DNA of 64,000 nucleotides. It comes from a virus. Position 1 is the first letter of the stretch. Every line of letters begins with the position of its first letter. Location of the stretch: positions 33,967-97,966 of IMG/VR virus record IMGVR_UViG_3300029258_003380; one strand, 5' to 3'. Made by a program: the position numbers and the translations under genes. Of this stretch, positions 1-64,000 are shown one piece after another. Under the pieces are notes generated by a model. That model was not told the DNA's origin, made no database searches, and saw nothing but the letters and a program-made list of their open reading frames with translations.

Positions 1-2
1 AA

Positions 3-290
3 GGCGATGAGACAGAGGACGATATAGAAGAACCTTTGAGCAGGAAGTACAAACAACTGAAGCACGACTATCAGGCTCTACAAAACCAGGAAATGCTAAA
101 GAGCAAGGATCTCAGAAGATATGGTGCGTTGGATCTATCAGAGTTTGAGACACATTTAATGGAAACTGTTTCACAGTGCATTCCGGATGAAGGTGTCGAG
201 CGACATCTGAAGAGGCAACTGGACTTGGTTCATAAACTACAATCAAAGTACAAAAGAGGTGGGGACGATGAAAGAACAAGAACTACGTGA
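3..290 (+). CDS. C-terminal part of an unknown charged protein (5' end outside window)
   Basis: The frame is open from the first bases of the window without a convincing start; a TTG at 36 has no ribosome site, so I read this as the tail end of a longer gene. The visible 96 residues are very charged (acidic GDETEDDIEEP, then Lys/Arg/Gln-rich) and predicted helical, probably coiled coil. It ends by overlapping the start region of the next gene, which fits translational coupling. I do not recognise the family and infer no function. Confidence 0.5.
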   Translation, partial: GDETEDDIEEPLSRKYKQLKHDYQALQNQEMLKSKDLRRYGALDLSEFETHLMETVSQCIPDEGVERHLKRQLDLVHKLQSKYKRGGDDERTRTT

Positions 291-594
291 AAGAGCAACG
301 TGCGGAGTCTGTAGGAAAAGAATCGGTCATACAGGGCTGCCCATGTTCTGGACTTTAAAAATCGAGAGGCACGGGTTGAAGGCCGATGCGATGCGACGCC
401 AGGACGGCTTGGCTGCGATACTTGGCAATAGCGTTCTAGCCAGTGTCATGGGTCCGCACGAGGAGATGACAACTCCACTCATGGATAAGCCGGTGACAGT
501 GACGGTGTGCGAATCCTGTGCCGTGGAACGTGTGTGCATCGCTCAGATTGCCGAAGAGCATGGCAAGAATGATGACGAAGATGAGGAAATCTAA
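268..594 (+). CDS. small protein with two CxxC pairs (zinc-ribbon-like)
   Basis: A 108-residue protein of unknown function. I chose ATG 268 over the in-frame GTG at 259 because the AGAGGTGGGG ribosome site lies 6-12 bases before the ATG. It has CxxC near the N-terminus (CGVC) and CxxC near residue 80 (CESC), an arrangement that usually binds one zinc ion. The C-terminus is strongly acidic (NDDEDEEI). It overlaps the previous gene by about 23 bases and the next gene by about 35. It belongs to the run of small metal-binding-type proteins upstream of the terminase. What it binds cannot be said from sequence. Confidence 0.6.
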   Translation: MKEQELRERATCGVCRKRIGHTGLPMFWTLKIERHGLKADAMRRQDGLAAILGNSVLASVMGPHEEMTTPLMDKPVTVTVCESCAVERVCIAQIAEEHGKNDDEDEEI

Positions 595-1102
595 AAAAGA
601 GCGATTGAACAATGGGATGTTTGTGTTTTCAATAACACTTGCTCTGATTGTATCTACAACGGTGTCAGTGGCTGATATTATTTGCGCCCAGTATGACATG
701 GTTCGAGACGTTGTGTTTGAGATTTTGATCATTGCTGTTTCTGTGATTTATGCAATGGTTCTGCTGTTTTATGTCGTTGCGCGAGCTTCTGAACCTGTGG
801 CCGGCTGGATATTGGAACGCCTTGGTAAACATCGGGGGAATCGTAAACACAAAGAATCCGGACGTGTTGGGATGCCACCATATCATCATAATTGTCGATC
901 ACTGATTTTGCCACTAACCGACGTCGGAACACTTGGTTTTGTGCATTGCGAGGATTGCAGACATTCCGTTAAAACTCACGATGTGAGTGACGTCATTGGC
1001 ATTTGCTGCAATGGTAAAAGCCCCGAATTCAGCAAACAAATACAACTGTTTCAGAAAGGGACCGGTTGTTCAGCAGGAGAAACGCGGGAATGGGAGATAT
1101 GA
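560..1102 (+). CDS. small membrane protein with a PPYHHNCRS motif
   Basis: About 180 residues if ATG 560 is used; ATGs at 569, 572 and 581 are equally possible because no strong ribosome site is visible. Two hydrophobic segments (about residues 20-38 and 50-72) should span the membrane, followed by a basic stretch. Residues 106-114 read PPYHHNCRS, nearly identical to PPYHHICRS in the large head protein at 13762; this resembles the terminal motif of SPP1 gp7/Mu F-type head proteins. A CxxC (HCEDC) follows. Role unknown; membrane location is inferred from hydrophobicity only. Confidence 0.5.
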   Translation: MARMMTKMRKSKKERLNNGMFVFSITLALIVSTTVSVADIICAQYDMVRDVVFEILIIAVSVIYAMVLLFYVVARASEPVAGWILERLGKHRGNRKHKESGRVGMPPYHHNCRSLILPLTDVGTLGFVHCEDCRHSVKTHDVSDVIGICCNGKSPEFSKQIQLFQKGTGCSAGETREWEI

Positions 1103-1105
1103 AGC

Positions 1106-1183
1106 ATGAGTAGATTTCCAAGACCGTGGTATCGAGGCGATTGTTGCGGCAAGTACGTCTGGTGCTGCACTTGTTGGCTGTAG
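1106..1183 (+). CDS. 25-residue cysteine-rich peptide (candidate)
   Basis: A very short open frame starting four bases after the previous stop, with a weak GGGAG site 9 bases upstream. It has five cysteines in its last half (GDCCGKYVWCCTC) plus three tryptophans. It fills the gap exactly and its stop precedes the AGGAGGGG site of the next gene, which supports a real gene; the short length makes chance possible. It could bind metal or be a translation-coupling leader. No family recognised. Confidence 0.35.
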   Translation: MSRFPRPWYRGDCCGKYVWCCTCWL

Positions 1184-1193
1184 GAGGGGAGTT

Positions 1194-1565
1194 ATGAGCA
1201 ATGCGATCAATGAATCCGGAGCGATGTCGATGTTGCGTGAGATGGCCAGGATTCTCGCCAAAAAGATAGACACGGATGGGCTACTGATGGCTGAAGACTA
1301 TGCTACGCGAGCAGTAGCTGTTATCCGGAGATTGGAGAAAGAGCGCGTTGACCTGACCGACAAGATCCTCAAGCAAGAGGCCATAATCGAAGAGATGGGC
1401 GGTGCTGTTACGACTGCCATGTTGCGCCAGGGGATACTGGCTACGCACGAGGATTGTCCGAAGTGCGGTACGCGTGGGTTCGAAAATGGTGTGGCCTGTG
1501 AGGAATGTGGAGGAGTTGGACGAAGGAAGCTCGATAAACAAGTTCGGCAGCGGAGTGAGCCATAA
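1194..1565 (+). CDS. helical protein with DnaJ-type zinc-finger tail
   Basis: A 123-residue protein of unknown role. Start ATG 1194 follows a strong AGGAGGGG site. The first 75 residues are helical, with a likely coiled coil at residues 45-70. The C-terminal part has two CxxCxGxG-like units: C88-C91 (CPKCGTRG) and C102-C105 (CEECGGVG), the pattern of DnaJ cysteine-rich domains that bind zinc. There is no J domain, so it is not a DnaJ chaperone. Similar CxxCxGxG pairs occur in the proteins at 3973, 8249 and 59441. Confidence 0.65.
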   Translation: MSNAINESGAMSMLREMARILAKKIDTDGLLMAEDYATRAVAVIRRLEKERVDLTDKILKQEAIIEEMGGAVTTAMLRQGILATHEDCPKCGTRGFENGVACEECGGVGRRKLDKQVRQRSEP

Positions 1566-1585
1566 AAGACGGATGGAGGTTCGTA

Positions 1586-2191
1586 ATGATCAAACAAACA
1601 ACGACAGTACAAGAGGTAGTGGAACTACTTAACGATCTAACAAAGCGCGACAGGGAAGGAATGGAGACGCTGGTAAACACTAGAGTCTCTGTAGAAGCGC
1701 CCATTGCCGACCATTCCACAGTCCAGGTCATGGTTCACAAAGCGGACGACGGGCGCACGTTGTATCTTATCGGCGCGTTGGGATTGCTCAACGGGCTCTT
1801 CGGGGTAGACGAGTCGACAGGGATGGGCGCTATTGCCGCTGTATTCGGAGTCCAGTGTCCAAAATGCGGATCCGATGACAACGATGGACGTGTCGTTGGT
1901 GATAACTGTAGCGACTGCGGCGAAGCATTGGTATTGGGCAAGCTTCAGGGGTTCGCGCTTACGAATGTGGCGCCTTTGGTGTTCGACGATGACGATATCG
2001 AAGATATTTGGGCTATGGAGGACGACAACGGTGGGGACGACCTATACCTATTGACATGTCGTGACCGTGGTTTAATCGGCGGTGATACGATCAGTATTGT
2101 GAGCATTGGTGACTACGATGGCAATTATACAGTCGTGAATGTCTCTCCGGCGACTGATGGGTTCGTTCGGATCACACTGAGGCTGTTGTAG
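1586..2191 (+). CDS. unknown protein with central zinc ribbon
   Basis: 201 residues, starting at ATG 1586 after a GGAGG site. The N-terminal 70 residues look alpha/beta. A CPKC pair (about residue 91) and a CSDC pair (about 110) form a zinc ribbon of about 25 residues; an acidic stretch (DDDDIEDIW) and a beta-rich end (GDTISIVSIGDYDGNYTVVNVS) follow. I do not recognise a family. It sits among other small metal-binding proteins, and promoter or operator signals are not evident. Confidence 0.6.
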   Translation: MIKQTTTVQEVVELLNDLTKRDREGMETLVNTRVSVEAPIADHSTVQVMVHKADDGRTLYLIGALGLLNGLFGVDESTGMGAIAAVFGVQCPKCGSDDNDGRVVGDNCSDCGEALVLGKLQGFALTNVAPLVFDDDDIEDIWAMEDDNGGDDLYLLTCRDRGLIGGDTISIVSIGDYDGNYTVVNVSPATDGFVRITLRLL

Positions 2192-2217
2192 TATAAAAAT
2201 GGAGAGGGGTGGTGAAG

Positions 2218-2622
2218 ATGTCGACCAAATTAACAAAGCGACAAAAACAAGTTCGTACAGCAATCGTACTCGGGCTAGGAAAGTGGAATGATTTAAAAAG
2301 CAGTAAATTAGATTTGTCGAATGGTACTATCTGGTGTGGTCTTTGCGACATATTTATGTTCGGAACTAGAATGTGCACCAATTGTCCTTTGGATCTCGCG
2401 GGCAAACACTGTTTGGCGGAGAATGGTTATTACGACAAATTCGCAACGAATGAAGATGATGGGTGGGGATTGTATTACGATCACGAAAACGATAGCGATA
2501 AGCGTCTTGAAAATCTCGACGGCGAGTTGAAAGTCGAAACCGCTGCCCTAATCGACGGCATGATTTCGGATCTGGAATTGGCGTTGAAGTGGTTCGATGA
2601 TGGGGGCTATCGTGAATACTGA
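2218..2622 (+). CDS. unknown cysteine-containing protein
   Basis: 134 residues from ATG 2218, preferred over GTG 2209 because GGAGAGGGG ends about 8 bases before it. The N-terminus is basic. The middle has a cysteine cluster (CGLC, then CTNC and one more Cys), probably binding metal. An acidic, aromatic stretch follows (residues 75-90). The end overlaps the next start by about 26 bases. No family recognised. Confidence 0.55.
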   Translation: MSTKLTKRQKQVRTAIVLGLGKWNDLKSSKLDLSNGTIWCGLCDIFMFGTRMCTNCPLDLAGKHCLAENGYYDKFATNEDDGWGLYYDHENDSDKRLENLDGELKVETAALIDGMISDLELALKWFDDGGYREY

Positions 2623-2782
2623 GAACAAAGAAGAGGCTCACAAGCATGATGACTGCTGTTGGGGGTTTGAACGGAAGTCCGGGGAGGGTGGATACGATCG
2701 TTGTGCTATTTGCATTCATGCCGACATCCAATGGGAGGGCATCTATTGCTTACGAGGCGCAGTGAAAAAGGGTGATAAATGA
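2597..2782 (+). CDS. small cysteine/histidine-rich protein
   Basis: 61 residues, starting with tandem ATGs at 2597/2600 inside the end of the previous gene. It has His and Cys residues spaced like metal ligands (HKHDDCCWGF, then CAIC and a later Cys). It ends in a TGA that shares four bases (ATGA) with the next start, the usual sign of coupled translation. Start uncertain because no strong ribosome site is visible; GTG 2612 is possible. Function unknown. Confidence 0.45.
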   Translation: MMGAIVNTENKEEAHKHDDCCWGFERKSGEGGYDRCAICIHADIQWEGIYCLRGAVKKGDK

Positions 2783-3159
2783 GATTTATCAAAGGGCAAT
2801 TCGACACGATCAACACTACTGAGCAAATATTCGAGAAACTGATGGCGCAGATAAAGCCCCCTAAGCTAGTAGGCAACGTCATGGGAATGGATTTATACGA
2901 ATCTGAGCACATGCGGGAAGGCGTTGTTGCAATTATTAATAAGTCCGGGGGTGTTGTGGGCGTTATTGACGCAAGGGGGGAAGATAAAAACGAAGAAGAT
3001 GGTGTAGTTCCGATGAAACCTCATCCGAGCGAGTGTCCCAGTTGTAGTTGTGAGGTGGTGTATTACGGGCGATTCGGTAACGAGTATTACTGCGATGATT
3101 GCGGTTGGAGCATGGATGCGACTACCGGCGAGATAACCTATGAAGGCGAACCCGACTGA
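2779..3159 (+). CDS. unknown protein with C-terminal zinc ribbon
   Basis: 126 residues, overlapping the preceding stop by four bases. The first 75 residues look alpha/beta with no recognised fold. Residues about 86-113 hold CPSC and CDDC pairs separated by a short beta hairpin (YYGRFGNEYY), a clear zinc ribbon. Such ribbons bind nucleic acid or protein; nothing in the sequence says which. Confidence 0.6.
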   Translation: MRFIKGQFDTINTTEQIFEKLMAQIKPPKLVGNVMGMDLYESEHMREGVVAIINKSGGVVGVIDARGEDKNEEDGVVPMKPHPSECPSCSCEVVYYGRFGNEYYCDDCGWSMDATTGEITYEGEPD

Positions 3160-3176
3160 GTTAAGGATCAATAAAG

Positions 3177-3560
3177 ATGGCAACTAGAAAAGAAGCATTG
3201 ATGAATTTGATAAGCGAAATAGATGATGACGCAAATACAATCCTGATAGAGCACAGTCAAACCGAATGCAAATGGAAGATGGCTTATTCATACGACTATA
3301 AAGTTGCTAAGGAATTGTCTGGTGGTAGTGCTATTCATGGATGGAGATTTCACCATTCCTACGACCCGCCAAGGAAACCTGTACCAAGAGGCGGGTGGGC
3401 ATTAGCATGGGATGATGACGAGTCAAAAGCTGATGCCTTAATATCAACTGGAAAGGTTGAATCTGGGCAGTTGCGCTGTTGTTTAGACCCACCAGGTGGA
3501 CCGGTGGAATCAACAAAATTGTACTCAAACTGGAAACATTTGGTGGTGAAGGATGACTAA
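3177..3560 (+). CDS. unknown small protein
   Basis: 127 residues, ATG 3177, with weak purine-rich sequence upstream (AAGGATCAATAAAG). The first 25 residues should be helical, followed by a Trp/Gly/Pro-rich middle (GWRFHHSYDPPRKP). The last few codons overlap the next gene by eight bases. No family recognised; probably cytoplasmic as no signal or membrane segment is seen. Confidence 0.5.
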   Translation: MATRKEALMNLISEIDDDANTILIEHSQTECKWKMAYSYDYKVAKELSGGSAIHGWRFHHSYDPPRKPVPRGGWALAWDDDESKADALISTGKVESGQLRCCLDPPGGPVESTKLYSNWKHLVVKDD

Positions 3561-3972
3561 GAAAAAGTATGCAGTCACTGTACATATAAATCAGGCCGAT
3601 GGATACCAGGTTTACGGCATCGAAGCAGAGAGTGAGGAGGAAGCCAGAAATAATTGGTACAACGGAGACATCATATTTGAAGAGTACGAAACTGGATGGG
3701 ACAAAGGCTATGGATCAGAGCCAGAACCGGAGGTTGAGGAGGTTTCTGAATTTGATTATGGATGCGACCAGAGAGCCACGCATGATCTGAAAACAGCCAA
3801 TGAGAAGATAAAGATTCTCGAAAAACGAATTGATGATCTAATAAAAGAATCCGGCATTGTAGAAATGAGAGCCCAGTCACTGATGGTGGCCAATTTATAC
3901 AATATACCGGAGCGGTTGGGAGCCTTGGAACAAGCAATTGTGCATCAGAGGCGAGTCCTAAGGGGGGATTAA
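3553..3972 (+). CDS. unknown protein with C-terminal coiled coil
   Basis: 139 residues. The N-terminal 45 residues form a beta-alpha-beta-like unit (KYAVTVHINQADGYQVYG followed by an EAESEEEARNNW helix) seen in many small phage proteins. A Pro/Glu-rich linker leads to a helical region at residues 75-130 with heptad-like spacing (KTANEKIKILEKRIDDLIKE), likely a coiled coil and oligomer. It ends one base before the next start. Role unknown. Confidence 0.55.
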   Translation: MTKKKYAVTVHINQADGYQVYGIEAESEEEARNNWYNGDIIFEEYETGWDKGYGSEPEPEVEEVSEFDYGCDQRATHDLKTANEKIKILEKRIDDLIKESGIVEMRAQSLMVANLYNIPERLGALEQAIVHQRRVLRGD

Positions 3973-4509
3973 ATGTCAAAAGAATATTTCAACGAAACAG
4001 AAGATCATTACGCTATAGACATTGAGGTCGAGTGCTCTAATTGCAAGGGCACCGGCCTTTATGTTGGGATGAGCGAGCGTGACGGTGCGGCGGTAGTCTG
4101 CCATACCTGTGCTGGTTCTGGTAAAGTCACGTTTAAACGCGAGTTCCCAAAGTTCGTAGGGCGTAAGCGTCGGGACAATGTGAAGCGTGTCTACAAGTCA
4201 GGAGCAGGTTACACGATTTCCGCCAGCGATGTTACAACGAAAGATGGTAAGCTCATACGTTTTTCACAAGCTGGATCCGACTACGACAAGTGGTTGTGGG
4301 GGGCCGTTCCAAAGCCCATTGAAGATCTCCACTGTCCTTATATGCATACAAATCAGAATATGCAGTTGTCCGACCATGAGGCGCACGCCGTCTACGAGGA
4401 GTATTGTATGGCGCAAGGCTTATGGGGTTGCCTTGTTTCTGATTGTAAGCGTTTTGAGAATAAAGCCGAGTGTTGGCGTCGTTACCACGAGTTGTTGGAG
4501 GCTAAGTAA
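3973..4509 (+). CDS. DnaJ-type zinc-finger protein of unknown role
   Basis: 178 residues. Near the N-terminus are two CxxCxGxG units, C21/C24 (CSNCKGTG) and C43/C46 (CHTCAGSG), a complete zinc pair of the DnaJ central domain, but no J domain. The remainder is basic and then Trp-rich, with further Cys/His toward the end (CPYMHTNQN and later). Stop and next start overlap as TAATG. Zinc binding is well supported; the biological role is not. Confidence 0.65.
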   Translation: MSKEYFNETEDHYAIDIEVECSNCKGTGLYVGMSERDGAAVVCHTCAGSGKVTFKREFPKFVGRKRRDNVKRVYKSGAGYTISASDVTTKDGKLIRFSQAGSDYDKWLWGAVPKPIEDLHCPYMHTNQNMQLSDHEAHAVYEEYCMAQGLWGCLVSDCKRFENKAECWRRYHELLEAK

Positions 4510-4691
4510 TGCCACGAAAACCAACTAGACTCTCGCTGATCAAGAAGGCGCTCAAGAAGTTGCAACAACACATGTACGCATGCAGGCTGACAAGTGGTAC
4601 GCGTGCATGTAAGAAATGTTCAGCTGCAGATGTCTGCTCGCAGTACTCGGTAGAGACAACACTCAAAGAAGCGATCAAATTGGATGATTGA
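4509..4691 (+). CDS. small basic cysteine-containing protein
   Basis: 60 residues, start ATG embedded in the preceding TAATG. The first 25 residues are basic and helical (KPTRLSLIKKALKKLQQH), followed by Cys at about 24, 34, 37 and 43 (CKKC then C), probably a small metal site. The stop overlaps the next start. No recognised family. Confidence 0.5.
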   Translation: MPRKPTRLSLIKKALKKLQQHMYACRLTSGTRACKKCSAADVCSQYSVETTLKEAIKLDD

Positions 4692-4974
4692 AATCAAGAA
4701 TGCAGAAAGAGAAGAGTTGGCAAAGTGTTTTTGCGGCTGCAACGATAAGCGTTTGAGGGTTCGTTGTATAGTCTTTAGGAAAAGGCATTCAATGATGTTT
4801 GCGTCAAGAGTTGCCCATTACCAGGTGCGCTGTTCTGCTTGCGGTAGAGAGGATCCGTGGTGTGAAGATATCGATGAAGCGATATGTACTTGGAATGAGA
4901 TACACAAAAAGAAACTATTGCGATGCAAGGCTTTTGTGGTAAGAATAATAAAAAGAGTTTTCAGATTGATCTAA
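4684..4974 (+). CDS. Lar-like restriction-alleviation family domain protein
   Basis: 96 residues. The pattern of an N-terminal Cys knuckle (C15, C17, C19), a beta hairpin, then VRCSACG (C50, C53) followed by W59-C60 and an AIxxWNE helix (residues 66-72) is that of the small Lar/restriction-alleviation-like zinc ribbons common in phages. Founding members modulate host type I restriction; most relatives are untested. Divergence: the first knuckle is CxCxC rather than CxxC. The basic C-terminal tail (VVRIIKRVFRLI) is an addition. Family call moderate, function unproven. Confidence 0.5.
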   Translation: MIEIKNAEREELAKCFCGCNDKRLRVRCIVFRKRHSMMFASRVAHYQVRCSACGREDPWCEDIDEAICTWNEIHKKKLLRCKAFVVRIIKRVFRLI

Positions 4975-4992
4975 AGGGAGGGGGCCATCAGC

Positions 4993-5283
4993 ATGGGAGC
5001 GTTAATTGATCCAAACAAAGACAACAAGAATGACCAGAGAACAGCCTATGTATTCGATAAGACAAAGGAACATTATGTGAAGGTCGATTTCATGGATATA
5101 AAGAGAGGCGATATTTTTGTTTTAATCGAGCCTGATGGTACGCCTGTGGCAAACTTAGTCAGAGGGAGCGTGGCATCAATAGCAGTGGATAATGTCTTTG
5201 TACAAGACGGAGTAGAAGGTGTTCGGGCTATACCGTACAGAGAACCAAGCGAGATTGACGTTGCTAAGGAAGCGAAGATTTAG
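4993..5283 (+). CDS. unknown small beta-rich protein
   Basis: 96 residues with a GGGAGGGGG ribosome site 8-14 bases before ATG 4993. A core such as YVKVDFMDIKRGDIFVLIEP suggests a small beta barrel; the IKRGDIFVL element is also seen in many phage proteins of unknown role. No metal site, membrane segment or signal peptide. Function unknown. Confidence 0.5.
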   Translation: MGALIDPNKDNKNDQRTAYVFDKTKEHYVKVDFMDIKRGDIFVLIEPDGTPVANLVRGSVASIAVDNVFVQDGVEGVRAIPYREPSEIDVAKEAKI

Positions 5284-5315
5284 GCGAATAAAGATCAGAA
5301 AGTAGGTATAAAATA

Positions 5316-5522
5316 TTGGGAGAACGCACCGATAATTGGAATGAACGAAAAGTGAAGTCCGAGTCTTGGATTTGTCCAGACTGTGGATCGGCGCTCAAAG
5401 AGATCCCTGCAAAGGATATGCATCCTGTGTACAGTGATGACGCAAAGGCACGAGGCTGTACTAATCAGGAATGCAACTTCAAGTGTTTCATTTCGCAGGA
5501 GGTAACAGATGCCCAAACTTAA
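5316..5522 (+). CDS. small zinc-ribbon protein
   Basis: 68 residues from TTG 5316, supported by AGTAGGT about 8 bases upstream; no in-frame ATG fits better. Contains CPDC (about residue 20) and a CTNQECNFKC cluster (about 48-57), a zinc ribbon. It overlaps the ParB-like gene by 14 bases, whose own ribosome site (CAGGAGG) lies inside this gene. It may act with that protein, but this is inference from neighbourhood only. Confidence 0.5.
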   Translation: MGERTDNWNERKVKSESWICPDCGSALKEIPAKDMHPVYSDDAKARGCTNQECNFKCFISQEVTDAQT

Positions 5523-6108
5523 CGACGCACGCTGGGTTAAACTCAGTGTGGACAAACTAGTTGCAGCTGACTGGAATTACAAGGTCGAGGATCCGGACCA
5601 AGAGGAAAAGCTGATTGCGAACATCAAGCGCAACGGCCAGGTGGAAAACATCCTGGTAAGAGAACTTGAGTCAGGTTTCTACGAGGTGATCAACGGGAAT
5701 CACCGGTTGGATGCGTTTAAGAAGCTCGGTATTCCCACTGCAATTTGCTACAACTTTGGCGAGACATCGGATGCGCAGGCACGGCGGATTGCAGTAGAAA
5801 CCAACGAGCCAAAGTTCCGCCGCGATGACGCCAAGTTGGCCGTCCTTATCAAGGAGATGATGGATGGTCCTGGCAGTGAATTTACGCTGGAAGATCTGAG
5901 TACCACGATGCCCTTTGACCGAACTGCTCTGGAAGGGCTCGTGACTATTCCTGGCTTCGACTTGGACAAGTTCAAAAAATCTAACGATAAAGAATTGGCG
6001 AACCTTGCCAAGAAAAAAGAGAAGAAAACCCCTGGCGTATCCATCACCGTGCATGCCACATGTCCTGACTGCGGACGTAAATTCAAGGTGAGCGGCAAGA
6101 AGAAGTAG
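5509..6108 (+). CDS. ParB/Srx-fold protein with C-terminal zinc ribbon
   Basis: 199 residues. The N-terminal 90 residues show the ParB-like fold: VKLSVDKLVAADWNY, a helix with IKRNGQ, a VRELESGFYEVINGNHR strand-turn, where I61-N62-G63-N64-H65-R66 takes the place of the GERR box, then LDAFKKLGI. The last 25 residues have one CxxC (CPDCGRKFKV). ParB-type proteins bind DNA and many hydrolyse CTP or act as nucleases; which applies here is unknown. The stop overlaps the terminase GTG start by one base, and no ordinary small terminase subunit is seen upstream, so it may take part in packaging. Confidence 0.75.
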   Translation: MPKLNDARWVKLSVDKLVAADWNYKVEDPDQEEKLIANIKRNGQVENILVRELESGFYEVINGNHRLDAFKKLGIPTAICYNFGETSDAQARRIAVETNEPKFRRDDAKLAVLIKEMMDGPGSEFTLEDLSTTMPFDRTALEGLVTIPGFDLDKFKKSNDKELANLAKKKEKKTPGVSITVHATCPDCGRKFKVSGKKK

Positions 6109-7685
6109 TGACCGAGGCGATACACAAAGACTTTCGGCCGCCCCTAGGCCACCTTCCACGTGTGATCCAGGACGAGATGGTTCGGCCGCCATCGAGGGAG
6201 CGCCTTGTAAAACGTATCGCAGCGATGAAGGCGCACCACATCAACATGGCGCGAAAGTCTTCGTCAGCGTTCATGGAGTATGCCTTCTTGGACGAGGACA
6301 CAGGCTTGCCCTATGAGCAGCAGTGGTTTCATGACGAGTGGCATCTGGCTTGGGACCGTTATCAACGTGTGATGGTGATTGCTCCACGAGACCATGCCAA
6401 GACCAGTAATGTCGTGGGACGGGTAATCTGGGAGTTGGGCAGCAATCCGAATCTGCGTACGAAGGTAGTATGTGCCAGCGATGGGAAGGCTAAGGAGCGA
6501 CTTTATGAGATAGATCAGCACATCACTACCAATCCCAGGGTACGAGAAGTCTTCCCTGAACTGATGCCAAACCCCAATGCCCAATGGAACGCGCACCACC
6601 TGGTTCTGAAGCGTACGGCAAGACACAGAGACGCCTCTGTTGAGGCTCTTGGTATTACGTCGTCAGCGACAGGCGGACGCGCCGACCTGCTGCTTGCTGA
6701 CGATGTGGTAGACCGTCGTAACGCGCTCACAATGCCTGCACTGCGCGCACAGATTAAACAAGCATGGAAGTCGGACTGGGTAAATCTGCTAGAACCGACT
6801 GGCCGTCTCTTTTATATCTGTACATTGTGGCATCCGGGAGATCTGTCACATGAGATATTGGAAGGAAACACCTTCCATGTGCTCCGATACGACATAGACG
6901 ATAATTTTGGCGCGATGTGGCCGTCCAAGTGGAGCGAAGCTGCGCTTAGAATGCGGTATAACGAGATCCTGAGCATCGAGTTCAACCGAGCATTTCGTAA
7001 CCAGGCTATCGATCTGGATTCTGCCATGGTGCAGCCCTCGTGGTTTCAGTTCTGTGATTTGCGTACAGATGAACGGTTTGCTGAACTAGTGGAGCAGGAT
7101 AGCCTTGTATTTTTCACATCTTACGACCCGGCCGGAACACCGACTGGCAAGAAAGATCAGGACTATACAGCGGCTTGCATTGGAGCAGTAGACAAAGATC
7201 GGGGAGTTCTGTACATCGTCGACGCCTGGCGTCAGCGAATGTCCATAAAATCACTGGTAGATACAATCTTTGTCGAGGCAACGACATACGACCCGTGGCT
7301 TGTCCTGATCGAGAAGGTTGGTCAAGCCACAGTGGACGACTGGGTGATTAACGAATACCCACAGATGGAAGGACACATCAAGGTAACGAAGCCTCGGATT
7401 AGCAAGCAGATGCGTCTCCTAGGAACTACACCACTCCTGGAAAAAGGGAAGGTTGTGTTCTCGGCGCACTTGGATCCGAATAGTAAATTATTTGATGGTG
7501 CCAGGGGCTCTCTTGTAGACGAAATGATCGAGTTTCCATTTTCCAAGCATGACGACATGGTGGACTCGTTTTCACAGCTTGTTGCTGTCGCACGAACACA
7601 CTTCCTTGACGTGGACGCCGACGGCGGCGAAGATGTAATGGAGATCCGCATTGGCGACGAAGAGGAAGATGACTACGTATTCTAA
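6108..7685 (+). CDS. terL: terminase large subunit
   Basis: 525 residues, GTG start overlapping the previous stop. This is the motor that cuts and pumps phage DNA into the prohead through the portal. The N-terminal ATPase has a terminase-type Walker A at 93-100 (PRDHAKTS) and Walker B at about 193-199 (DLLLADD). The C-terminal RNase H-like nuclease has its first acid at D340 (SYDPAG), an IEKVG strand and the final acidic pair D482-D483 (KHDDMVDS). Length is normal for the family, and all key residues are present. Its last 17 bases overlap the next gene. Packaging mode (cos or headful) cannot be told. Confidence 0.95.
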   Translation: MTEAIHKDFRPPLGHLPRVIQDEMVRPPSRERLVKRIAAMKAHHINMARKSSSAFMEYAFLDEDTGLPYEQQWFHDEWHLAWDRYQRVMVIAPRDHAKTSNVVGRVIWELGSNPNLRTKVVCASDGKAKERLYEIDQHITTNPRVREVFPELMPNPNAQWNAHHLVLKRTARHRDASVEALGITSSATGGRADLLLADDVVDRRNALTMPALRAQIKQAWKSDWVNLLEPTGRLFYICTLWHPGDLSHEILEGNTFHVLRYDIDDNFGAMWPSKWSEAALRMRYNEILSIEFNRAFRNQAIDLDSAMVQPSWFQFCDLRTDERFAELVEQDSLVFFTSYDPAGTPTGKKDQDYTAACIGAVDKDRGVLYIVDAWRQRMSIKSLVDTIFVEATTYDPWLVLIEKVGQATVDDWVINEYPQMEGHIKVTKPRISKQMRLLGTTPLLEKGKVVFSAHLDPNSKLFDGARGSLVDEMIEFPFSKHDDMVDSFSQLVAVARTHFLDVDADGGEDVMEIRIGDEEEDDYVF

Positions 7686-8262
7686 GTCGGGTACACTTGT
7701 GGATGTAGAGACCGGAGGGCAATTCTGCCGGCATGATCATGGAGGTGCCATTGTGACAACCGAAATCGCGCAACATCCGTTTCTCATCTTAGATGGCAAA
7801 GCGTTTGTGACGTTGACAGATACCACCATTGTCACCATAAGAGACAGCAAATGGAACAGCATACTTGGGACGTGGATGCGCCTACCCGGTGGGTGTGAAG
7901 TCGACGTGGATAGTGACGAGATAAAGAGCGCCATGAAAGAAATCGAATCATGTGGCCAGCAATGGGACGAAGCTGCGGTTATTCGTCCCGACCTCTTTAC
8001 CATTTGTGAAGGCGGGATGGAACTCCTGGTCCCTTGCGTGGTTCGAGACGGAGATCTTCCGCCCGTGCATGTCATGGTACCAGTCAGTGACATCCAGGAG
8101 TCATTTCAACAGATAGAGATAGGAACCGGGGCTCACGTGGACGTGCAATCGAAATGCAAACACACAGGCGCGCAGATCGGTACCACGAATTGCCGTTGTT
8201 GCGCTCGTAGATGGTGGCAGGCTGCCGTCCAGAAGCTGGAGGAACACGATGGCGAAAAGTGA
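7669..8262 (+). CDS. unknown protein between terminase and portal
   Basis: 197 residues from ATG 7669, preferred over TTG 7651 because of the GAAGAGGAAG site just before it. The N-terminal half is beta-rich (FLILDGKAFVTLTDTTIVTI), the middle helical, and the end has a Cys/His group (CKHTG, then TNCRCCARRWW) that may bind zinc. No signal or membrane segment. It lies between packaging genes in a coupled block, so a role in packaging or head assembly is possible but not shown. Confidence 0.6.
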   Translation: MTTYSKSGTLVDVETGGQFCRHDHGGAIVTTEIAQHPFLILDGKAFVTLTDTTIVTIRDSKWNSILGTWMRLPGGCEVDVDSDEIKSAMKEIESCGQQWDEAAVIRPDLFTICEGGMELLVPCVVRDGDLPPVHVMVPVSDIQESFQQIEIGTGAHVDVQSKCKHTGAQIGTTNCRCCARRWWQAAVQKLEEHDGEK

Positions 8263-8785
8263 GCAAGCACCGCCGCGTGTGAGACTATCGAAAAGCATCG
8301 ATCTTGGTAAGGCCAAGGATGGTTGCAAGCGATGTAACGGCCGGGGGATAACGGGATACAAGGAAGCAGACCTTGGCGATGGCGAGGGAACACAGAATAT
8401 CCCAATCATCTGTAGGTGTGTGAGCCGTGGTGGCGGGGTGGCACCAGACGAACTTGACAGGATACTGGCAGAAGCAAAGAAGAATATCGACGATGGTGTG
8501 TTTCATGAGCACGTAGTTGCTGACTTCCACGCTACATCGGACGAGCAGAAGCCAAGGATTGTCGCTGCGTTCCTCCGGGACGTGGTCGATGATCGCAAGG
8601 ACAGTGTTTCAAAGGAAGCAATTGGAAAGGTGTTGGAGTTGATACGCCGGCGCAAAGACTGGAACGATCTGCGAGTGGAGGCGACAAGGATACTGATGCG
8701 CCAGGCAGCAGATCCACTTGCGGAGCAAGATACGCGGGACTTGGCCCACAAGGCTATGGCACAGTCCAGAGAAAATATGAACTAA
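8249..8785 (+). CDS. helical protein with N-terminal Cys/Gly zinc motif
   Basis: 178 residues, overlapping the previous gene by 14 bases. Residues 26-31 (CKRCNGRG) and about 55-57 (CRC, then a Gly run) resemble a degenerate DnaJ-type zinc module. The remaining 115 residues are helical and charged. Its place just before the portal operon segment could suit a packaging accessory, but it does not look like a known small terminase. Function unknown. Confidence 0.55.
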   Translation: MAKSEQAPPRVRLSKSIDLGKAKDGCKRCNGRGITGYKEADLGDGEGTQNIPIICRCVSRGGGVAPDELDRILAEAKKNIDDGVFHEHVVADFHATSDEQKPRIVAAFLRDVVDDRKDSVSKEAIGKVLELIRRRKDWNDLRVEATRILMRQAADPLAEQDTRDLAHKAMAQSRENMN

Positions 8786-8795
8786 GGAGGACACG

Positions 8796-9113
8796 ATGGC
8801 ATTTCCAGAAATCAGACTTTATGAATTTGATGAGAACCCGGCCGGCACTTTGCCACTTGGCGATGGTCACGTACACGACGTGAGGCAGATGTCGGACAAG
8901 GGTTATGAGTTCAAGACGGCCCTTGGTTGCGCTGCGGTCTTTACTCTCGAGGGATCCGTAGCCGGCAGCGTATGGACGACGATACAGGCCGGGATAGGTG
9001 CGGCTGATGCTCAGGGTTCTATTGGAGACGAATACAACTACGTGCGAGTCAATGGGACGACTGCGGGTGTGTTGTTAGGCGCTGAACTGAAGATAGCAGG
9101 GAAGGTACTGTAA
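8796..9113 (+). CDS. small beta-rich protein next to portal
   Basis: 105 residues with a perfect AAGGAGG site 6-7 bases before ATG 8796. Mostly beta with many Gly and Ala (LGCAAVFTLEGSVAGSVW and later AGVLLGAELKIAGKVL). Its stop overlaps the portal start by one base, so both are translated together. It may be a virion protein, perhaps a decoration or connector part; that is inference from position. No family recognised. Confidence 0.55.
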   Translation: MAFPEIRLYEFDENPAGTLPLGDGHVHDVRQMSDKGYEFKTALGCAAVFTLEGSVAGSVWTTIQAGIGAADAQGSIGDEYNYVRVNGTTAGVLLGAELKIAGKVL

Positions 9114-11029
9114 TGGCCCCCCGGGTAAGGAAGAGCGGCAAAGCCGGGGCTACAAGAAAAAGTAACGACCCAGCGTTCCACGTGGACGTTCGCGAGATAC
9201 TGGCCAAGGCATCTGTGATGACCGGTCGTGAGGTTAACGAGTCCTCTGCCATTGCTGCTCTTGACACACGGCGTGACATGTACGGCGATTCAGGCGCCGT
9301 TGAGCCGCCATATGATCCGGAGTCACTGCTGAACTACATCGAATTGACACCACACCTCGCGCCCAATATCGCCAGCTACCAGACGAACATCGAGGGGTAT
9401 GGCTACCAAGCTGTAGTGAAAGTGCCTTGGATGGAAGATCTGGACAGCGAAGAAGCGACGGAGGCTATCCGTAACGCACTCCAGATCGAGAGGTATGTGG
9501 ACCAGGAGGAGGCGATTTTAGCAGCGGCTGAAAAGGCAGAAGACGATGCGCCAGTGGATGTGGACGACGGCGGCGAAGTGACCGACGAAGAAGTGGATGA
9601 GGTGCGCAAGAAGTTGGCAATTGGCCTACGCAGGGAAGAGTACTTCTTCAATGCATTCTTCGATACCTGTTGCAGCACGATGTCGTTCATCAAGCTTCGC
9701 CGAATCACTAGATTTGACATCGAGGGCAATGGGTGGGGCGCGTGGGAAATGCTCGAGGATGGTTATGGTAGACTCAAGCGGCTCAACTACATCCCAGGAT
9801 ACACAGTGCGCCCAATGCGTGACGAGGGAGAACTAGTCGAGACAACGGAAGACGACCCGATTACACCATTGTCAGAGGGACGTGAGATCCCTGTGCATCG
9901 CCGGTTCCGTCGGTATGTCCAGATAGTTGGAGATCGGAAGTCTTATTACAAATCCCCCAATGATCCCAGAGTGATAAGTGCCACTACGGGCAAGATCTAC
10001 AAGTCAGTGGAGGAAATGCGCAAGCCCAAAGACGATGGCGGCGAAGGAAAGAATGCCAGAGAAGCCAACGAGTTGATCTACATACCGCTCCATGACCCGC
10101 GTACGCCGTGCCCTCCACCTCGCTGGATAGGCAACCTGCTGGCAGTACTTGGTGTACGAGAGGCAGACGAGACCAACTACTTCTATCTGGACAGTAGTGC
10201 GATACCACCAGGCATCTTGTTTGTTGGAGGCGGCAAGGTACCACGGGATATGAAGGACCGACTCGAGCAGCGGATGACACAGGAGTTTGGTGGTAGCGAG
10301 AACCGTCACAAGATCTTAGTTGTGGAGGCGCATCCGATGAAGCAAAAGGGTGAGGAGCGGACCCTGATGCCGACAATGGAGTTTGAGTCACTTCGTGGAG
10401 CACAGCAGTCTGACGCCACATTCACGAACTACGACGAACGCAGTGCCGACAGGATAGGTGCTTCGTTTCGGTTGCCTCCGATGCTGCGTGGTTACACACC
10501 AAAGAATCTGAATCGTGCAACTGCCATCGCGGCACTTTCGTTTGCTGAGGAACAGGTTTTCGAGCCAGAGCGCGAGGACATCGACTGGATCATCAACAAG
10601 TACATATTGCCACGGATCGGTGTGACTCTTCATACCTTCAGGTCAAACTCTCCACCGACCCGTAGTCCGGAGGAAATTGCCGAGCTGATCAAGGTTGCAG
10701 CGCCTAATGGTGGATTGCTTCCATATGAGATTCGTTCGTTATTGGGCGATGCCCTGAACCGTGGCCTAGCGAAAGTCGAAGAGGAGTGGGCTCGGTGGCC
10801 AATGCCGATGACACTTGCAGGGATTGGCGATGGCGGACAGGTCACACCAGAAGAGGGTGATGAAGAAGCCGTTCTTTCAATGGGCCAAGTGACAAACCAG
10901 CTAGATCAGCTCACAAAGCGTGTCGAAGCGATCTTGACCGATGAGTTGCGCCAGGCCGGGTTTGATTTGGATCTTGAGGTTTCAGCGCGTAATATAGACG
11001 AGCTGCCCGTGGAAGGCGACGATGAATAG
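9113..11029 (+). CDS. portal protein
   Basis: 638 residues. Forms the dodecameric ring at one head vertex through which DNA enters and leaves. Recognised as a PBSX-type portal by YIPLHDPRTPCPPPRWIGNL (about 325-345), the SAIPPGILFVGGG and LEQRMTQEFGG segment, the FRLPPMLRGYT region and the following ATAIAALSFAEEQVF helix with EREDIDWIINKYILP. An acidic patch lies at residues 140-165. The C-terminal region has a charged helical tail (QLDQLTKRVEAIL). Length is slightly above average. Located directly after terminase-linked genes as usual. Confidence 0.9.
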   Translation: MAPRVRKSGKAGATRKSNDPAFHVDVREILAKASVMTGREVNESSAIAALDTRRDMYGDSGAVEPPYDPESLLNYIELTPHLAPNIASYQTNIEGYGYQAVVKVPWMEDLDSEEATEAIRNALQIERYVDQEEAILAAAEKAEDDAPVDVDDGGEVTDEEVDEVRKKLAIGLRREEYFFNAFFDTCCSTMSFIKLRRITRFDIEGNGWGAWEMLEDGYGRLKRLNYIPGYTVRPMRDEGELVETTEDDPITPLSEGREIPVHRRFRRYVQIVGDRKSYYKSPNDPRVISATTGKIYKSVEEMRKPKDDGGEGKNAREANELIYIPLHDPRTPCPPPRWIGNLLAVLGVREADETNYFYLDSSAIPPGILFVGGGKVPRDMKDRLEQRMTQEFGGSENRHKILVVEAHPMKQKGEERTLMPTMEFESLRGAQQSDATFTNYDERSADRIGASFRLPPMLRGYTPKNLNRATAIAALSFAEEQVFEPEREDIDWIINKYILPRIGVTLHTFRSNSPPTRSPEEIAELIKVAAPNGGLLPYEIRSLLGDALNRGLAKVEEEWARWPMPMTLAGIGDGGQVTPEEGDEEAVLSMGQVTNQLDQLTKRVEAILTDELRQAGFDLDLEVSARNIDELPVEGDDE

Positions 11030-11261
11030 CCTGTTTTCAAAACCTCGAGGAGTGTCTGTTGGAGACGTATTTATCAACAAGGAATTGGAGGCGAAGGGTG
11101 AGCCTCATCCGATGCGCGTAGTTCGTGTGAAACGGGTAGACGATACAGGAATGATCCTGCTTGTATCGAATATTTACGGGATTGGTGGCATGGAGCATAC
11201 AGTAACCAACGAAACACTACGTAAAGAATATCGAAGTGAAAAAGAAGGAAATGACAAGTGA
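11022..11261 (+). CDS. small beta-rich protein
   Basis: 79 residues, overlapping the portal end by eight bases and the next gene by four. Sequence suggests a small SH3-like barrel (VSVGDVFINKEL, then MRVVRVKRVDDTGMILLV). No family certain. It may be a minor head or connector part, judged only by its coupling to the portal gene. Confidence 0.5.
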   Translation: MNSLFSKPRGVSVGDVFINKELEAKGEPHPMRVVRVKRVDDTGMILLVSNIYGIGGMEHTVTNETLRKEYRSEKEGNDK

Positions 11262-12376
11262 TTTCGAAACTCACAAGTGACAACATCCAGGGAATGCTTA
11301 ACGCACTTGATCATCCCGTGGCAGCGAAGATCAATGAGATCATCGACATGGTGAACGCAGGTGGCATTCTTCAGGACCTCCAGAGCGTTCTCGACACCGG
11401 AAGCGTGGCTGCTATCACCACGCCGTTCGACATCGGCTTCGGGATGCTCGACGTCTTCGACCTCGTTGCAGGTCACGGCACGGTCCACGGAGCCTTTGAC
11501 ATATCCAGTACTAACACCTATGGACCGGCGTACCCACCAAGGGACCCAACTGCTGCCCTTGGACCGTCGTCGTTCGCGGCTGGATTTCTTAACGAGGTCA
11601 CTGGGTACGCCGCAGCTGCCTTTGCGGGAACCAGCAAAGCCACAGGCTCATATGCCTTCGCTCAGGGCGAGAACTGTGAGGCATCTGGGTATGCTAGCCG
11701 CGCTGTCGGAGATCAGTGCAAGGCGGCTCACTCTTACACCGAGGCCAGGGGCTTCAACTGCGAGGCATCGTACTATTCGGCGCTGGCGATGGGGGGGTTC
11801 TGTCGAGCTACTGCGGCGTCGGCAACAGCGATAGGAAATGGCTACTGGAATGGTGGTTCTATCTACAGGTGGCTCCAGGCTCACGGTCAAGGCGCGTTCA
11901 ATTTGTCATCGGTCAATGGGTCATACGGTGCTGCACAGACCGGAGCCTCTGGTGCAAGGTCTTTCATCTTGGGGGGAGTCAACCACGAGACCGAGGCCGG
12001 ATCTGCCGATGCGATGATTCTTGGCGGAGGGAACGTCAAGATGGAGACCAGCGCCTTACGGTCTGTCGCCATCGGCCTTATGAATGCCGTCATAGCTGAC
12101 CCAGACAAGGTATACCTCCGGAACTTGAACCTATGGGATGCGGTGCCACGGGATGACTCCCTCACTGAGTTGTTGGCCTACAAGCCTGCCGACAAGTCAG
12201 TTCAGTACGTGGACAAGACTTCTGTCTCAATGCACCTGGGCTACGGAGCAACAGGAGCGAGGCCGGCAGGCCTAGTCGGGACTGATACTGGCAAGCAATA
12301 TTTCGACACCACCGTTGGAGCGCCGATTTGGTGGAACGGATCCGGGTGGGTTGACGCTAGCGGCTCGCCCATCTAG
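11258..12376 (+). CDS. fibre-like protein with YadA-like repeat and shared docking module
   Basis: 372 residues, GTG start overlapping the prior stop as GTGA. Three parts are visible. Residues about 5-33 carry a helical module with IQGMLNALDHPV that also begins the proteins at 50764 and 52210. Residues about 115-200 hold repeats of the form AxGxxAxAxG (ASGYASRAVGDQC, NCEASYYSALAMGGF, ATAASATAIGNG), the pattern of the left-handed beta roll in YadA/Hep-type trimeric adhesins. The end (YFDTTVGAPIWWNGSGWV) is a common tail-fibre/spike end motif. A trimeric virion fibre is therefore likely. Unusually it lies between portal and head genes, so it could be a head fibre or a tail fibre encoded out of place. 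Confidence 0.7.
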   Translation: MISKLTSDNIQGMLNALDHPVAAKINEIIDMVNAGGILQDLQSVLDTGSVAAITTPFDIGFGMLDVFDLVAGHGTVHGAFDISSTNTYGPAYPPRDPTAALGPSSFAAGFLNEVTGYAAAAFAGTSKATGSYAFAQGENCEASGYASRAVGDQCKAAHSYTEARGFNCEASYYSALAMGGFCRATAASATAIGNGYWNGGSIYRWLQAHGQGAFNLSSVNGSYGAAQTGASGARSFILGGVNHETEAGSADAMILGGGNVKMETSALRSVAIGLMNAVIADPDKVYLRNLNLWDAVPRDDSLTELLAYKPADKSVQYVDKTSVSMHLGYGATGARPAGLVGTDTGKQYFDTTVGAPIWWNGSGWVDASGSPI

Positions 12377-12387
12377 AGGAGGAAGAC

Positions 12388-12459
12388 ATGAACAAGATAG
12401 ACGACAAACCGAAACCGGGGCAGCCCGACCCTAAGAAGTGGCCACCCGAGTGCGACTAG
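12388..12459 (+). CDS. 23-residue proline-rich peptide (candidate)
   Basis: A short frame with a strong AGGAGGAAG site just before ATG 12388, starting 12 bases after the fibre-like gene. The peptide is Pro/Lys/Asp-rich and ends PKKWPPECD. The ribosome site supports translation; length leaves doubt. No function can be proposed. Confidence 0.45.
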   Translation: MNKIDDKPKPGQPDPKKWPPECD

Positions 12460-12484
12460 TAGTGTGATGACAAGTAACTATAAT

Positions 12485-12604
12485 GTGTCGTTGGCGGAAT
12501 GTTATACGCAGCCCTCAGGTAAGGGGCTCGTTGAAAATGGTGGAACATCTGTTGTTGAACAGTATTAAACCTCAACGATGCAGGTGCGAATCCTGCACGG
12601 CACA
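12485..12604 (+). tRNA. leucine-tRNA-like gene with abnormal anticodon arm and very long variable arm
   Basis: A perfect 7-bp acceptor stem (12485-12491 with 12597-12603), T at position 8, a class II leucine-like D arm (GGCGGAAT...ACGC; 12494-12496 paired with 12507-12509), a 5-bp T stem (12580-12584 with 12592-12596) with loop TGCGAAT, and A as discriminator. CCA is not encoded. In regular geometry the anticodon stem is 12511-12515/12523-12527 with loop CAGGTAA, giving A at position 33 and GGT in the anticodon place. Shifting by sequence similarity to tRNA-Leu gives TCAGGT with CAG (Leu) but a loop of 9-11 bases. The variable arm has a 7-bp stem (TCGTTGA/TCAACGA) enclosing about 37 bases. 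Total length about 120, far above normal. It may be inactive or unusual. Confidence 0.6.
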
Positions 12605-12643
12605 CTACGCAGACATTATAACCATCCACGAAAGGAGGACAGC

Positions 12644-12655
12644 ATGTTGAAATAG
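12644..12655 (+). other. three-codon minigene with strong ribosome site
   Basis: ATG TTG AAA TAG preceded by AAAGGAGGA at 12631-12639, an excellent Shine-Dalgarno at correct distance. The next gene starts 18 bases after the stop with its own site. Such minigenes occur in phages and can act by ribosome loading or tRNA sequestration; here it may simply be a decayed gene start. Confidence 0.3.
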
Positions 12656-12673
12656 AAAAAGGAGAAGTGCAGA

Positions 12674-12901
12674 ATGTCGCACCACAAAAGACGTAAACCT
12701 AGGAATCAACGCGCCGGATGTAAGCAGTGCAAGCCATGGAAAATAAACGGGGTTGGTAAAGACAAACCAATTTCGGAAGCATGGTCTGATTACAAGCGCA
12801 GACAATTTAAAATGCGAGACATGAAAGAAGACATCGCAGGACAAGATTCAATCATCGTAGCCAATTGCCGGGAGGAGAAGCAAAATGGGAACCTTCCCTG
12901 A
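12674..12901 (+). CDS. small basic protein
   Basis: 75 residues, AGGAGAAG about 8 bases before ATG 12674. The N-terminus is strongly basic (MSHHKRRKPRNQRAGCKQCK) with one CxxC; the remainder is helical and charged. A nucleic-acid-binding role is plausible from charge alone. Overlaps the next gene by 17 bases. Confidence 0.5.
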   Translation: MSHHKRRKPRNQRAGCKQCKPWKINGVGKDKPISEAWSDYKRRQFKMRDMKEDIAGQDSIIVANCREEKQNGNLP

Positions 12902-13379
12902 TCGACTGGATCCAATTACTGTTCCGCTGCCGATTATGATACCGGGCAGTGAAGGTGCGCCAGACATAACAGAACTGACATTCACCGTCACAAAGGTGCT
13001 CGAGCGTGAATACGGGGACGGCGTTTACATCATGGCCTCGGCCCGATATGAAATGGTGACAGATCTAGAGACGCAAGAATTTGGTTTTGTAACAAATCGG
13101 AACACGGGCAAGATCCAGGAGGCTTCGGAGGCCATCTTCTTTTCTGCCGCTAAGTATGCAGCGTTTGTGCTGGCATATACAAAGCAGACACCACCATTAC
13201 CGTTGCCAGACAACCCAGGACTGTTCTCGCCATGGTCCAGCGCAGTCATTGACACAGTGGATGGGACATCACCATTCCGTGGTTTCTGTGCCGGCATCCA
13301 CTCATTGGCGTCGGATGCAGTAGAAACTGCGGAGATCTTATTCCGTTCAATGTGGCACGAAGAACCGCATGGAGATTAA
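12885..13379 (+). CDS. unknown protein in head region
   Basis: 164 residues from ATG 12885, preceded by GGGAGGAG. A Pro/Ile-rich start (LDPITVPLPIMIPGSEGAPDITELTF), a beta-rich centre and a hydrophobic helix near residues 82-100 (ATYAAFVLAY type). The stop shares bases with the next start (TAATG). No family recognised; likely related to head or connector function by place only. Confidence 0.5.
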   Translation: MGTFPDRLDPITVPLPIMIPGSEGAPDITELTFTVTKVLEREYGDGVYIMASARYEMVTDLETQEFGFVTNRNTGKIQEASEAIFFSAAKYAAFVLAYTKQTPPLPLPDNPGLFSPWSSAVIDTVDGTSPFRGFCAGIHSLASDAVETAEILFRSMWHEEPHGD

Positions 13380-13762
13380 TGATGGCGCAAAAAGAATGGT
13401 ACAATGGTCCGTACAAAGTTGTAGATGGAATAGACACATTGGGGCGCCGTCCGAGCCCCGGACTAGGTGATATTATCGCACATCGCAGTGGTGCCTTGGT
13501 ATTGCGGTGTCCCAAATGCCATGCGATGCAGTTCACCCGGGCCGTTGTCTACAATAGCAAGGAGAACCCAACACTGGACCGTCCGATACATTGCGGCAGC
13601 GGTCATTGCAAGAAGTGCGGGATATGGTTCAGTATTACCGGCGGAACATCAGAGCAGGTAGATGAACCTGTGAAAGCAACGAGGCCAATTCCACGCAAGC
13701 TCGCCAAGGCCGGCGTGCATCCATCTCCAAAGATCAAGATCAAACAACCACAGGATTCATAA
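13379..13762 (+). CDS. zinc-ribbon protein with basic tail
   Basis: 126 or 127 residues (tandem ATGs at 13379 and 13382, GGAG about 8 bases upstream). Contains CPKC (about residue 45) and CKKC (about 80) separated by a beta-rich loop with further His/Cys (HCGSGHC), so a zinc ribbon is likely. The last 30 residues are Pro/Lys-rich and unfolded (KIKIKQPQDS). Stop overlaps the next start by one base. Role unknown. Confidence 0.5.
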   Translation: MMAQKEWYNGPYKVVDGIDTLGRRPSPGLGDIIAHRSGALVLRCPKCHAMQFTRAVVYNSKENPTLDRPIHCGSGHCKKCGIWFSITGGTSEQVDEPVKATRPIPRKLAKAGVHPSPKIKIKQPQDS

Positions 13763-16700
13763 TGCTTGGCGTGTATTCCAATCCAGCACGTGGCTTCATG
13801 ACTTTATATCCGGTAGCTGATCTTGGTGATGACGCTGTCGTTGCGTTGTGGAAAGTTGGTGTGCGCGCCAAGAGTCAGATTTGCAAAGCAGAAGGTTTTG
13901 CTCTTCTGGTCATGTCCTGCGATAGGGTGCTTCCCATACGAATCAACTCCAAGACAGTCCAGCAGGCACGCCAGGAAGCGATCAAGTGTGTTCGCTCAGG
14001 GGAGGTCACCCTGCTCAAGTCCAGATACAGGGGACGGCACACGGTGTTTGAGAGGGTAGAGACGATCAGCGTGATGAGACCGGGAGTTGCTGAGTTGGAC
14101 AAAGCCGCCAGTCTCGTTGCTCCGAGCGGTGTATTGCTGGAGAAGGCGCTATCTCCGCAGGATCCAACCGATGCTCGTATGATCGCTAAACGTCTCGGAA
14201 GTCAGTTGCGGTTTGCAGAACAAAAGGTATTGGGAAACAAACTGGAGAAGTACGTTAAGCGCCTGAATGTAGACTGGCCAAACCTATCTCACAAGGAAAC
14301 ATCGAGACATCTGGCGAGTATTCGTGGAGAACTCCGAAAGATGCTTGGTACGGCGGCCGTTGAGGTAATGCCCACATGGAGTGGCAAGATAGAAACCAGA
14401 TTGAAAGGTGTCTTTGCGAATGCACGAAAGGTGGTCCAGAGCAACTTCCTTCCTAGTGTGGGTGTGTCACTACGCCAGCCAGATGTTGTGGCAATCGGAG
14501 CAATTGCAGATCAGAGCGGTTGGTGGATGCGCGATGCCGCAGGCGTCCGGTCGGACAGACTAACTGCACGTGCACGCAAAGTGGTGGCACAGGGGCTGCG
14601 CGATGGACTAGGCCGTCATGACATTGGGGAGATGCTGCAGAAGACCTTGCCCAAAGCGTGGCAGGCCATGGGGTCCAACTACTTCACTGTTGTTGCAGCA
14701 GCTGCGGTAAACAGAGCACGCTCATATTCGGAAGTCAGTGGTTACATCGAAGTTGGTATCGAGGCGCTGGAGGTGCAGGCAGTACTCGATGAGCGCACGA
14801 CGGAAATATGCCGATGTCTGGACGGACAGGTCATCGATACGCATGTGGTCAGTCAGCAAATTGTAGGCGCCATGAACGTGGCACGTCCGGAGGACATCCG
14901 TGATGCCTCTCCATTCCTGAAGGAGATTACCAACCAAAAGACTGGTGTGCGCAGCATTGTCACCGCGAATAACGGGACCAAAATTGCGGATGTAGTTCGC
15001 AGCGGTGTTGGGCGCGTCGATGATCGTGGAATATTCAAATACTTCAAGGCCGGCAACCAGCTCGCCGATGCCAACATAGGACCGCCTCCTTATCACCACA
15101 TTTGCAGATCATGGACGATACCTGTCACTACGACAGTGTCCGTTCCGAGAAATAAAATGGCTCGGGCAGGCGGCGGCGCACCTACTGCACCTAAGATAGT
15201 TCCAAAGGGTGGGAAGCCACGTCCAGGGGTTGGACCACGGCCGCAGATTATGCATCCCAAGCCGACTACCAGGGAGCAACCGCTTGTCGGTGATCCAGAC
15301 CTGATCGAACGCTATCCGTTTACACAGGATTTTGTTACGCCAGGCAATCTTCCAGCTCGTTGGTACAAGGATGCTGCTACGGGAGAACTCAAGCATGCAG
15401 CGGTATACCAGCGGTATCAGTACGACCCACAGAGCCGCGTCATTCGCGGGCTCGGTAGACCGTCGCAGGTAGCCAAACCCAAAGATCCGCTTAAGGACGT
15501 GTTGTCCGATCTGTCCAGGAAACTGAAACTATCTGCAGATACAAACGGCGTAGTAATGAATGTCGAGAAGCTGGGCACTAGAACTACGAAGGACTTTGTG
15601 CTCGCCGAAACTAAACAGCCAGCTGCCCATCGGGTCTACACGGTACGGAGCACTACAACGGGTGAGCTAGAATATTTGAAATTCAACAGTGACCTGCGTC
15701 GCAAATCCAGAAATGCTCTGTCAGATCTACGCCATGCAGAATCGGCAGCTAAGATGGAACAGGCGTTGGCACGCATGGAGAAACAGGGATACCTGATCCG
15801 TACCAAGGACGCATCCACGGTTACTTTTGGGAAACCAGCACCGAAGATGGCTCCCAAGGCCAGCCCTGGTCCAAAGCGTCCCCCCGCTACTCCACCTAAA
15901 AAGACGCCAAAGAAAAAGCCAACAGACCCAACGATTGCACCGAAGCCAAAACCGAAGATTGTGGCACCCAATAAGAAGCCTCCAAAAAAGAAACCGCCAC
16001 AACCCCCAGAGCCACAACAGCCCGCATCAGGTAAGGTAGATGACTATAGTGAATATGGATTGATAGAAAACAAACCTGTCACGGAGCAGTTGCAAAAACG
16101 AATAGAGATGGAAGGGGCTCGTCTATCCGATTATTTGTCCAATGAAACGGCAAAGATGCAGTCAAGGTTTGGACGGAATCTTTTTGACCATGAACGGGCA
16201 GATAGAATCAGAGATTTTGTTGCGGCAGAGACAGGCAGTGTCAGTAAGTTTACAAGAAAAGTCATCACCGACAACACGGAGGCTCCTAATTCTTTTACAA
16301 AGGCAGTTTTGAAAAGGACCACCCAGCGCAAGGTGCGCCGTGGCTCGATGGGAGCGAACGTATTACCGTCGAAGGTAGGATTGAGGAAAGTCTCAATATC
16401 AGATACGGCCAAGTTGTATAACGATGCCTTTGAACATCTCAGTCAGCGTGTTATGGATGCAGCCTTGGACAAGGGACTTCCTCGAGTGTTTTACGCAACC
16501 AAAGTCCGAGGTGGCGCATATCACTCCCATAATTTTAACGCGATTGTTTTGCCAGGAGAAGCCAGTGCGGCGGAGATTAAACGAATATTCCGTCATGAGT
16601 TCGGTCATTATGTAGATACTTTGGGAAAAGGAAAGGAAGCGGCCATTGAATTTCGAGAGATATACGCCACTCATGGTGGGCGGGTATTTACCAAGACGTA

Positions 16701-16911
16701 TCCCAGTGGTTTCAGTTACAAATACAAACGAGGAAAGTGGGAAGACGAGTATTGCGGCAGAGTGTATGAGCATGCCGCTGCGGAAACAAATTCAGTGATG
16801 TCAGAGTCGTTCGCAGAGAGCACAAAACTCAAGCTAAATAAGATGTACGAAGCCAATCCAGACCATGTTGGCTACTACATGGCACAGGCAAAGGGGAGTT
16901 TCATACCATGA
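13762..16911 (+). CDS. minor head protein: SPP1 gp7/Mu F-like domain fused to HEFGH zinc metallopeptidase
   Basis: 1049 residues. Residues about 150-460 resemble head-morphogenesis proteins: helical lead (LTARARKVVAQGLRDGLGR), then VQAVLDERTTEICRCLDG (D343 onward), ending PPYHHICRS (441-450). This family sits inside the head near the portal and is often injected. A Pro/Lys-rich linker spans about 690-760 (PPKKTPKKKPTDP). The C-terminal 250 residues carry H945-E946-F947-G948-H949, a classic HExxH zinc peptidase site, followed 66-70 residues later by an SESFAE stretch (E1015, E1019) that could give the third ligand. So the protein looks like a head protein with an attached protease, perhaps for head maturation or for acting in the host after injection. 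The two domains are clear; the role is inferred. Confidence 0.8.
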   Translation: MLGVYSNPARGFMTLYPVADLGDDAVVALWKVGVRAKSQICKAEGFALLVMSCDRVLPIRINSKTVQQARQEAIKCVRSGEVTLLKSRYRGRHTVFERVETISVMRPGVAELDKAASLVAPSGVLLEKALSPQDPTDARMIAKRLGSQLRFAEQKVLGNKLEKYVKRLNVDWPNLSHKETSRHLASIRGELRKMLGTAAVEVMPTWSGKIETRLKGVFANARKVVQSNFLPSVGVSLRQPDVVAIGAIADQSGWWMRDAAGVRSDRLTARARKVVAQGLRDGLGRHDIGEMLQKTLPKAWQAMGSNYFTVVAAAAVNRARSYSEVSGYIEVGIEALEVQAVLDERTTEICRCLDGQVIDTHVVSQQIVGAMNVARPEDIRDASPFLKEITNQKTGVRSIVTANNGTKIADVVRSGVGRVDDRGIFKYFKAGNQLADANIGPPPYHHICRSWTIPVTTTVSVPRNKMARAGGGAPTAPKIVPKGGKPRPGVGPRPQIMHPKPTTREQPLVGDPDLIERYPFTQDFVTPGNLPARWYKDAATGELKHAAVYQRYQYDPQSRVIRGLGRPSQVAKPKDPLKDVLSDLSRKLKLSADTNGVVMNVEKLGTRTTKDFVLAETKQPAAHRVYTVRSTTTGELEYLKFNSDLRRKSRNALSDLRHAESAAKMEQALARMEKQGYLIRTKDASTVTFGKPAPKMAPKASPGPKRPPATPPKKTPKKKPTDPTIAPKPKPKIVAPNKKPPKKKPPQPPEPQQPASGKVDDYSEYGLIENKPVTEQLQKRIEMEGARLSDYLSNETAKMQSRFGRNLFDHERADRIRDFVAAETGSVSKFTRKVITDNTEAPNSFTKAVLKRTTQRKVRRGSMGANVLPSKVGLRKVSISDTAKLYNDAFEHLSQRVMDAALDKGLPRVFYATKVRGGAYHSHNFNAIVLPGEASAAEIKRIFRHEFGHYVDTLGKGKEAAIEFREIYATHGGRVFTKTYPSGFSYKYKRGKWEDEYCGRVYEHAAAETNSVMSESFAESTKLKLNKMYEANPDHVGYYMAQAKGSFIP

Positions 16912-17210
16912 AGGGGCAGATACCGATAATTGACAAAAAAGGGGATGTGGTGGCAAGACTCAGTTGGAAGGGCGATGAAAGAAAAGGCACCGGTACATGG
17001 TGGTATGCTACAAAGGATGTAGAAAAGTCGATTATCAATTTGATAGAATTCAATGCAGATCTCAAGAAGGTTGGTTATGCTGACATGACCCACGATGCAG
17101 GAACTGTGAGGGGTTGGACGGGGTTCGCAGGCAACTACCAGGCGCTCTGTTCGTCGTTGCCGAGCATAGGATTAGATGTTGACGACGAGAATATTACGTG
17201 GCCAATGTAA
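16908..17210 (+). CDS. unknown small protein coupled to the head protein
   Basis: 100 residues, start overlapping the previous TGA by four bases (ATGA). Mixed alpha/beta with many Trp (VARLSWKGDERKGTGTWWYA). No motif recognised. Because it is coupled to the metallopeptidase fusion it might regulate or inhibit it; this is only a hypothesis from gene order. Confidence 0.5.
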   Translation: MKGQIPIIDKKGDVVARLSWKGDERKGTGTWWYATKDVEKSIINLIEFNADLKKVGYADMTHDAGTVRGWTGFAGNYQALCSSLPSIGLDVDDENITWPM

Positions 17211-17255
17211 GGTCACGGTTGACGCAGTCCGTCAGGAAGGGTTAGGCTGTAAGGA

Positions 17256-17624
17256 ATGGAAGTGCTGATACAAAAACCTTTGGGGTCGTCTACAGGTGGA
17301 CCATTTGCACAATTATTGCTAGAACCACACCAGGCTGTACGTGCAGCCCGGATGTTCGAGCGCGTGTTGCGCGAATCCTTTGAATACGACGAGAAAACCA
17401 TGGGAAAGCCCTTCCGGGAACGGGTTCAAAACGGAACAGAGATGAAGAGACGTGCGCAAAAGATGGCACGATGGTTTAGGGTGTTCCGTGCCGACCTGGG
17501 GTATTCTATTTCCAGGATCGAAGCTGAGTTGGCGCAAGCGTTGCGCTGCGAACTAGACGGAGGAATCTACACGCCGGCTCCAAGTCGGGGTTCTTATGGC
17601 GTGCCGGAAGGAGACACACAATGA
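17256..17624 (+). CDS. unknown basic helical protein
   Basis: 122 residues, ATG 17256 with only a TAAGGA-like site. Largely helical and Arg-rich (FRERVQNGTEMKRRAQKMAR), with a possible helix-turn-helix feel in LGYSISRIEAELAQALRCEL but not enough for a call. Overlaps the next gene by four bases. Function unknown. Confidence 0.5.
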   Translation: MEVLIQKPLGSSTGGPFAQLLLEPHQAVRAARMFERVLRESFEYDEKTMGKPFRERVQNGTEMKRRAQKMARWFRVFRADLGYSISRIEAELAQALRCELDGGIYTPAPSRGSYGVPEGDTQ

Positions 17625-18541
17625 AAAAGAAATTTATGGAGCTTGTAAAACGTCAAACAGTACTCGCTGCGAAAGCTGCCAGCGGTACCGCGTCCAAAGT
17701 GGAGGTTGCAGAACTTGCCAAGATCACAACGGCGATCAAGGCTGCCACTGACGATGACAACGACACACAGGCCACCACACTCACAACCATGACACTCACC
17801 GAGTTCCGTACCTGGCACGACAAGGCGGTCAAGGCCATCGAAGACGGTGACGCGGAACTGCTGCCGCTGGTCAAGAAGAACTTGGCCTCCATCAAAACAC
17901 AGGCGAAGACCGACGGTGAGGATATCGTAGCGGTCGAGATGCCGGTGGAGAAGTCCGAGACCGACCGTATCGCAGAACTCGAGGCCAGGATCAAGGCGCT
18001 TGAGTCGGAGGATGAAGATGGCGATACCGGCGGTGAAGGAGATGATCCTGAAGGAGCAGCTGCCGCATCCAAGGAAGCGAAACCCACAGCGCAGGCTCTG
18101 GCCTTGGAAGCGATAGACACATTGCTCGCCAAGTATGAAGAGGTTAAGACTGCAATCGAAGCCGGTGGTGTTACCAAGGAGCAATTGGACGCGATGTGGG
18201 ACGACTGGCTCCTCAAGGATGCGATTCGCACGAGTGCCGCCATTATGGCCAAATGCGAGGAACTTAAGACTTGCGTTACCGATGTGATGCCAGTCCTTGA
18301 GAAGTTGGATGACGGAGAAGATGGCGGGGACGGCGATGGTGATGGCGGCGACGGAGACGGTGGTGACGGTGAAGAAGATGACGCCGGTGGTGAGGGTGAC
18401 GGCGGAGACGGTGGGGAAAATGACGTCAACAAATCAGGTCCTTCCAGTGCATGGCTTGGCGGCCGGGATTTGGCGGCGAAGAACCAGACACCAGAGGAAC
18501 AAGTTGCGGCGATAAAAGCGGCTAAGGAAAAAGGTCGGTAA
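17621..18541 (+). CDS. acidic low-complexity protein, scaffold-like
   Basis: 306 residues. Helical and Lys/Ala-rich at the N-terminus (1-60), a helical charged core (95-240) with heptad-like ESETDRIAELEARIKALES, then an extreme Gly/Asp/Glu tract at about 228-268 made of GDGDGGDG-type repeats, ending in a short helix (TPEEQVAAIKAAKEKGR). Acidic, helical proteins of this kind just upstream of protease and capsid commonly act as internal scaffold, removed during maturation. That is by analogy and position. The tract is also visible as a GGCGAC-rich DNA repeat (18300-18420). Confidence 0.55.
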   Translation: MKKKFMELVKRQTVLAAKAASGTASKVEVAELAKITTAIKAATDDDNDTQATTLTTMTLTEFRTWHDKAVKAIEDGDAELLPLVKKNLASIKTQAKTDGEDIVAVEMPVEKSETDRIAELEARIKALESEDEDGDTGGEGDDPEGAAAASKEAKPTAQALALEAIDTLLAKYEEVKTAIEAGGVTKEQLDAMWDDWLLKDAIRTSAAIMAKCEELKTCVTDVMPVLEKLDDGEDGGDGDGDGGDGDGGDGEEDDAGGEGDGGDGGENDVNKSGPSSAWLGGRDLAAKNQTPEEQVAAIKAAKEKGR

Positions 18542-18568
18542 TAGGTCTCAACGTTCCGGAGGTACACC

Positions 18569-19600
18569 TTGGAAATCGGAATCTTTACATCGAGCCAGAA
18601 GAACGACGATGGCGTGCCGATATCTTTTTTCGGCATGAACGACACCCACATTTTGGCGGCACTGTATAAAGCTGCGACAGCGATTGCTGGTCCTGGCATG
18701 GACTCATTTGATCCGCCGGCAGGCATGAAGGTGCACAAGGTCGGTTCTGTTTCGGTGGAGGGAGTCGACGACGAGTCGGTGTATGTTATTCAGGCCGATG
18801 ATGCTGCCAAGCCAGAGGGTGGTCGCATGCCAGGTGGTGCCAACGGGACATGGGCCATACAGTCGCTTATCTTTAGCAAAGATGAATTCACCGTTGAGAC
18901 CGCGCGCAAATGGGTAACCGACCACGATGGCTTCGGTGACTATGGCGTGGACGAGACCGAGACTTCGTTTAGATTCCGTCAGTACGACCCTGAATATTTC
19001 GATGAGTTCCGCACGATAACAGTGGACACGGGCATATCGGCCTCCTATGGCAAGATTGACAAAGAGACGGATACCACGACAGAAGATGCAGCCAAATCTT
19101 TGGAGGCGTCTATCCGCAAGTGGGAAGCTGTTCACAACGTCAACAAGGCGATCATGGCCTCTGGGCTAAAGGTCCTTTCCGAGACGGCAGTTGTGACCAA
19201 AGGCGAGGATGGCGAATCCGAGGAACGCTTTGTCATGTCCCTAGTGTTGGAGCCGAACGACGGCCAAGACGGGGCTCCTCTTAAGCCTGATACACAGGGT
19301 GACATTTACAGCGCGGCAGATGTACGCAAAGCGGCTCATGCTTGGATGGAGCACCACGGCGCGATAGATCTGCGCCATTCCTGGAAGGCACTTGGCAAGG
19401 ACGAGGTCCGGCCACTCGAGACATACGTGGCTCCTGTAGATTTCACATTGGGTGAAGGGGACAATGCGTACGACGTAATCAAAGGAACATGGCTGCTAGG
19501 TGTTCGTATCGTAGACGATAAATTATGGGACGAAGTCAAAGACGGCGAACTAGGGGCTTATAGCATCGGTGGCACCGCCATCCGTGAGCCAGCAGAGTAG
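18569..19600 (+). CDS. XkdF-like prohead protease (peptidase S78_2 type)
   Basis: 343 residues, TTG start with CCGGAGGT seven bases upstream. The C-terminal 150 residues match the XkdF/S78_2 fold: VMSLVLEPND, DTQGDIYSAADVRKAAHAWM (helix after a QGDIYS turn), the IDLRHSW histidine strand, YVAPVDFTLG, KGTWLLGVRIVDDKLWDEVK and ELGAYSIGG with the conserved serine. These enzymes cleave scaffold and capsid proteins inside the prohead. His in LRHSW and Ser in YSIGG are the likely catalytic pair. The N-terminal 190 residues are extra. The VSLVTAGANRQ motif usually found in this family lies instead in the next gene. Confidence 0.75.
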   Translation: MEIGIFTSSQKNDDGVPISFFGMNDTHILAALYKAATAIAGPGMDSFDPPAGMKVHKVGSVSVEGVDDESVYVIQADDAAKPEGGRMPGGANGTWAIQSLIFSKDEFTVETARKWVTDHDGFGDYGVDETETSFRFRQYDPEYFDEFRTITVDTGISASYGKIDKETDTTTEDAAKSLEASIRKWEAVHNVNKAIMASGLKVLSETAVVTKGEDGESEERFVMSLVLEPNDGQDGAPLKPDTQGDIYSAADVRKAAHAWMEHHGAIDLRHSWKALGKDEVRPLETYVAPVDFTLGEGDNAYDVIKGTWLLGVRIVDDKLWDEVKDGELGAYSIGGTAIREPAE

Positions 19601-19609
19601 GAGTTAAGA

Positions 19610-20653
19610 ATGACTATTCCACGCAGTTGGAGCAATAAGGGCGCCGACGATCAGAAGAATGTTTTTCGTCTAACGGATATGGATCCGGAGTTTGTTTCCC
19701 TAGTCACAGCAGGAGCTAATCGCCAAAAGCAGTTTCAGGTAGTCAAGGCGGACGATGCCTCTGATGATGTTCCCGGGGACGACGCGGACAACGACACAAA
19801 GGTGAAGACCCATAAAGCACGTGCCGAACATTTTGGAATCGAAATGCGTGAAGACGGCAACTTGTCATACCCAAGCGGAGAGCCAACGACGAAGTCCCTT
19901 TATGGAGACCCGGTCAATCTCATGTATCCGCTTGGAGTGAATGGCAACGAGGCAGATGGTGAGCTGATCAGCAAAGCCATCGCTCTATTTGAAAAAGACT
20001 CGGATAAGTACAAAGATATGATATCCAAGGTAGGAGTTTTTGCACGAATCATAACGGCTGCGTTGGCAGCAGATGTCGATGTGACCTGCCAAAAAGATGA
20101 CGAGATATACGAGGCGCTACCCGCTGAAATCAAGGAGCGCATCAAAGAAAAGGCGGCAGCTGGTGAAGACGGCGGCGACGATGAAACCGATGGCAACGGG
20201 AACACCTCTCAGGGCGAAGATCTCTCGTCCTGGCTACAAGATGCAGGTGACCACGTGCAGACGCTCTCTCTGGATGTAGCAATCCAGAACGCGCTGGACG
20301 CCCAGGCCGACGGAGACGCACCTGAACACGCAGCAGCCAAAGGGGCGCAAGAGATCAACACCACGGCGGCGCCTCCCGTGGCGAAGGTTGGGGTACAGGC
20401 AGACAGTGACGGGCAGAATTTACAAGATGCCAAGATTGCCAAGCTCGAGGGTGAGCTTAAGAAAGCGCGGAGGGAAATCGTCGCGTTTAAGGCTAAGGTA
20501 TCGCGCCTGTCCAAGGGTGTGGGCAAATCCAGTGTTATGTTGACCGGCGAAGTCGGAGCACCAAGCACATCTGCTCATACTGAAAAATCAAGTCCTTCTC
20601 ACGGTGCATTTAGCGCCGGAGGTGACATCGCTGCGGCGATTAGAGAGGACTAA
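19610..20653 (+). CDS. scaffold-like protein with XkdF-type N-terminal motif
   Basis: 347 residues. Near the N-terminus, EFVSLVTAGANRQ resembles the motif that opens many XkdF-type proteins. Next comes a domain with ARAEHFGIEMREDGNLSYPSG and YGDPVNLMYPLG seen in several phage proteins of unknown function, helical continuation, a Gly/Asp-rich stretch at about 183-200 and a coiled-coil region near 265-305 (AKIAKLEGELKKARREIV). Acidic, partly disordered and located right before the capsid gene: most likely an assembly scaffold or protease-processed core protein. Not certain. Confidence 0.55.
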   Translation: MTIPRSWSNKGADDQKNVFRLTDMDPEFVSLVTAGANRQKQFQVVKADDASDDVPGDDADNDTKVKTHKARAEHFGIEMREDGNLSYPSGEPTTKSLYGDPVNLMYPLGVNGNEADGELISKAIALFEKDSDKYKDMISKVGVFARIITAALAADVDVTCQKDDEIYEALPAEIKERIKEKAAAGEDGGDDETDGNGNTSQGEDLSSWLQDAGDHVQTLSLDVAIQNALDAQADGDAPEHAAAKGAQEINTTAAPPVAKVGVQADSDGQNLQDAKIAKLEGELKKARREIVAFKAKVSRLSKGVGKSSVMLTGEVGAPSTSAHTEKSSPSHGAFSAGGDIAAAIRED

Positions 20654-20685
20654 CACCAACAAGACCCACAAGGGAGGAACTAAAA

Positions 20686-21624
20686 ATGGCAACTGCAAAT
20701 CAAACAATCATGGCCAAAGCGGACATGGAGGTCGCTGACCTCATCGCCGATGGTGGATATCTTCAAGCCGAGCAATCTGAGAAGTTTGTCGTAGACATGA
20801 TCAAAGCATCCGTGCTTATGAGCATGATCAACGTGCAGACTACGAAGTCGCACACCAAGCAAATCGACAAGGTCGGGATCAGTGGCCGCGTACTGCGCCC
20901 TGGTACCAGTGGACATGCACTCGCAGCGGCGGACAGGGTAAAACCCACCACCGACAACGAGACATTGCACACGCATCTAATGAAGTCCGAGATCAACCTC
21001 AACGACGAGGTACTCGAAGACAACATCGAGGGCGGAAACTTCAAAACGACGGTCATGGCCATGATGGCAGATCATACGGCCCTGGACCTGGACGACCTCC
21101 TGGCCAACGGCGACACCACTTCGGCCGACCCGTTGCTCGCGCTGCTCGACGGCATGATCGTGTCGGCAACGTCGCACATCGTGAACGCAGCTGGTGTACC
21201 AATTGCGAAGTCGATGCTGAAGGATGCGATCAAGGCGATGCCATCGCAGTACAACCGCATGAAACGGAACCAGCGATTCCTGACGTCGGAAGATGCGCAG
21301 ATCGACTACCACGACTACCTGGCCGACCGAGCCACTGTCCTGGGTGACAAGAAAGTTCAGGACGACTCGCCAGATCGCTACGGCAACAGGGCGATCACGG
21401 GTATTCCGGTATTCCCGGACGACTTGGGCGTTGGTAGTGACGAGACAGCGGTTCTGTTACTGGATCCCAAACTGGCGATCTGGGGATTCTGGCGCAAGGT
21501 CAAGGTCGAGACCGATAGGGATATTCGCACAGGCGAATGGATCATGGTCACGTCCTTGCGTGGTGGATTCCTCTACAAAGAGGAAGACGCGGTCGTCAAA
21601 ATCATAGGCGTCAAGACTCAGTAG
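20686..21624 (+). CDS. major capsid protein (XkdG/P2-like, HK97 fold)
   Basis: 312 residues with GGGAGGAAC just before the ATG. Forms the head shell. Signs: N-terminal arm with helices; GISGRVLRPGTSGHALAAADRVKPTTDNETLHTH segment, L-type SEINLNDEVLEDNIEG, the D-helix NRMKRNQRFLTSEDAQIDYHDYLADR, and the C-terminal GIPVFPDDLG / LLLDPKLAIWGFWRKVKVETDRDIRTGEWIMVTSLRGGF run typical of XkdG-type capsids. Size and position after protease and scaffold agree. Strong codon bias toward C-ending codons compared with neighbours fits high expression. Confidence 0.85.
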   Translation: MATANQTIMAKADMEVADLIADGGYLQAEQSEKFVVDMIKASVLMSMINVQTTKSHTKQIDKVGISGRVLRPGTSGHALAAADRVKPTTDNETLHTHLMKSEINLNDEVLEDNIEGGNFKTTVMAMMADHTALDLDDLLANGDTTSADPLLALLDGMIVSATSHIVNAAGVPIAKSMLKDAIKAMPSQYNRMKRNQRFLTSEDAQIDYHDYLADRATVLGDKKVQDDSPDRYGNRAITGIPVFPDDLGVGSDETAVLLLDPKLAIWGFWRKVKVETDRDIRTGEWIMVTSLRGGFLYKEEDAVVKIIGVKTQ

Positions 21625-21688
21625 TCCATAGCGTCACAGTTGTTCGAACGAATACGGCGTAATATTCGCCTAAAAATGGAGGAATAAA

Positions 21689-22042
21689 ATGGCCCTTGGA
21701 GCAATTACAATTCATGCCGTAAGGCAAACAGAGGCGGGTGGACAAGCACTGGTATGCAGTTGTGCAGGTGATGGTGCGTACGTGGCCGGCGGAACAGCCG
21801 ACTTCAACGCATCTCTTCGCGCCGCGATCAAAACACTTCACGCCGCAGCAACCGACAAGAACGTGCGCGGTGAAGAAAATGTCTCGTGTCTCTACGTTGT
21901 CCCGGCAAGGGCAGGCGTTTACGTGCCCAGTTATGACTACGCGAACGACAAGCTGTTCGTGTATGACAACAGCACAGACGCAGAGTCCATCGTCGCAAAC
22001 ATGAGCGGCACAACTTTCGAATTCGTCGCGGTTTGTAAGTAA
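21689..22042 (+). CDS. unknown small protein after capsid (possible head decoration)
   Basis: 117 residues, GGAGG site before ATG 21689. Beta-rich with many Ala/Gly (AGGQALVCSCAGDGAYVAGG) and a YVPSYDYANDKLFVYDNS segment. Placement directly downstream of the capsid gene and before a strong hairpin suggests coexpression with the capsid, as for decoration or stabilising proteins. Family not recognised. Confidence 0.5.
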   Translation: MALGAITIHAVRQTEAGGQALVCSCAGDGAYVAGGTADFNASLRAAIKTLHAAATDKNVRGEENVSCLYVVPARAGVYVPSYDYANDKLFVYDNSTDAESIVANMSGTTFEFVAVCK

Positions 22043-22070
22043 GAATCGCGTTCGACAGACCTACGGGGAA

Positions 22071-22124
22071 GCGGCGGCCCTCCGCCCAAGTGATCCCCCC
22101 CCACATCAACGGGGGGTCGCCGCC
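22071..22124 (+). terminator. strong GC-rich hairpin after capsid genes, no U-tract
   Basis: Inner stem: GATCCCCC at 22092-22099 can pair with GGGGGGTC at 22111-22118; outer GCGGCG (22071-22076) can pair with CGCCGC (22118-22123). No run of T follows, so it is not a standard Rho-independent terminator. It may act as an mRNA 3' stabiliser or partial terminator between the capsid genes and connectors. Confidence 0.45.
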
Positions 22125-22168
22125 AAACTGTACAGGGGTTGAAGAGTAGTAAAGAAAAGGAGAATCGC

Positions 22169-22783
22169 ATGATCACGGCAGTTAGACTATTAGAATACGA
22201 CAAGCGCAAGAATCATTGTCTGCGGACCTACACCTCTGGGGCGACAGGTACTAAGTACACGTCTGGGTCGGTGGCAAGCCCGTCGGCATTTCGCGTCGTC
22301 CGCAACAGGAATGAACTGCAGGAGCTTTCCAGTTTTCCACAGTTTGAAATCAAACAGTTTGAAGATCTGGATCATCTGCATGAGTTCGTGCAGCACGAGA
22401 TGGAACAGCGTGCACGAGTTGGTTTGCCAGCGGTACGTGCTGCAGTAATGGGAGGACCGTCAGGAAACGCAAGTGGCAAGCATGTACGACCTACAGTAGA
22501 AAGCCGTCTGCCACGTGCCGCATCCGGACCTCCATCTGATCACACCAAGACGAACACAGGTCGTCAGCCATTGGTTCCGAACACCAAAGAAGATGGTGCC
22601 AACCGAGCCGATGGAGGGGACGCGAAGAAGACAGAAGAGAAAAATGAAAAGAAGGTCCAGGAACCGTCGACGGGCAAAAAGACTCCGCCAAAGAAGTCCG
22701 GCAAGGGCAAGGGCGGAAAGAAGACCAGTAATAAAAAGGCTGCGAGAAAACGAGCGGTGAAACCAGCGGACAACGACAAATAG
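22169..22783 (+). CDS. protein with long Lys-rich disordered tail
   Basis: 204 residues from ATG 22169 (AAAGGAGAA site); TTG 22139 is less likely. The first 90 residues form a small alpha/beta domain (SAFRVVRNRNELQELSSFPQ). The rest is disordered, ending in KKSGKGKGGKK and similar Lys/Gly/Ala runs. A 23-base stretch here (22694-22716) is repeated in the gene at 26190. Basic tails of this sort may bind DNA in the head or RNA; function unknown. Confidence 0.55.
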   Translation: MITAVRLLEYDKRKNHCLRTYTSGATGTKYTSGSVASPSAFRVVRNRNELQELSSFPQFEIKQFEDLDHLHEFVQHEMEQRARVGLPAVRAAVMGGPSGNASGKHVRPTVESRLPRAASGPPSDHTKTNTGRQPLVPNTKEDGANRADGGDAKKTEEKNEKKVQEPSTGKKTPPKKSGKGKGGKKTSNKKAARKRAVKPADNDK

Positions 22784-22795
22784 TCGGAGGAAGTT

Positions 22796-23071
22796 ATGGG
22801 ACAAACACCGCAGCCGCGACACGCGGCGATACGAGACACTGGGGACTTGGCACTAGCTGCCTTTGCCCACATGGAAGGTTTTCGGGTTGTCAAGGCAGAG
22901 GAGAACAAACGTGGCCGCATCACTGAGTACAGGTTTACTATCGAGGATCCTGACGAGCGGTGGGAATCACTTTGTTTGGACTTTGCAAACTCAGAGGCAC
23001 AGCGACACGACGCATCTGTGCGCATGTTGAAGCGCCTCTGTAAACGTTCGGCCCGTAACGGGGGTCATTGA
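22796..23071 (+). CDS. DUF5659-like small protein
   Basis: 91 residues, CGGAGGAAG site before ATG. The pattern RDTGDLALAAFAHMEGFRVV, a beta strand with YRFTIED, then a helix with a C-terminal MLKRLCKR element is like the small DUF5659-type phage proteins. Their role is not known. Location among connector genes. Confidence 0.5.
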   Translation: MGQTPQPRHAAIRDTGDLALAAFAHMEGFRVVKAEENKRGRITEYRFTIEDPDERWESLCLDFANSEAQRHDASVRMLKRLCKRSARNGGH

Positions 23072-23084
23072 CTGAGGATGACAC

Positions 23085-24137
23085 GTGGCGATTGCGAATA
23101 TTAGATGGCAGGTTGATGCGGTAACACTGGCGGCGCTGGTTGCTGCCGGGTTCGACGCATGGCTTGTCGAGCGCCAAGACGGACCATTCTGGGCAGAAAT
23201 ATCCTACGAGACAACACGACCACCAATAAACGCAGCGGCACTAACCTATCTGTACACAGATCCTTCAGGTCCTGTCGATGCCATTACTGGTGAGGCCAGC
23301 GGTAACTACAGGGCCACACCTTATCGTACAAGTGATGCAGCGACAGACGTACCCATCGGTGCGACCAAGGCAAGGCGCGGATACATAACACCCGATGACG
23401 TCTGGGCCGAGGGTTATGCAAACCCACCCTGGACTCCTGCTTTGGTATGGCGAGGAATTGACAGGGCTACCAACACAATTGATGCCTTGTGCCGCCAGTG
23501 GTTTGAGCCGAGGTATTCGCAGTTTAGTTTCGACGGAACAGGCCATGATCAATTATGGCTGGACCTGCCGATAGCCGCACTTCACGCCATGCTGTATCAA
23601 GACGACACAGTTGTGGAGGTTGACGACTTTGAGGTGTACAATCGTCATCTCACAAGGGGGCAGCTAAACCCTGACGACCGTGCGAGTCCTAAAGTTACAT
23701 ACGCAGATGATCTGTTCTTAGGATCCCGTCGCCGTCGTAGTAGCAGATATAGGGACGGAGCATTGTTTGGATCTGGCAGGAAGAACGTAATCCTCAAGGG
23801 CATATTTGGATACACGGAACTTGGCCCCGGCGATATAGCGGCCGAGACAGTTGTACACTCCCAGATTCCAATAAGCTATGGCCAGACGCCGTCGGAGATA
23901 GTCCGTGCCTGTTTATTGCTGACACTGACATACATGCTGCCGGCAGATGAACAACAGGAAGCTGCACTGGCCAGTAGGATAACCAAGGTGAAGACGAGGG
24001 ACCAGTGGATGGAGTTCGCAGATCCTGGCGGCGGCGGTGCTAATCCAGACGCGAGTTATGGTCTGACTGGCAACATCGAGGTGGACAACATTTTGATGAG
24101 ATATTCTGGTCCGATTCGAATGGGTGGAATTGGATAA
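23085..24137 (+). CDS. head-tail connector (adaptor-like) protein
   Basis: 350 residues, GTG start with TGAGGA upstream, one-base overlap with the next gene. The centre contains YITPDDVWAEGYANPPWT and later helical segments (ATNTIDALCRQWFEPRYSQF), typical of head-completion adaptor proteins that bind beneath the portal (gp6/gp15-like). The order portal - capsid - this - stopper-like - completion gene supports it. The C-terminal third is less typical. Family assignment by context and pattern. Confidence 0.5.
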   Translation: MAIANIRWQVDAVTLAALVAAGFDAWLVERQDGPFWAEISYETTRPPINAAALTYLYTDPSGPVDAITGEASGNYRATPYRTSDAATDVPIGATKARRGYITPDDVWAEGYANPPWTPALVWRGIDRATNTIDALCRQWFEPRYSQFSFDGTGHDQLWLDLPIAALHAMLYQDDTVVEVDDFEVYNRHLTRGQLNPDDRASPKVTYADDLFLGSRRRRSSRYRDGALFGSGRKNVILKGIFGYTELGPGDIAAETVVHSQIPISYGQTPSEIVRACLLLTLTYMLPADEQQEAALASRITKVKTRDQWMEFADPGGGGANPDASYGLTGNIEVDNILMRYSGPIRMGGIG

Positions 24138-24667
24138 TGGGTATCGTTACACGAGGCCGTCTGATCAATAAATTCGTGGCTGTGATCATGCGCTTGGACA
24201 CAGAGGCTACGTCTCTTGTTGCCGGTGGAGGATATGATCCAGAATTTGACGCTACGATACCGGTCAGCGATGGCACACAACTTGGCTCGACGTCTCGGAG
24301 AGAAATGGCAGCGTTGCGTCTCAATGTTCAACTAGATCGGAAGTCCTGGGGTGAACAGAACATGACACGGGGCGGTCGCCAGATAGTGGCTGATATTGTG
24401 CTTGTGTTCCATTGGCCCGACCTGGAGAACATGGGACTGATCAATGCAGATGGCGAGTGCACCTTGAAAAAGGGCGACAGAATCGACCGTATCGAAACTC
24501 GCAAAGGAGCAATCGAGGCGACATTCGATAATCCACCTGGGATGTTCATCGATGGTTTCGAACGCGCCGGCCATGGGCTTGCACCGTTTGGAACGCCGAG
24601 AACAAATCTGTTATACACATACTGCGCATACGACCGAGTGGCCGGTGTTGCCGCTGGAGGTGTATAA
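24137..24667 (+). CDS. head-tail connector or stopper-like protein
   Basis: 176 residues, one-base overlaps on both sides. Beta-rich with long strands (AALRLNVQLDRKSWG, QIVADIVLVFHWPDLENMG, ECTLKKGDRIDRIETRKG). Such small beta barrels between adaptor and completion proteins are usually the stopper. No sequence family certain. Confidence 0.45.
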   Translation: MGIVTRGRLINKFVAVIMRLDTEATSLVAGGGYDPEFDATIPVSDGTQLGSTSRREMAALRLNVQLDRKSWGEQNMTRGGRQIVADIVLVFHWPDLENMGLINADGECTLKKGDRIDRIETRKGAIEATFDNPPGMFIDGFERAGHGLAPFGTPRTNLLYTYCAYDRVAGVAAGGV

Positions 24668-25212
24668 TGACGGTACGAATCTCAGTGACTCAGCACGGTA
24701 TAGATAGGATGTTCCAATCTGTAGAACGTTGGGCCCGCAAGTCCGAGGGTGCAGTGGCGCGTACAACTGGGAAACTGGCGCAGGAACTCCGGAAGGACAT
24801 TGTCACCGGCATAAAGAGCCAGGCACCGGGAGGGATGCAGTTTGTTCCGTTGAAAGCGGCGACGATAGCAGCCAAAGGTAGCAGCAAGGCACTCATCGAC
24901 AACGGCGATATGCTCAGGTCTGTGAATGTTACCAAACTGAACCCATTGGCCTACTTTGTAGGAATTCACCGCGCAGTTAAAACACGAGACGGCAAGTCGA
25001 TGGTGAACCTTGCCGAGGTGCACGAATATGGTTCTAAGAAAGCCAACATACCACCTCGGCCGTTCCTTGTCCCTTCGTACAACGCATGGGCATATGAAGT
25101 GCAGAAGCGTTTTGCGGAGATGGTAGCACGTGACATCGGCGTTCCAATGATCGGTTCGCTACAGGGCAACGTAGGCAGTCGCATGGGCGGCGTCACGTTT
25201 GGAGACGGCTAA
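24667..25212 (+). CDS. phage virion morphogenesis/tail completion protein (gpG-like)
   Basis: 181 residues. Contains FVPLKAATIAAKGSSKALIDNGDMLRSVNV (about 56-88) and VHEYGSKKANIPPRPFLVP (about 118-136), the classic pattern of Mu gpG/HK97 gp10-type proteins that finish the neck or tail. The N-terminal helix has an AQELRKDIVTGIKSQAPGG element. One-base overlaps on both sides. The C-terminal 25 residues are extra and flexible. Confidence 0.75.
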   Translation: MTVRISVTQHGIDRMFQSVERWARKSEGAVARTTGKLAQELRKDIVTGIKSQAPGGMQFVPLKAATIAAKGSSKALIDNGDMLRSVNVTKLNPLAYFVGIHRAVKTRDGKSMVNLAEVHEYGSKKANIPPRPFLVPSYNAWAYEVQKRFAEMVARDIGVPMIGSLQGNVGSRMGGVTFGDG

Positions 25213-26180
25213 TGGCAGTCCCAACCGTAACAGGCGTGAACCCAGCGAGCGGGAGCACCCGAGGTAAGAACGTGATTCGTATAGAGGGTACTAATTTCAG
25301 GCTTCCGGATCCTCCGCCTTTAACTGGCGAAGTACAGTCCGAACAACAGAAGACGGTATCTGTGCAGTTCGAGGGTGAAGAATCAGAGTGGGCATACAGC
25401 GCGAGCGATTCGCTCATATTGGCCCGTGTGCCAACATGGAATGGGCCCTATGATATAACCTTCCCGGCACAACTAGATGTGCGTGTGGCCAACCTGGACA
25501 ACAGCGGCGTGGAGATCCCCGGTGAGAACGCCACATTAGCTGACGCCTATTCGATCAACAGGCCTTCCCTTCAAAACGAGTCATATTTGCAACGTGTTGT
25601 GCGCGAGGTGATTCGTTTATTCAGACGCCACGTGCTGGAGAACACACACCACACGACCTCCAGGGACTTCTCGTTGTCACCTGCTACACAGGAGACGCTT
25701 CGTGCAGAGGGGCCCCTGGTACAACTAGGAGGGCCCAGTCTCGTACTGAACAGGTTTCATACCATAGAGCGCGAGACCGTAGAGGAAGACCCTTTGGGTG
25801 GCGTAGACGGCAGGATGCGTCGCAAACCTCCTGTGACTGTTGACATGAATTTCTTGACAACGGTCTGGGCAAACAACATCTACCATCTCGAGGGACTTGT
25901 TCAGGCACTCTTGTTGTTTCAACGCGACATAAAACTGGTCAAGGTTCCGAGAGATCCGACAAATCCTGCCGCTGGCACGAAGGACTATGAGTTCCGGATG
26001 TCCTGGGATTCGTATCCAGATATCAATTCCGACCCAACAACTGATGATCTGATGTACGCCGCGGCAACATTTTTCGTAAGAGGCGTGCATATTGACGAAG
26101 ATATTGGTACCATAGTCGAGCGTGGCTGGATAATTACGCAGAACAACGGGGATCCCGTGCTGCAAGTCCAGTCACACTAG
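25212..26180 (+). CDS. tail terminator/connector-like protein with N-terminal IPT/TIG domain
   Basis: 322 residues. The first 100 residues form an IPT/TIG immunoglobulin-like domain (PTVTGVNPASGSTRGKNVI then RIEGTNF), often a surface or adhesion fold. The rest is alpha/beta with SYLQRVVREVIRLFRRHV helix, VTVDMNFLTTVWANNIYHLE and YEFRMSWDSYPDINSD, resembling tail-terminator proteins that cap the tail. The Ig-like domain on a connector protein is unusual and may decorate the neck. Confidence 0.55.
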   Translation: MAVPTVTGVNPASGSTRGKNVIRIEGTNFRLPDPPPLTGEVQSEQQKTVSVQFEGEESEWAYSASDSLILARVPTWNGPYDITFPAQLDVRVANLDNSGVEIPGENATLADAYSINRPSLQNESYLQRVVREVIRLFRRHVLENTHHTTSRDFSLSPATQETLRAEGPLVQLGGPSLVLNRFHTIERETVEEDPLGGVDGRMRRKPPVTVDMNFLTTVWANNIYHLEGLVQALLLFQRDIKLVKVPRDPTNPAAGTKDYEFRMSWDSYPDINSDPTTDDLMYAAATFFVRGVHIDEDIGTIVERGWIITQNNGDPVLQVQSH

Positions 26181-26189
26181 GAGGTCAAG

Positions 26190-26552
26190 ATGAAAACGGG
26201 ACAAATTATTATTGAAAATCAAACAGAGCGGCACGTCACGTACCGCATTGATCACAAGGCCGTGTGCGTAAAAATAGGCAAATGTTTCTGTCGCCAGGGG
26301 CGTCGAAGCCTGGTTGCCTATTCGTTCCACGTACCCGGCGGTAAGGGTAAGCGGACTTTGCCGTTGCATCCAGGGGTCACAATGATTCCAGAGTTGAAAC
26401 GGGATCTTGGTGGACGGAAACCAGCGATGAAAATCGTTGGAGCGAAGCCCAGCGAGGAAGCCGCGGAGAAACTGGCTAACAAAGCGGCCAGTGGTGATAA
26501 GCCAAGTTCCAAGTCCGGCAAGGGCAAGGGCGGCAAGACGGGGCAGAAGTAG
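26190..26552 (+). CDS. small protein with Lys/Gly-rich tail
   Basis: 120 residues, AGGAGGTC site. A beta-rich N-terminal half (QIIIENQTERHVTYRI, SLVAYSFHVPGGKG) and a disordered basic tail ending KSGKGKGGKTGQK, the same motif as at 22169. Located just before the sheath. Unknown function. Confidence 0.5.
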   Translation: MKTGQIIIENQTERHVTYRIDHKAVCVKIGKCFCRQGRRSLVAYSFHVPGGKGKRTLPLHPGVTMIPELKRDLGGRKPAMKIVGAKPSEEAAEKLANKAASGDKPSSKSGKGKGGKTGQK

Positions 26553-26599
26553 GACAACCACAATAGCAACCGCTTCCGCATGGAAGCAGGAGGACGACG

Positions 26600-28876
26600 A
26601 TGGGAGCAGAACTTCTTGCCAGTAAAGTCGTGATCCTTGAGGAGGAGCCGTCAATCCCAACCATAGCAGCACTGCCGAGTGCAGTGACATTGTGCTTGGG
26701 AATTACGGAGCGCGGTCCCATCGCTGACCCGCAACTCCTAACTTCGTTTGAGGATTACAATAGAATCTTCGGTGGGTTCACCCTGGATAGTGACGTAGCA
26801 GTTGCCGCGTACGGATTCTTTCGCCAGGGCGGTACTTTCATGTGGGGTAGCCGTACGTGCCACTTCACCGATCTCACCGATCCAAACACAGCAACGGCCG
26901 AGAAAGGTAGTGTGATGCTGAACAACAGCGGATCGCTTGCCACGCCTGCGGTAGTGGGACCAGGCACAGGGGTGTCTCCGTTTGTGATGACCGACGGCAT
27001 GCACATCGACATCGACATCGGTGCTGGTCCTGTCGTGGTGACATTCAACGGGACTCCGGCACAGGTGCCAAACGCGCCAGTGGTCGGGCCGTACGCTCTA
27101 ATCGGTGGCGAGACGCTGCTGGTGGACGTGGATGGTGTGAGCCAAATCGTAACGTTCTTGCCAACAGACTTCGCAGTTCCAGGTGCAGCGACCGGTCTAG
27201 AAGTTGCAGCAAGGATCAACTCCGACCTGAGTGGAGCCAAGTGTATTCCTGTGGGCGTAGCTCCAGGACCATACGGTCTGATGCTGGAGACGGATGGATC
27301 TGGCAACGACTACTCGCTCAACGTCACCGGTGGAACCGCTGCGCCAGTATTGCTGTTTGCTCCTGGTCTTGTAGTGGGACCTGGCAACGTTGGTAACATC
27401 GCGCTTGTCCTGGCAACAGAGGTCGAGGCGATTGTTGAGGCTACGGTTGGTTTGCTCGGTTTGATCGACGTGATCGTTGGTGGTGGTGTCCCAGGTGACA
27501 TTACAATCGAGACGATTGCAACTGGTCTGTTGGCGCAGATCCAGGTCATGCCGGCATCCACAGTGGACTTCGGTCTGGACAACTTGGTTCACAATGGAGC
27601 CGATGCTGCGGTGCAGCCGACACTCTTGGTCGAGGGTAAAACACCCGGGAGTTACACAGACGACATCCGGATCATCATCGAAGCGGCCACCAACGGCATC
27701 GCCACATATTTCAACCTGAAGGTTGATGTGAGCGGTATCGTTAAAGAGACGTGGCCAAACTGCACAATGGACGACACATCTGCCGACTACGTTGAGACGT
27801 TGATGAACGACGTGAATCTTGGGTCTTTGCTGGTCAAGGTGGTCGATCAGGGTCTGGCACCGGTTGGTATCAAACGCCCCGCAGACGGAACGAGCGCGAC
27901 GATGACAGGTGGAGACGATGGTCTTCTGGGGATCGCAGATGCCGACTACGTAGGGAACGTAGCAGGTCCAACTGGTCTCTACACATTTGACCGAATTCAG
28001 ACCGGCCGGATACTGATCATTCCTGGTCTGTACACGGAAGTTATTCACAAGGGCATGCTGGACTATGCGGAAATCGACCGTAACGGTTCCATGTTCTGCT
28101 TCTTGGACTGTCCGCCTCAGAACACGAAGACACAGGTCGTGACGTACCTGGTTGGTGCAGGATTGCTGGAGTACAGCGAATTCGGTGCCATCCACTGGCC
28201 TTGGATCAAGGTTGGCAACCCGCAGCCGGCGGTTTTTGGCACAGACAGCGAGATCACGATCCCGCCATCGGGTTGGATTGCTGGCAAGTGCGCAGCAAAC
28301 GACCAGCGGCGAGGTGGAGTATACGAGGCACCCGCCGGCTACGGCGAGGGATGGGGCGTGATACGGGGCATGACCGATGTGGAAGATGATCCACAGGGTC
28401 AGACCGAGCACGAGGTACTGGACGAGAAGACACGAGACTATGTGTATCCGTACAGGATCAATCCATTCAACCGGACCAACGGAGGCCTGTGGTATATGGA
28501 CGGGTCACGCACGTTGAAGTCCACTGGCAACTTCCCAAGCATCGGAGAGCGGCGCGGTGTGATCTTCATCGCAGAGTCGATCAAGGCAGGATTGCAGGTT
28601 TTCCGTCACCGATTCAACAACAGGGCGAACCGCATGCGCGCAGAGAGGTCTACCAGGGTATTCCTCGAGGTAGAAATGAACAAGGGAGCATTCCGCAGCA
28701 CGAATCCTGCGACTGCGTTCTTTGTGGACTTCTCGGATGCTCTGAACCCGGTGGCCAACGAGTTCGCGGGAATCATGACTGGTCGTATCGGTCTTGCCAC
28801 AAACAAGCCGACTGACTGGATCATATTGCTAATTACGCAGGACACGAGGGCACTAGAGGAAAGCCTCGCAGCCTAA
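26600..28876 (+). CDS. tail sheath protein
   Basis: 758 residues, GGAGGAC site. The contractile sheath subunit. The C-terminal 140 residues are diagnostic: NPFNRTNGGLWYMDGSRTL, GERRGVIFIAESIKAGLQVF helix, FNNRANRMRAERSTRVFLE and the terminal GRIGLATNKPTDWIIL arm. N-terminal part with the TERGPIADPQLLTSFEDYN stretch and FGGF is also typical. Between about 130 and 330 is a large beta insertion with a unit (DVDGVSQIVTFLPTDFAVPG, AATGLEVAARINSDL) that recurs in the tail protein I gene. Such insertions form surface domains. Length is greater than many sheaths for this reason. Confidence 0.92.
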   Translation: MGAELLASKVVILEEEPSIPTIAALPSAVTLCLGITERGPIADPQLLTSFEDYNRIFGGFTLDSDVAVAAYGFFRQGGTFMWGSRTCHFTDLTDPNTATAEKGSVMLNNSGSLATPAVVGPGTGVSPFVMTDGMHIDIDIGAGPVVVTFNGTPAQVPNAPVVGPYALIGGETLLVDVDGVSQIVTFLPTDFAVPGAATGLEVAARINSDLSGAKCIPVGVAPGPYGLMLETDGSGNDYSLNVTGGTAAPVLLFAPGLVVGPGNVGNIALVLATEVEAIVEATVGLLGLIDVIVGGGVPGDITIETIATGLLAQIQVMPASTVDFGLDNLVHNGADAAVQPTLLVEGKTPGSYTDDIRIIIEAATNGIATYFNLKVDVSGIVKETWPNCTMDDTSADYVETLMNDVNLGSLLVKVVDQGLAPVGIKRPADGTSATMTGGDDGLLGIADADYVGNVAGPTGLYTFDRIQTGRILIIPGLYTEVIHKGMLDYAEIDRNGSMFCFLDCPPQNTKTQVVTYLVGAGLLEYSEFGAIHWPWIKVGNPQPAVFGTDSEITIPPSGWIAGKCAANDQRRGGVYEAPAGYGEGWGVIRGMTDVEDDPQGQTEHEVLDEKTRDYVYPYRINPFNRTNGGLWYMDGSRTLKSTGNFPSIGERRGVIFIAESIKAGLQVFRHRFNNRANRMRAERSTRVFLEVEMNKGAFRSTNPATAFFVDFSDALNPVANEFAGIMTGRIGLATNKPTDWIILLITQDTRALEESLAA

Positions 28877-28890
28877 GAAGGGAGTGAACG

Positions 28891-29346
28891 ATGGGAGAAC
28901 CGACTTACTATGATAAAAAGTTCGCGTTCATCGTAGACATCGATGGAGTGGGCTGGGCAGGTTTTACGACGTGCAGCGAGATCGCTGGGGAGTTCGAGGA
29001 TGTTGACCACCGCGAAGGTGGGAGGCGCCATAAGCACAAGGCTCCAGGGCTCGTAGACTTTCCGGATGTCACGCTGACGCGTGGTAGTACCGAAGACTTC
29101 GACCTCTACAACTGGTTCAAGGAGTGTTATGACGCTGCTGCTGGGACTGGCCAGGTACCCCCTGATCTGTTCCGTACAGTGGACGTGATACAATTGGACG
29201 AGGCAGGGAACGAGTTGCGTCGCTATCGTCTTTTCAAAGCATACTGCAAGCGTTGGTCTTCAGGAGACTGGGACAACAATGCAAGCGAGGCCTTGATGGA
29301 GTCGGTAGTTATCCGGTTTGACTACCCGGAGAAGAATCCGAGTTAG
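28891..29346 (+). CDS. tail tube protein (gp19-like)
   Basis: 151 residues, GGGAGTG site. Forms the inner tube through which DNA passes. Signs are DKKFAFIVDIDGVGWAGFTTCSEIAGEF, the HKAPGLVDFPDVTLTRG segment (common tube signature) and a DFDLYNWFKECYDAA helix, ending VVIRFDYPEKNPS. Size and order after the sheath match. Expected to be highly expressed. Confidence 0.92.
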   Translation: MGEPTYYDKKFAFIVDIDGVGWAGFTTCSEIAGEFEDVDHREGGRRHKHKAPGLVDFPDVTLTRGSTEDFDLYNWFKECYDAAAGTGQVPPDLFRTVDVIQLDEAGNELRRYRLFKAYCKRWSSGDWDNNASEALMESVVIRFDYPEKNPS

Positions 29347-29353
29347 AATATTT

Positions 29354-29435
29354 GCCGTTAAGCGGCGATAAGGCATAGGCAATGCCGGCGGTTGTCCCAA
29401 TGATTGGGGTGGCCGTCGGCCGGTCCCTTCGGGGA
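29354..29435 (+). ncRNA. structured intergenic RNA region after tail tube
   Basis: Three hairpins: GCCG/CGGC at 29354-29366; a 9-bp stem GCCGGCGGT/GGCCGTCGGC at 29384-29392 with 29411-29420, enclosing CCCAA-TGA-TTGGG; and TCCC-TTCG-GGGA at 29424-29435, a UUCG tetraloop. No U-tract, so not a typical terminator. It may protect the 3' end of the sheath-tube mRNA or reduce expression of the next genes. Confidence 0.45.
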
Positions 29436-29464
29436 TAGATAACAGTACAGGCAAAGGAGGGGTC

Positions 29465-30328
29465 ATGAAGACCACGAACGTCAAGCTACCGTCAGGCGCA
29501 GTAATTGAGATCAGGAAAATCTCACTCCGTGATGAGAACTTCCTCGCTGGTGCGGCAAGATCCAAACGCAAGAACAATGACAAGGTTCTGATCGAGGTGA
29601 TGTCCAGGTGCACAATTGGATTTGTGGAACCTGGCCCATACAAGGATGTGAACGCAGGAGACAAGGTTAAGTGGGACGACATGCTGTCCGGTGACTGGTT
29701 TGGGGCGATGATCGAACTTCGCAAATTCAGTTACAGGGAGGGTTCCAGCTACGACATACAGGTACAATGTCCAGCCCTTGGATGCAATAACAAGTTTGGA
29801 TGGAAGGTTGATCTGGACAAGGATTTATTTGTCAAGGGTCTACCGGAGGAGTCTGTAGAGGCGATGGCTGAGGGTAAGCCACTGTCGACGACAATCGATG
29901 GTCGTGTGGTGGAGTTCAACCTTGGATACGTCAAGGATAACGAAGCCCAGGATAAACTGGAGAAGCGATTTCCAGGTCGTGAGGTGTCGTGCATGCTCAG
30001 GTCCAGGATCGTCTCTGTGGAGGGTGTGGAACGTCAGGACATTTTGACATGGTTGGATGGGCTGAAGCGCGGCGGGGTAGAGTCTACAAAATACGAAGGA
30101 CTGTGTAGTGACGACACGGAAGATCTGCGAGCCGCGTTCGAAGAGGTCGACTGTGGTGTAGACACTGAAGTTGAGGTCGAATGTACAAAGTCCAGTTGTA
30201 GCGAGGTGTTTACATTAGACCTCCCTTTCGACAACATCTTCACGCCTGCGAGAGCGGCGGGGCAACGAAGAGCACGACGGGAGAGTCCGCCCAGGAAGGA
30301 AGAATCCGAGCGCCAATCGGAGGATTGA
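29465..30328 (+). CDS. tail assembly chaperone-like protein (T4 gp26-like)
   Basis: 287 residues with AAAGGAGG before the ATG. Between tube and tape measure, the usual place of tail assembly chaperones. VKLPSGAVIEIRKISLRDENFLAGAA opens as in gp26-like baseplate hub/chaperone proteins. Two similar Cys segments (about residue 100, QCPALGCNNKFGWKVDL; near 240, ECTKSSCSEVFTLDL) each have Cys pairs before a beta strand, a likely metal-binding repeat. The C-terminal 20 residues are basic and disordered. Four-base overlap with the next gene; no clear slippery site for a programmed frameshift. Confidence 0.55.
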   Translation: MKTTNVKLPSGAVIEIRKISLRDENFLAGAARSKRKNNDKVLIEVMSRCTIGFVEPGPYKDVNAGDKVKWDDMLSGDWFGAMIELRKFSYREGSSYDIQVQCPALGCNNKFGWKVDLDKDLFVKGLPEESVEAMAEGKPLSTTIDGRVVEFNLGYVKDNEAQDKLEKRFPGREVSCMLRSRIVSVEGVERQDILTWLDGLKRGGVESTKYEGLCSDDTEDLRAAFEEVDCGVDTEVEVECTKSSCSEVFTLDLPFDNIFTPARAAGQRRARRESPPRKEESERQSED

Positions 30329-30522
30329 CAGAAGAAGACGTCCGCATGCTTCGGTTCCATCTGTCATGGCTTCCACTGTTTGGCGCCGGTCTTCGGATCG
30401 GATACATGGAGACTTTGGATTTAGATATGGATGACGCGTTGGAACTGTTGAATATGGTAATCAAAGAACGCGATAGCGAGATACGCAGCGCGTTTGGGAA
30501 GGACCAGGGGACGTGGCTCTAA
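30325..30522 (+). CDS. second tail chaperone-like small protein
   Basis: 65 residues, TTG start overlapping the previous stop (TTGA), in the -1 frame. Helical (EEDVRMLRFHLSWLPLFGAGL, DMDDALELLNMVIKERDSEI), fitting the small second chaperone often found before the tape measure. Start inferred from the overlap; a fusion product by frameshift cannot be excluded. Confidence 0.5.
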   Translation: MTEEDVRMLRFHLSWLPLFGAGLRIGYMETLDLDMDDALELLNMVIKERDSEIRSAFGKDQGTWL

Positions 30523-33188
30523 ATAGAATGGGCGCCGGTTTCGTGTTAAAGGCCTACGATCAATCAACACCCGTGTTGCGTCGTATCGGCAGCGGTTTCC
30601 GGGGATTACGCAAGACAGTCAAGACGGCAACGATGGGGATGAGTAATTCCATGGCCAACACCGCCATGGGTTTCGCCGCGTTCCATGCAGGCCTCGGCAT
30701 GGTGAAACTGTCCAAGGTAGCTGCCGACTCCGCGTCGAAGTTTCAACAGAGTCTTGCCGCCGTTGGGAAGGTGGCGCGTGCTACAGAGAAAGAACTTGTG
30801 TTGTTGCACGACGCGGCTATCGAGGCCGCTCTCGGTACCAAATTTTCTCCTGATGAAGCGATAGAGGGACTGCAGACTCTGTCCGCTATGGGTCTCAAGG
30901 CCAAGGAATCGATCCAGGCGTTGAATCCTGTATTGGAGTTGGCAACGGGATCTCTGGGGCAGTTGGGTGTTGCCGGCGCCGCAGATGCCGTTATCGGTAC
31001 TGTCAAAGCCATGGGCTTCGAGATTGACCAAGCGGCACGTGTAACTAATCAGCTGCTCAAGATCACACAGATGACCAACTTTCAGAGCCGGGACTTCGCT
31101 GCGTCCATGGGACGTGTAGCTTCTACGGCCAAGTTGTACAATCAGTCTCTAGAGGATTCCCTGATCACAATGGGCCTGATGCGTAACATGAACATTGATG
31201 CATCAGTGGCATCGACTTCGTTACGGGAATCATGGAGAAGACTAGCAACGGACCAGCGTGCCCAGCAAGCAGTGGAAAAGCAGGGCATCAAGATATTCAG
31301 GGACAAAGACGGCAAGATTAGAGACATGTTGGGAGTTATGACCCAACTGGCGGATAAAACTAAGGACCTCAGAGACAAGGAGAAGATGCGTCTCATCACT
31401 GTAGCGTTCGGCGTTCGTGGCATGGCTGCGTTCAATGCCGTAGCTAACGCGACATATACAGTGATGAAGAATGGGGAGAAGATCAACCTGTCAGGGTCCA
31501 ACGCAATCAACGCTATGCGGTACGAGTTATCGGTAGCCGGCGAGACACTGACCGATGTGCAGAAAGAGAGTTTAAAAGCGGCACTTGGAGTGAAAGCGTT
31601 GAGTGATGTGCTTAAGACATCGGTTGGTGTATCCAGAGAGTTCAGGGACGCGCTGTTGGAGACATACGAGGGCCAGAAGCAATTGGTCAGTGGTGCTTGG
31701 AAGACACTTCTAGTTGTGATTGGAGAGGACTTCGCCAAGGCGATGAAGCCGGCAGCTCATGCACTTTATGAATTGGTCTCCGCTGTGACACTGTTTATCA
31801 AATCCATGTCACCACAGGCCAAGGCAACGGTGTTCAAGTTCGTCGTAGTGCTCGGTGGCCTGCTCATGTTGGGCGGTGGCCTGTTGTTGCTGTCGGGCGC
31901 TATGAACATGCTTGGCGGGTCGCTCCTTGGGTTTGTGTTCAGCATAGGTAAATTGCTTGTGATTGGTGCACCTCTGTTAATGATATTGTCCGGTCTGGGG
32001 ATCGGTTTTACGTCGTTGTTCAAAGCGATGAACTTGTTCAAGGGCGAAGGCATGGATGTCGCTCGCGTCATGGAAGTGGTACGCCTCGGTGCTTCTGGCA
32101 TGATGTCTATTCTTACCGGAGAGAAATTTTCGAAAGATCTTAAGGACAATCTGTCCAAGGCCGAAAACCAGGGGCTCGTCAAGTTCTTGCAGAAGTTCTC
32201 TCGGTGGATGGTTCGGATAAAGACTTTCTGGCGAGGCCTGACGGTTGGGTTCGAACAGGGCATTGCTATATTGTCCAAGTCGTCAGCGTTCAATAAGTTC
32301 AAGGAAAAGCTGGAAGGCATAATTGCTGTCTTCACGGGTCCAGACGCAGAGAACAGCGACAAAATACTCAAAGAGTGGGCACAACGCGGTGCCGAGGCAG
32401 GGAGAAAACTTGCGCGGCTCGGAGAGACAGCCGCCGATGTCGTAGGGAAGATAGTGGAGTTGGGCGGAGCCTTTTCTAAATTCATGGCCAACGTTACGGC
32501 AGAGGATATGCAAAAAGGGATCGATACGATGGTGGAAGGATTCCGTACATTTGCAACAGTACTGAGCACGGTGAAAACATTCTTCGGTCAGATCTACCAC
32601 GTGGTGAAATTGTTGCTTGTTGGGATCTATGAGCTTTTCGATATGATCGTCAGAGTTTCCACGATGGGCATTGAAACTGTATGGTCCAAGCTATTCGGAT
32701 CCGAGAAGGAGCAGAGAGCAGTTGCGTCATATTGGGATAAGGAATTCGCACAGAACCCACTGTTCGGAAACACAAAAAGCACAGCGTCTGATCTGGCCAA
32801 TCTTTACAACGCTGCAGCGGAGCAACAGGCTGAAAGCGAGGCCCGTGACGCAGAGTTTGCCAGGGCCAATGCGGGATATAAAGCGTTGAACGGTCTGCGG
32901 ACTCGCAAGGAAGCAGTGCAGGAAGGGATCAAGGTTCCGACTGCTGCCGTGAACGGACCAGGTGCTGAGAGCCTTCAGGGGAACAATCTGTTTGGTGGCG
33001 CTCAGAATGAAATGCAACAGCAGTTTCTGAAGGAGCTTGCAGGTATCAACCATAAACTGACAAAGATGGCAGACAATCCACAGCCGGTTTATATCGATGG
33101 TGAGAAGCTTGGGGAGATCAATGGACGCCAGCCATCAGTTACAGGGGAGGACTCACTTGATGAGGCGCCTGTCTCTGGGGGATTTTAG
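30513..33188 (+). CDS. tail tape measure protein
   Basis: 891 residues, GTG 30513 with AAGGA upstream (ATG 30528 is the alternative). Sets tail length and is delivered with DNA. Shows the TP901-type tape measure pattern: ATEKELVLLHDAAIEAALGT, FSPDEAIEGLQTLSAMGLK, ALNPVLELATGSLGQLGV, TNFQSRDFAASMGRVAS, and later strong hydrophobic segments near residues 437-510 (VFKFVVVLGGLLMLGGG, LLVIGAPLLMILSGLGIG) that could insert in the membrane. C-terminal third is helical with low sequence specificity. Length would predict a tail of roughly 130 nm if 1.5 angstrom per residue applies. Confidence 0.88.
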   Translation: MALNRMGAGFVLKAYDQSTPVLRRIGSGFRGLRKTVKTATMGMSNSMANTAMGFAAFHAGLGMVKLSKVAADSASKFQQSLAAVGKVARATEKELVLLHDAAIEAALGTKFSPDEAIEGLQTLSAMGLKAKESIQALNPVLELATGSLGQLGVAGAADAVIGTVKAMGFEIDQAARVTNQLLKITQMTNFQSRDFAASMGRVASTAKLYNQSLEDSLITMGLMRNMNIDASVASTSLRESWRRLATDQRAQQAVEKQGIKIFRDKDGKIRDMLGVMTQLADKTKDLRDKEKMRLITVAFGVRGMAAFNAVANATYTVMKNGEKINLSGSNAINAMRYELSVAGETLTDVQKESLKAALGVKALSDVLKTSVGVSREFRDALLETYEGQKQLVSGAWKTLLVVIGEDFAKAMKPAAHALYELVSAVTLFIKSMSPQAKATVFKFVVVLGGLLMLGGGLLLLSGAMNMLGGSLLGFVFSIGKLLVIGAPLLMILSGLGIGFTSLFKAMNLFKGEGMDVARVMEVVRLGASGMMSILTGEKFSKDLKDNLSKAENQGLVKFLQKFSRWMVRIKTFWRGLTVGFEQGIAILSKSSAFNKFKEKLEGIIAVFTGPDAENSDKILKEWAQRGAEAGRKLARLGETAADVVGKIVELGGAFSKFMANVTAEDMQKGIDTMVEGFRTFATVLSTVKTFFGQIYHVVKLLLVGIYELFDMIVRVSTMGIETVWSKLFGSEKEQRAVASYWDKEFAQNPLFGNTKSTASDLANLYNAAAEQQAESEARDAEFARANAGYKALNGLRTRKEAVQEGIKVPTAAVNGPGAESLQGNNLFGGAQNEMQQQFLKELAGINHKLTKMADNPQPVYIDGEKLGEINGRQPSVTGEDSLDEAPVSGGF

Positions 33189-33196
33189 GAGGACGA

Positions 33197-33844
33197 ATGC
33201 CAGGACCTAAATCACCACCGAGCACTGATCCAACTCCCAACTTGGGGTCTATGGCTGGACAGAGGCCAGACACTGCGGCCCGTGGTTATTGCAAGAACCT
33301 ACTGCTCGAGGAGACAGGCAACCCTGACTTCCAAGACATGATCACATTCCCGTTTCGTCCTGCGATGGTGAAATTGAACAACTCAGTTAATGATGAGGAA
33401 ATGGCGGTCATTGGGCAGTCGCACGCATATGACGTTTATACAAATACAGCAAACGTGACAGTGAGTTTTGACCTGTACTACAACGCTCTGATGCAGATAA
33501 AGGACACAACTTCCGAAGGGTTCAGGGAGGGTGGCAGGTCTCTTCTTAATCAGATGAGCGAGGAGATCGAAAAACAGCGGCGATGGCTCCAGTCGTTATT
33601 CTATCCTGGGTACACGTCCCCGGGCGTCGTTGGAGGAGCGCAGGCGCCCGTCATTCTCTGCCTTCCTGGCATTTGCACGATCAGGGCGAAGTTGAAAAAC
33701 ATGGGAGAGGTGATCGAGGACTGTGATATTGAGGGCAACATCACCGCGCTCCGATTGTCGGTGAACTTTAAGGAGGCACCGATGGGCCGCGTAACGATGG
33801 AAGACGTGCTGACAAACGGAATGTTCCGCACGTGGGGGACATAA
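33197..33844 (+). CDS. baseplate-proximal tail protein (CIS tube-initiator-like)
   Basis: 215 residues, AGGAGGAC site. Contains DMITFPFRPAMVKLNNSVND, a TVSFDLYYNALMQIKDTT strand-helix, then GICTIRAKLKNMGEVIEDCDIEGNITALRLSVNFKEAP. The pattern with long strands at both ends is like proteins that start the tube on the baseplate in contractile systems (XkdP N-terminal/Afp7-like). The separate LysM gene follows immediately, so these two together match an XkdP-like protein split in two. Confidence 0.55.
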   Translation: MPGPKSPPSTDPTPNLGSMAGQRPDTAARGYCKNLLLEETGNPDFQDMITFPFRPAMVKLNNSVNDEEMAVIGQSHAYDVYTNTANVTVSFDLYYNALMQIKDTTSEGFREGGRSLLNQMSEEIEKQRRWLQSLFYPGYTSPGVVGGAQAPVILCLPGICTIRAKLKNMGEVIEDCDIEGNITALRLSVNFKEAPMGRVTMEDVLTNGMFRTWGT

Positions 33845-33845
33845 G

Positions 33846-34196
33846 ATGCACGAAAACAGCCGTTATCGTTATTGTACAGTACTCGACTGGGGAGATATTG
33901 GTGGTACTGCCGGCGTCAAGTTATTGGACGAGCGCGAACCGTTTCGATTTAGAGATGAGTCGGACAATACTTTCTACACAGCGCGAGCTGGTGATACGTG
34001 GTGGGGTCTGGCGTGGAAATTCTTCAGATCCTTTCGAAATCCATCATTGTTGTGGTTTCTTCTGTGCGAGTATCAGCCAACACCCGTTGTCGATCCGACG
34101 ATTGCAATAGTTGGTGGCCAGCAAGTTGTCATTCCATCTGAGCGAGTTCTCAGAAATTATGTGTTTAGTCGCGAACAGCGGCGATATCACGCGTAG
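33846..34196 (+). CDS. LysM-domain baseplate adaptor
   Basis: 116 residues, one base after the previous stop. Residues about 42-92 make a LysM fold: YTARAGDTWWGLAWKFF, NPSLLWFLLCEYQPTP and GGQQVVIPS. In contractile tails a LysM domain links the tube to the hub and baseplate rather than acting on cell wall. Start ATG 33846 fits; another frame in this region is a shadow. Confidence 0.75.
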   Translation: MHENSRYRYCTVLDWGDIGGTAGVKLLDEREPFRFRDESDNTFYTARAGDTWWGLAWKFFRSFRNPSLLWFLLCEYQPTPVVDPTIAIVGGQQVVIPSERVLRNYVFSREQRRYHA

Positions 34197-34204
34197 GAGA
34201 TTTG

Positions 34205-35596
34205 ATGCCATACGGCGGTGCACAGGTGATCATTCAGCCAATCGACTTCGACGAAGGCGATGATACCTACTATGGGGACTACATGCAGATGGTGGAGTTC
34301 ATCCAGACGCGCCTACTTTCGATGAAGGTTGTGGACAGTGACCGTGGCAAGGACCGCATGTACTTGACCTTTCGCAATAACGATTATGCGATGGTGGATT
34401 CTCCTGTGTTTGCACGCGGGCAGAAGTTGTTTGTCACATGGGGCTGGCCTGGCAATATGGTGGTACCGCGTAGATTTATCGTCCAGAAAGTGAAGGGCGG
34501 TTCTGTTGTAACGATCAAAGCACACTGCCGCCTGGCGCTGCTTGATCAGGAGCGCAAGTATCGTTTTGAAGAGGGGATGACACACAGCGCGTTTGTTCGG
34601 ATGGTAGCAGAAGAATATGGATATAGCGGCACCTACCAATGGGTCGAGGAAACAAATGAAGAATGCGACATCACGCAAAACAATATTACCGACGGCCGCA
34701 TGTTGCACAAGTTGGCACGGCGCAACGGTTTTGTTTTCTATGTAGATGCCTCCGGATTGCACTGGCATGCACGCAACCTGAAGACAGAGCCCGTTCGTTG
34801 GTTTACGTATCGCAAGGACGAGGGCCGTGGTGACATCCTGGCCGAGCCAGCACTGGACATCAACATGACCAAGGGCATCTCCAAGGTTAAGGTAACCTAC
34901 CGAGATCCGGTTACCAAAGAATACGGGACAGTATTCGGAGGCCCAGACGATACGGAGATCCAGAGTCTTGGCGAAGAGACAGAGATGGGGAATCCTGATG
35001 ATCCAGAGCAGGGACGCAGGGCCGGCCGCATGACACGTGTCGATGTCCGGTGTGGCGGGGTAATGACTAAGGAAGAAGCGCAGAGGGATGCGAACGCCAG
35101 ATACTACGAGACAGCCAACAAAAGGTACAAAATGAGCGTGCCCGTTATTGGCGACAAGAAGATCGGCGCAAAGTTGCTGGTGGGATTTGCCGGCATCTCG
35201 GACATGTTGGACGGTCTTTACTATATCAACCAGGCCGAACACATTATAGAGAGCGGCAAGTGGGTCATTGATCTCAAGTGTCGAAAGAACGCTATCAATC
35301 GTCTAAAAACGGCCAAGTCTGCACGACGTGGAAAGAAAGAAGATAAAAACCCAAACGCTGTGGACATGGATGAGTCGGCTGTTGCTGAGATTCAGACCTT
35401 GAAAAAGACGATCACATTGACCACGGATCCTGCTGGCAACATTGTACCTGCGTACACCTTCACATCAGAGGATGGGAATTTCGTTGGACAGTTGTCAAAC
35501 CTAACTCCGGATCAGATTCTGGCGTTGGACGACCAAACACTGAATACACTTTACAACCTTGGCGGACAGTCCGCTGAGCCTGACTCTGGGATGTAA
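34205..35596 (+). CDS. baseplate hub protein (late control D/XkdQ-like)
   Basis: 463 residues from ATG 34205 (TAGGAGA just upstream). Homologous in pattern to gpD/XkdQ/gp27-type hub: YMQMVEFIQTRLLSMKVVDSD, LTFRNNDYAMVDSPVFARGQ, FEEGMTHSAFVRMVAEEYGY, CDITQNNITDGRMLHKLARRN and FVFYVDASGLHWHARNL, then strands that end at KWVIDLKCRKNAI. Forms a trimer that holds the spike. The C-terminal 100 residues are a poorly ordered tail. Followed by the spike gene as expected. Confidence 0.8.
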   Translation: MPYGGAQVIIQPIDFDEGDDTYYGDYMQMVEFIQTRLLSMKVVDSDRGKDRMYLTFRNNDYAMVDSPVFARGQKLFVTWGWPGNMVVPRRFIVQKVKGGSVVTIKAHCRLALLDQERKYRFEEGMTHSAFVRMVAEEYGYSGTYQWVEETNEECDITQNNITDGRMLHKLARRNGFVFYVDASGLHWHARNLKTEPVRWFTYRKDEGRGDILAEPALDINMTKGISKVKVTYRDPVTKEYGTVFGGPDDTEIQSLGEETEMGNPDDPEQGRRAGRMTRVDVRCGGVMTKEEAQRDANARYYETANKRYKMSVPVIGDKKIGAKLLVGFAGISDMLDGLYYINQAEHIIESGKWVIDLKCRKNAINRLKTAKSARRGKKEDKNPNAVDMDESAVAEIQTLKKTITLTTDPAGNIVPAYTFTSEDGNFVGQLSNLTPDQILALDDQTLNTLYNLGGQSAEPDSGM

Positions 35597-35601
35597 GCGA
35601 T

Positions 35602-36213
35602 ATGGTAGCTGACAACACAGGTTTTGAGGGCGACGGATTTGGCGGCAAGCGGTATTACGGCTTGTACATGGGCGAGGTCGTGGAGCGTGGAGATGGTGAT
35701 TTGCGCGGCCGTGTCCGTGTCAATATTCCAGGGTTGCTCGATGGAACTTCGGCATGGGCAGTGCCACGCGGTGGCGGCTCTTCACAGTGGGGATTTGTCG
35801 CCGTTCCTCCAATCGGTGCCGATGTGTATGTCCAGTTTATCAATGGAGACATAAATCGTCCCAGGTATGAACCTGCGGACTATGGAATTCGCGACGGGAA
35901 ACCGGAGATGTTCCCAGAACATGACGATCCCGATGTGATAGTTGGCGGTTTCGGTCCGTTTAGGGTAGTGATTGATCTGCGTAGTGACGAAGAGACAGGC
36001 GTAGCCCCTAGCTTGGTGATCAAGCAGGTAGCGACATTGTCCAACGGTAGCGAGACAGACACAGCGTGGGTTCGTCTTAGTGAGAATTCTGTTCAGGCGT
36101 ATGGCGATTCAGCGGCTCAAGTCACGTCTGGCGCGTTGACAGACATCGATAGTGAGGGTGATATTCAGGTAAAGGGGCGCAAGATAATGCCTCAAACACG
36201 GCCGATTAAATAA
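35602..36213 (+). CDS. baseplate spike protein, OB-fold (gpV/gp5 N-terminal-like)
   Basis: 203 residues. The OB-fold: YYGLYMGEVVERGDGDLRGRVRVNIPGL, FVAVPPIGADVYVQFINGDINRPRY are the standard segments. The C-terminal portion (about 115-203) is a beta-rich extension with repeats of short strands that probably form a needle. Pierces the outer membrane or cell envelope at contraction. No lysozyme domain. Confidence 0.85.
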   Translation: MVADNTGFEGDGFGGKRYYGLYMGEVVERGDGDLRGRVRVNIPGLLDGTSAWAVPRGGGSSQWGFVAVPPIGADVYVQFINGDINRPRYEPADYGIRDGKPEMFPEHDDPDVIVGGFGPFRVVIDLRSDEETGVAPSLVIKQVATLSNGSETDTAWVRLSENSVQAYGDSAAQVTSGALTDIDSEGDIQVKGRKIMPQTRPIK

Positions 36214-36321
36214 GGATTAGCAGGGCGTCCACTGTCGGGCGCACGAAACAGCGTGACTACTATGTCGCAGGAAGTGGAGAACGGGGAACCTGGGCTATTC
36301 TGGGCAACCTGAAACAATACT

Positions 36322-37098
36322 ATGGCGTTTCCACCGGAAGAACTTTGTTTTGATTTGCCGGAAATACCGGAACTGGAAGATATGTGCTTCCCCGGTGGGT
36401 TTTGTTTGTCTTATATCTGGGACGCCATTGATCAGATTCCGCACATGGCCGATGTGTCGCTGGACTTCTTCTCTCAAATAGGGCCGGCCATGGCTCCTTT
36501 GCAGCCGTTTTTCAGTTTGCTAGATACGGTCTTGGCAATCTTCCGCTGTGTCCAGGCCATTCCTGATGTGATCACTTCGCTGGATCCTTCCGAACTGCTG
36601 AATTGTATCCCTGCATTGGCCGAACTTGTGGACAAAATACTCAAGCTGATACCACAGTTGTCAATACCAAAGTTGGTAATAGCTGCGATCAAGAATCTGG
36701 CGCATTTGTTGCGTGCGATAGCAGCCGACTTGTTGTATCTCGAGAGCCAGTTGCAGCGCATCGCAGACATGATCGACCGCGCAGCTGACCTGAACGATGT
36801 CAAGATGAACGGCTTCCTAGTATGTGCCCAGGACACAATACAGGGTTCTGTAATGTCGACTGCGGAAGCACTTAAGGGAATTGGTCGCATCGTTTTACTG
36901 ATCAATATCATGATCGGCCTGTTTGGCGGCGAGGAAATACCTTGTTTCGGGGCACTTCTAGAAGACAACGTATCGGAAGGATTTGATGTCATAGTGGACC
37001 TTCTAACCACTTTGGCGGACGTGCTGGACATGATCGCAGACGCAATTCCTGATCCCGATCTTGCACTGACTCTCGCCATGGGAGATTTGAAATGCTAA
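36322..37098 (+). CDS. hydrophobic helical protein in baseplate block
   Basis: 258 residues. No strong ribosome site; ATG 36322 is the first possible in frame (an earlier in-frame ATG at 36262 is closed by TGA at 36310). Made of amphipathic and hydrophobic helices (CFDLPEIPELEDMCFPGG, LLDTVLAIFRCVQAIPDVI, IVLLINIMIGLFGGEEIPC) with eight or so Cys. Possibly a baseplate or membrane-active component. No family recognised; order between spike and gp25 suggests virion. Confidence 0.55.
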   Translation: MAFPPEELCFDLPEIPELEDMCFPGGFCLSYIWDAIDQIPHMADVSLDFFSQIGPAMAPLQPFFSLLDTVLAIFRCVQAIPDVITSLDPSELLNCIPALAELVDKILKLIPQLSIPKLVIAAIKNLAHLLRAIAADLLYLESQLQRIADMIDRAADLNDVKMNGFLVCAQDTIQGSVMSTAEALKGIGRIVLLINIMIGLFGGEEIPCFGALLEDNVSEGFDVIVDLLTTLADVLDMIADAIPDPDLALTLAMGDLKC

Positions 37099-37108
37099 GG
37101 TGGTTTTG

Positions 37109-37525
37109 ATGGTGCAGTTTAAAGAACAGTTTGGTCGAGGTATTGTGTGTCCATTCCAACGCGATGGCAAAGGGGACTTTGCCCACGACACGGGGATGCG
37201 CTTACTCAGGTCTGACATCGGTGAACTGGTTGGGATAATTGGTGCCTCGCCAACAGAACCGGGTGAGTTGCCGTGGGATCCAGACAGGGGCAGCCGGATT
37301 CGTTCATTGCGTCACAGGCGCTTGCATTTGGAAATGACAAGAGCATTGGCTGAGCAGTATACCGGCGCACCAATAACCAGGTATGAGCGAAGGGTGCGCC
37401 TCGGTCCTGTAACAGTCAACCGGGATACCGAGCGCACGTTGCGTATCAACCTGTCTTTCGCGCCAAAGTCGGCACAGACAGGGGAACTAGAAACGTTGCC
37501 ACTCTACGTGGACCAGGAGCAGTGA
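37109..37525 (+). CDS. gp25-like baseplate wedge protein
   Basis: 138 residues, AAGGTGG 5-10 bases before ATG 37109; GTG 37100 is less likely. gp25/IraD fold: KEQFGRGIVCPFQRDGKGDF, LLRSDIGELVGIIGASPTEPGELPWDPDRG, IRSLRHRRLHLEMTRALAEQY and ITRYERRVRLGPVTVNRD. In other contractile tails gp25 nucleates sheath polymerisation. Length typical. Confidence 0.88.
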   Translation: MVQFKEQFGRGIVCPFQRDGKGDFAHDTGMRLLRSDIGELVGIIGASPTEPGELPWDPDRGSRIRSLRHRRLHLEMTRALAEQYTGAPITRYERRVRLGPVTVNRDTERTLRINLSFAPKSAQTGELETLPLYVDQEQ

Positions 37526-37526
37526 T

Positions 37527-39056
37527 ATGACACTACTGCCGCCAAGCTATGATTACACAGACAAAGATTTCGCATCGATCCGCGACAGGACGTTCAACCT
37601 GATACGATCAGTGTTTACAGACTGGAGTGACGAGGCCGTGGCCAACTTCGGCAACGTTCTCGTAGAATCTTTTGCATGGATCATGGACGTCATCACCTTT
37701 TATCAGGACCAGCAGGCACGGGAGGGACGCATCGCGTTTGTCCAGTTGCGACGGAACATGATCGCCCTTTGCAAGTTGATCGGCTACGAACTACCGCCAG
37801 CAACGGCAGCTACAACAGATGTAACAATGACGATCACCAACGCATCGGCGTTGTCCGGGGTGGTAACGCCAGGAGCGACACCTGTTGTTGTACAGACCCA
37901 GAAGGTTACGGATCCGATCAAGGGCGAGATCCAAGGTCCAATTTCGTTCGACCTGTCGCTTGGTGAGACTTCCAAGATATTCCCATGGGAAAACAGCATA
38001 ACACAGACCCCATATGTGGTTGCATCCAATGGTCGTGCCGACATCGAGATATTGTTGCCGTTCGGGCCGTTCCTATGGGGCTCTGAGCAGGTATCCACAC
38101 CGACGCAGCCAGTATGGACCAGGGTGGATTCATTCTACAACAGCGGCCAAACTGATCTGCACTACCGCGTGCAAATTGATCAAAACGATAGAGCCACGGT
38201 TATTTTCGGCGATGGTCAGAACGGTACGATACCAGTGGGGAATATCACCACTGCATACAAGACTGGTGGCGGGATCTACGGCAACGTGGAATCTAACTCG
38301 TTGATAAAAGTGATCGGCACGTTTACTGACAGTTTTGGGAACACAGCCTACATGGAGTGCACAAACGTGTACGCAGCCCAGGATGGGACACCTCGAGAAG
38401 AAGTTGATGCGGCTCGTGTCAACGCCCCGGAATCGATACGTGCCATAAATCGCACAGTTGCCCGGGAAGACTTCGAGATCAATGCCAAACGTGCAGACGG
38501 CGTTGGGCGTGCCCTGATGCTCACCAGCAATGAAGATTCCGTGATCGGTGAGAACCGTGGCAAGTTATTTATTGTTCCAACATCTGGTGGCGTTCCCAGT
38601 TCGCTTCTTCTTCAGCAAGTAGAGGATATTCTCACCCTGCCGCCACCTGATGGGTATCCACACACGCTTACTTTCCAACTAGAAGTTCTGGCTGCCGTGT
38701 ACGAGACCGTTGATGTTAATTGCACGATCTGGTTGCGTGAGGGTTTTGTTCCAAGCGAAGTCAAGGCATCGATCGCAGACAATCTCGAAGACTACTTCGA
38801 GCCGATGCTTGCCAGTGGCGAGGCCAATCCTAATGTGGACTTTGGTTATTACTACAAAGATTCCACAGGAGCACCCGCCGGCGCAATACCGTGGTCTGAT
38901 GTGTTCAATGTTATACGTGACACAACTGGCGTGCGGAAGTTGGAGCACACTCTTCAATTGAACGGAGTCACGGACGATGTCCAGATCAATAACTGGGGAT
39001 TTCCTGCGATGGGCGCTCTGGTAGTCATAAATGGCGACACCGCAGGGGCGATATAG
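37527..39056 (+). CDS. baseplate J-like wedge protein
   Basis: 509 residues. J/gp6/XkdT pattern: DYTDKDFASIRDRTFNLIRS, SFAWIMDVITFYQDQQARE, AFVQLRRNMIALCKLIGYEL at the N-terminus, the central YRVQIDQNDRATVIFGDGQNG, PESIRAINRTVAREDFE and GRALML, and a C-terminal VYETVDVNCTIWLREGF unit. Forms the periphery of the baseplate ring. Follows gp25 as usual. Confidence 0.88.
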   Translation: MTLLPPSYDYTDKDFASIRDRTFNLIRSVFTDWSDEAVANFGNVLVESFAWIMDVITFYQDQQAREGRIAFVQLRRNMIALCKLIGYELPPATAATTDVTMTITNASALSGVVTPGATPVVVQTQKVTDPIKGEIQGPISFDLSLGETSKIFPWENSITQTPYVVASNGRADIEILLPFGPFLWGSEQVSTPTQPVWTRVDSFYNSGQTDLHYRVQIDQNDRATVIFGDGQNGTIPVGNITTAYKTGGGIYGNVESNSLIKVIGTFTDSFGNTAYMECTNVYAAQDGTPREEVDAARVNAPESIRAINRTVAREDFEINAKRADGVGRALMLTSNEDSVIGENRGKLFIVPTSGGVPSSLLLQQVEDILTLPPPDGYPHTLTFQLEVLAAVYETVDVNCTIWLREGFVPSEVKASIADNLEDYFEPMLASGEANPNVDFGYYYKDSTGAPAGAIPWSDVFNVIRDTTGVRKLEHTLQLNGVTDDVQINNWGFPAMGALVVINGDTAGAI

Positions 39057-39065
39057 GAGGCGATA

Positions 39066-42000
39066 GTGGCGCGGCCGATTAACAGATGGGATCCATCGGT
39101 AAATGTTGACATGATCGTCGCCGCGGCGGATGGCCCCCTTGTGATCGATGGAGCGGATGAGAGATGGCCTTTGTTTTGCCAGGAATGGATCCAGCCAGTA
39201 CTGTACAGTTTGTTTGATAAGGTAGGTTTCTCCGAAGAAGTACTGGTAGAGGACGGTGTGGACCCATTGCGTGGGCTCAGGGTTCGTGGATACCAGTACA
39301 TGCCGCCCAATATGGAATTCTTGGTTGCGGATCCCGTGAATGGAGAGCCACAGCCACTGGATGCTGCAGATACTTACAACGGTGAGAACTATCGTTACAT
39401 CAACGGTGGATACCGGATGTCACTGCGCGGCTGGATCGCATCGATGGGCCAGAATGCGCTCAACGTAGACATGCAGGTTCGTTGGGGCGATCCGAGTCAG
39501 CGCAATGTTGCAGATACAAGAGGCGCGTGGACAGGACTTCAGGCAGGTGTTTTTGATGGCCCAAGGTGGTTGACCGATCACTTGATGTACGCATTGCACG
39601 GTAAAAGACTCGGTGACGCATCGTGGGAATACCGTGGTGGACACGTAGACGACCCAGCGGGTGTGTTTACGCCGAATGAGACAGTGATATCCCCATGGGA
39701 CGGCGTAGATTCTGGTCGTGTTCGACTTTTAATATCCGGTGGTGCACCAGCGTGGACAGTAACCACACAAGCCTGGGATCCCTCCATCCCTGGCTGGGTG
39801 GACATAACGTCATCTGTTGTAAACCTTCAGAATCATGCGTTGCCAGGGTTGGAGGATATGTTGACCTTGGGTGGAGCGTTATTCCACGGTGCAACAAAGA
39901 TTTATCCAGGTGCTTTACCTCCGACACCTCCATACCAGGATACGTACTTTCGGCAAGTGTCGGTGTCTCAGTTTGAACCGTGGGTGTTGGACACAGGCAA
40001 CACAAACCTGCGTGAGGAAATGGCGCGTCTCTTGGAGATGGGTCTGGCACCCACGCCACCGTACATGCAACAGTTCCTTACGCGAACACCCGTGATTGAC
40101 GTGGTTCATTACACAAGTGGATCCTCTTATCTTTCGCCGGAAAAATTACGAGACTACGATGATGACGGCGGATGGGGTGTGCTATTTAACGAGGGCACCG
40201 CTCTTGGCATGTCGTCGGTGGAAGAACGTAAAATAATAGCGTTCACCCCCACTCTTGGAAAACACATGCCGATATGCCTGAGTGATGACATGGCATTTGG
40301 CGCTCAACTTCCGTTCAGTTACGTCGGACGCTACAAGTTCAAGGATATGGCATCGTGGGGTAGCGAGAGATGTATCGCCACGTTCGGCCCTATCGGGCAT
40401 CACTTAGGTCCACCATCCGCACCAAATGGCGGGATCGGAATTACATGGCGTGACTCCAATGGTGGTGAGCTTGTGCTCAAGTACTGGGATGGCGTAGCTC
40501 CAGCATTCTTGGAACTTACAGCGCCACTTCGTATGGATGAATATGACGAACGGGTTGTCGATGTTGCATTTAGTTGGACCGGTGATTTCGGATCGATGAT
40601 CAACAGGGACAATCGTGAATTGCGGATTGTCGTTGATGGTGTCACAAAGACAAGTGTTGTCTTCGATCCATTGCTTATAACAGCGACATGGTTGAGCACT
40701 ATCGGATCAGGCAATCCGATCACAGCGAGAAAAAGTTTTGTCGGTCACTGGTTTGGTGGCGCAACTTTCTATGAGCCTGCGAACGACACGGATATTCGCC
40801 ACGCATTCGATCCTGATGGAGAGGGTGGGTTCAACAACCCGTCATTCGAGACGGCCGCAGACTCTGGGCGTCCAGGTGAGGCTCAGGGATGGGAATGGCA
40901 ATCGTTCCAGGACATTGGCGGCTGGGCAGATTTCTCCGCGTATCGTGACGACCTTGCACAGTACCGATACGGCCGTGAGGGTTTCGAAGGAGGCTGGTTG
41001 CGTGCGTATTCCTGGGAATACCCTGATGAGGCTACCAGGTTGTTGGCAACAGGATTCACCGCGGACGACGTTGGGAAGGCGGCGTGGCAAACAGATGTCA
41101 ACCGCAACTACATTCTGACAAATCATTCGCCTATTACTTGGGTGGAGTCCACCGTTGGAGAGAACCAGGGTGCTACCGAGGATCTCCCAGCGGCGTTGCT
41201 CGCCGCGGCACTGTTCAATCCAGGTGTTGGGAACTACGATACGACACAGGAAATCTTTGCGCTGTGGGGGTTTCCACCTGGTGACGCTCCCACATATACC
41301 GGGCTGCCATGGATGGACGCTTACAATCTGATACCACCTTGTCAGGACACATTGGGACCATACACCGGGCCAACAGGCTTCGACGGTTGGTATGACCATG
41401 TATTTGGTACGAACCTAGACCCGTTATGCACAGAGAGTTTCGAGGAAGCGTGGGGCAATGATCCGCTGTCGACATCGGGTGGACAGCGGTGGTGTCCGGA
41501 TACTGCCCCGAACGGTGTGCTCAATGGTGCAGCGATCACATTCCCATTGAACATCCCGCCCAATGAGAATCAACTGGTAGTGATAACTGACATCAATGGA
41601 CCAGTCGTCTTTTCGCTTCCGTCCAACGACTATGCAGATATGGCCACACTGGTTTCAGATCTCAACGCCCAAGTTGCGCTGCATCTATCCGGCCTGGGGC
41701 TGGAGTTTGGAACGTGGGCTGATGGTGTAGAAGAGGGCCTTACTTTCGGATGGGACCATGTAACAAACGTTGCGATATGGTTTGGATTTGCTTCGCTCGA
41801 GTCGGACATGTTTCGTGATGCTCGAGTAGCATTAGGGCTCCGCACCTTTAGTCCTGGTGGCCATGCCACGGGAGTTGGAATACCTGCGTGGATATACTCA
41901 ACGTTGCCGGCAGGTATTGTTTCCACAGATAGAATTTTGTTGGACTCTTGGAGCGCCAACTCTTTCGCGTTGTACACTGACCCAGTGATTGGCCAGTGGA

Positions 42001-42218
42001 TCGCAGAAAACGATATGATCGCAGCCATTTTTGACACAGGTATCTCCGCTCCAACTATACTGGAACGGTACACGTTGCACGGATGGGTATCTCCATTGGC
42101 AACATGGATACCGGATTTGTCAGCGGTGGCTCTGACACAAGCAATGTTTGATGGCGGCACAGAACCGCTGGAACAGTTCGAGGCTACAGAATGGCCAGAC
42201 GAGCCGTTCCCTACGTAG
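39066..42218 (+). CDS. large beta-rich baseplate/tail protein
   Basis: 1050 residues, GTG start with a strong AGGAGG. Several beta domains. Residues about 400-560 look like a LamG/lectin-like sandwich (YVGRYKFKDMASWG, TWRDSNGGELVLKYWDG, AFSWTGDFGSMINRDNREL, RIVVDGVTKTSVVF). Residues 650-710 have LLATGFTADDVGKAAWQTD, a motif repeated in the protein at 45917. The end contains a unit like the sheath insertion (VVFSLPSNDYADMATLVSDL). The N-terminal 90 residues resemble tail wedge or peripheral baseplate proteins. Exact role unclear; placed between J and fibre genes. Confidence 0.6.
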   Translation: MARPINRWDPSVNVDMIVAAADGPLVIDGADERWPLFCQEWIQPVLYSLFDKVGFSEEVLVEDGVDPLRGLRVRGYQYMPPNMEFLVADPVNGEPQPLDAADTYNGENYRYINGGYRMSLRGWIASMGQNALNVDMQVRWGDPSQRNVADTRGAWTGLQAGVFDGPRWLTDHLMYALHGKRLGDASWEYRGGHVDDPAGVFTPNETVISPWDGVDSGRVRLLISGGAPAWTVTTQAWDPSIPGWVDITSSVVNLQNHALPGLEDMLTLGGALFHGATKIYPGALPPTPPYQDTYFRQVSVSQFEPWVLDTGNTNLREEMARLLEMGLAPTPPYMQQFLTRTPVIDVVHYTSGSSYLSPEKLRDYDDDGGWGVLFNEGTALGMSSVEERKIIAFTPTLGKHMPICLSDDMAFGAQLPFSYVGRYKFKDMASWGSERCIATFGPIGHHLGPPSAPNGGIGITWRDSNGGELVLKYWDGVAPAFLELTAPLRMDEYDERVVDVAFSWTGDFGSMINRDNRELRIVVDGVTKTSVVFDPLLITATWLSTIGSGNPITARKSFVGHWFGGATFYEPANDTDIRHAFDPDGEGGFNNPSFETAADSGRPGEAQGWEWQSFQDIGGWADFSAYRDDLAQYRYGREGFEGGWLRAYSWEYPDEATRLLATGFTADDVGKAAWQTDVNRNYILTNHSPITWVESTVGENQGATEDLPAALLAAALFNPGVGNYDTTQEIFALWGFPPGDAPTYTGLPWMDAYNLIPPCQDTLGPYTGPTGFDGWYDHVFGTNLDPLCTESFEEAWGNDPLSTSGGQRWCPDTAPNGVLNGAAITFPLNIPPNENQLVVITDINGPVVFSLPSNDYADMATLVSDLNAQVALHLSGLGLEFGTWADGVEEGLTFGWDHVTNVAIWFGFASLESDMFRDARVALGLRTFSPGGHATGVGIPAWIYSTLPAGIVSTDRILLDSWSANSFALYTDPVIGQWIAENDMIAAIFDTGISAPTILERYTLHGWVSPLATWIPDLSAVALTQAMFDGGTEPLEQFEATEWPDEPFPT

Positions 42219-42227
42219 GAGGACCAC

Positions 42228-42977
42228 ATGGGTCAACTTGATTGGAAAGACATCGGTGGCGCACTTAGTGTTGCGACTCTGGCACGTGGCGTGACTAACG
42301 GAATCGACAGGCCTCCGTCGTCGATAGCCAATGATTTTGTTTACGGGTACAATTCACTTGATGCGACAGTGACAGGGGCAGCCGGGAAGTATGTAGATCT
42401 CGCTGGGTTTACGCCTACAGGGTCGTTGCTGTCAGATCCCGATGGTGGGGGATCGATCCGAGGCTGTGTCAAGCGTGTAAGTTCACCCAACAATACGGGC
42501 ATGAGTCCTATGTTGTTTTTCTGTGGGCAGGGCGCGCCCGTATCGGTCAACGACTACGCGTACATTTTGGGCCTTTCGGACGCAGATCCGTATGAGATAG
42601 TCTTGGCGAAAGCTCAGCTCGTAAGTGGTCTTGTAGCCGATGATTCAAACGTAACCATACTGGGACGCTCATCCAGTCAATATGCGATGGGAGACGGGTT
42701 GTGGCACCATTTACGCTTGGATTCAATCGTACAACCAAACGGCGATGTATTGCTCAAGGTCTTTGAGAACGACCTGACCTTGCATCCAGTAGGAGATGCC
42801 CCGGACTGGCAGGCCATTCCTGGCATCCCTGCGAACGGTATAGTTGATGATGCACTTCAGATTCTGACGGGAACTCCGCCTCTTTGGGGTGGGTACGTTG
42901 GGTATGCATTCCAGGTGTCGGAATCTCTGAACAGGCGCGGTGCTTTTGACGCCATCGAGGCATATCGAGTTACCTAA
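42228..42977 (+). CDS. lectin-like beta-sandwich tail protein
   Basis: 249 residues, AGGAGGACC site. All-beta with an arrangement (GLWHHLRLDSIVQPNGDVL, LKVFEND and the later WGGYVGYAFQVSE) seen in concanavalin/LamG-like domains that bind sugar. One-base overlap with the next gene. Probably a fibre component; binding partner unknown. Confidence 0.5.
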   Translation: MGQLDWKDIGGALSVATLARGVTNGIDRPPSSIANDFVYGYNSLDATVTGAAGKYVDLAGFTPTGSLLSDPDGGGSIRGCVKRVSSPNNTGMSPMLFFCGQGAPVSVNDYAYILGLSDADPYEIVLAKAQLVSGLVADDSNVTILGRSSSQYAMGDGLWHHLRLDSIVQPNGDVLLKVFENDLTLHPVGDAPDWQAIPGIPANGIVDDALQILTGTPPLWGGYVGYAFQVSESLNRRGAFDAIEAYRVT

Positions 42978-44137
42978 TGATCACGTGGTTTGACAGATTG
43001 CGCGGTAGTGCCCAGGGCCGATGCGAGCCCGTTGGTTTCACTGCGCCAGATGGACAACACGTATTTGTGCTTGGTGGGGATAATGCTCTCGAAAGTGCAG
43101 TACTCCAGGGCGGCGATGCTTCCGTTCCAATATCTGGCGACTACACCGAGATTACCCAGGTCGTCGATCTAGCCGACTGGGATCTGGTTGCCGCGACGAT
43201 GGATACCATCGGTGTGCTCATGGGGCAGGCTCAACCGGCGCCAGGTTTTCCAAGTGACTATCCTGCACTGTGGCATTTCAACTATGACATCGGACTTCCA
43301 ACTGCACGCAATCTCGTATCCGGCGGCTTCGGCATGACGGATGTTGGGAATATTGAGGTTGCCAACGAATCCTATTCGCCGGTGTTGACGCGATGCCGAA
43401 AGGTTCCCGTATTAAGTTCATCGGCCCAACTGGTCGGAGCCAATACACCACAATGGTTCCCCGCGGCTCCGCTCGACAACTACACATTCCAGATGTGGGT
43501 GGATTTCGACGGCGTTGCTCATCCTACATCGTGGGGAGTTAGTCCGAATCTTTTCAGTTGTGTCGATGGCGCACCAAACGGTTTCGCTGCATCACTACAA
43601 GGAGCGTTCGGTCCAGGTGCTCACTCATGGATGTTGCAGATTGCACATCATTACGGTGCAACAACGGGGTCTATATTTCCTGGATTTACGTGGGACACTC
43701 CGAATCCTGAGTGGACATTGCTAACTGTCACATGGGACCGATTTGCGGCACCGTGGGATCGCTTGCTGCTGTACATCAATGGCAGTGTGGTACCGGTCTT
43801 GCCGTTTGCAATAGCAGTCAACTCCCCAATAGCTGCAGCGCCGGCCACGCCGATATATTGCGCTGACCCTAATCTGTGGGGAATGCTGGATGAGATGCGC
43901 ATGTTGGACGTCACTCTGACGCCGGCGGAGATTGCTGCCAGTTACGTCGCGTGCACATCCATGCCGACTCCAATCGACTATGCTTGGCGAATGCAAATAA
44001 TTATCAATGCGGAGGTGTACGCCGAACGTGTTATTGCACCCGATGAGCAGCGTAGATGGACAGATTTCAAAGCACCGGTACGAAATCTTAGTGGGCCTGC
44101 GGAAGTAAAATTCCGTCTCATTCTCGAGGAGGTTTGA
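42977..44137 (+). CDS. LamG/concanavalin-like tail protein
   Basis: 386 residues. Residues about 165-320 are a LamG-like jelly roll: DNYTFQMWVDFDGV, TLLTVTWDRFAAPWDRLLLYING, then LWGMLDEMRMLDVTLTPAEIAASY, the classic tail of the fold. The N-terminal 100 residues are distinct and beta-rich; the last 55 residues form another small domain. Likely receptor-binding or structural fibre unit. Confidence 0.6.
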   Translation: MITWFDRLRGSAQGRCEPVGFTAPDGQHVFVLGGDNALESAVLQGGDASVPISGDYTEITQVVDLADWDLVAATMDTIGVLMGQAQPAPGFPSDYPALWHFNYDIGLPTARNLVSGGFGMTDVGNIEVANESYSPVLTRCRKVPVLSSSAQLVGANTPQWFPAAPLDNYTFQMWVDFDGVAHPTSWGVSPNLFSCVDGAPNGFAASLQGAFGPGAHSWMLQIAHHYGATTGSIFPGFTWDTPNPEWTLLTVTWDRFAAPWDRLLLYINGSVVPVLPFAIAVNSPIAAAPATPIYCADPNLWGMLDEMRMLDVTLTPAEIAASYVACTSMPTPIDYAWRMQIIINAEVYAERVIAPDEQRRWTDFKAPVRNLSGPAEVKFRLILEEV

Positions 44138-44138
44138 T

Positions 44139-45908
44139 ATGACAACGATGCCAAAGACAGGATTACGGACGCCGACAGATGGTGTCGATCCGTTTACAGC
44201 AATATTTGACAATGAGTTTGCGACCGACGTGGACGATTGGATCGATGCAAATGCGGCAGACCTAAATGCCAGTATTCGTGTCTCTGCGTACGGGGATTTA
44301 CCTAGGTATGACTCAGGATCTGGCAATGTCATATGGGGGAACTTTCGGATCCTTTCGCCGAGGTATACACTCGATCAGCAGGTGGCTTCTGGTTCTGCCG
44401 CGATAAGCAATGGACAGTGTCTCTACATCAACGCCCCGGCCCGCCCGTTTAATGGGGCAGTTGTTGTGCCAGTCGTTGCCGCGATGCCAATAACACCACG
44501 TGATAGAATCGTAGTCGGTATTCTTGTCGATGGTCAATTCTACCTGATGCCAAAGATATCCGACACAATGAAGGGCGCCCAAGGAGCGGCCATACCCCGC
44601 ACTGTTGTCGTTCAACATGGTGCGAACCCTGCAGCAAACGGAACCAACCTTATTGCCGCATACGCCACAGCAAAAACTATGAGTCCTACCTTGGCTTCCC
44701 GGGTTACAGTTGTTGTTCCACCTGGAGAGTACGACCTTGGCGCGTTGTCTTTGGCTGTCGATACTGACTATATCGATATAAAGGGATATGGTGAGGCCGC
44801 AATCGACCTGACTGATGGCACTCCATTTTACCCAGCGACATATATCCGCAGCAGTTCGGCAGTCGCCGTTTTGCAAATTACTGCGCGAACTTCTGACATA
44901 ACCAGGTTGCGAATAGGAAACACTGGGGCCGGTTCGGCTGTCAATATTGATGAAGTAAACGGTGCCGACGGTTTGAAGATGGAGTGGATCTATGCAACGG
45001 CTCCGACCAGTGGCATCGGTATCGGCGCTACTGGAACAACAAAGGCGATAAACAGTGGTTTCAAAAACTGTCTGTCAGTAGAATCCATTTTGAGGTGTCA
45101 GCAATTTGGTGGAACTGCGATGCAATGTGCCGGTGGTGCATATTCATTCTGTTCGTATCTTGGTGACACTACAAAAGTTGAATGCAACGGAGTGCTCATA
45201 GACTGTTGGACAACCAATTTTTCATATGGATACAACGACTCAGGAGACGCCGAAATATCGGGACGTCTTCTTCGTTGTTATGGGATGCAACATTGTTACG
45301 GAGTGTCACAAGGTGGCAGTCCATACTATGGAACGTTCAGCGCGGATGCCAGAAATTGCACCGCGACAGGTCACTCTTTTGGCGGCGGAGATGTTACATC
45401 TGGACAACATAGATTCACTGGAGAGGCACGTGATTGCTACTCTGGATTAGATTCGTTTGGCGGCAATGCAAATGGTTTGTTCAGTGGTATGGCATTGCGT
45501 TGTGAGGCCAACAATACTTCGTTCGGTTGCGGTGGAATGACAGGAAGTCTTGGCAATTGTGTTATTGTTGGTTTGATTTCCAATATGCTAGTTCCAACAG
45601 GTGGCCAGATTTATGACTCGTTTTTCGCTGCAGGTGGTGCATCTGTTGATGTGGACGGTGGGTATTTGAGAAATTGCATTGTTCAAACGCTGGATCCAAG
45701 CATTCCCGTTTTGATTACCAACTCTGCACCAAATAATCCACGTGTTGAAAAGTGCACAATTCACTCATACGCCGCTGCAAATGCCATTGGAGGCACTGGC
45801 ACAGGGTTGATCATTCACTGTTCTATGAACGTGCCCATACTTGGAACGGTGACAAACCTCGAAGCAACGCCCTATAATGTTGTCAACCCGGCAGTGGCGG
45901 CTGGATAG
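44139..45908 (+). CDS. right-handed beta-helix tail spike-like protein
   Basis: 589 residues. Residues about 150-560 form a pectate-lyase-like beta helix: VVVPPGEYDLGALSLAVDT, IDIKGYGEAAIDL then rungs such as RLLRCYGMQHCYG, DARNCTATGHSFGGG, EARDCYSGLDSFGG, ALRCEANNTSFGCGG, with a repeated Arg-x-Cys-then-Phe-Gly arrangement. Over 15 cysteines, unusual for a cytoplasmic-made spike. The N-terminal 110 residues are an attachment domain. May bind or cleave surface polysaccharide; catalytic residues not identifiable. Confidence 0.6.
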   Translation: MTTMPKTGLRTPTDGVDPFTAIFDNEFATDVDDWIDANAADLNASIRVSAYGDLPRYDSGSGNVIWGNFRILSPRYTLDQQVASGSAAISNGQCLYINAPARPFNGAVVVPVVAAMPITPRDRIVVGILVDGQFYLMPKISDTMKGAQGAAIPRTVVVQHGANPAANGTNLIAAYATAKTMSPTLASRVTVVVPPGEYDLGALSLAVDTDYIDIKGYGEAAIDLTDGTPFYPATYIRSSSAVAVLQITARTSDITRLRIGNTGAGSAVNIDEVNGADGLKMEWIYATAPTSGIGIGATGTTKAINSGFKNCLSVESILRCQQFGGTAMQCAGGAYSFCSYLGDTTKVECNGVLIDCWTTNFSYGYNDSGDAEISGRLLRCYGMQHCYGVSQGGSPYYGTFSADARNCTATGHSFGGGDVTSGQHRFTGEARDCYSGLDSFGGNANGLFSGMALRCEANNTSFGCGGMTGSLGNCVIVGLISNMLVPTGGQIYDSFFAAGGASVDVDGGYLRNCIVQTLDPSIPVLITNSAPNNPRVEKCTIHSYAAANAIGGTGTGLIIHCSMNVPILGTVTNLEATPYNVVNPAVAAG

Positions 45909-45916
45909 GATAGAAA

Positions 45917-48223
45917 ATGGCACTAACCGTTGAACAACTCATGGCAACACTCGGCATCGACCAGGCCGGTGTGGAGATGTCTTTAACGGGTAGGTATGTC
46001 CTGATCCAGAGGGATCCCCAGCCAAGCGAAACCGGTATCGTTATAGATACCGATATCGAGTTCATGTTAGTAGACCTTGATGGAGATCCCACAGACCCGG
46101 CACTGGCGCCGCCAGACTTTAATGTCAACGTGGATTCTGTACAGATATTGTCTTATAGTGGCGGAGTTGCCACGTGGATACCACCATGGTCTGGCAGTGT
46201 GTCTACTCATGCAGTCACAAGTCCATTCGCATATTGGAAGATTGTCGCGACACAGGTCCCTCTGGTGTTTGATTCGGAACAAGTTGTCGACGTAGAAGTC
46301 AATCTTGTGGGCGGTGGAGGTTGGGGGCACGGTCCATGGGGGCATTTTCCATGGGGCCATGCTCCAGCCGGTCCAGTAGCTGGTTCGTTTCAATACCAAT
46401 TTACAACACAGGATCTAACTCCCCCAACATTGATCGCCGCAGAAGGAATTGATCCACATACGGTACGTGTCACATTCGATGACGACATGGCGGTTACTGG
46501 TGCAGGATCTGTTCTAGATATTCTCAACTGGACAGGCGCGTTCCAGCGGTGGAACGTGGATCCTCTGCCCGGTGTAACCCTAGATGCCGAGTTCGTTGTT
46601 GTTGCAGATGTGCCCACGCTGACAATTCCAATTTCTTGGACGTATGCCGATCAGGTCGAGCGTCTCGCCGCTACGGGGTTTGTATCCGATGACGTTGGTC
46701 AGATTGCATTCCAGCAAAGCGATACAACATACTGGCAACTTATCGACACCGTGCCGACATGGCGCCAAGTAACCCCTGTATCGCAGTGGGACATCACTGT
46801 AAATTGGGAACAAACCCCAGGATGCCCTTACCAGATCACTGCTGGTGCGGCCATCGAGGATGATGCCGGCAACGTGATGGATCCTGTCTACAACACAGTG
46901 CACTTCGACGGTTTCACCCCTGAGCCCGTTGAGGGCCGAGCCTTCTCTCACTGGCGCCACATGGTGCCGTTGAAGAACAGGATTGAAGATGCCACACGCG
47001 ATCTAGAACGGTTCTCCAATTGCATCGAGGAGGTGCTTGGTTGGATGCTGTACTACGTGGACAGGTTTACCGACCAATGGGATCCGGACAAGATGTCAGA
47101 CGAGCAAATCGCCGCTGCGTTGTACGACATGGGCAACCCATTTGCAGAGTGGACAGAACTAGATCTTACGGCCAACCAACAAAGAAAACTGCTGCGGATA
47201 TTGATCGAGATTTACAAGTCCAAGGGCACGGCATGGGGAATTGAACAGACTGTGTTTTTCCTGATTGGTGAAGTGGTAACATGCGTAGAGTACTCGGCTG
47301 GAGGGTGGATACTTGGAGTTCATGCCCTGGGTAGTGGCGCCATAGCTGAGGTGATGAGTCTTGGTTGGGATACATGGGACTTCACCTCCATTCCAGCCCC
47401 TTGGCAGCTTACTATCTCACCAGATAATGATCCGCCAGAGACGATCACGTTTGTTCCTGCCGACTTTTTGGATCCGACGGCGGCGACAGCGCCTGAAGTT
47501 GCCGCTGTGATTGCGGCAAATAGTGTGAGGATAGGTTCTTTCGCAGCGTATCCCGGACAGCCGGCTGCTGTATTGGGCACAAATGCGGAACCATTCGCTG
47601 TGTCCCCGGGCGATTCATTCGATGTCTCATTGAACGGGGCACCGGTTTCTACAGTCACTTTTGCATCTGCGGATATCGCCATACCTGGCGCGGCCACATC
47701 GGCAGAAGTAGCTGCAGTTTTTGCTGCAAACTTCCCAGGAGAGATCATTGGACACGACGATGGCGGCCAAGTACTGGTAGAGACGATCATAGCTGGTGTC
47801 TTGGCTAGTCTACAGTTTGCTCCTGGAGCGGTGCAGGCCGCGATAGGTTGGCCCACTACGTTGGCGGTCGGGACCGATCATGGTCAGTTGGTAGTCCATA
47901 GCAACAAAGCTGGGGTGGAGGCATCGGTCCAAGTCACAGGAGGATCCGCAAATGACCTCTTGGAATTCGATGTGAACGAAATTGGCTCAACCGGTGGTGC
48001 TGTTCTGGCACCATCGAACAGTTATACACTTTACTCGTTCGACATAGAGACTCAGAACGTGCTAACCTCGGAGCAACAGGCAATTGTGAGACGCGTCGCG
48101 GAATATATGAAACCTGCCCATACGCATCTCATAGATATTCGAACCGCGGAACCATTGCCGTGGCCAGATGCCTGGATGCTCGGCATAGACGAGCTTGACA
48201 TATCAACCGAGCTTGGGGAGTAG
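45917..48223 (+). CDS. tail protein I (P2 gpI-like) with added beta domains
   Basis: 768 residues. The gpI region lies near residues 340-450: HMVPLKNRIEDATRDLERFS, NCIEEVLGWMLYYVDRFT, DPDKMSDEQIAAALYDMG and LRILIEIYKSKGTAWGIEQ. The N-terminal 340 residues add beta domains, including a Gly-Trp-His repeat (GHGPWGHFPWGHAP, about 137-150) and LAATGFVSDDVG. After the gpI core come two copies of the sheath-type unit (ITFVPADFLDPTAATAPEV; VTFASADIAIPGAATSAEV), then a C-terminal helical end. gpI connects wedges to fibres. The added domains are unusually many. Confidence 0.75.
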   Translation: MALTVEQLMATLGIDQAGVEMSLTGRYVLIQRDPQPSETGIVIDTDIEFMLVDLDGDPTDPALAPPDFNVNVDSVQILSYSGGVATWIPPWSGSVSTHAVTSPFAYWKIVATQVPLVFDSEQVVDVEVNLVGGGGWGHGPWGHFPWGHAPAGPVAGSFQYQFTTQDLTPPTLIAAEGIDPHTVRVTFDDDMAVTGAGSVLDILNWTGAFQRWNVDPLPGVTLDAEFVVVADVPTLTIPISWTYADQVERLAATGFVSDDVGQIAFQQSDTTYWQLIDTVPTWRQVTPVSQWDITVNWEQTPGCPYQITAGAAIEDDAGNVMDPVYNTVHFDGFTPEPVEGRAFSHWRHMVPLKNRIEDATRDLERFSNCIEEVLGWMLYYVDRFTDQWDPDKMSDEQIAAALYDMGNPFAEWTELDLTANQQRKLLRILIEIYKSKGTAWGIEQTVFFLIGEVVTCVEYSAGGWILGVHALGSGAIAEVMSLGWDTWDFTSIPAPWQLTISPDNDPPETITFVPADFLDPTAATAPEVAAVIAANSVRIGSFAAYPGQPAAVLGTNAEPFAVSPGDSFDVSLNGAPVSTVTFASADIAIPGAATSAEVAAVFAANFPGEIIGHDDGGQVLVETIIAGVLASLQFAPGAVQAAIGWPTTLAVGTDHGQLVVHSNKAGVEASVQVTGGSANDLLEFDVNEIGSTGGAVLAPSNSYTLYSFDIETQNVLTSEQQAIVRRVAEYMKPAHTHLIDIRTAEPLPWPDAWMLGIDELDISTELGE

Positions 48224-48226
48224 GCG

Positions 48227-50731
48227 ATGAACATTTTTGACTTCTATTTTAAGCAGATCGTTACACAGAGCCAGATGGATTGGGCATTTGACAGTGTGCA
48301 GGATGCGATACATAGCGTCTCCTTGGATTGCGCCCTCACGGGGATCCTGGACGGCATGGATCCTCAGCAGCATGCGCCTCTGCCTGACAAGAATGTGGAT
48401 ATTGTTGGCCCTGGTATCGCATACGACCCAGATGGGCAGAGGATCTATGTGCCGGACAGCCTCACCGTACTTGATTGCAGCCAGGACGAGTTTGGTACTG
48501 ACACAGATCCACCCACTGCGGGTTGGTGGCGAGTTTTCTCCATTTTTGCAAGATTCGAACGAGATCTCACGGAGCCTGCGCTCGATGGCAATAACAATGT
48601 CGTCTACACAAAGCAGTTGGAGTCGTTTGAATTCTTCGTGAGGAACGGCACAGAGGCTGCTACTGGGCCAGCGGCAGTACCTCCGCCACTGCTGACAGAT
48701 GCCGTCTTAGTGGTAGACGTTCTCGTGCAAAATGGTTTCACTGCAATTCTAAACTCGGACATGGACTTCTCCAGGCGTGAGGATTGGGTTCGGTTTGCCG
48801 GCACTACAATAGGTGATCGAGTATACGGAACTTCGAAGGATGCGGTAGAAGATCTTCTTTCAATTGTTGACACGTTTGGCGGTGCGTTACCGTTCACGTT
48901 TGGTCAGCAGTGGTTTGGAGCACAGCCAGTTGCAGGCCCAGTACCTCCCCCAACAACTATCCAGACCGCATTGGATGCGATTGTATACGATCTTGGCCAA
49001 TCAGGCGTTGCAAGTGGTGGTTCTCTACTGGTAGGAGCGTTGGACTCTGGTGCATTCCCTGGCGGATATGTTACACCGTGGGCCAGTGCCAACATCCAAG
49101 CTGTGTTGATGAGTCTCGGTATTGATCTCGATGCGCATATCGGGGGCGCGCTACCTCAGCACCCAGCAACTGCTATTTCATTCAACGATGCCATAGTAGC
49201 TGGTTATTTCAACTTTGCTCCCGGAACAATCACCGCTGTTCAAGCTGCAATAAACAACAGTGCGTTCCAGATGCTTTCCAGGGACCATGTTGATGTTTCG
49301 CACGGTGTGGTTCAACGATTCGCAAAAGATCCAACTGTGCCGGCGCCTGCTTACCTGTCCACTATCCAGACTACATATTTTGACAAGGCCGTTTCAGTTG
49401 CCGGCAAATTGCGTGGTGGCAGTGTTGCCGCAGAATCCGTCGACCGAGAGGCATTTATACACGGCGAGGCAGTGTCTGAGGATTTAAGTCCATGGCTTTC
49501 CACGCCGGTTCCATTGGGGCAGCTTACAGACATTGCAAAAACCACCAGGTACATCACATCGCCCAAGGGAGACAATGTCTTAGTCAATTCCTTGTTTGGT
49601 GTTAGTCCTGCCAGTGGTTCGATCCTTGTCGAGATGTTGTTGGATCCTCCAGTTTGGTACACTGGTTCATCCCTGATCATGCACGATCTTGCAGTAATTG
49701 GCGGATATGTTTCAGGGTTGGACGAGATGGTTTCAATCGTAAGCAGCGATGACGGACGCTCTGTGATGATCGCATGCGCACTGGCTGGAAATGTCAACCA
49801 GACAAGATTCTACCGTTACGATCTTATTGCAACAAATACATTGTCGTTCGGGTGGACCCGTTCTGATCTAACAATGGGAGTCGGAAACCAGGGAGCCGGC
49901 ACAGTAATGGACGGCAGTCGGATGGTGAACTGCATAAACAAAGGTTACGCGGCCGGTCTTTTTGGTGCAGTCGCTCTCAATAGCACGCCTGTTTATTTGT
50001 TAGCCTGGGACAACTCTTCTTATTCTGTTGGGAATGGCAATGCTTCATTTGGAGCCTCGAGTCAGCCAACGGCAATTGCATACCACCAAGCACAAGATCA
50101 CCTCTTTGTTGGAGGTTGGGATATACCATCTGTCACAGGACAGATTTTCACGTGCAACATCGCGGTCGGAACTGTAGCGGCTGGCACCTATGGTCCGTAT
50201 GCGTCGGCATCGATAGGCTCAGGGGCCGATGGGTGGATAACTGACATTTGTTCCGCCGGAGATCTTGTGTGGGCAGTTGAGAAGGTAGACGGCAGCGATG
50301 GAATAATAAACGTGTGGAGCTTGGATGCCTTGATAGATAGCGCCAGGTACAAAACAGCCGTTGGAGATGTTACTGGATCTGCCTTGATGAACGGTGGGTG
50401 CAGACTGGCCACGGATGGAATAAAAATGTGGCTACTGACTGACCACATGTACTTCGATGGTTTGGTGAATCATTACCGCCGAGCCTATGTGCAGTCGTGG
50501 TATCCAGATTCTTTGGAGGAATTCATCAGCAGTCCAGCCGCCGCAAATAAACTGATACTTCAACCGAAGCATTTTGTCACACCTCCGGACATTGCATCTC
50601 ATAACAGCAGGCCGAATCCGAACGCTGTTGGACGGATGCTGTTTTGTGGTGGATATAATTACACTGTTACAAACTTCAACGACGCCACTTGGGGAGAAAT
50701 CAAACGAGTGGCAGTGAGTCCGTGGAAGTAA
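48227..50731 (+). CDS. large tail fibre-like protein
   Basis: 834 residues, three bases after the previous gene. N-terminal 100 residues: YFKQIVTQSQMDWAFDSVQDA followed by a beta sandwich as in proximal fibre proteins. Middle is helical and fibrous (TAVQAAINNSAFQMLSRD). The C-terminal 380 residues have repeating beta strands with aromatic and Gly (VWAVEKVDGSDGIINVWSL, PTAIAYHQAQDHLFVGGWD), resembling a beta propeller. Likely long fibre; receptor unknown. Confidence 0.6.
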   Translation: MNIFDFYFKQIVTQSQMDWAFDSVQDAIHSVSLDCALTGILDGMDPQQHAPLPDKNVDIVGPGIAYDPDGQRIYVPDSLTVLDCSQDEFGTDTDPPTAGWWRVFSIFARFERDLTEPALDGNNNVVYTKQLESFEFFVRNGTEAATGPAAVPPPLLTDAVLVVDVLVQNGFTAILNSDMDFSRREDWVRFAGTTIGDRVYGTSKDAVEDLLSIVDTFGGALPFTFGQQWFGAQPVAGPVPPPTTIQTALDAIVYDLGQSGVASGGSLLVGALDSGAFPGGYVTPWASANIQAVLMSLGIDLDAHIGGALPQHPATAISFNDAIVAGYFNFAPGTITAVQAAINNSAFQMLSRDHVDVSHGVVQRFAKDPTVPAPAYLSTIQTTYFDKAVSVAGKLRGGSVAAESVDREAFIHGEAVSEDLSPWLSTPVPLGQLTDIAKTTRYITSPKGDNVLVNSLFGVSPASGSILVEMLLDPPVWYTGSSLIMHDLAVIGGYVSGLDEMVSIVSSDDGRSVMIACALAGNVNQTRFYRYDLIATNTLSFGWTRSDLTMGVGNQGAGTVMDGSRMVNCINKGYAAGLFGAVALNSTPVYLLAWDNSSYSVGNGNASFGASSQPTAIAYHQAQDHLFVGGWDIPSVTGQIFTCNIAVGTVAAGTYGPYASASIGSGADGWITDICSAGDLVWAVEKVDGSDGIINVWSLDALIDSARYKTAVGDVTGSALMNGGCRLATDGIKMWLLTDHMYFDGLVNHYRRAYVQSWYPDSLEEFISSPAAANKLILQPKHFVTPPDIASHNSRPNPNAVGRMLFCGGYNYTVTNFNDATWGEIKRVAVSPWK

Positions 50732-50763
50732 CCGTCTGAACGAGGGAAACACAGGAGGAAAAT

Positions 50764-51972
50764 ATGTCGATAGATAGGTTTACAAAGGACGATATCCAAG
50801 GTTTGCTCAACTCCATAGACCATCCGGTTGTGGAGAAATTGCAGGTCATGATCGACGAGATCAATGCACTGACCGTCGGAGATGGCGGCGGCGTGAACGT
50901 GATATACGCGGACTCCAATCGCACAGACCCATACGTGCCAGATGGCTCAATGGCCGCACCGTACAAGGTGCTTCAGGATGCTGTGGATGCTATTACGACT
51001 CAATCGGCGACGAACAAGTACGTTGTCAAGGCCGCTCCTGGTGTGTATCCGGAGAATGTTGTGTTGAAACGGTTTGTGTACTTGATCGGCACAGCTATGT
51101 TTGGAGCTGCAAGGGACGTCAGGATTGAGCCAGCCGCTGGGATCGCTCTGTCTGTTCCGTACAGGGACTCGTTCATAAACGGTATTTACTGCCAGACGGA
51201 TTCTCCCGTTCCGGCTGAGGCTGCCATCAAGATATTCGACGACGGTGGCGGTGCTGGTGAACACGAAACCTTCCTGTTCAACTTCGCGGCCAGATCCACG
51301 GATGCCGGCCATGCCCTATGGTCGGACACTAATGCCCTCGGTGAGGCCGCGATCGGGATCTACGCGGCGATAGACGGTGGGCCCGCTGGTCATGCTGGCC
51401 TGGTCGACGGATCTGGATTCATCTGGTTCTTAGGCGGCGGCGGCGGCCAGTTCCAAGGCATTAGGATTGTCAACGGCGGTTTCTTCATGTCAGGTGGAGA
51501 GGTTGGGATTAATGCGAACGAAACTGATCCTACTGCATGGGCAATAGAAAATGACGGCGGTTTCTGCGTCCTGCTTGGCAACATGGTTAGCGGGTACAAT
51601 GGGATCGATATGAAAAATGGAGGTTTTGGAGTTCTGACAACAGCAACTTCAATCGGTGGTTTCACTGGCATTCCGGTCAGAACGACACCTGGCACTAGCC
51701 TACTCCTGGGCAACGTCGGATTGGATGGCGGATTGCCCTCATGGACAAACTGGCAAGTAGCTGGCAACGTGGCCATCATGTCGAGTGCAACACAGGGCGC
51801 TGGAACGACAGGAGCAGGTGGTCCGGATCAGCGTCCCACCGTTACATCGACGAGTCTGCCAATGGGCTTCCGTTTCTTTGCAACAGACATTGCACTTGGC
51901 GCGGGCATGGGAGTGTGGTTGACATGGAATGGGACACAGTGGGTTGATACTGTTGGCACCGTTGTGCCATAG
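50764..51972 (+). CDS. tail spike with docking module and beta-helix
   Basis: 402 residues, AGGAGG site. Starts with the shared IQGLLNSIDHPV module (residues about 11-22). Next a beta-helix/pectinesterase-like region (YKVLQDAVDAITTQSATNK, YVVKAAPGVYPENVVLKR, FVYLIGTA, later Gly-rich rungs). The end is WLTWNGTQWVDTVGTVVP, similar to the fibre-like gene at 11258. No clear catalytic residues. A receptor-binding or polysaccharide-directed spike is likely. Confidence 0.65.
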   Translation: MSIDRFTKDDIQGLLNSIDHPVVEKLQVMIDEINALTVGDGGGVNVIYADSNRTDPYVPDGSMAAPYKVLQDAVDAITTQSATNKYVVKAAPGVYPENVVLKRFVYLIGTAMFGAARDVRIEPAAGIALSVPYRDSFINGIYCQTDSPVPAEAAIKIFDDGGGAGEHETFLFNFAARSTDAGHALWSDTNALGEAAIGIYAAIDGGPAGHAGLVDGSGFIWFLGGGGGQFQGIRIVNGGFFMSGGEVGINANETDPTAWAIENDGGFCVLLGNMVSGYNGIDMKNGGFGVLTTATSIGGFTGIPVRTTPGTSLLLGNVGLDGGLPSWTNWQVAGNVAIMSSATQGAGTTGAGGPDQRPTVTSTSLPMGFRFFATDIALGAGMGVWLTWNGTQWVDTVGTVVP

Positions 51973-51984
51973 AGAGGAGTTCGT

Positions 51985-52173
51985 ATGTTTAATTATAAGA
52001 TCGACTATACAAAGGCAGCTATTGCTGCGACCAACGCCAAGAAAGTGTCGGGTGAAAAGGAATATCCCAAGAAACCCAAAGCCAATGACGCTGTTTTCGA
52101 TACCAGTATCGGCAAGGTGAGACTTTGGGACGGCAAGAAGTGGTGTACCTTGAAAACAAGTAGTGGTGTGTAA
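51985..52173 (+). CDS. small protein with fibre-tip motif
   Basis: 62 residues, GAGAGGAG before the ATG. The C-terminal half (AVFDTSIGKVRLWDGKKW) matches the fibre end motif seen at 11258, but there is no beta-helix. It may be a remnant or a separate tip protein. Confidence 0.45.
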   Translation: MFNYKIDYTKAAIAATNAKKVSGEKEYPKKPKANDAVFDTSIGKVRLWDGKKWCTLKTSSGV

Positions 52174-52209
52174 ACGACGTGGCATACGCCACGAAAAAAG
52201 GAGAGGAAA

Positions 52210-52485
52210 ATGGCCATTGATATTCTCACAAAAGATGAAATCCAAGGATTGTTGAACGCTATCGATCATCCTGTTGTTTTGAAGACAAAGGAGATGATAA
52301 CTCAGATCAACGCAAACGAAGCTGCGATCACTGCCAATCAGTCCGCGCTTGGTGATGGCGGCGCATTGCCCTACGTGGCAGGCGTACCAGTTGACTGGGC
52401 AGGTGCTCCCCCCGCAACGGTAGGAGAGGCGCTAGATCGCATTGGTACCGCGGTTGCTGGATTGCTTGGTGTGCCTATTCCCTAA
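52210..52485 (+). CDS. small protein with IQGLLN docking module
   Basis: 91 residues, AGGAGAGG site. Nearly the whole N-terminal half is the module found on the two fibre/spike proteins (IQGLLNAIDHPV). The rest is Gly/Ala-rich. Could be a free docking or capping protein, or the remainder of a spike after loss of its C-terminal part. Confidence 0.5.
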   Translation: MAIDILTKDEIQGLLNAIDHPVVLKTKEMITQINANEAAITANQSALGDGGALPYVAGVPVDWAGAPPATVGEALDRIGTAVAGLLGVPIP

Positions 52486-52535
52486 ACGGTTGTTGCCTTA
52501 ACTTAAGTGAATCAGAGCAAGATCATGGAGGGCAC

Positions 52536-53072
52536 ATGGGCAATTCAAGCGGCAGTAGTTCACCAGTTCCATATACGCCCATACCGACTGGTGATGACCA
52601 CCGTGTGAGAGCGGAATGTAGTGCGGCATTTGCAACAATCACTGCCACGATGAAATCTGTTGGTGATGACGTCCGCGAGATGCGTAACGATGTCAGTGAG
52701 ATCGGAAGGTCTCAGGCTGCGCTCGAGCAATCGGCCCGTGGCCTATGGCATGAGATACGTGACGAACTTCGCCCAGGACTTGATGCTCTTCCTGGCATGA
52801 TCGCTAAATCCGAACGCACACACAGTAAAGACTGCCCGGCACGACGCAAGGCAATGAGACGAGCCGAGTCCAGTAGTGACGACAAACTGGATGTTCGTCC
52901 GTACCGGGATGATGTTACGGGTTCGGTACCGCTGGAGAGTGGCGGACGGTTTATCCGCAACAGCAGCAACGGTCATTACGAGATTCCGAGACCGGTCCTT
53001 TGGATAGGCGGCCTGATCGGTGCTGCTGTCGCTGCTTCCGGATATGTGGTTCAGTTGCTCTCATCCATGTGA
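52536..53072 (+). CDS. coiled-coil protein with C-terminal membrane segment (XhlA-like architecture)
   Basis: 178 residues, TGGAGGGC site. N-terminal flexible, a helical coiled coil (residues about 25-95), then linker and one membrane segment at about 151-174 (VLWIGGLIGAAVAASGYVV). The coiled coil plus single end membrane segment is like XhlA-type lysis helpers, but it is longer and has no adjacent endolysin in the window. It may also anchor a virion or membrane complex. Confidence 0.5.
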   Translation: MGNSSGSSSPVPYTPIPTGDDHRVRAECSAAFATITATMKSVGDDVREMRNDVSEIGRSQAALEQSARGLWHEIRDELRPGLDALPGMIAKSERTHSKDCPARRKAMRRAESSSDDKLDVRPYRDDVTGSVPLESGGRFIRNSSNGHYEIPRPVLWIGGLIGAAVAASGYVVQLLSSM

Positions 53073-53174
53073 GCCCTGTGGCTGGCAATCCTCGTAAATA
53101 GTTCTTTCTCGTATAGTGCAGAATGCCTCAGTATTTGACCTTTAAATAAAAACAATGGCAATGCAGAAATAATA

Positions 53175-53202
53175 TTGACACGCAATGAAAAGCGTATATG
53201 AT
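53175..53202 (+). promoter_or_regulatory. early promoter P1 with internal palindrome
   Basis: TTGACA (53175-53180), 16-base spacer, TATGAT (53197-53202). ACACGC at 53178-53183 and GCGTAT at 53192-53197 make an inverted repeat with 8 bases between, placed within the promoter. Start near 53209 leaves a leader of about 35 bases to the ATG at 53244 with GAGGAG. Confidence 0.7.
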
Positions 53203-53243
53203 TAAACGTAATGAAACGCAACACACAAAACGAGGAGCAGACA

Positions 53244-53486
53244 ATGAGAGACCTACTATCCGAAATAATAATTGATGAACTGACAAACCTGCAAATCTCC
53301 AAAATAGAATCCGCTGGAAAAACCTCATACTCAGTAGACACGATAAAAAGACATGGATCCTATAATAACCTCTTGGTATGCGCAGACTTGCATACTGCTC
53401 TTGAACTATTTTTGACTACACAGAACGCAACAAGCTACGACCGAGCCAAGCGAATCTTTTTAAGAACGAATAGCCTAGCCAACTAG
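53244..53486 (+). CDS. small early protein
   Basis: 80 residues from ATG 53244, chosen for its GAGGAG site; an in-frame ATG at 53211 lies at the predicted transcript start. Helical N-terminus (MRDLLSEIIIDELTNLQISK) then mixed; C-terminal helix with YDRAKRIFLR. Sole gene of a short transcription unit between P1 and a terminator. No family recognised; by position a likely early host-takeover protein. Confidence 0.55.
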   Translation: MRDLLSEIIIDELTNLQISKIESAGKTSYSVDTIKRHGSYNNLLVCADLHTALELFLTTQNATSYDRAKRIFLRTNSLAN

Positions 53487-53508
53487 AGACGGTCCGTCCT
53501 GACCCCTC

Positions 53509-53538
53509 GCCTCGGTGTGTAATGCACCGGGGCTTTTT
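53509..53538 (+). terminator. Rho-independent terminator
   Basis: GCCTCGGTG (53509-53517) pairs with CACCGGGGC (53525-53533), 7-base loop, followed by TTTTT at 53534-53538. A regular intrinsic terminator at the end of the P1 unit. Confidence 0.85.
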
Positions 53539-53554
53539 AGGCAGGAGGATACAG

Positions 53555-53998
53555 ATGGTCACCAATAAAAGAGAAAATGACACAGGTCTGAATGATGGCG
53601 CTGCAGCAATTGACGAAACAGCCATTCCTGTTGTTGGCACCGTGCTGTGGCAGGTAATGAATAATGGCAAGTTGCTACGATGTACAGTGGAACACATTAC
53701 TTGCTACAATAGCGCATACCGCGGCATTGTACGGGGGCTCGTATTGAGTCGCCGCAACTCGGAGCAGGGGCATATAGAAAGAACAAAAGTGGATCTTCGT
53801 GCCATGACGCATGATCTAGTTGCACCTGGCGTCTTCTGGACCCGTGCAGATGCTATTGAATTTGTCATTGCCAGATTCGAAGCACAGGGTAAACGGGCAA
53901 AAGCTGCAGCGAAGAATGCTCTCAAACGTTACAATGCAGCAATCGATGACATTGCGGCCTGGGAATCTAGAGACGTAACTAGTGAGGTCTCGAAATGA
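53555..53998 (+). CDS. unknown early protein
   Basis: 147 residues from ATG 53555, AGGAGGAT site. Beta-rich middle with GTVLWQVMNNGKLLRCTVEHI and YRGIVRGLVLSRR, then a helical end (FVIARFEAQGKRAKAAAKNALKR). Stop overlaps the next start as ATGA. Function unknown. The pair directly follows the terminator without its own obvious promoter. Confidence 0.55.
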   Translation: MVTNKRENDTGLNDGAAAIDETAIPVVGTVLWQVMNNGKLLRCTVEHITCYNSAYRGIVRGLVLSRRNSEQGHIERTKVDLRAMTHDLVAPGVFWTRADAIEFVIARFEAQGKRAKAAAKNALKRYNAAIDDIAAWESRDVTSEVSK

Positions 53999-54189
53999 TA
54001 TCACACGAGGATCCACGTCTTGTAATCCATATAGCTCCGAAGTTCACTGACACACCCCTTGCCGCGCTCGTAAACGATTTCCCTCCGTACCATGAGATCC
54101 CGGTTCTCGAAGGAGAAAACGACCAGGCTGAACTTGCGTCGACGCTTCCTCCTTGGCTGATTGATTTCGCGGAATGTCTTGTTCCTTGA
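53995..54189 (+). CDS. small acidic protein
   Basis: 64 residues, coupled to the previous gene by a four-base overlap. Pro-rich and acidic (PPYHEIPVLEGENDQAE), ending in a short amphipathic helix (PPWLIDFAECLVP). No family recognised. Confidence 0.45.
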   Translation: MISHEDPRLVIHIAPKFTDTPLAALVNDFPPYHEIPVLEGENDQAELASTLPPWLIDFAECLVP

Positions 54190-54217
54190 GCCAGTTTTCT
54201 TAGTGTTAATAAAAACC

Positions 54218-54245
54218 TTTACACGGCATTGCAAACATGTATAAT
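54218..54245 (+). promoter_or_regulatory. early promoter P2
   Basis: TTTACA (54218-54223), 16-base spacer, perfect TATAAT (54240-54245). Keeps ACACG directly after the -35 as in P1 and P3 but the right half of the palindrome is weaker (CATGTAT). Drives the gene at 54332. Confidence 0.65.
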
Positions 54246-54331
54246 GATCTTAATGATTACGAAACAACATCTTTGCAAATGGACGGAAAAGGCAAACAGC
54301 TGCCGGCCAGCAATAACACAAGGAGGATCCC

Positions 54332-55819
54332 ATGAATAACGCACAGATCAAAGCAATAACCCGAACTGCCGAAGCCATTAAGCGCGCACGCACTGTGTTC
54401 GATGCTCAGACCCGCCGTTTAGCCCGTACATATATCAGAGACATTCCCAAGACAAACGTCAGCGACATGGCCGACATGGCCGAGAAGTTTGGCGAAGCAA
54501 TGGCCAAGTGTCTTGGTTGTGGGAACACCGTACCAGAAATTGTGGCTGCTCAACACGATGCTCGACGCATCGCAAGAGAAGGCATATCATCTGCGCCGGC
54601 ACAGGATGCAGCCACCAATCTCGACACTGACACCGATTCCGACACCGATCTCGACGCCGATTCCGACGGTGACACGGATACTCCTAAGCCTACAATTCAC
54701 GCCAGTGGCAAGATCCGCACGGTAGCCGAGGCCATTGCACTGGAGAGTGGTGCGCATCTTGGTGACTTGGTTGGCTGGTCATTGTCAGGTACACATCTCA
54801 AGGCCGACGTTGAGGCAGCTGCCGATGTTTGCGGCATTCTGGACGAGTTGCGATTACCCGGAAACACCCCCATCGCATGCTACAAAAAGGCCATCAGTCT
54901 TGTGTTCAACTCTGGGCGCCGTGAGTGTCGTGTCGAGGATGCCGTAATCGTAGAGGACAACGAGTTCCGCCTCGTGCACAGTATTGTAGAACGCCAGTTA
55001 GTGGATGACGCCGGCAACGAGGTCTCTGAAAAAGACGCGGAGTTCGCAACGATTACCAAGGTGGGATTCGACAGAGGCAATTATGCAGATGGTGCAGAGC
55101 CGAAGGATTGTCTGAAACTCCAAGATCCTGATCATCCAGCGGCCATCGCATTGAAAGAGGCCTATGAGGAATTGGCCTATACATACCTGACAGGGGACAT
55201 CCGGAGCGCCTTTCAGTTTGCATTTCGCAACTGGCATGCAGTTCCCACGTTGCCACATGGCGGCCTCTGGTACGTCCCAGCTATCCATGCTGAAAAGGTC
55301 AGGGCCTGGAACGCCTTCATGAGCGAGTTGAACCAGACCACGGTGATAATCCCATGTTTCGACACAGCCGAGACGATGGAGTCATTGCGCGAGGCCACAC
55401 GCCATGGTCTCGAAGCACAACTGAAAGAACTGACGCATCAACTCGACCAGTACAAGGCAGTTGGCTGGAACAAGATCAGAATCAGCACTTTGGAGAAAAG
55501 AGTCGAGGAGTTTGATACACTGCGGAACCGGGCCGAATTGTACAAAGACATCCTGGGGACGGTAGTAGACGATCTGTCATCAAAAGTTGACATTGCTGCA
55601 CAAGTCGTAGTTGGCAGTCTGGATCAGAAAAAATTCGAGGAGCAGAAAGAAAAGGAGATCGAGGCCAAGGCCAAAGAGGATGCCAAAGCCGCGAGGGCCA
55701 AGATCAGGGAAGCCAAAAAAGAACAGCGACGGAAGGGCAAAGAGGTGCGGGTTGGCAAAGAGGTCCGAGCTATCGATATGAGCAGACCGCCTAGTTTCCC
55801 ATTCCCAATTCAATACTAA
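54332..55819 (+). CDS. unknown protein next to MoxR/VWA genes
   Basis: 495 residues, AAGGAGGAT site. Three parts: a helical N-terminus (1-85) with one CxxC (CLGC), an Asp/Thr linker at about 97-117 with repeated DTDxDxD units, then a globular core 130-425 including GGLWYVPAIHAEKVRAW and LVFNSGRRECRVEDAV, and a Lys/Glu-rich coiled tail (430-495). Resembles uncharacterised phage proteins that neighbour MoxR-type genes; I am not certain of the family name. Possibly a substrate or partner of the ATPase pair. Confidence 0.55.
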   Translation: MNNAQIKAITRTAEAIKRARTVFDAQTRRLARTYIRDIPKTNVSDMADMAEKFGEAMAKCLGCGNTVPEIVAAQHDARRIAREGISSAPAQDAATNLDTDTDSDTDLDADSDGDTDTPKPTIHASGKIRTVAEAIALESGAHLGDLVGWSLSGTHLKADVEAAADVCGILDELRLPGNTPIACYKKAISLVFNSGRRECRVEDAVIVEDNEFRLVHSIVERQLVDDAGNEVSEKDAEFATITKVGFDRGNYADGAEPKDCLKLQDPDHPAAIALKEAYEELAYTYLTGDIRSAFQFAFRNWHAVPTLPHGGLWYVPAIHAEKVRAWNAFMSELNQTTVIIPCFDTAETMESLREATRHGLEAQLKELTHQLDQYKAVGWNKIRISTLEKRVEEFDTLRNRAELYKDILGTVVDDLSSKVDIAAQVVVGSLDQKKFEEQKEKEIEAKAKEDAKAARAKIREAKKEQRRKGKEVRVGKEVRAIDMSRPPSFPFPIQY

Positions 55820-55974
55820 ACCACCACTACAACCCCTCCGTTGGCTTCTGACGGCCATTCGAAGAATTCACAAACCATGAGACAGATATTTGAAGACGGC
55901 GCTTAGAGCGGACGTGGGGTGCTGAGGCGCGTGTGTTAAAAGTAATAAAATATTCAAATGTGTTGCAATAAGTA

Positions 55975-56002
55975 TTGACACGCACAGAGAAGCGTGTATT
56001 AT
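55975..56002 (+). promoter_or_regulatory. early promoter P3 with perfect palindrome
   Basis: TTGACA (55975-55980), 16-base spacer, TATTAT (55997-56002). ACACGC (55978-55983), 8 bases, GCGTGT (55992-55997): a perfect 6-base inverted repeat in the same place as P1. Controls the MoxR/VWA genes. Upstream 55820-55970 shows only AT-rich sequence and no gene. Confidence 0.75.
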
Positions 56003-56070
56003 GGACTGGTGATTAGGATTTGCACACATAACAGCAACAAAGCACGGAACTCAGCGTTGGAGGTATCATC

Positions 56071-57246
56071 ATGACAAATAAAACAAGCGACCCCAATACA
56101 CGTCTCCAGGATGTACGCACCCAGTTGAAGGCTCGATTTGTCGAGCGCAGCGGGCCCGTTGACGGAACATTGACCGCTCTAATTGCCAAGGACCACGTAT
56201 TGCTTCTGGGCCCCCCAGGGACAGCTAAAAGTGACTACGCTGAAGCATTGAGCCGTTGTATAGATTCCTCATTCTTTGAGATTCAGTTGACCAAGGACAC
56301 GGCACCTGAAGAGGTCTTTGGAATGTTTAGTGCCAAGGCGATGATGGAGCAGGATCGGTACCAACGACGTATCGATGGATGTGCACCAGATCGTCAGGTG
56401 TGGTTCCTGGACGAGATCTTCAAGAGCAACTCAGCACTTCTGAATGGATTCCTTCTGGCCATGCAGCAACGCAGGATGCGGAACGGTGCGGACATGATCA
56501 AACTCCCGCTGGAGACGGTGATCGGGGCGAGCAACGAGTATCCGGAGGATGCCAGCCTAGACGCGTTGTACGACCGATTCGCGGTCAAGTTCTGGCTGGA
56601 CTACATCGGCGACCAGGACGCGCTTCTGAAGTTACTCGTGGATGGGCCGGCAGAGATAACTGCAAAGTTGGAAGTTGGCGATCTAGAAGAACTGCGGAAA
56701 CAGGCAGAATCGATTAAGTGGGGGATGGGCGAGGCCGAGACCCTTCTAGGGGTTAAAAGTGCCTGCGAAAAGGCTGGATTTACAGCTAGTGACAGGACAT
56801 GGATCGGGAAGGCTCCGAAGTTGATACGTGCCAGGGCGGTAGTGAATGGACACTCCCAAGTGCTGCCGAGCGATTTCCTGGTCTTGGCTGATGTGATCTG
56901 GAAGACGCACGAGGGTCGTCCAGAATTGCTCAAGGCCATCGGGAACGCTGCGGATCCATATGGTTCTCGTGCCACTTCAATAATCGATGGGGTGAGGATT
57001 GCGATGAAATCCCTGCCAACATTGGAAGATGTGAAGGTTGGAACGCTTACTAAATTAGCGGCTACAAGGACGCTTGGCGAAATACAGGGCAACCTTGCGG
57101 GCCGGCGCGATGCGATCATGGAGGTGCACGACAAGGTCGGGGATGATAACTTGCAAGTAAAAGAGGCCGTGGAAGTGGTCGAATTGGCCATGAATAAACT
57201 GGTGGATAGGGCGCGCGAGATCACGATGTACCGGCCGGTTGAGTAA
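56071..57246 (+). CDS. MoxR-type AAA+ ATPase (RavA-like)
   Basis: 391 residues, GGAGGT upstream. AAA+ motor of the MoxR family: Walker A G47-PPGTAK-S54, Walker B F112-L113-D114-E115, sensor-1-like N155 (GASNEY), and a DRFAVKFWLDYI arm with the likely arginine finger. MoxR proteins work with a VWA protein to remodel complexes or insert metal. The VWA gene follows after 12 bases, so both form a pair. The phage role is not known; options include host-protein remodelling, virion assembly help or defence/counter-defence. Confidence 0.85.
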   Translation: MTNKTSDPNTRLQDVRTQLKARFVERSGPVDGTLTALIAKDHVLLLGPPGTAKSDYAEALSRCIDSSFFEIQLTKDTAPEEVFGMFSAKAMMEQDRYQRRIDGCAPDRQVWFLDEIFKSNSALLNGFLLAMQQRRMRNGADMIKLPLETVIGASNEYPEDASLDALYDRFAVKFWLDYIGDQDALLKLLVDGPAEITAKLEVGDLEELRKQAESIKWGMGEAETLLGVKSACEKAGFTASDRTWIGKAPKLIRARAVVNGHSQVLPSDFLVLADVIWKTHEGRPELLKAIGNAADPYGSRATSIIDGVRIAMKSLPTLEDVKVGTLTKLAATRTLGEIQGNLAGRRDAIMEVHDKVGDDNLQVKEAVEVVELAMNKLVDRAREITMYRPVE

Positions 57247-57258
57247 TAGGAGAAGATC

Positions 57259-58719
57259 ATGAGTCTCATATACCAACCTAGCCAGTTTCAACGGCACCTG
57301 TGGAATGACTATACAATGGCTGACCAGGACGCGGCACGGGCCGAATCCGATGGTCGCGCTCGATACGAAGCATTTCCTGACTGGGCAGCTGAGATGTTTC
57401 ATTACTTTCACGCGGACACACCAGACAGGATGGAGACCCCCGCACCAGGATCGGATGTTTTCCAGCGATTCGATGCTGCGATGCAAGATGTTCCAGAGGT
57501 CACGGATCTGCGGGCACAGACCGTTGGCAACGATACATGGGCAGGCGTGGTTACAACATCAATGATAGATGACCTGTTGAAAAATGTGGCAGCACCAGAT
57601 GCACAGGTCGAGGACGTCAGGGAGGATGCTGCGACCGCAGATTATCTGGAACGACTATTAGCCGATGCGGACCACAGGGGAGACGAAGAAGAATGTGAAG
57701 CCATTGAAGACGCATTGGACGAGATGTATGGTGAAATGGAGAAAAAGGGCGCCGCAGCAAGCGAGGAAGCAGATCTCTTAGATATGACCAACGTACGACA
57801 GGCGCTGAGGAATGCAGCTGCAAACGCATCCGAGCAGATAGCACAGATGCAGGCGATGATCGATTCGTATGGTGTTGGCCTGGACAAGCACAGTGGACGC
57901 AAAGCTCAGATGGAGGCAGGAAGAAAACTGTCCAAGTTGGTTGGAGACAATGAACGACTTCGTAAGATAGCAGAACTTGCCGGCCGTCTTCGCAGGATCG
58001 CATCGGAACAACAACGACGTAAGCCTAGGTTTGGTGCGGGTGAGCGAGTGGGGCGGAAGTTTTCCAACGATCTCGGCAACCTGTGTTTCAGGGAGTTGGT
58101 GTACGGGGCCCCGGGGATGAGACATGTATTCGCAGCAAAATATGCGGAGAGCAACTTGGCGTGTAACGAGAAAGCCGACAAGCAGAAAGATCACAAGGGT
58201 CCGATTGTTATGTGTTTGGATTCGTCTGGATCCATGATGGCTGGAGACGCAGATGTGTGGGCTGCAGCGGTTTGTCTGGCATTTATGCAGGTAGCGAAGG
58301 AGCAGGATCGAGGATTTGCAATCGTACACTTTGGCAGTTCTGTTTTGCGTGTTGACAAGTTTCCCGGGAAAGATGCGATGACGCCAGAGGCAATAACGGA
58401 CGCGGTAAACTTTTTCGCAGCCGATGGTGGAACGAACTTCATGCGTAGTCTGGACTGTGCCGTGGATGTCATTCGGGAGCAGGGCGAGTTCAAGCAGGCA
58501 GATATAGTAATGGTGACGGACGGCCGATGCAGTATCTCGCCCCAGTGGAAGATCAAGTGGAATCGTAATCGTGATGAGTTGGACTTCAGATGTCACTCGA
58601 TTCTAGTAGGCACAGCCACAAGAAAAGAAATAAATGAGTCATTCAGTGACGAGACAGTTGTGTTGCAAGATGCAATGCGAGACGAGCATGACATGCATCA
58701 CATTTTTGGAAAAGTGTAG
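57259..58719 (+). CDS. VWA-domain partner of MoxR (ViaA-like)
   Basis: 486 residues, AGGAGAAG site. N-terminal 300 residues are helical with an acidic middle (EDALDEMYGEMEKKG) and a basic segment (RRKPRFGAGERVGRK). Residues about 316-480 are a VWA domain with an intact MIDAS: D321-SSGS-M326, T392 in DGGTN and D421 in VTDGR, so a divalent metal is bound. The arrangement of helical region then C-terminal VWA is that of ViaA. Coexpressed with the ATPase from P3. Confidence 0.85.
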   Translation: MSLIYQPSQFQRHLWNDYTMADQDAARAESDGRARYEAFPDWAAEMFHYFHADTPDRMETPAPGSDVFQRFDAAMQDVPEVTDLRAQTVGNDTWAGVVTTSMIDDLLKNVAAPDAQVEDVREDAATADYLERLLADADHRGDEEECEAIEDALDEMYGEMEKKGAAASEEADLLDMTNVRQALRNAAANASEQIAQMQAMIDSYGVGLDKHSGRKAQMEAGRKLSKLVGDNERLRKIAELAGRLRRIASEQQRRKPRFGAGERVGRKFSNDLGNLCFRELVYGAPGMRHVFAAKYAESNLACNEKADKQKDHKGPIVMCLDSSGSMMAGDADVWAAAVCLAFMQVAKEQDRGFAIVHFGSSVLRVDKFPGKDAMTPEAITDAVNFFAADGGTNFMRSLDCAVDVIREQGEFKQADIVMVTDGRCSISPQWKIKWNRNRDELDFRCHSILVGTATRKEINESFSDETVVLQDAMRDEHDMHHIFGKV

Positions 58720-58734
58720 TGATAAGGAGGTCGT

Positions 58735-59043
58735 ATGCCAAGTAAAAATGATGCCGAGATTGCGGCTAGGAAAATCGAAATCCTAGCCGAACTCATCAGT
58801 GGCAACCGAATCAATGGGAAGGATGGGGCGACCGTTATTAATAGGGTTTTCGAGCAATACATAAAAGCAGTTGTCGAGGGGGTTCATGCTTCTGCCAAGG
58901 ATCATGCCAGGGTTGTGTACGGTCTGGGTGTGGGACTCGATGCTGCACTGAAGGCCTTGAAACGCAAATCTCCCGTGATGGTTCGGTATATTGACGGCAA
59001 TGCCCTTATGACATGGATCATGGAGCCAGACGATGAATCATAG
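58735..59043 (+). CDS. small protein after MoxR/VWA pair
   Basis: 102 residues, AAGGAGGTC site. Helical, opening NDAEIAARKIEILAELISG, then KAVVEGVHASAKDHARVVYG and a hydrophobic end. Possibly third member of the P3 unit. No family recognised. Confidence 0.5.
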   Translation: MPSKNDAEIAARKIEILAELISGNRINGKDGATVINRVFEQYIKAVVEGVHASAKDHARVVYGLGVGLDAALKALKRKSPVMVRYIDGNALMTWIMEPDDES

Positions 59044-59071
59044 GGTGTTTTGTAAAATGTCACAAAAAACA

Positions 59072-59100
59072 CTGACACGTCGACAGAATAGTGTTATACA
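59072..59100 (+). promoter_or_regulatory. promoter P4 before HTH gene
   Basis: CTGACA (59072-59077), 17-base spacer, TATACA (59095-59100). Also keeps ACACG after the -35. GACACGTC (59074-59081) has a near-inverse GACGTGTG just downstream (59113-59120), a possible operator for the adjacent regulator. Confidence 0.55.
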
Positions 59101-59148
59101 CTAGAATAATTGGACGTGTGTCCGGAAACATGGAAGGAGAAAAGAAGA

Positions 59149-59403
59149 ATGAGTAAGGTGAATCAATTCAAGGCGAGGGTAGAGTTGCTGTGTAAGAAGC
59201 GCGGATGGACGCTGCGTGAACTAGCCCGTCAGATGGACAAGAGCCCACAAGGGCTTCACGACGTTTTGCAGCGTGGGGATCCGAAGGCATCTCTGTTACG
59301 CGAGTTTGGCCAAGTACTCGATGTGGGGCCAGACGAATTGCTGGAAGACGTTAGTCCCGCAGAATACGGCGAGGAGTTCATGCCGACGATGGACGAGGAG
59401 TAG
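59149..59403 (+). CDS. helix-turn-helix regulator (XRE/Cro-like)
   Basis: 84 residues from ATG 59149 (AAGGAGAA site; an in-frame upstream start at 59110 is less likely because it lies near the transcript start). HTH_3-like: RVELLCKKRGWTLRELARQM, DKSPQGLHDVLQRGD and LLREFGQVLDVGPDELL. It binds DNA as a dimer and probably represses its own promoter and perhaps the related promoters P1-P3; that regulation is inferred from shared elements. Acidic C-terminal tail. Confidence 0.8.
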   Translation: MSKVNQFKARVELLCKKRGWTLRELARQMDKSPQGLHDVLQRGDPKASLLREFGQVLDVGPDELLEDVSPAEYGEEFMPTMDEE

Positions 59404-59440
59404 TTAATCGGCCGCAGCCAATGGTCGAGAGGAGGCACAA

Positions 59441-60613
59441 GTGGAGACTCCGACACGTCCGCCTGAGCGGCGGACAAAGGATATGTTGACAACGTTGGCA
59501 ACCTGCCCGCGTAGATACAAAATCGAGTACGAAGACAACTACAGGTTGAAGGGACGGCGTCCACCACCATGGCCGCCCAACGTCAAACAGATCTTGCGCG
59601 ATGCTCTGCGCGATAGGGACATTGCGGTTGCTAGGGGGCTCAACAAATTTCGCGTACAAGCTGCCGCCAATGCTGTTGTTATGGCATATAACAACGAGTA
59701 CAGACGCACATTGGATACAATGAACACACGCGAGCAGGACAAGTGGACAGATGTTGTTTCCAAAGTGATCGAAGATGCTACGCAGATCTTGGACAACTAT
59801 CAGTACTCAATTCGCGACGCCGGAGACTTTAAATTCATGCTAGGCAGCGATGGCAACCCGCTGGTGGACAGAGTTGTTGAGCATTCGCTTGGTCAGACAG
59901 GTCAGACATTTGCAGCTTGTGTCGACGGGGTTCTAGATCGCGGGCAGCTAGGTGCTGCTGTATTGGTTAGGAAGTTTACATCCAACCCGTATCCAGACGT
60001 AGTTGCCGAAGATGTGGAACTGGACCAGTGGCTTGCAGCTGCTATGTGGTCAGCCACCAAGGCCTCTGATAAAATTGTGACGGCAGCAGTCGTGGAGATT
60101 GTGAGAACAAAACCTCCAGGAATTCCCAGCACGGTCAAATGTCGCCAGTGCTCAGGTACTGGCAATGTACAGTCCAAAGATGAAAACGATACGAAACCTA
60201 TAACATGCGCGGGATGCGGAGGATCCGGGATCGGCGGCATGTCAAAGAAGGCGTGTGACACAACACTCGAGAAGTGGAACGCAACGGTGAAGCATTCCAA
60301 ACTGGATCTCAACGCAGAGAATGAGCGATGTGCGTCTATCGTAAAGCGCCTCGAGGAGCGTGGTGAGACTTTCGTTTACAGAGTTGTTGTTGAATCGTCT
60401 GTACAACAGATCAAGCAGTGGACCATGGACGTCGATGCGATGCTCGGCGTCGAGGATCACTATCGTAGTGCCAGGGTATGGCCTCGGAATGGTGCGGCAT
60501 GTGTCTCTCGTTTCGGTGCATGTCCGTATCGCAACGCATGTAGTACGCCAGATGGTGGAACTGAGATGGCAACGTTTATTAAACACAATGTTCTATTCCC
60601 AGGTATTGGGTAG
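59441..60613 (+). CDS. RecB/Cas4-like Fe-S protein, possibly inactive nuclease
   Basis: 390 residues, GTG start with GAGGAGG. C22 (TCPRRYKIEYED) at the N-terminus and C354, C361, C367 at the C-terminus (CVSRFGACPYRNAC) form the 4Fe-4S frame of AddB/Cas4-type PD-(D/E)xK proteins. The fold core CVDGVLDRGQLGAAVLVRKF is followed by LDQWLAAAMW (QxxxY-like motif). In place of the usual (V/I)DxK catalytic pair it reads LVRKF, so the acid is not seen. A DnaJ-type zinc pair (C234/C237 and C256/C259) is inserted in the middle. Next to exonuclease and annealase; a role in recombination is likely, cleavage uncertain. Confidence 0.65.
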   Translation: METPTRPPERRTKDMLTTLATCPRRYKIEYEDNYRLKGRRPPPWPPNVKQILRDALRDRDIAVARGLNKFRVQAAANAVVMAYNNEYRRTLDTMNTREQDKWTDVVSKVIEDATQILDNYQYSIRDAGDFKFMLGSDGNPLVDRVVEHSLGQTGQTFAACVDGVLDRGQLGAAVLVRKFTSNPYPDVVAEDVELDQWLAAAMWSATKASDKIVTAAVVEIVRTKPPGIPSTVKCRQCSGTGNVQSKDENDTKPITCAGCGGSGIGGMSKKACDTTLEKWNATVKHSKLDLNAENERCASIVKRLEERGETFVYRVVVESSVQQIKQWTMDVDAMLGVEDHYRSARVWPRNGAACVSRFGACPYRNACSTPDGGTEMATFIKHNVLFPGIG

Positions 60614-60622
60614 GAGGAAACA

Positions 60623-61840
60623 ATGAACGCAAAGGTTGAATGGCTGAAAGGGCGCCAGAAAGGTGTCGGATCTTCTGACTCTCCTATTCTTGCCCTCGGA
60701 GAAGTTTTCAAGAAAACGCCTGTGGATCTATATATCACCAAGAAGAAGACGATCACGGCTGATGATGTTCTTTCCGAAGATGACAATCCACACCTGCGCC
60801 GTGGCAACACATACGAACCACTTGCAGTCGCAATGTACGAGGCACAGGAAGGAATCAAAGTTTACGCACCAGAGACTGATAAGGAGCGATATCACGACTT
60901 CCAGGTATGGGATCCGGACTCGCCAATGTTTGCAGACTTCGATGGTCTGTGTGCCGATGGCTGGGTACTGGAGATCAAAGCTCCGATGCAACGTGTATGT
61001 GACTCGTTCCGCACGACAGGTATACGGGACTACTACATGATCCAATCGGCTCACCTGGCGCATTGTGCGAACGTGTGCACGTTGCCATTCCTGGGTGACG
61101 AGTGGAAGGGGAAGATCAAGGGCACCAGGGTTGTGATATATGAGTGTGAAAATGTGGACCTCCAGATAATCGAGCTACCCATAGACGATGATGTAAGCGC
61201 GGTTTTGCAGGATAATGCGCGGAGATTCTGGAACGAAAACGTACTCAAGAGTGTTCCGCCGGCGGCTGCCAAGTTCACACAGCCTACGCTGGAGAAGAAA
61301 GGCAAAGCCGTCTACACACAGATGTCCGGTCAGGCATGGAAAGATGCTGTGGATACGTACAAATTGGCGAAAGAACGAGAACTAGCAGCCAAGGTCGGCA
61401 TGGAGGCGGCCAAGCGAACGATCATGGGTGTCATGGACGATGCGGACCTTGATGCGGTCCAGGTAGGTTTCCACAAATTCCTGAACAAGCAGCAAGCAGG
61501 CCGTAAGACATTCGACAAAAAAGCCCTTCAGGCGGATTACCCAGACATGGATTTGTCCATGTACGAAGTTCAGGGCAAGCCGTTCAAGACGTTTCGATAC
61601 TACGGGCCCAAAGACAGGAAGCAGTCCAAGCATGACGATGTTGGCGCAGAGATTATGACTGTTCAGACCGAACTGATCGAATTTGCTAAATCCAAGTTCG
61701 ATATCGAGGCAGGTGTAGAAACCTTCGACGAGTTGCGTGCCAGGGCAGATCTGTACGCAGCAATGTTGGAGATGGAAATAGGCGAAGTGCGAGACGCTAT
61801 CGAGAAAGCAGCCGATGCGGTCACGCAGAAATTAGGTTAG
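60623..61840 (+). CDS. YqaJ-type phage recombination exonuclease
   Basis: 405 residues, GGAGGAAAC site. Lambda-exonuclease/YqaJ fold: GVGSSDSPILALG near the start, RRGNTYEPLAVAMYE, then D107 (ADFDGL), E117 and K119 (LEIKAP) as catalytic residues, and an MIQSAHLAHCANV helix (QxxxY-like). It resects DNA ends to give 3' single strands that the RecT-like partner anneals. The C-terminal 190 residues are a helical extension (KLAKERELAAKVGMEAAKR). Pairs with the next gene. Confidence 0.88.
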   Translation: MNAKVEWLKGRQKGVGSSDSPILALGEVFKKTPVDLYITKKKTITADDVLSEDDNPHLRRGNTYEPLAVAMYEAQEGIKVYAPETDKERYHDFQVWDPDSPMFADFDGLCADGWVLEIKAPMQRVCDSFRTTGIRDYYMIQSAHLAHCANVCTLPFLGDEWKGKIKGTRVVIYECENVDLQIIELPIDDDVSAVLQDNARRFWNENVLKSVPPAAAKFTQPTLEKKGKAVYTQMSGQAWKDAVDTYKLAKERELAAKVGMEAAKRTIMGVMDDADLDAVQVGFHKFLNKQQAGRKTFDKKALQADYPDMDLSMYEVQGKPFKTFRYYGPKDRKQSKHDDVGAEIMTVQTELIEFAKSKFDIEAGVETFDELRARADLYAAMLEMEIGEVRDAIEKAADAVTQKLG

Positions 61841-61855
61841 GAAAGGAAGAGGCAC

Positions 61856-63076
61856 ATGGCACATCCGAACTACAGAACGATAGAAAAATGGTTGGAGTCA
61901 CAGGGCATTAGGGAGATGATAGACGAATCACTTCCTGACGGTATCTCGACAGATGCGTGGATCAATTCCGCACTGACTCATATTGGCAGCGACAAAGATT
62001 TGCTCGAGGCGGACCCACAGTCAACACTGGGTTCGATTCTTGAAGCATCTACACTTGGTGTTCGGTTCGAGGGACCACTGGGGGAAGCCTACCTCGAGGC
62101 TCGTTCATCCAAGTACAAGGCTGACGACGGTACGTGGCAGTGGCGCAAGCTCACACAGTTGCAGATTCAGTACCGTGGACTAATGAAGTTGGCTCGCCGT
62201 GACCCGTTGGTGCGCAAGGTCGAGGCCATCATTGTTCACGAGAACGATGTCTTTGATCATCGCCTTGGTAGTGATCCATATCTGAATCACACATGGGACG
62301 TCAGGAAACAGCGCGGCAAAATGGTCGCTGTGTACGCAGCACTCAGGTATCACGATGGTTTTTATGATTTCGGTCAGCCGTACCCGATGAGTGCAATATA
62401 CAAGCACAGGGATCGTATTCTTTCAGACAAGAACATTCGTGTTGAGCGCAGGGATGACGGATCCGAGGTGTTCTGGAAGACGTGGAAGGAAGGCAAACCA
62501 GAAGAGGCTATGGCTGACTTTCAGATCCGACGCATTCCCTGGATCACCTATATCGAGGCAATGGCGCAGAAGACCGCTGTACGTTGGAGCGCGAAATTCT
62601 GGGATCTCTCACCTGAGTTTGATAAGGCAGCTGCTTTAGTCAGCCTGGCCGAGTCCAGCAAGGGGCAGTCCATGGTCGATGTTGCGCGCAACGTTGTGGG
62701 CTCGGAAGTTCTAGACGGGCCTGACAGCCCGTCAGGGGGCGCTACAGACGATGCCCAGGTCCAGGGGCGTAGTATCCTCAGAATGGGCACGCTCAAGGAG
62801 AGGATGCTTGCCGAGACAGGTGTGCAGGTCGACGATGCCCCAAGCGAGAATGAACAACGCGTGGAACTGGACGAATCAGAATTGGCACGTAAAGATGCCG
62901 ATGACCAGGCACAAGGCGGCGAATTATCCGAGAAGGACAAAGAGGAGGCTTTGGCGTTGGAGCAGGAAGAAGCTAGGGAGTTTGCCAGACAACAGGAAGA
63001 GCAGGTCAAGCAAGGTGGCAAGTCAAAAAAGAAAAATCCATCGAAAAATACCGGCCGTGGCCGCAGTAACAATTAG
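61856..63076 (+). CDS. recT: RecT-family single-strand annealing protein
   Basis: 406 residues, AGGAAGAGG site. RecT pattern: ALTHIGSDKDLLEADPQSTL, GSILEASTLGVRFEGPLGEA, QLQIQYRGLMKLARRDPLV, IIVHENDVFD, ALRYHDGFYDF and IPWITYIEAMAQKTAVRWSA. Coats single strands and pairs homologous DNA. The C-terminal 120 residues are acidic then Lys-rich and disordered (KSKKKNPSKNTGRGRSNN). Works with the adjacent exonuclease. Confidence 0.92.
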   Translation: MAHPNYRTIEKWLESQGIREMIDESLPDGISTDAWINSALTHIGSDKDLLEADPQSTLGSILEASTLGVRFEGPLGEAYLEARSSKYKADDGTWQWRKLTQLQIQYRGLMKLARRDPLVRKVEAIIVHENDVFDHRLGSDPYLNHTWDVRKQRGKMVAVYAALRYHDGFYDFGQPYPMSAIYKHRDRILSDKNIRVERRDDGSEVFWKTWKEGKPEEAMADFQIRRIPWITYIEAMAQKTAVRWSAKFWDLSPEFDKAAALVSLAESSKGQSMVDVARNVVGSEVLDGPDSPSGGATDDAQVQGRSILRMGTLKERMLAETGVQVDDAPSENEQRVELDESELARKDADDQAQGGELSEKDKEEALALEQEEAREFARQQEEQVKQGGKSKKKNPSKNTGRGRSNN

Positions 63077-63079
63077 GTC

Positions 63080-64000
63080 ATGCGGGACTACAGCATAATA
63101 TCGGGCAGGTTTTGGATTGGTGACACTGGCAAGGAATTGCGTGATGACAGGGACGCCCAAATTCTCGCCATGTACTTAATATCATCACCACATTCGTCAA
63201 TGATTGGGTTGTATTACTGTCCCCTGATGTACATCGTACAGGATACTGGTTTGCAGTTGGACGAAGTGCAGGCGGCAATGGAAACTCTCTGTGATATGGG
63301 ATTTTGTTTGTACGACTACGACACAGAGACTGTGTTTGTGATCGAGATGGCCCGGTTCCAAATAGCAGAAGGATTGGATCCAAAGGATAACAGACGTGTC
63401 GCCGTGACTCGAGAATTAGGAAAAGTGCGCTCCCCGTTTGTGACACTGTTTGTTGACAAGTATGGAGAGGCATTCCATTTAGATGTCAACAGTTATCCAT
63501 CCTCCCTCAACTGGAAGGTTCCCAAATCCACAATTCTAGCCATTGCAAAGCGCGACGGACGACAATGCGATGGCTGTGGCGCGACAGATGACATTGCAGT
63601 TGATCATGTAGTTGCCAGGATAAATGGGGGGACCAATGACATTCAGAATCTCCATTTTCTATGCAAATCTTGCAACAGTAAAAAGGCAATTATAGATAGA
63701 CGGGTGTTCTGGGAGAATGCGGATGGACAGACCCTTAATAAGGGGGGTCAAACTCAGCCAGACCCCCCCCTTACCAAGGGGGGCAAAACTCAAGAACACC
63801 CCCCCCTTACTAAGGGGGTGAATCCGAAGAATACCCCCCCCTTACCGAGCCAGGATCAGGATCAGGATCAGGATCAGGATCAGGATCAAGAACATAGTAA
63901 GCAGGGTGATGAGGTCAGGCGAGAATCGCCTTCCCTCCTGATACCGGATCCAGTTACTGGTCCACCGCCCCCCCCCAACGGAGCATCGGATAAACTCAAA
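63080..64000 (+). CDS. replication-organiser-like protein with HNH domain (3' end outside window)
   Basis: ATG 63080, open to the last base (307 codons visible); no strong ribosome site. The N-terminal 115 residues (SGRFWIGDTGKELRDDRDAQ, SSPHSSMIGLYYCPLMYI, then VIEMARFQIAEGL) match winged-helix phage replisome-organiser proteins. Residues 163-199 are an HNH motif: C163xxC166, D175-H176, the NDIQNLH segment, C195xxC198-N199. A low-complexity linker follows: repeats of PPLTKGG and a (Gln-Asp)6 run, then Pro-rich sequence. Location after recT fits replication. The HNH could be a domesticated nuclease or zinc fold. Confidence 0.65.
   Translation, partial: MRDYSIISGRFWIGDTGKELRDDRDAQILAMYLISSPHSSMIGLYYCPLMYIVQDTGLQLDEVQAAMETLCDMGFCLYDYDTETVFVIEMARFQIAEGLDPKDNRRVAVTRELGKVRSPFVTLFVDKYGEAFHLDVNSYPSSLNWKVPKSTILAIAKRDGRQCDGCGATDDIAVDHVVARINGGTNDIQNLHFLCKSCNSKKAIIDRRVFWENADGQTLNKGGQTQPDPPLTKGGKTQEHPPLTKGVNPKNTPPLPSQDQDQDQDQDQDQEHSKQGDEVRRESPSLLIPDPVTGPPPPPNGASDKLK
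63730..63846 (+). repeat. hairpin-forming C-run/G-run repeats inside the last gene
   Basis: Three palindromes of type CCCCCCTT-(3 bases)-AAGGGGGG at 63730-63749 (shorter), 63763-63783 and 63799-63818, and a left half at 63834-63843, spaced about 35-36 bases. They encode PPLTKGG-like units. Each can fold into a stem of 7-8 GC-rich pairs. Confidence 0.8.
63851..63886 (+). repeat. hexanucleotide CAGGAT repeat x6
   Basis: Six exact tandem CAGGAT units encoding alternating Gln-Asp in the linker of the last gene. Length variation by slippage would keep the reading frame. Confidence 0.9.

Follow-up and report, generated by a model that had tools for sequence, protein, structure and literature searches.

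A conserved sigma70-type promoter family ahead of non-structural genes in an uncultured tailed phage, with a palindrome at two of its members

Does the palindrome that overlaps the promoter at 53175-53202 mark an operator shared by several early phage promoters, or does it follow from the promoter consensus itself? The former view was advanced in a sequence-only reading of the window (the whole stretch of 64,000 nucleotides analysed here, bases 33967-97966 of a 97,966-bp record), which described four promoters, P1 to P4, with a common palindromic operator and proposed the HTH protein encoded behind P4 as their shared repressor.

The record (G0) encodes a tail sheath, a portal and a large terminase and derives from a tailed, uncultured phage, with nearly all genes on one strand. 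It was compared with two close relatives, G1 (94,958 bp) and G2 (37,600 bp), which have most genes in common with it, and with the more distant G3 and G4. The first gene of the record (160-480) and the last (97046-97966) both match one single G1 gene, so that the map is circular or permuted and the P1-P4 region runs on into the left-hand 38 kb. The resulting non-structural arc includes a DnaB-like helicase, a topoisomerase, DNA methyltransferases, ParB-like and recombination functions; the structural genes form one block of ~47 kb, at about 39-86 kb of the genome. Host searches with the tail sheath and terminase as queries against genome contigs returned no match, and scans for tRNAs and Rfam families found nothing in the record. 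A search for a phage-type RNA polymerase gave no match, but its control likewise matched nothing. The features relevant to the question are listed below, in window coordinates unless stated otherwise.

53175-53202, + strand: promoter P1, TTGACA-cgcaatgaaaagcgta-TATGAT (16-bp spacer; 11 of 12 hexamer positions), with an upstream A/T tract, before the gene for an 80-aa protein; ortholog in G1 and G2
53178-53197, no strand: imperfect palindrome of P1, ACACGC-N8-GCGTAT, 5 of 6 pairs; not kept in relatives
53203-53225, 54246-54262 and 56003-56020, and genome 12151, 21019 and 31597: shared start-of-transcript motif
53244-53486, + strand: 80-aa protein behind P1, without a family match
53509-53533, + strand: intrinsic-terminator-like hairpin and T run closing the P1 unit, recognised from sequence
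54218-54245, + strand: promoter P2, TTTACA-N16-TATAAT, 11 of 12; the G1/G2 ortholog reads TTTACG-N16-TAGAAT
54332-55819, + strand: DUF6744 protein of 495 aa, behind P2
55975-56002, + strand: promoter P3, TTGACA-N16-TATTAT, 11 of 12; the G1/G2 ortholog reads TTGACC-N16-TATTAT
55978-55997, no strand: perfect palindrome of P3, ACACGC-N8-GCGTGT, 6 of 6 pairs; missing at the orthologous promoter
56071-57246, + strand: MoxR/RavA-like AAA+ ATPase, behind P3
57259-58719, + strand: VWA-domain protein (ViaA-like partner)
58735-59043, + strand: conserved hypothetical protein of 102 aa, the last gene before P4
59056-59100, + strand: P4 region, CTGACA at 59072 with a weak -10, either TTATAC at 16 bp or TATACA at 17 bp
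59149-59403, + strand: 84-aa XRE/HTH_3 protein with a 434/SinR-like fold, from Pfam, sequence and predicted structure
60623-61840, + strand: YqaJ/RecE-like exonuclease, downstream of the HTH gene
61856-63076, + strand: RecT-like annealing protein, downstream of the HTH gene

The promoters themselves were addressed by counting intergenic pairs of -35 and -10 hexamers on the coding strand with at least 10 of 12 matches to TTGACA/TATAAT and spacers of 15-18 bp. Eight such sites with a spacer of exactly 16 bp occur across the whole record, while spacers of 15, 17 or 18 bp yielded none; shuffled intergenic DNA contained 0.23 such sites on average and two at most. Sigma70-like hexamers at an accepted spacing (16-18 bp) are thus present well above chance. 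The sites lie at genome positions 12123, 20991, 29621, 31569, 87141 (P1), 88184 (P2), 89941 (P3) and 93046, the eighth being a weak alternative for P4. A 16-base spacer had been reported for three promoters, and indeed P1, P2 and P3 each combine it with 11 of 12 matches. The reported family of four is likewise real, and larger than described, since the four members left of the window (the first four positions above) had been overlooked; P4 fits it less well, the CTGACA at 59072 having only TTATAC at 16 bp, which is not a good -10. Reading P4 as TCGACA-16-TAGAAT (59080) was rejected, this arrangement not being conserved in G1 and G2. None of the eight sites falls inside the 47-kb structural block, an absence which is merely suggestive because the block holds just 14% of the intergenic bases. 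Overall, the sequence evidence supports well a real family of at least seven near-identical sigma70-type promoters ahead of non-structural genes. The strict family pattern, run over viral contigs, found no match, and no description of the promoter set was found in the literature searched.

Conservation among these sites extends beyond the hexamers. In the best G0 and G1 sites, the other strongly conserved columns are an upstream A-tract, a CG that follows the -35, AA in the spacer (its positions 10-11) and a TG that abuts the -10; the module also holds GAA in the spacer, at about -20 to -18. Most members share a predicted transcript start, GTA-TGATGATT, just after the -10, and downstream of the -10 four sites have an exact ATGATT in common. 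Allowing one mismatch, TGATGATT occurs no more than 22 nt from the -10 at five of the seven sites, against 1.9% of intergenic positions, for a motif chosen post hoc after inspection. The optimum in E. coli is a 17-bp spacer with TGnTATAAT, and the phage departs from it both in its 16-bp spacer and in the TG that touches the -10.

Alignments place orthologs of P2, P3 and P4 at the same location before the same genes in G1 and G2, and in the P1 slot the promoter persists in front of a different gene. The P1 unit of G0 (53244-53533) consists of the single 80-aa gene and its terminator, while the G1 slot instead contains an HNH-endonuclease-like gene; the promoter slot is thus kept and its cargo swapped. 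The alignments for P1-P3 retain the A-tract, the -35, the 16-bp spacer and the -10, so that siting before non-structural genes is accompanied by conservation in relatives. A matrix trained on the G0 promoters alone and then scanned over G1 and G2 ranked the orthologs of P1-P4 as the top four in both, with scores of 6.9 for P1 and 14-28 for the other three, against a maximum of 6.2 in Markov sequences. The ranking confirms the family independently, strongly in the case of P2-P4 and marginally in that of P1. In G3 and G4 the A-tract, a TTGTCA/TTTACA-like -35 and the 16 bp are kept, followed by GAATAA or GTAAGA at the place of the -10; as this element has diverged, plain sigma70 may not be the partner of the polymerase in every member of the group. 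Two G3 promoters (piece L038, 800-850 and 3200-3250) have TGACAA-N8-TTGTCA over the A-tract and -35, and continue as TTGTCA-N16-GAATAAGTA, with a -10 unlike TATAAT. The RavA/ViaA-like pair of MoxR ATPase and VWA protein (56071-58719), which adjoins the DUF6744 gene, is also conserved in the phage group.

The proposed repressor is an XRE/HTH_3 protein by Pfam, near SinR and the 434 repressor in sequence, and is the sole HTH_3 match in the record. Its predicted structure (mean pLDDT 81) is a single domain for which Foldseek returned the same 434/SinR fold at a TM of about 0.6, but with weak E-values (≥0.02); the 84 residues are in agreement with a five-helix domain of the HTH_3/434 type. The protein is 70% identical in G1 and G2, where its recognition helix is nearly unchanged, and 47-57% identical in G3 and G4. 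The order of the HTH, exonuclease and RecT genes is conserved in relatives.

Under the shared-operator proposal, this protein would bind ACACGC-N8-GCGTRT over the spacers of P1 and P3, with half-sites at P2 and P4, and shut off early transcription. Several observations behind it were borne out: the palindromes of P1 and P3 do occupy the identical spacer register, P2 and P4 do keep ACACG after the -35, and a 434/SinR-type HTH gene does lie directly behind P4. Two complete sites among seven are, moreover, mildly unusual by column shuffle (P = 0.04), whereas permutation of whole right arms gives two in 14% of cases (P = 0.14). The full palindrome is nevertheless confined to P3 (6/6) and P1 (5/6), two of the seven family sites rather than all promoters of the supposed regulon; at the 12123 member the left arm is present without the right, and over the whole family the two arms show no co-variation (14 of 28 paired cells against 13.4 expected). 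It is absent from every locus examined outside the window and from all P1 and P3 orthologs in G1 and G2, those of P3 reading TTGACCggtacgttgaaa(tat/cgt)gTATTAT, with the promoter retained and the palindrome gone. With an HTH protein 70% identical and a near-identical recognition helix, an operator should have been kept; here the regulator is conserved and neither the site nor pairing between its arms is. The genome-wide search suggested for further operators, TTGACACG-N10-GCGTNTAT, specifies a wrong gap (N9 being correct) and, even at three mismatches, misses P1 and P3 and finds no family member. We therefore regard a shared repressor acting through this palindrome as very improbable. In the promoter module itself ACACG follows the -35 and TGTAT is found at the -10, which would account for the palindrome at P1 and P3, and we conclude that it is a by-product of the promoter consensus and not a conserved operator.

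We consider it highly probable, judging from sequence, that P1-P3 and the four sites outside the window constitute one family of strong sigma70-type early promoters for the host RNA polymerase, the palindrome arising from their consensus. Sites with such -35 and -10 elements are recognised by the housekeeping-sigma holoenzyme. Host polymerase would read P1-P3 and the four further sites, most likely straight after infection, through a module comprising an UP-element-like A-tract, TTGACA, a spacer fixed at 16 bp that contains GAA and has TG against the -10, TATNAT and a start near GTA-TGATGATT. The early timing is plausible given that the sites lie in the non-structural arc and resemble promoters of host RNA polymerase. 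That spacer positions and the initial transcript are unusually well conserved, and that G3 and G4 retain the layout with a divergent -10, could also point to a phage-specific promoter class, in which a phage factor (a virion or early protein) reads the spacer GAA (-20 to -18), the TG abutting the -10 and the transcript start at GTA-TGATGATT. Yet the near-perfect boxes of P1-P3 need no helper and no sigma region 4 (r4) domain was found in the phage record, and we think such a class unlikely. Within the host-polymerase family, P4 would be a divergent, weaker relative ahead of the XRE-type HTH gene, whose product may act on its own P4 region. That this gene stands right behind P4 agrees with the sequence-only reading, and the placement is conserved; its role as shared repressor is not supported, and at most autoregulation is indicated. 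The best-conserved candidate site for the protein is AACAC-N18-GTGTT at P4 (59068-59095), present in G0, G1 and G2 and unique in the window at zero mismatches. Binding of this P4 sequence (AACACTGAC-CGTC...GTGTTAT), by which the protein would tune its own recombination operon of YqaJ exonuclease and RecT, is in keeping with the conserved gene order, although the conserved stretch may be just the promoter, the site is not conserved in G3 and G4 (HTH proteins 47-57% identical), and arms of 4-6 bases set 18 bases apart are weak. We accordingly treat this particular mechanism as a tentative possibility; as a target for the HTH protein, its own P4 region is more likely than P1 or P3. As a genome-wide operator, AACAC-N18-GTGTT was rejected, P4 being the sole zero-mismatch match. 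G4 has a direct repeat, AAAAATATTTGCT, at a spacing of about 20 bp upstream of its HTH gene (genome 73330-73420).

Comparison with known systems places the promoters among familiar ones. The early promoters of T4 combine UP, -35, TGn and -10 elements read with host sigma70 and carry an extra consensus (PMC2988021). The present family resembles them in its multiple intergenic near-consensus copies, its upstream A/T tract, its extra consensus beyond the core and its service to non-structural genes; it differs in the fixed 16-bp spacer, the TG touching the -10 and the shared initial-transcript motif. The operators of lambda and 434 Cro/CI offer an HTH protein of the same fold (434 repressor and SinR are among the best matches) and palindromes that overlap promoter elements. 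Unlike them, the palindrome considered here is neither conserved nor found at all promoters, and we found no divergent switch and no integrase. Stoperators of the mycobacteriophage L5 type are asymmetric 13-mers, also situated outside promoters, and are bound in temperate phages by a two-domain repressor of 183 aa (PMC9283540). The idea of one repressor with many genome sites is common to both, but in the present phage each site is an entire promoter and the HTH protein has one domain and 84 aa; rather than scattered asymmetric sites of ~13 bp and a two-domain repressor, we find full sites within promoters only. What the analysis supports well is an ordinary phage early-promoter family, larger than first reported; the claim of an operator is not supported.

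The family offers a sharp, conserved and putatively early promoter signature for an undescribed environmental myovirus group, which can serve to annotate the transcription units of related contigs. The case also illustrates why a palindrome found at two promoters needs to be compared with the rest of the family and with related phages before being called an operator.

Neither a tyrosine or serine recombinase/integrase nor an equivalent lysogeny module, as in a temperate-phage repressor system, was matched in the record, and a lysogeny-type master repressor is thus not indicated. The non-structural genes of the left arm include several DNA methyltransferase and ParB-like partition matches, without an integrase; given the ParB-like PHROG match in the record, a plasmid-like persistence of the phage may be conceivable. 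Another conserved palindrome occurs at about 30122-30370 of the genome, where a small ribbon-helix-helix-like gene has a promoter with GTATATAC palindromes at the -35/-10 or at the start codon. The start codon of this gene lies about where transcription should begin, which suggests a leaderless mRNA. The arrangement is kept in G0, G1 (45360-45420) and G4 (6320-6390), G5 has a GTATATAC site at 32336, and as a conserved palindrome for autoregulation we consider this site a better candidate than those of P1 and P3.
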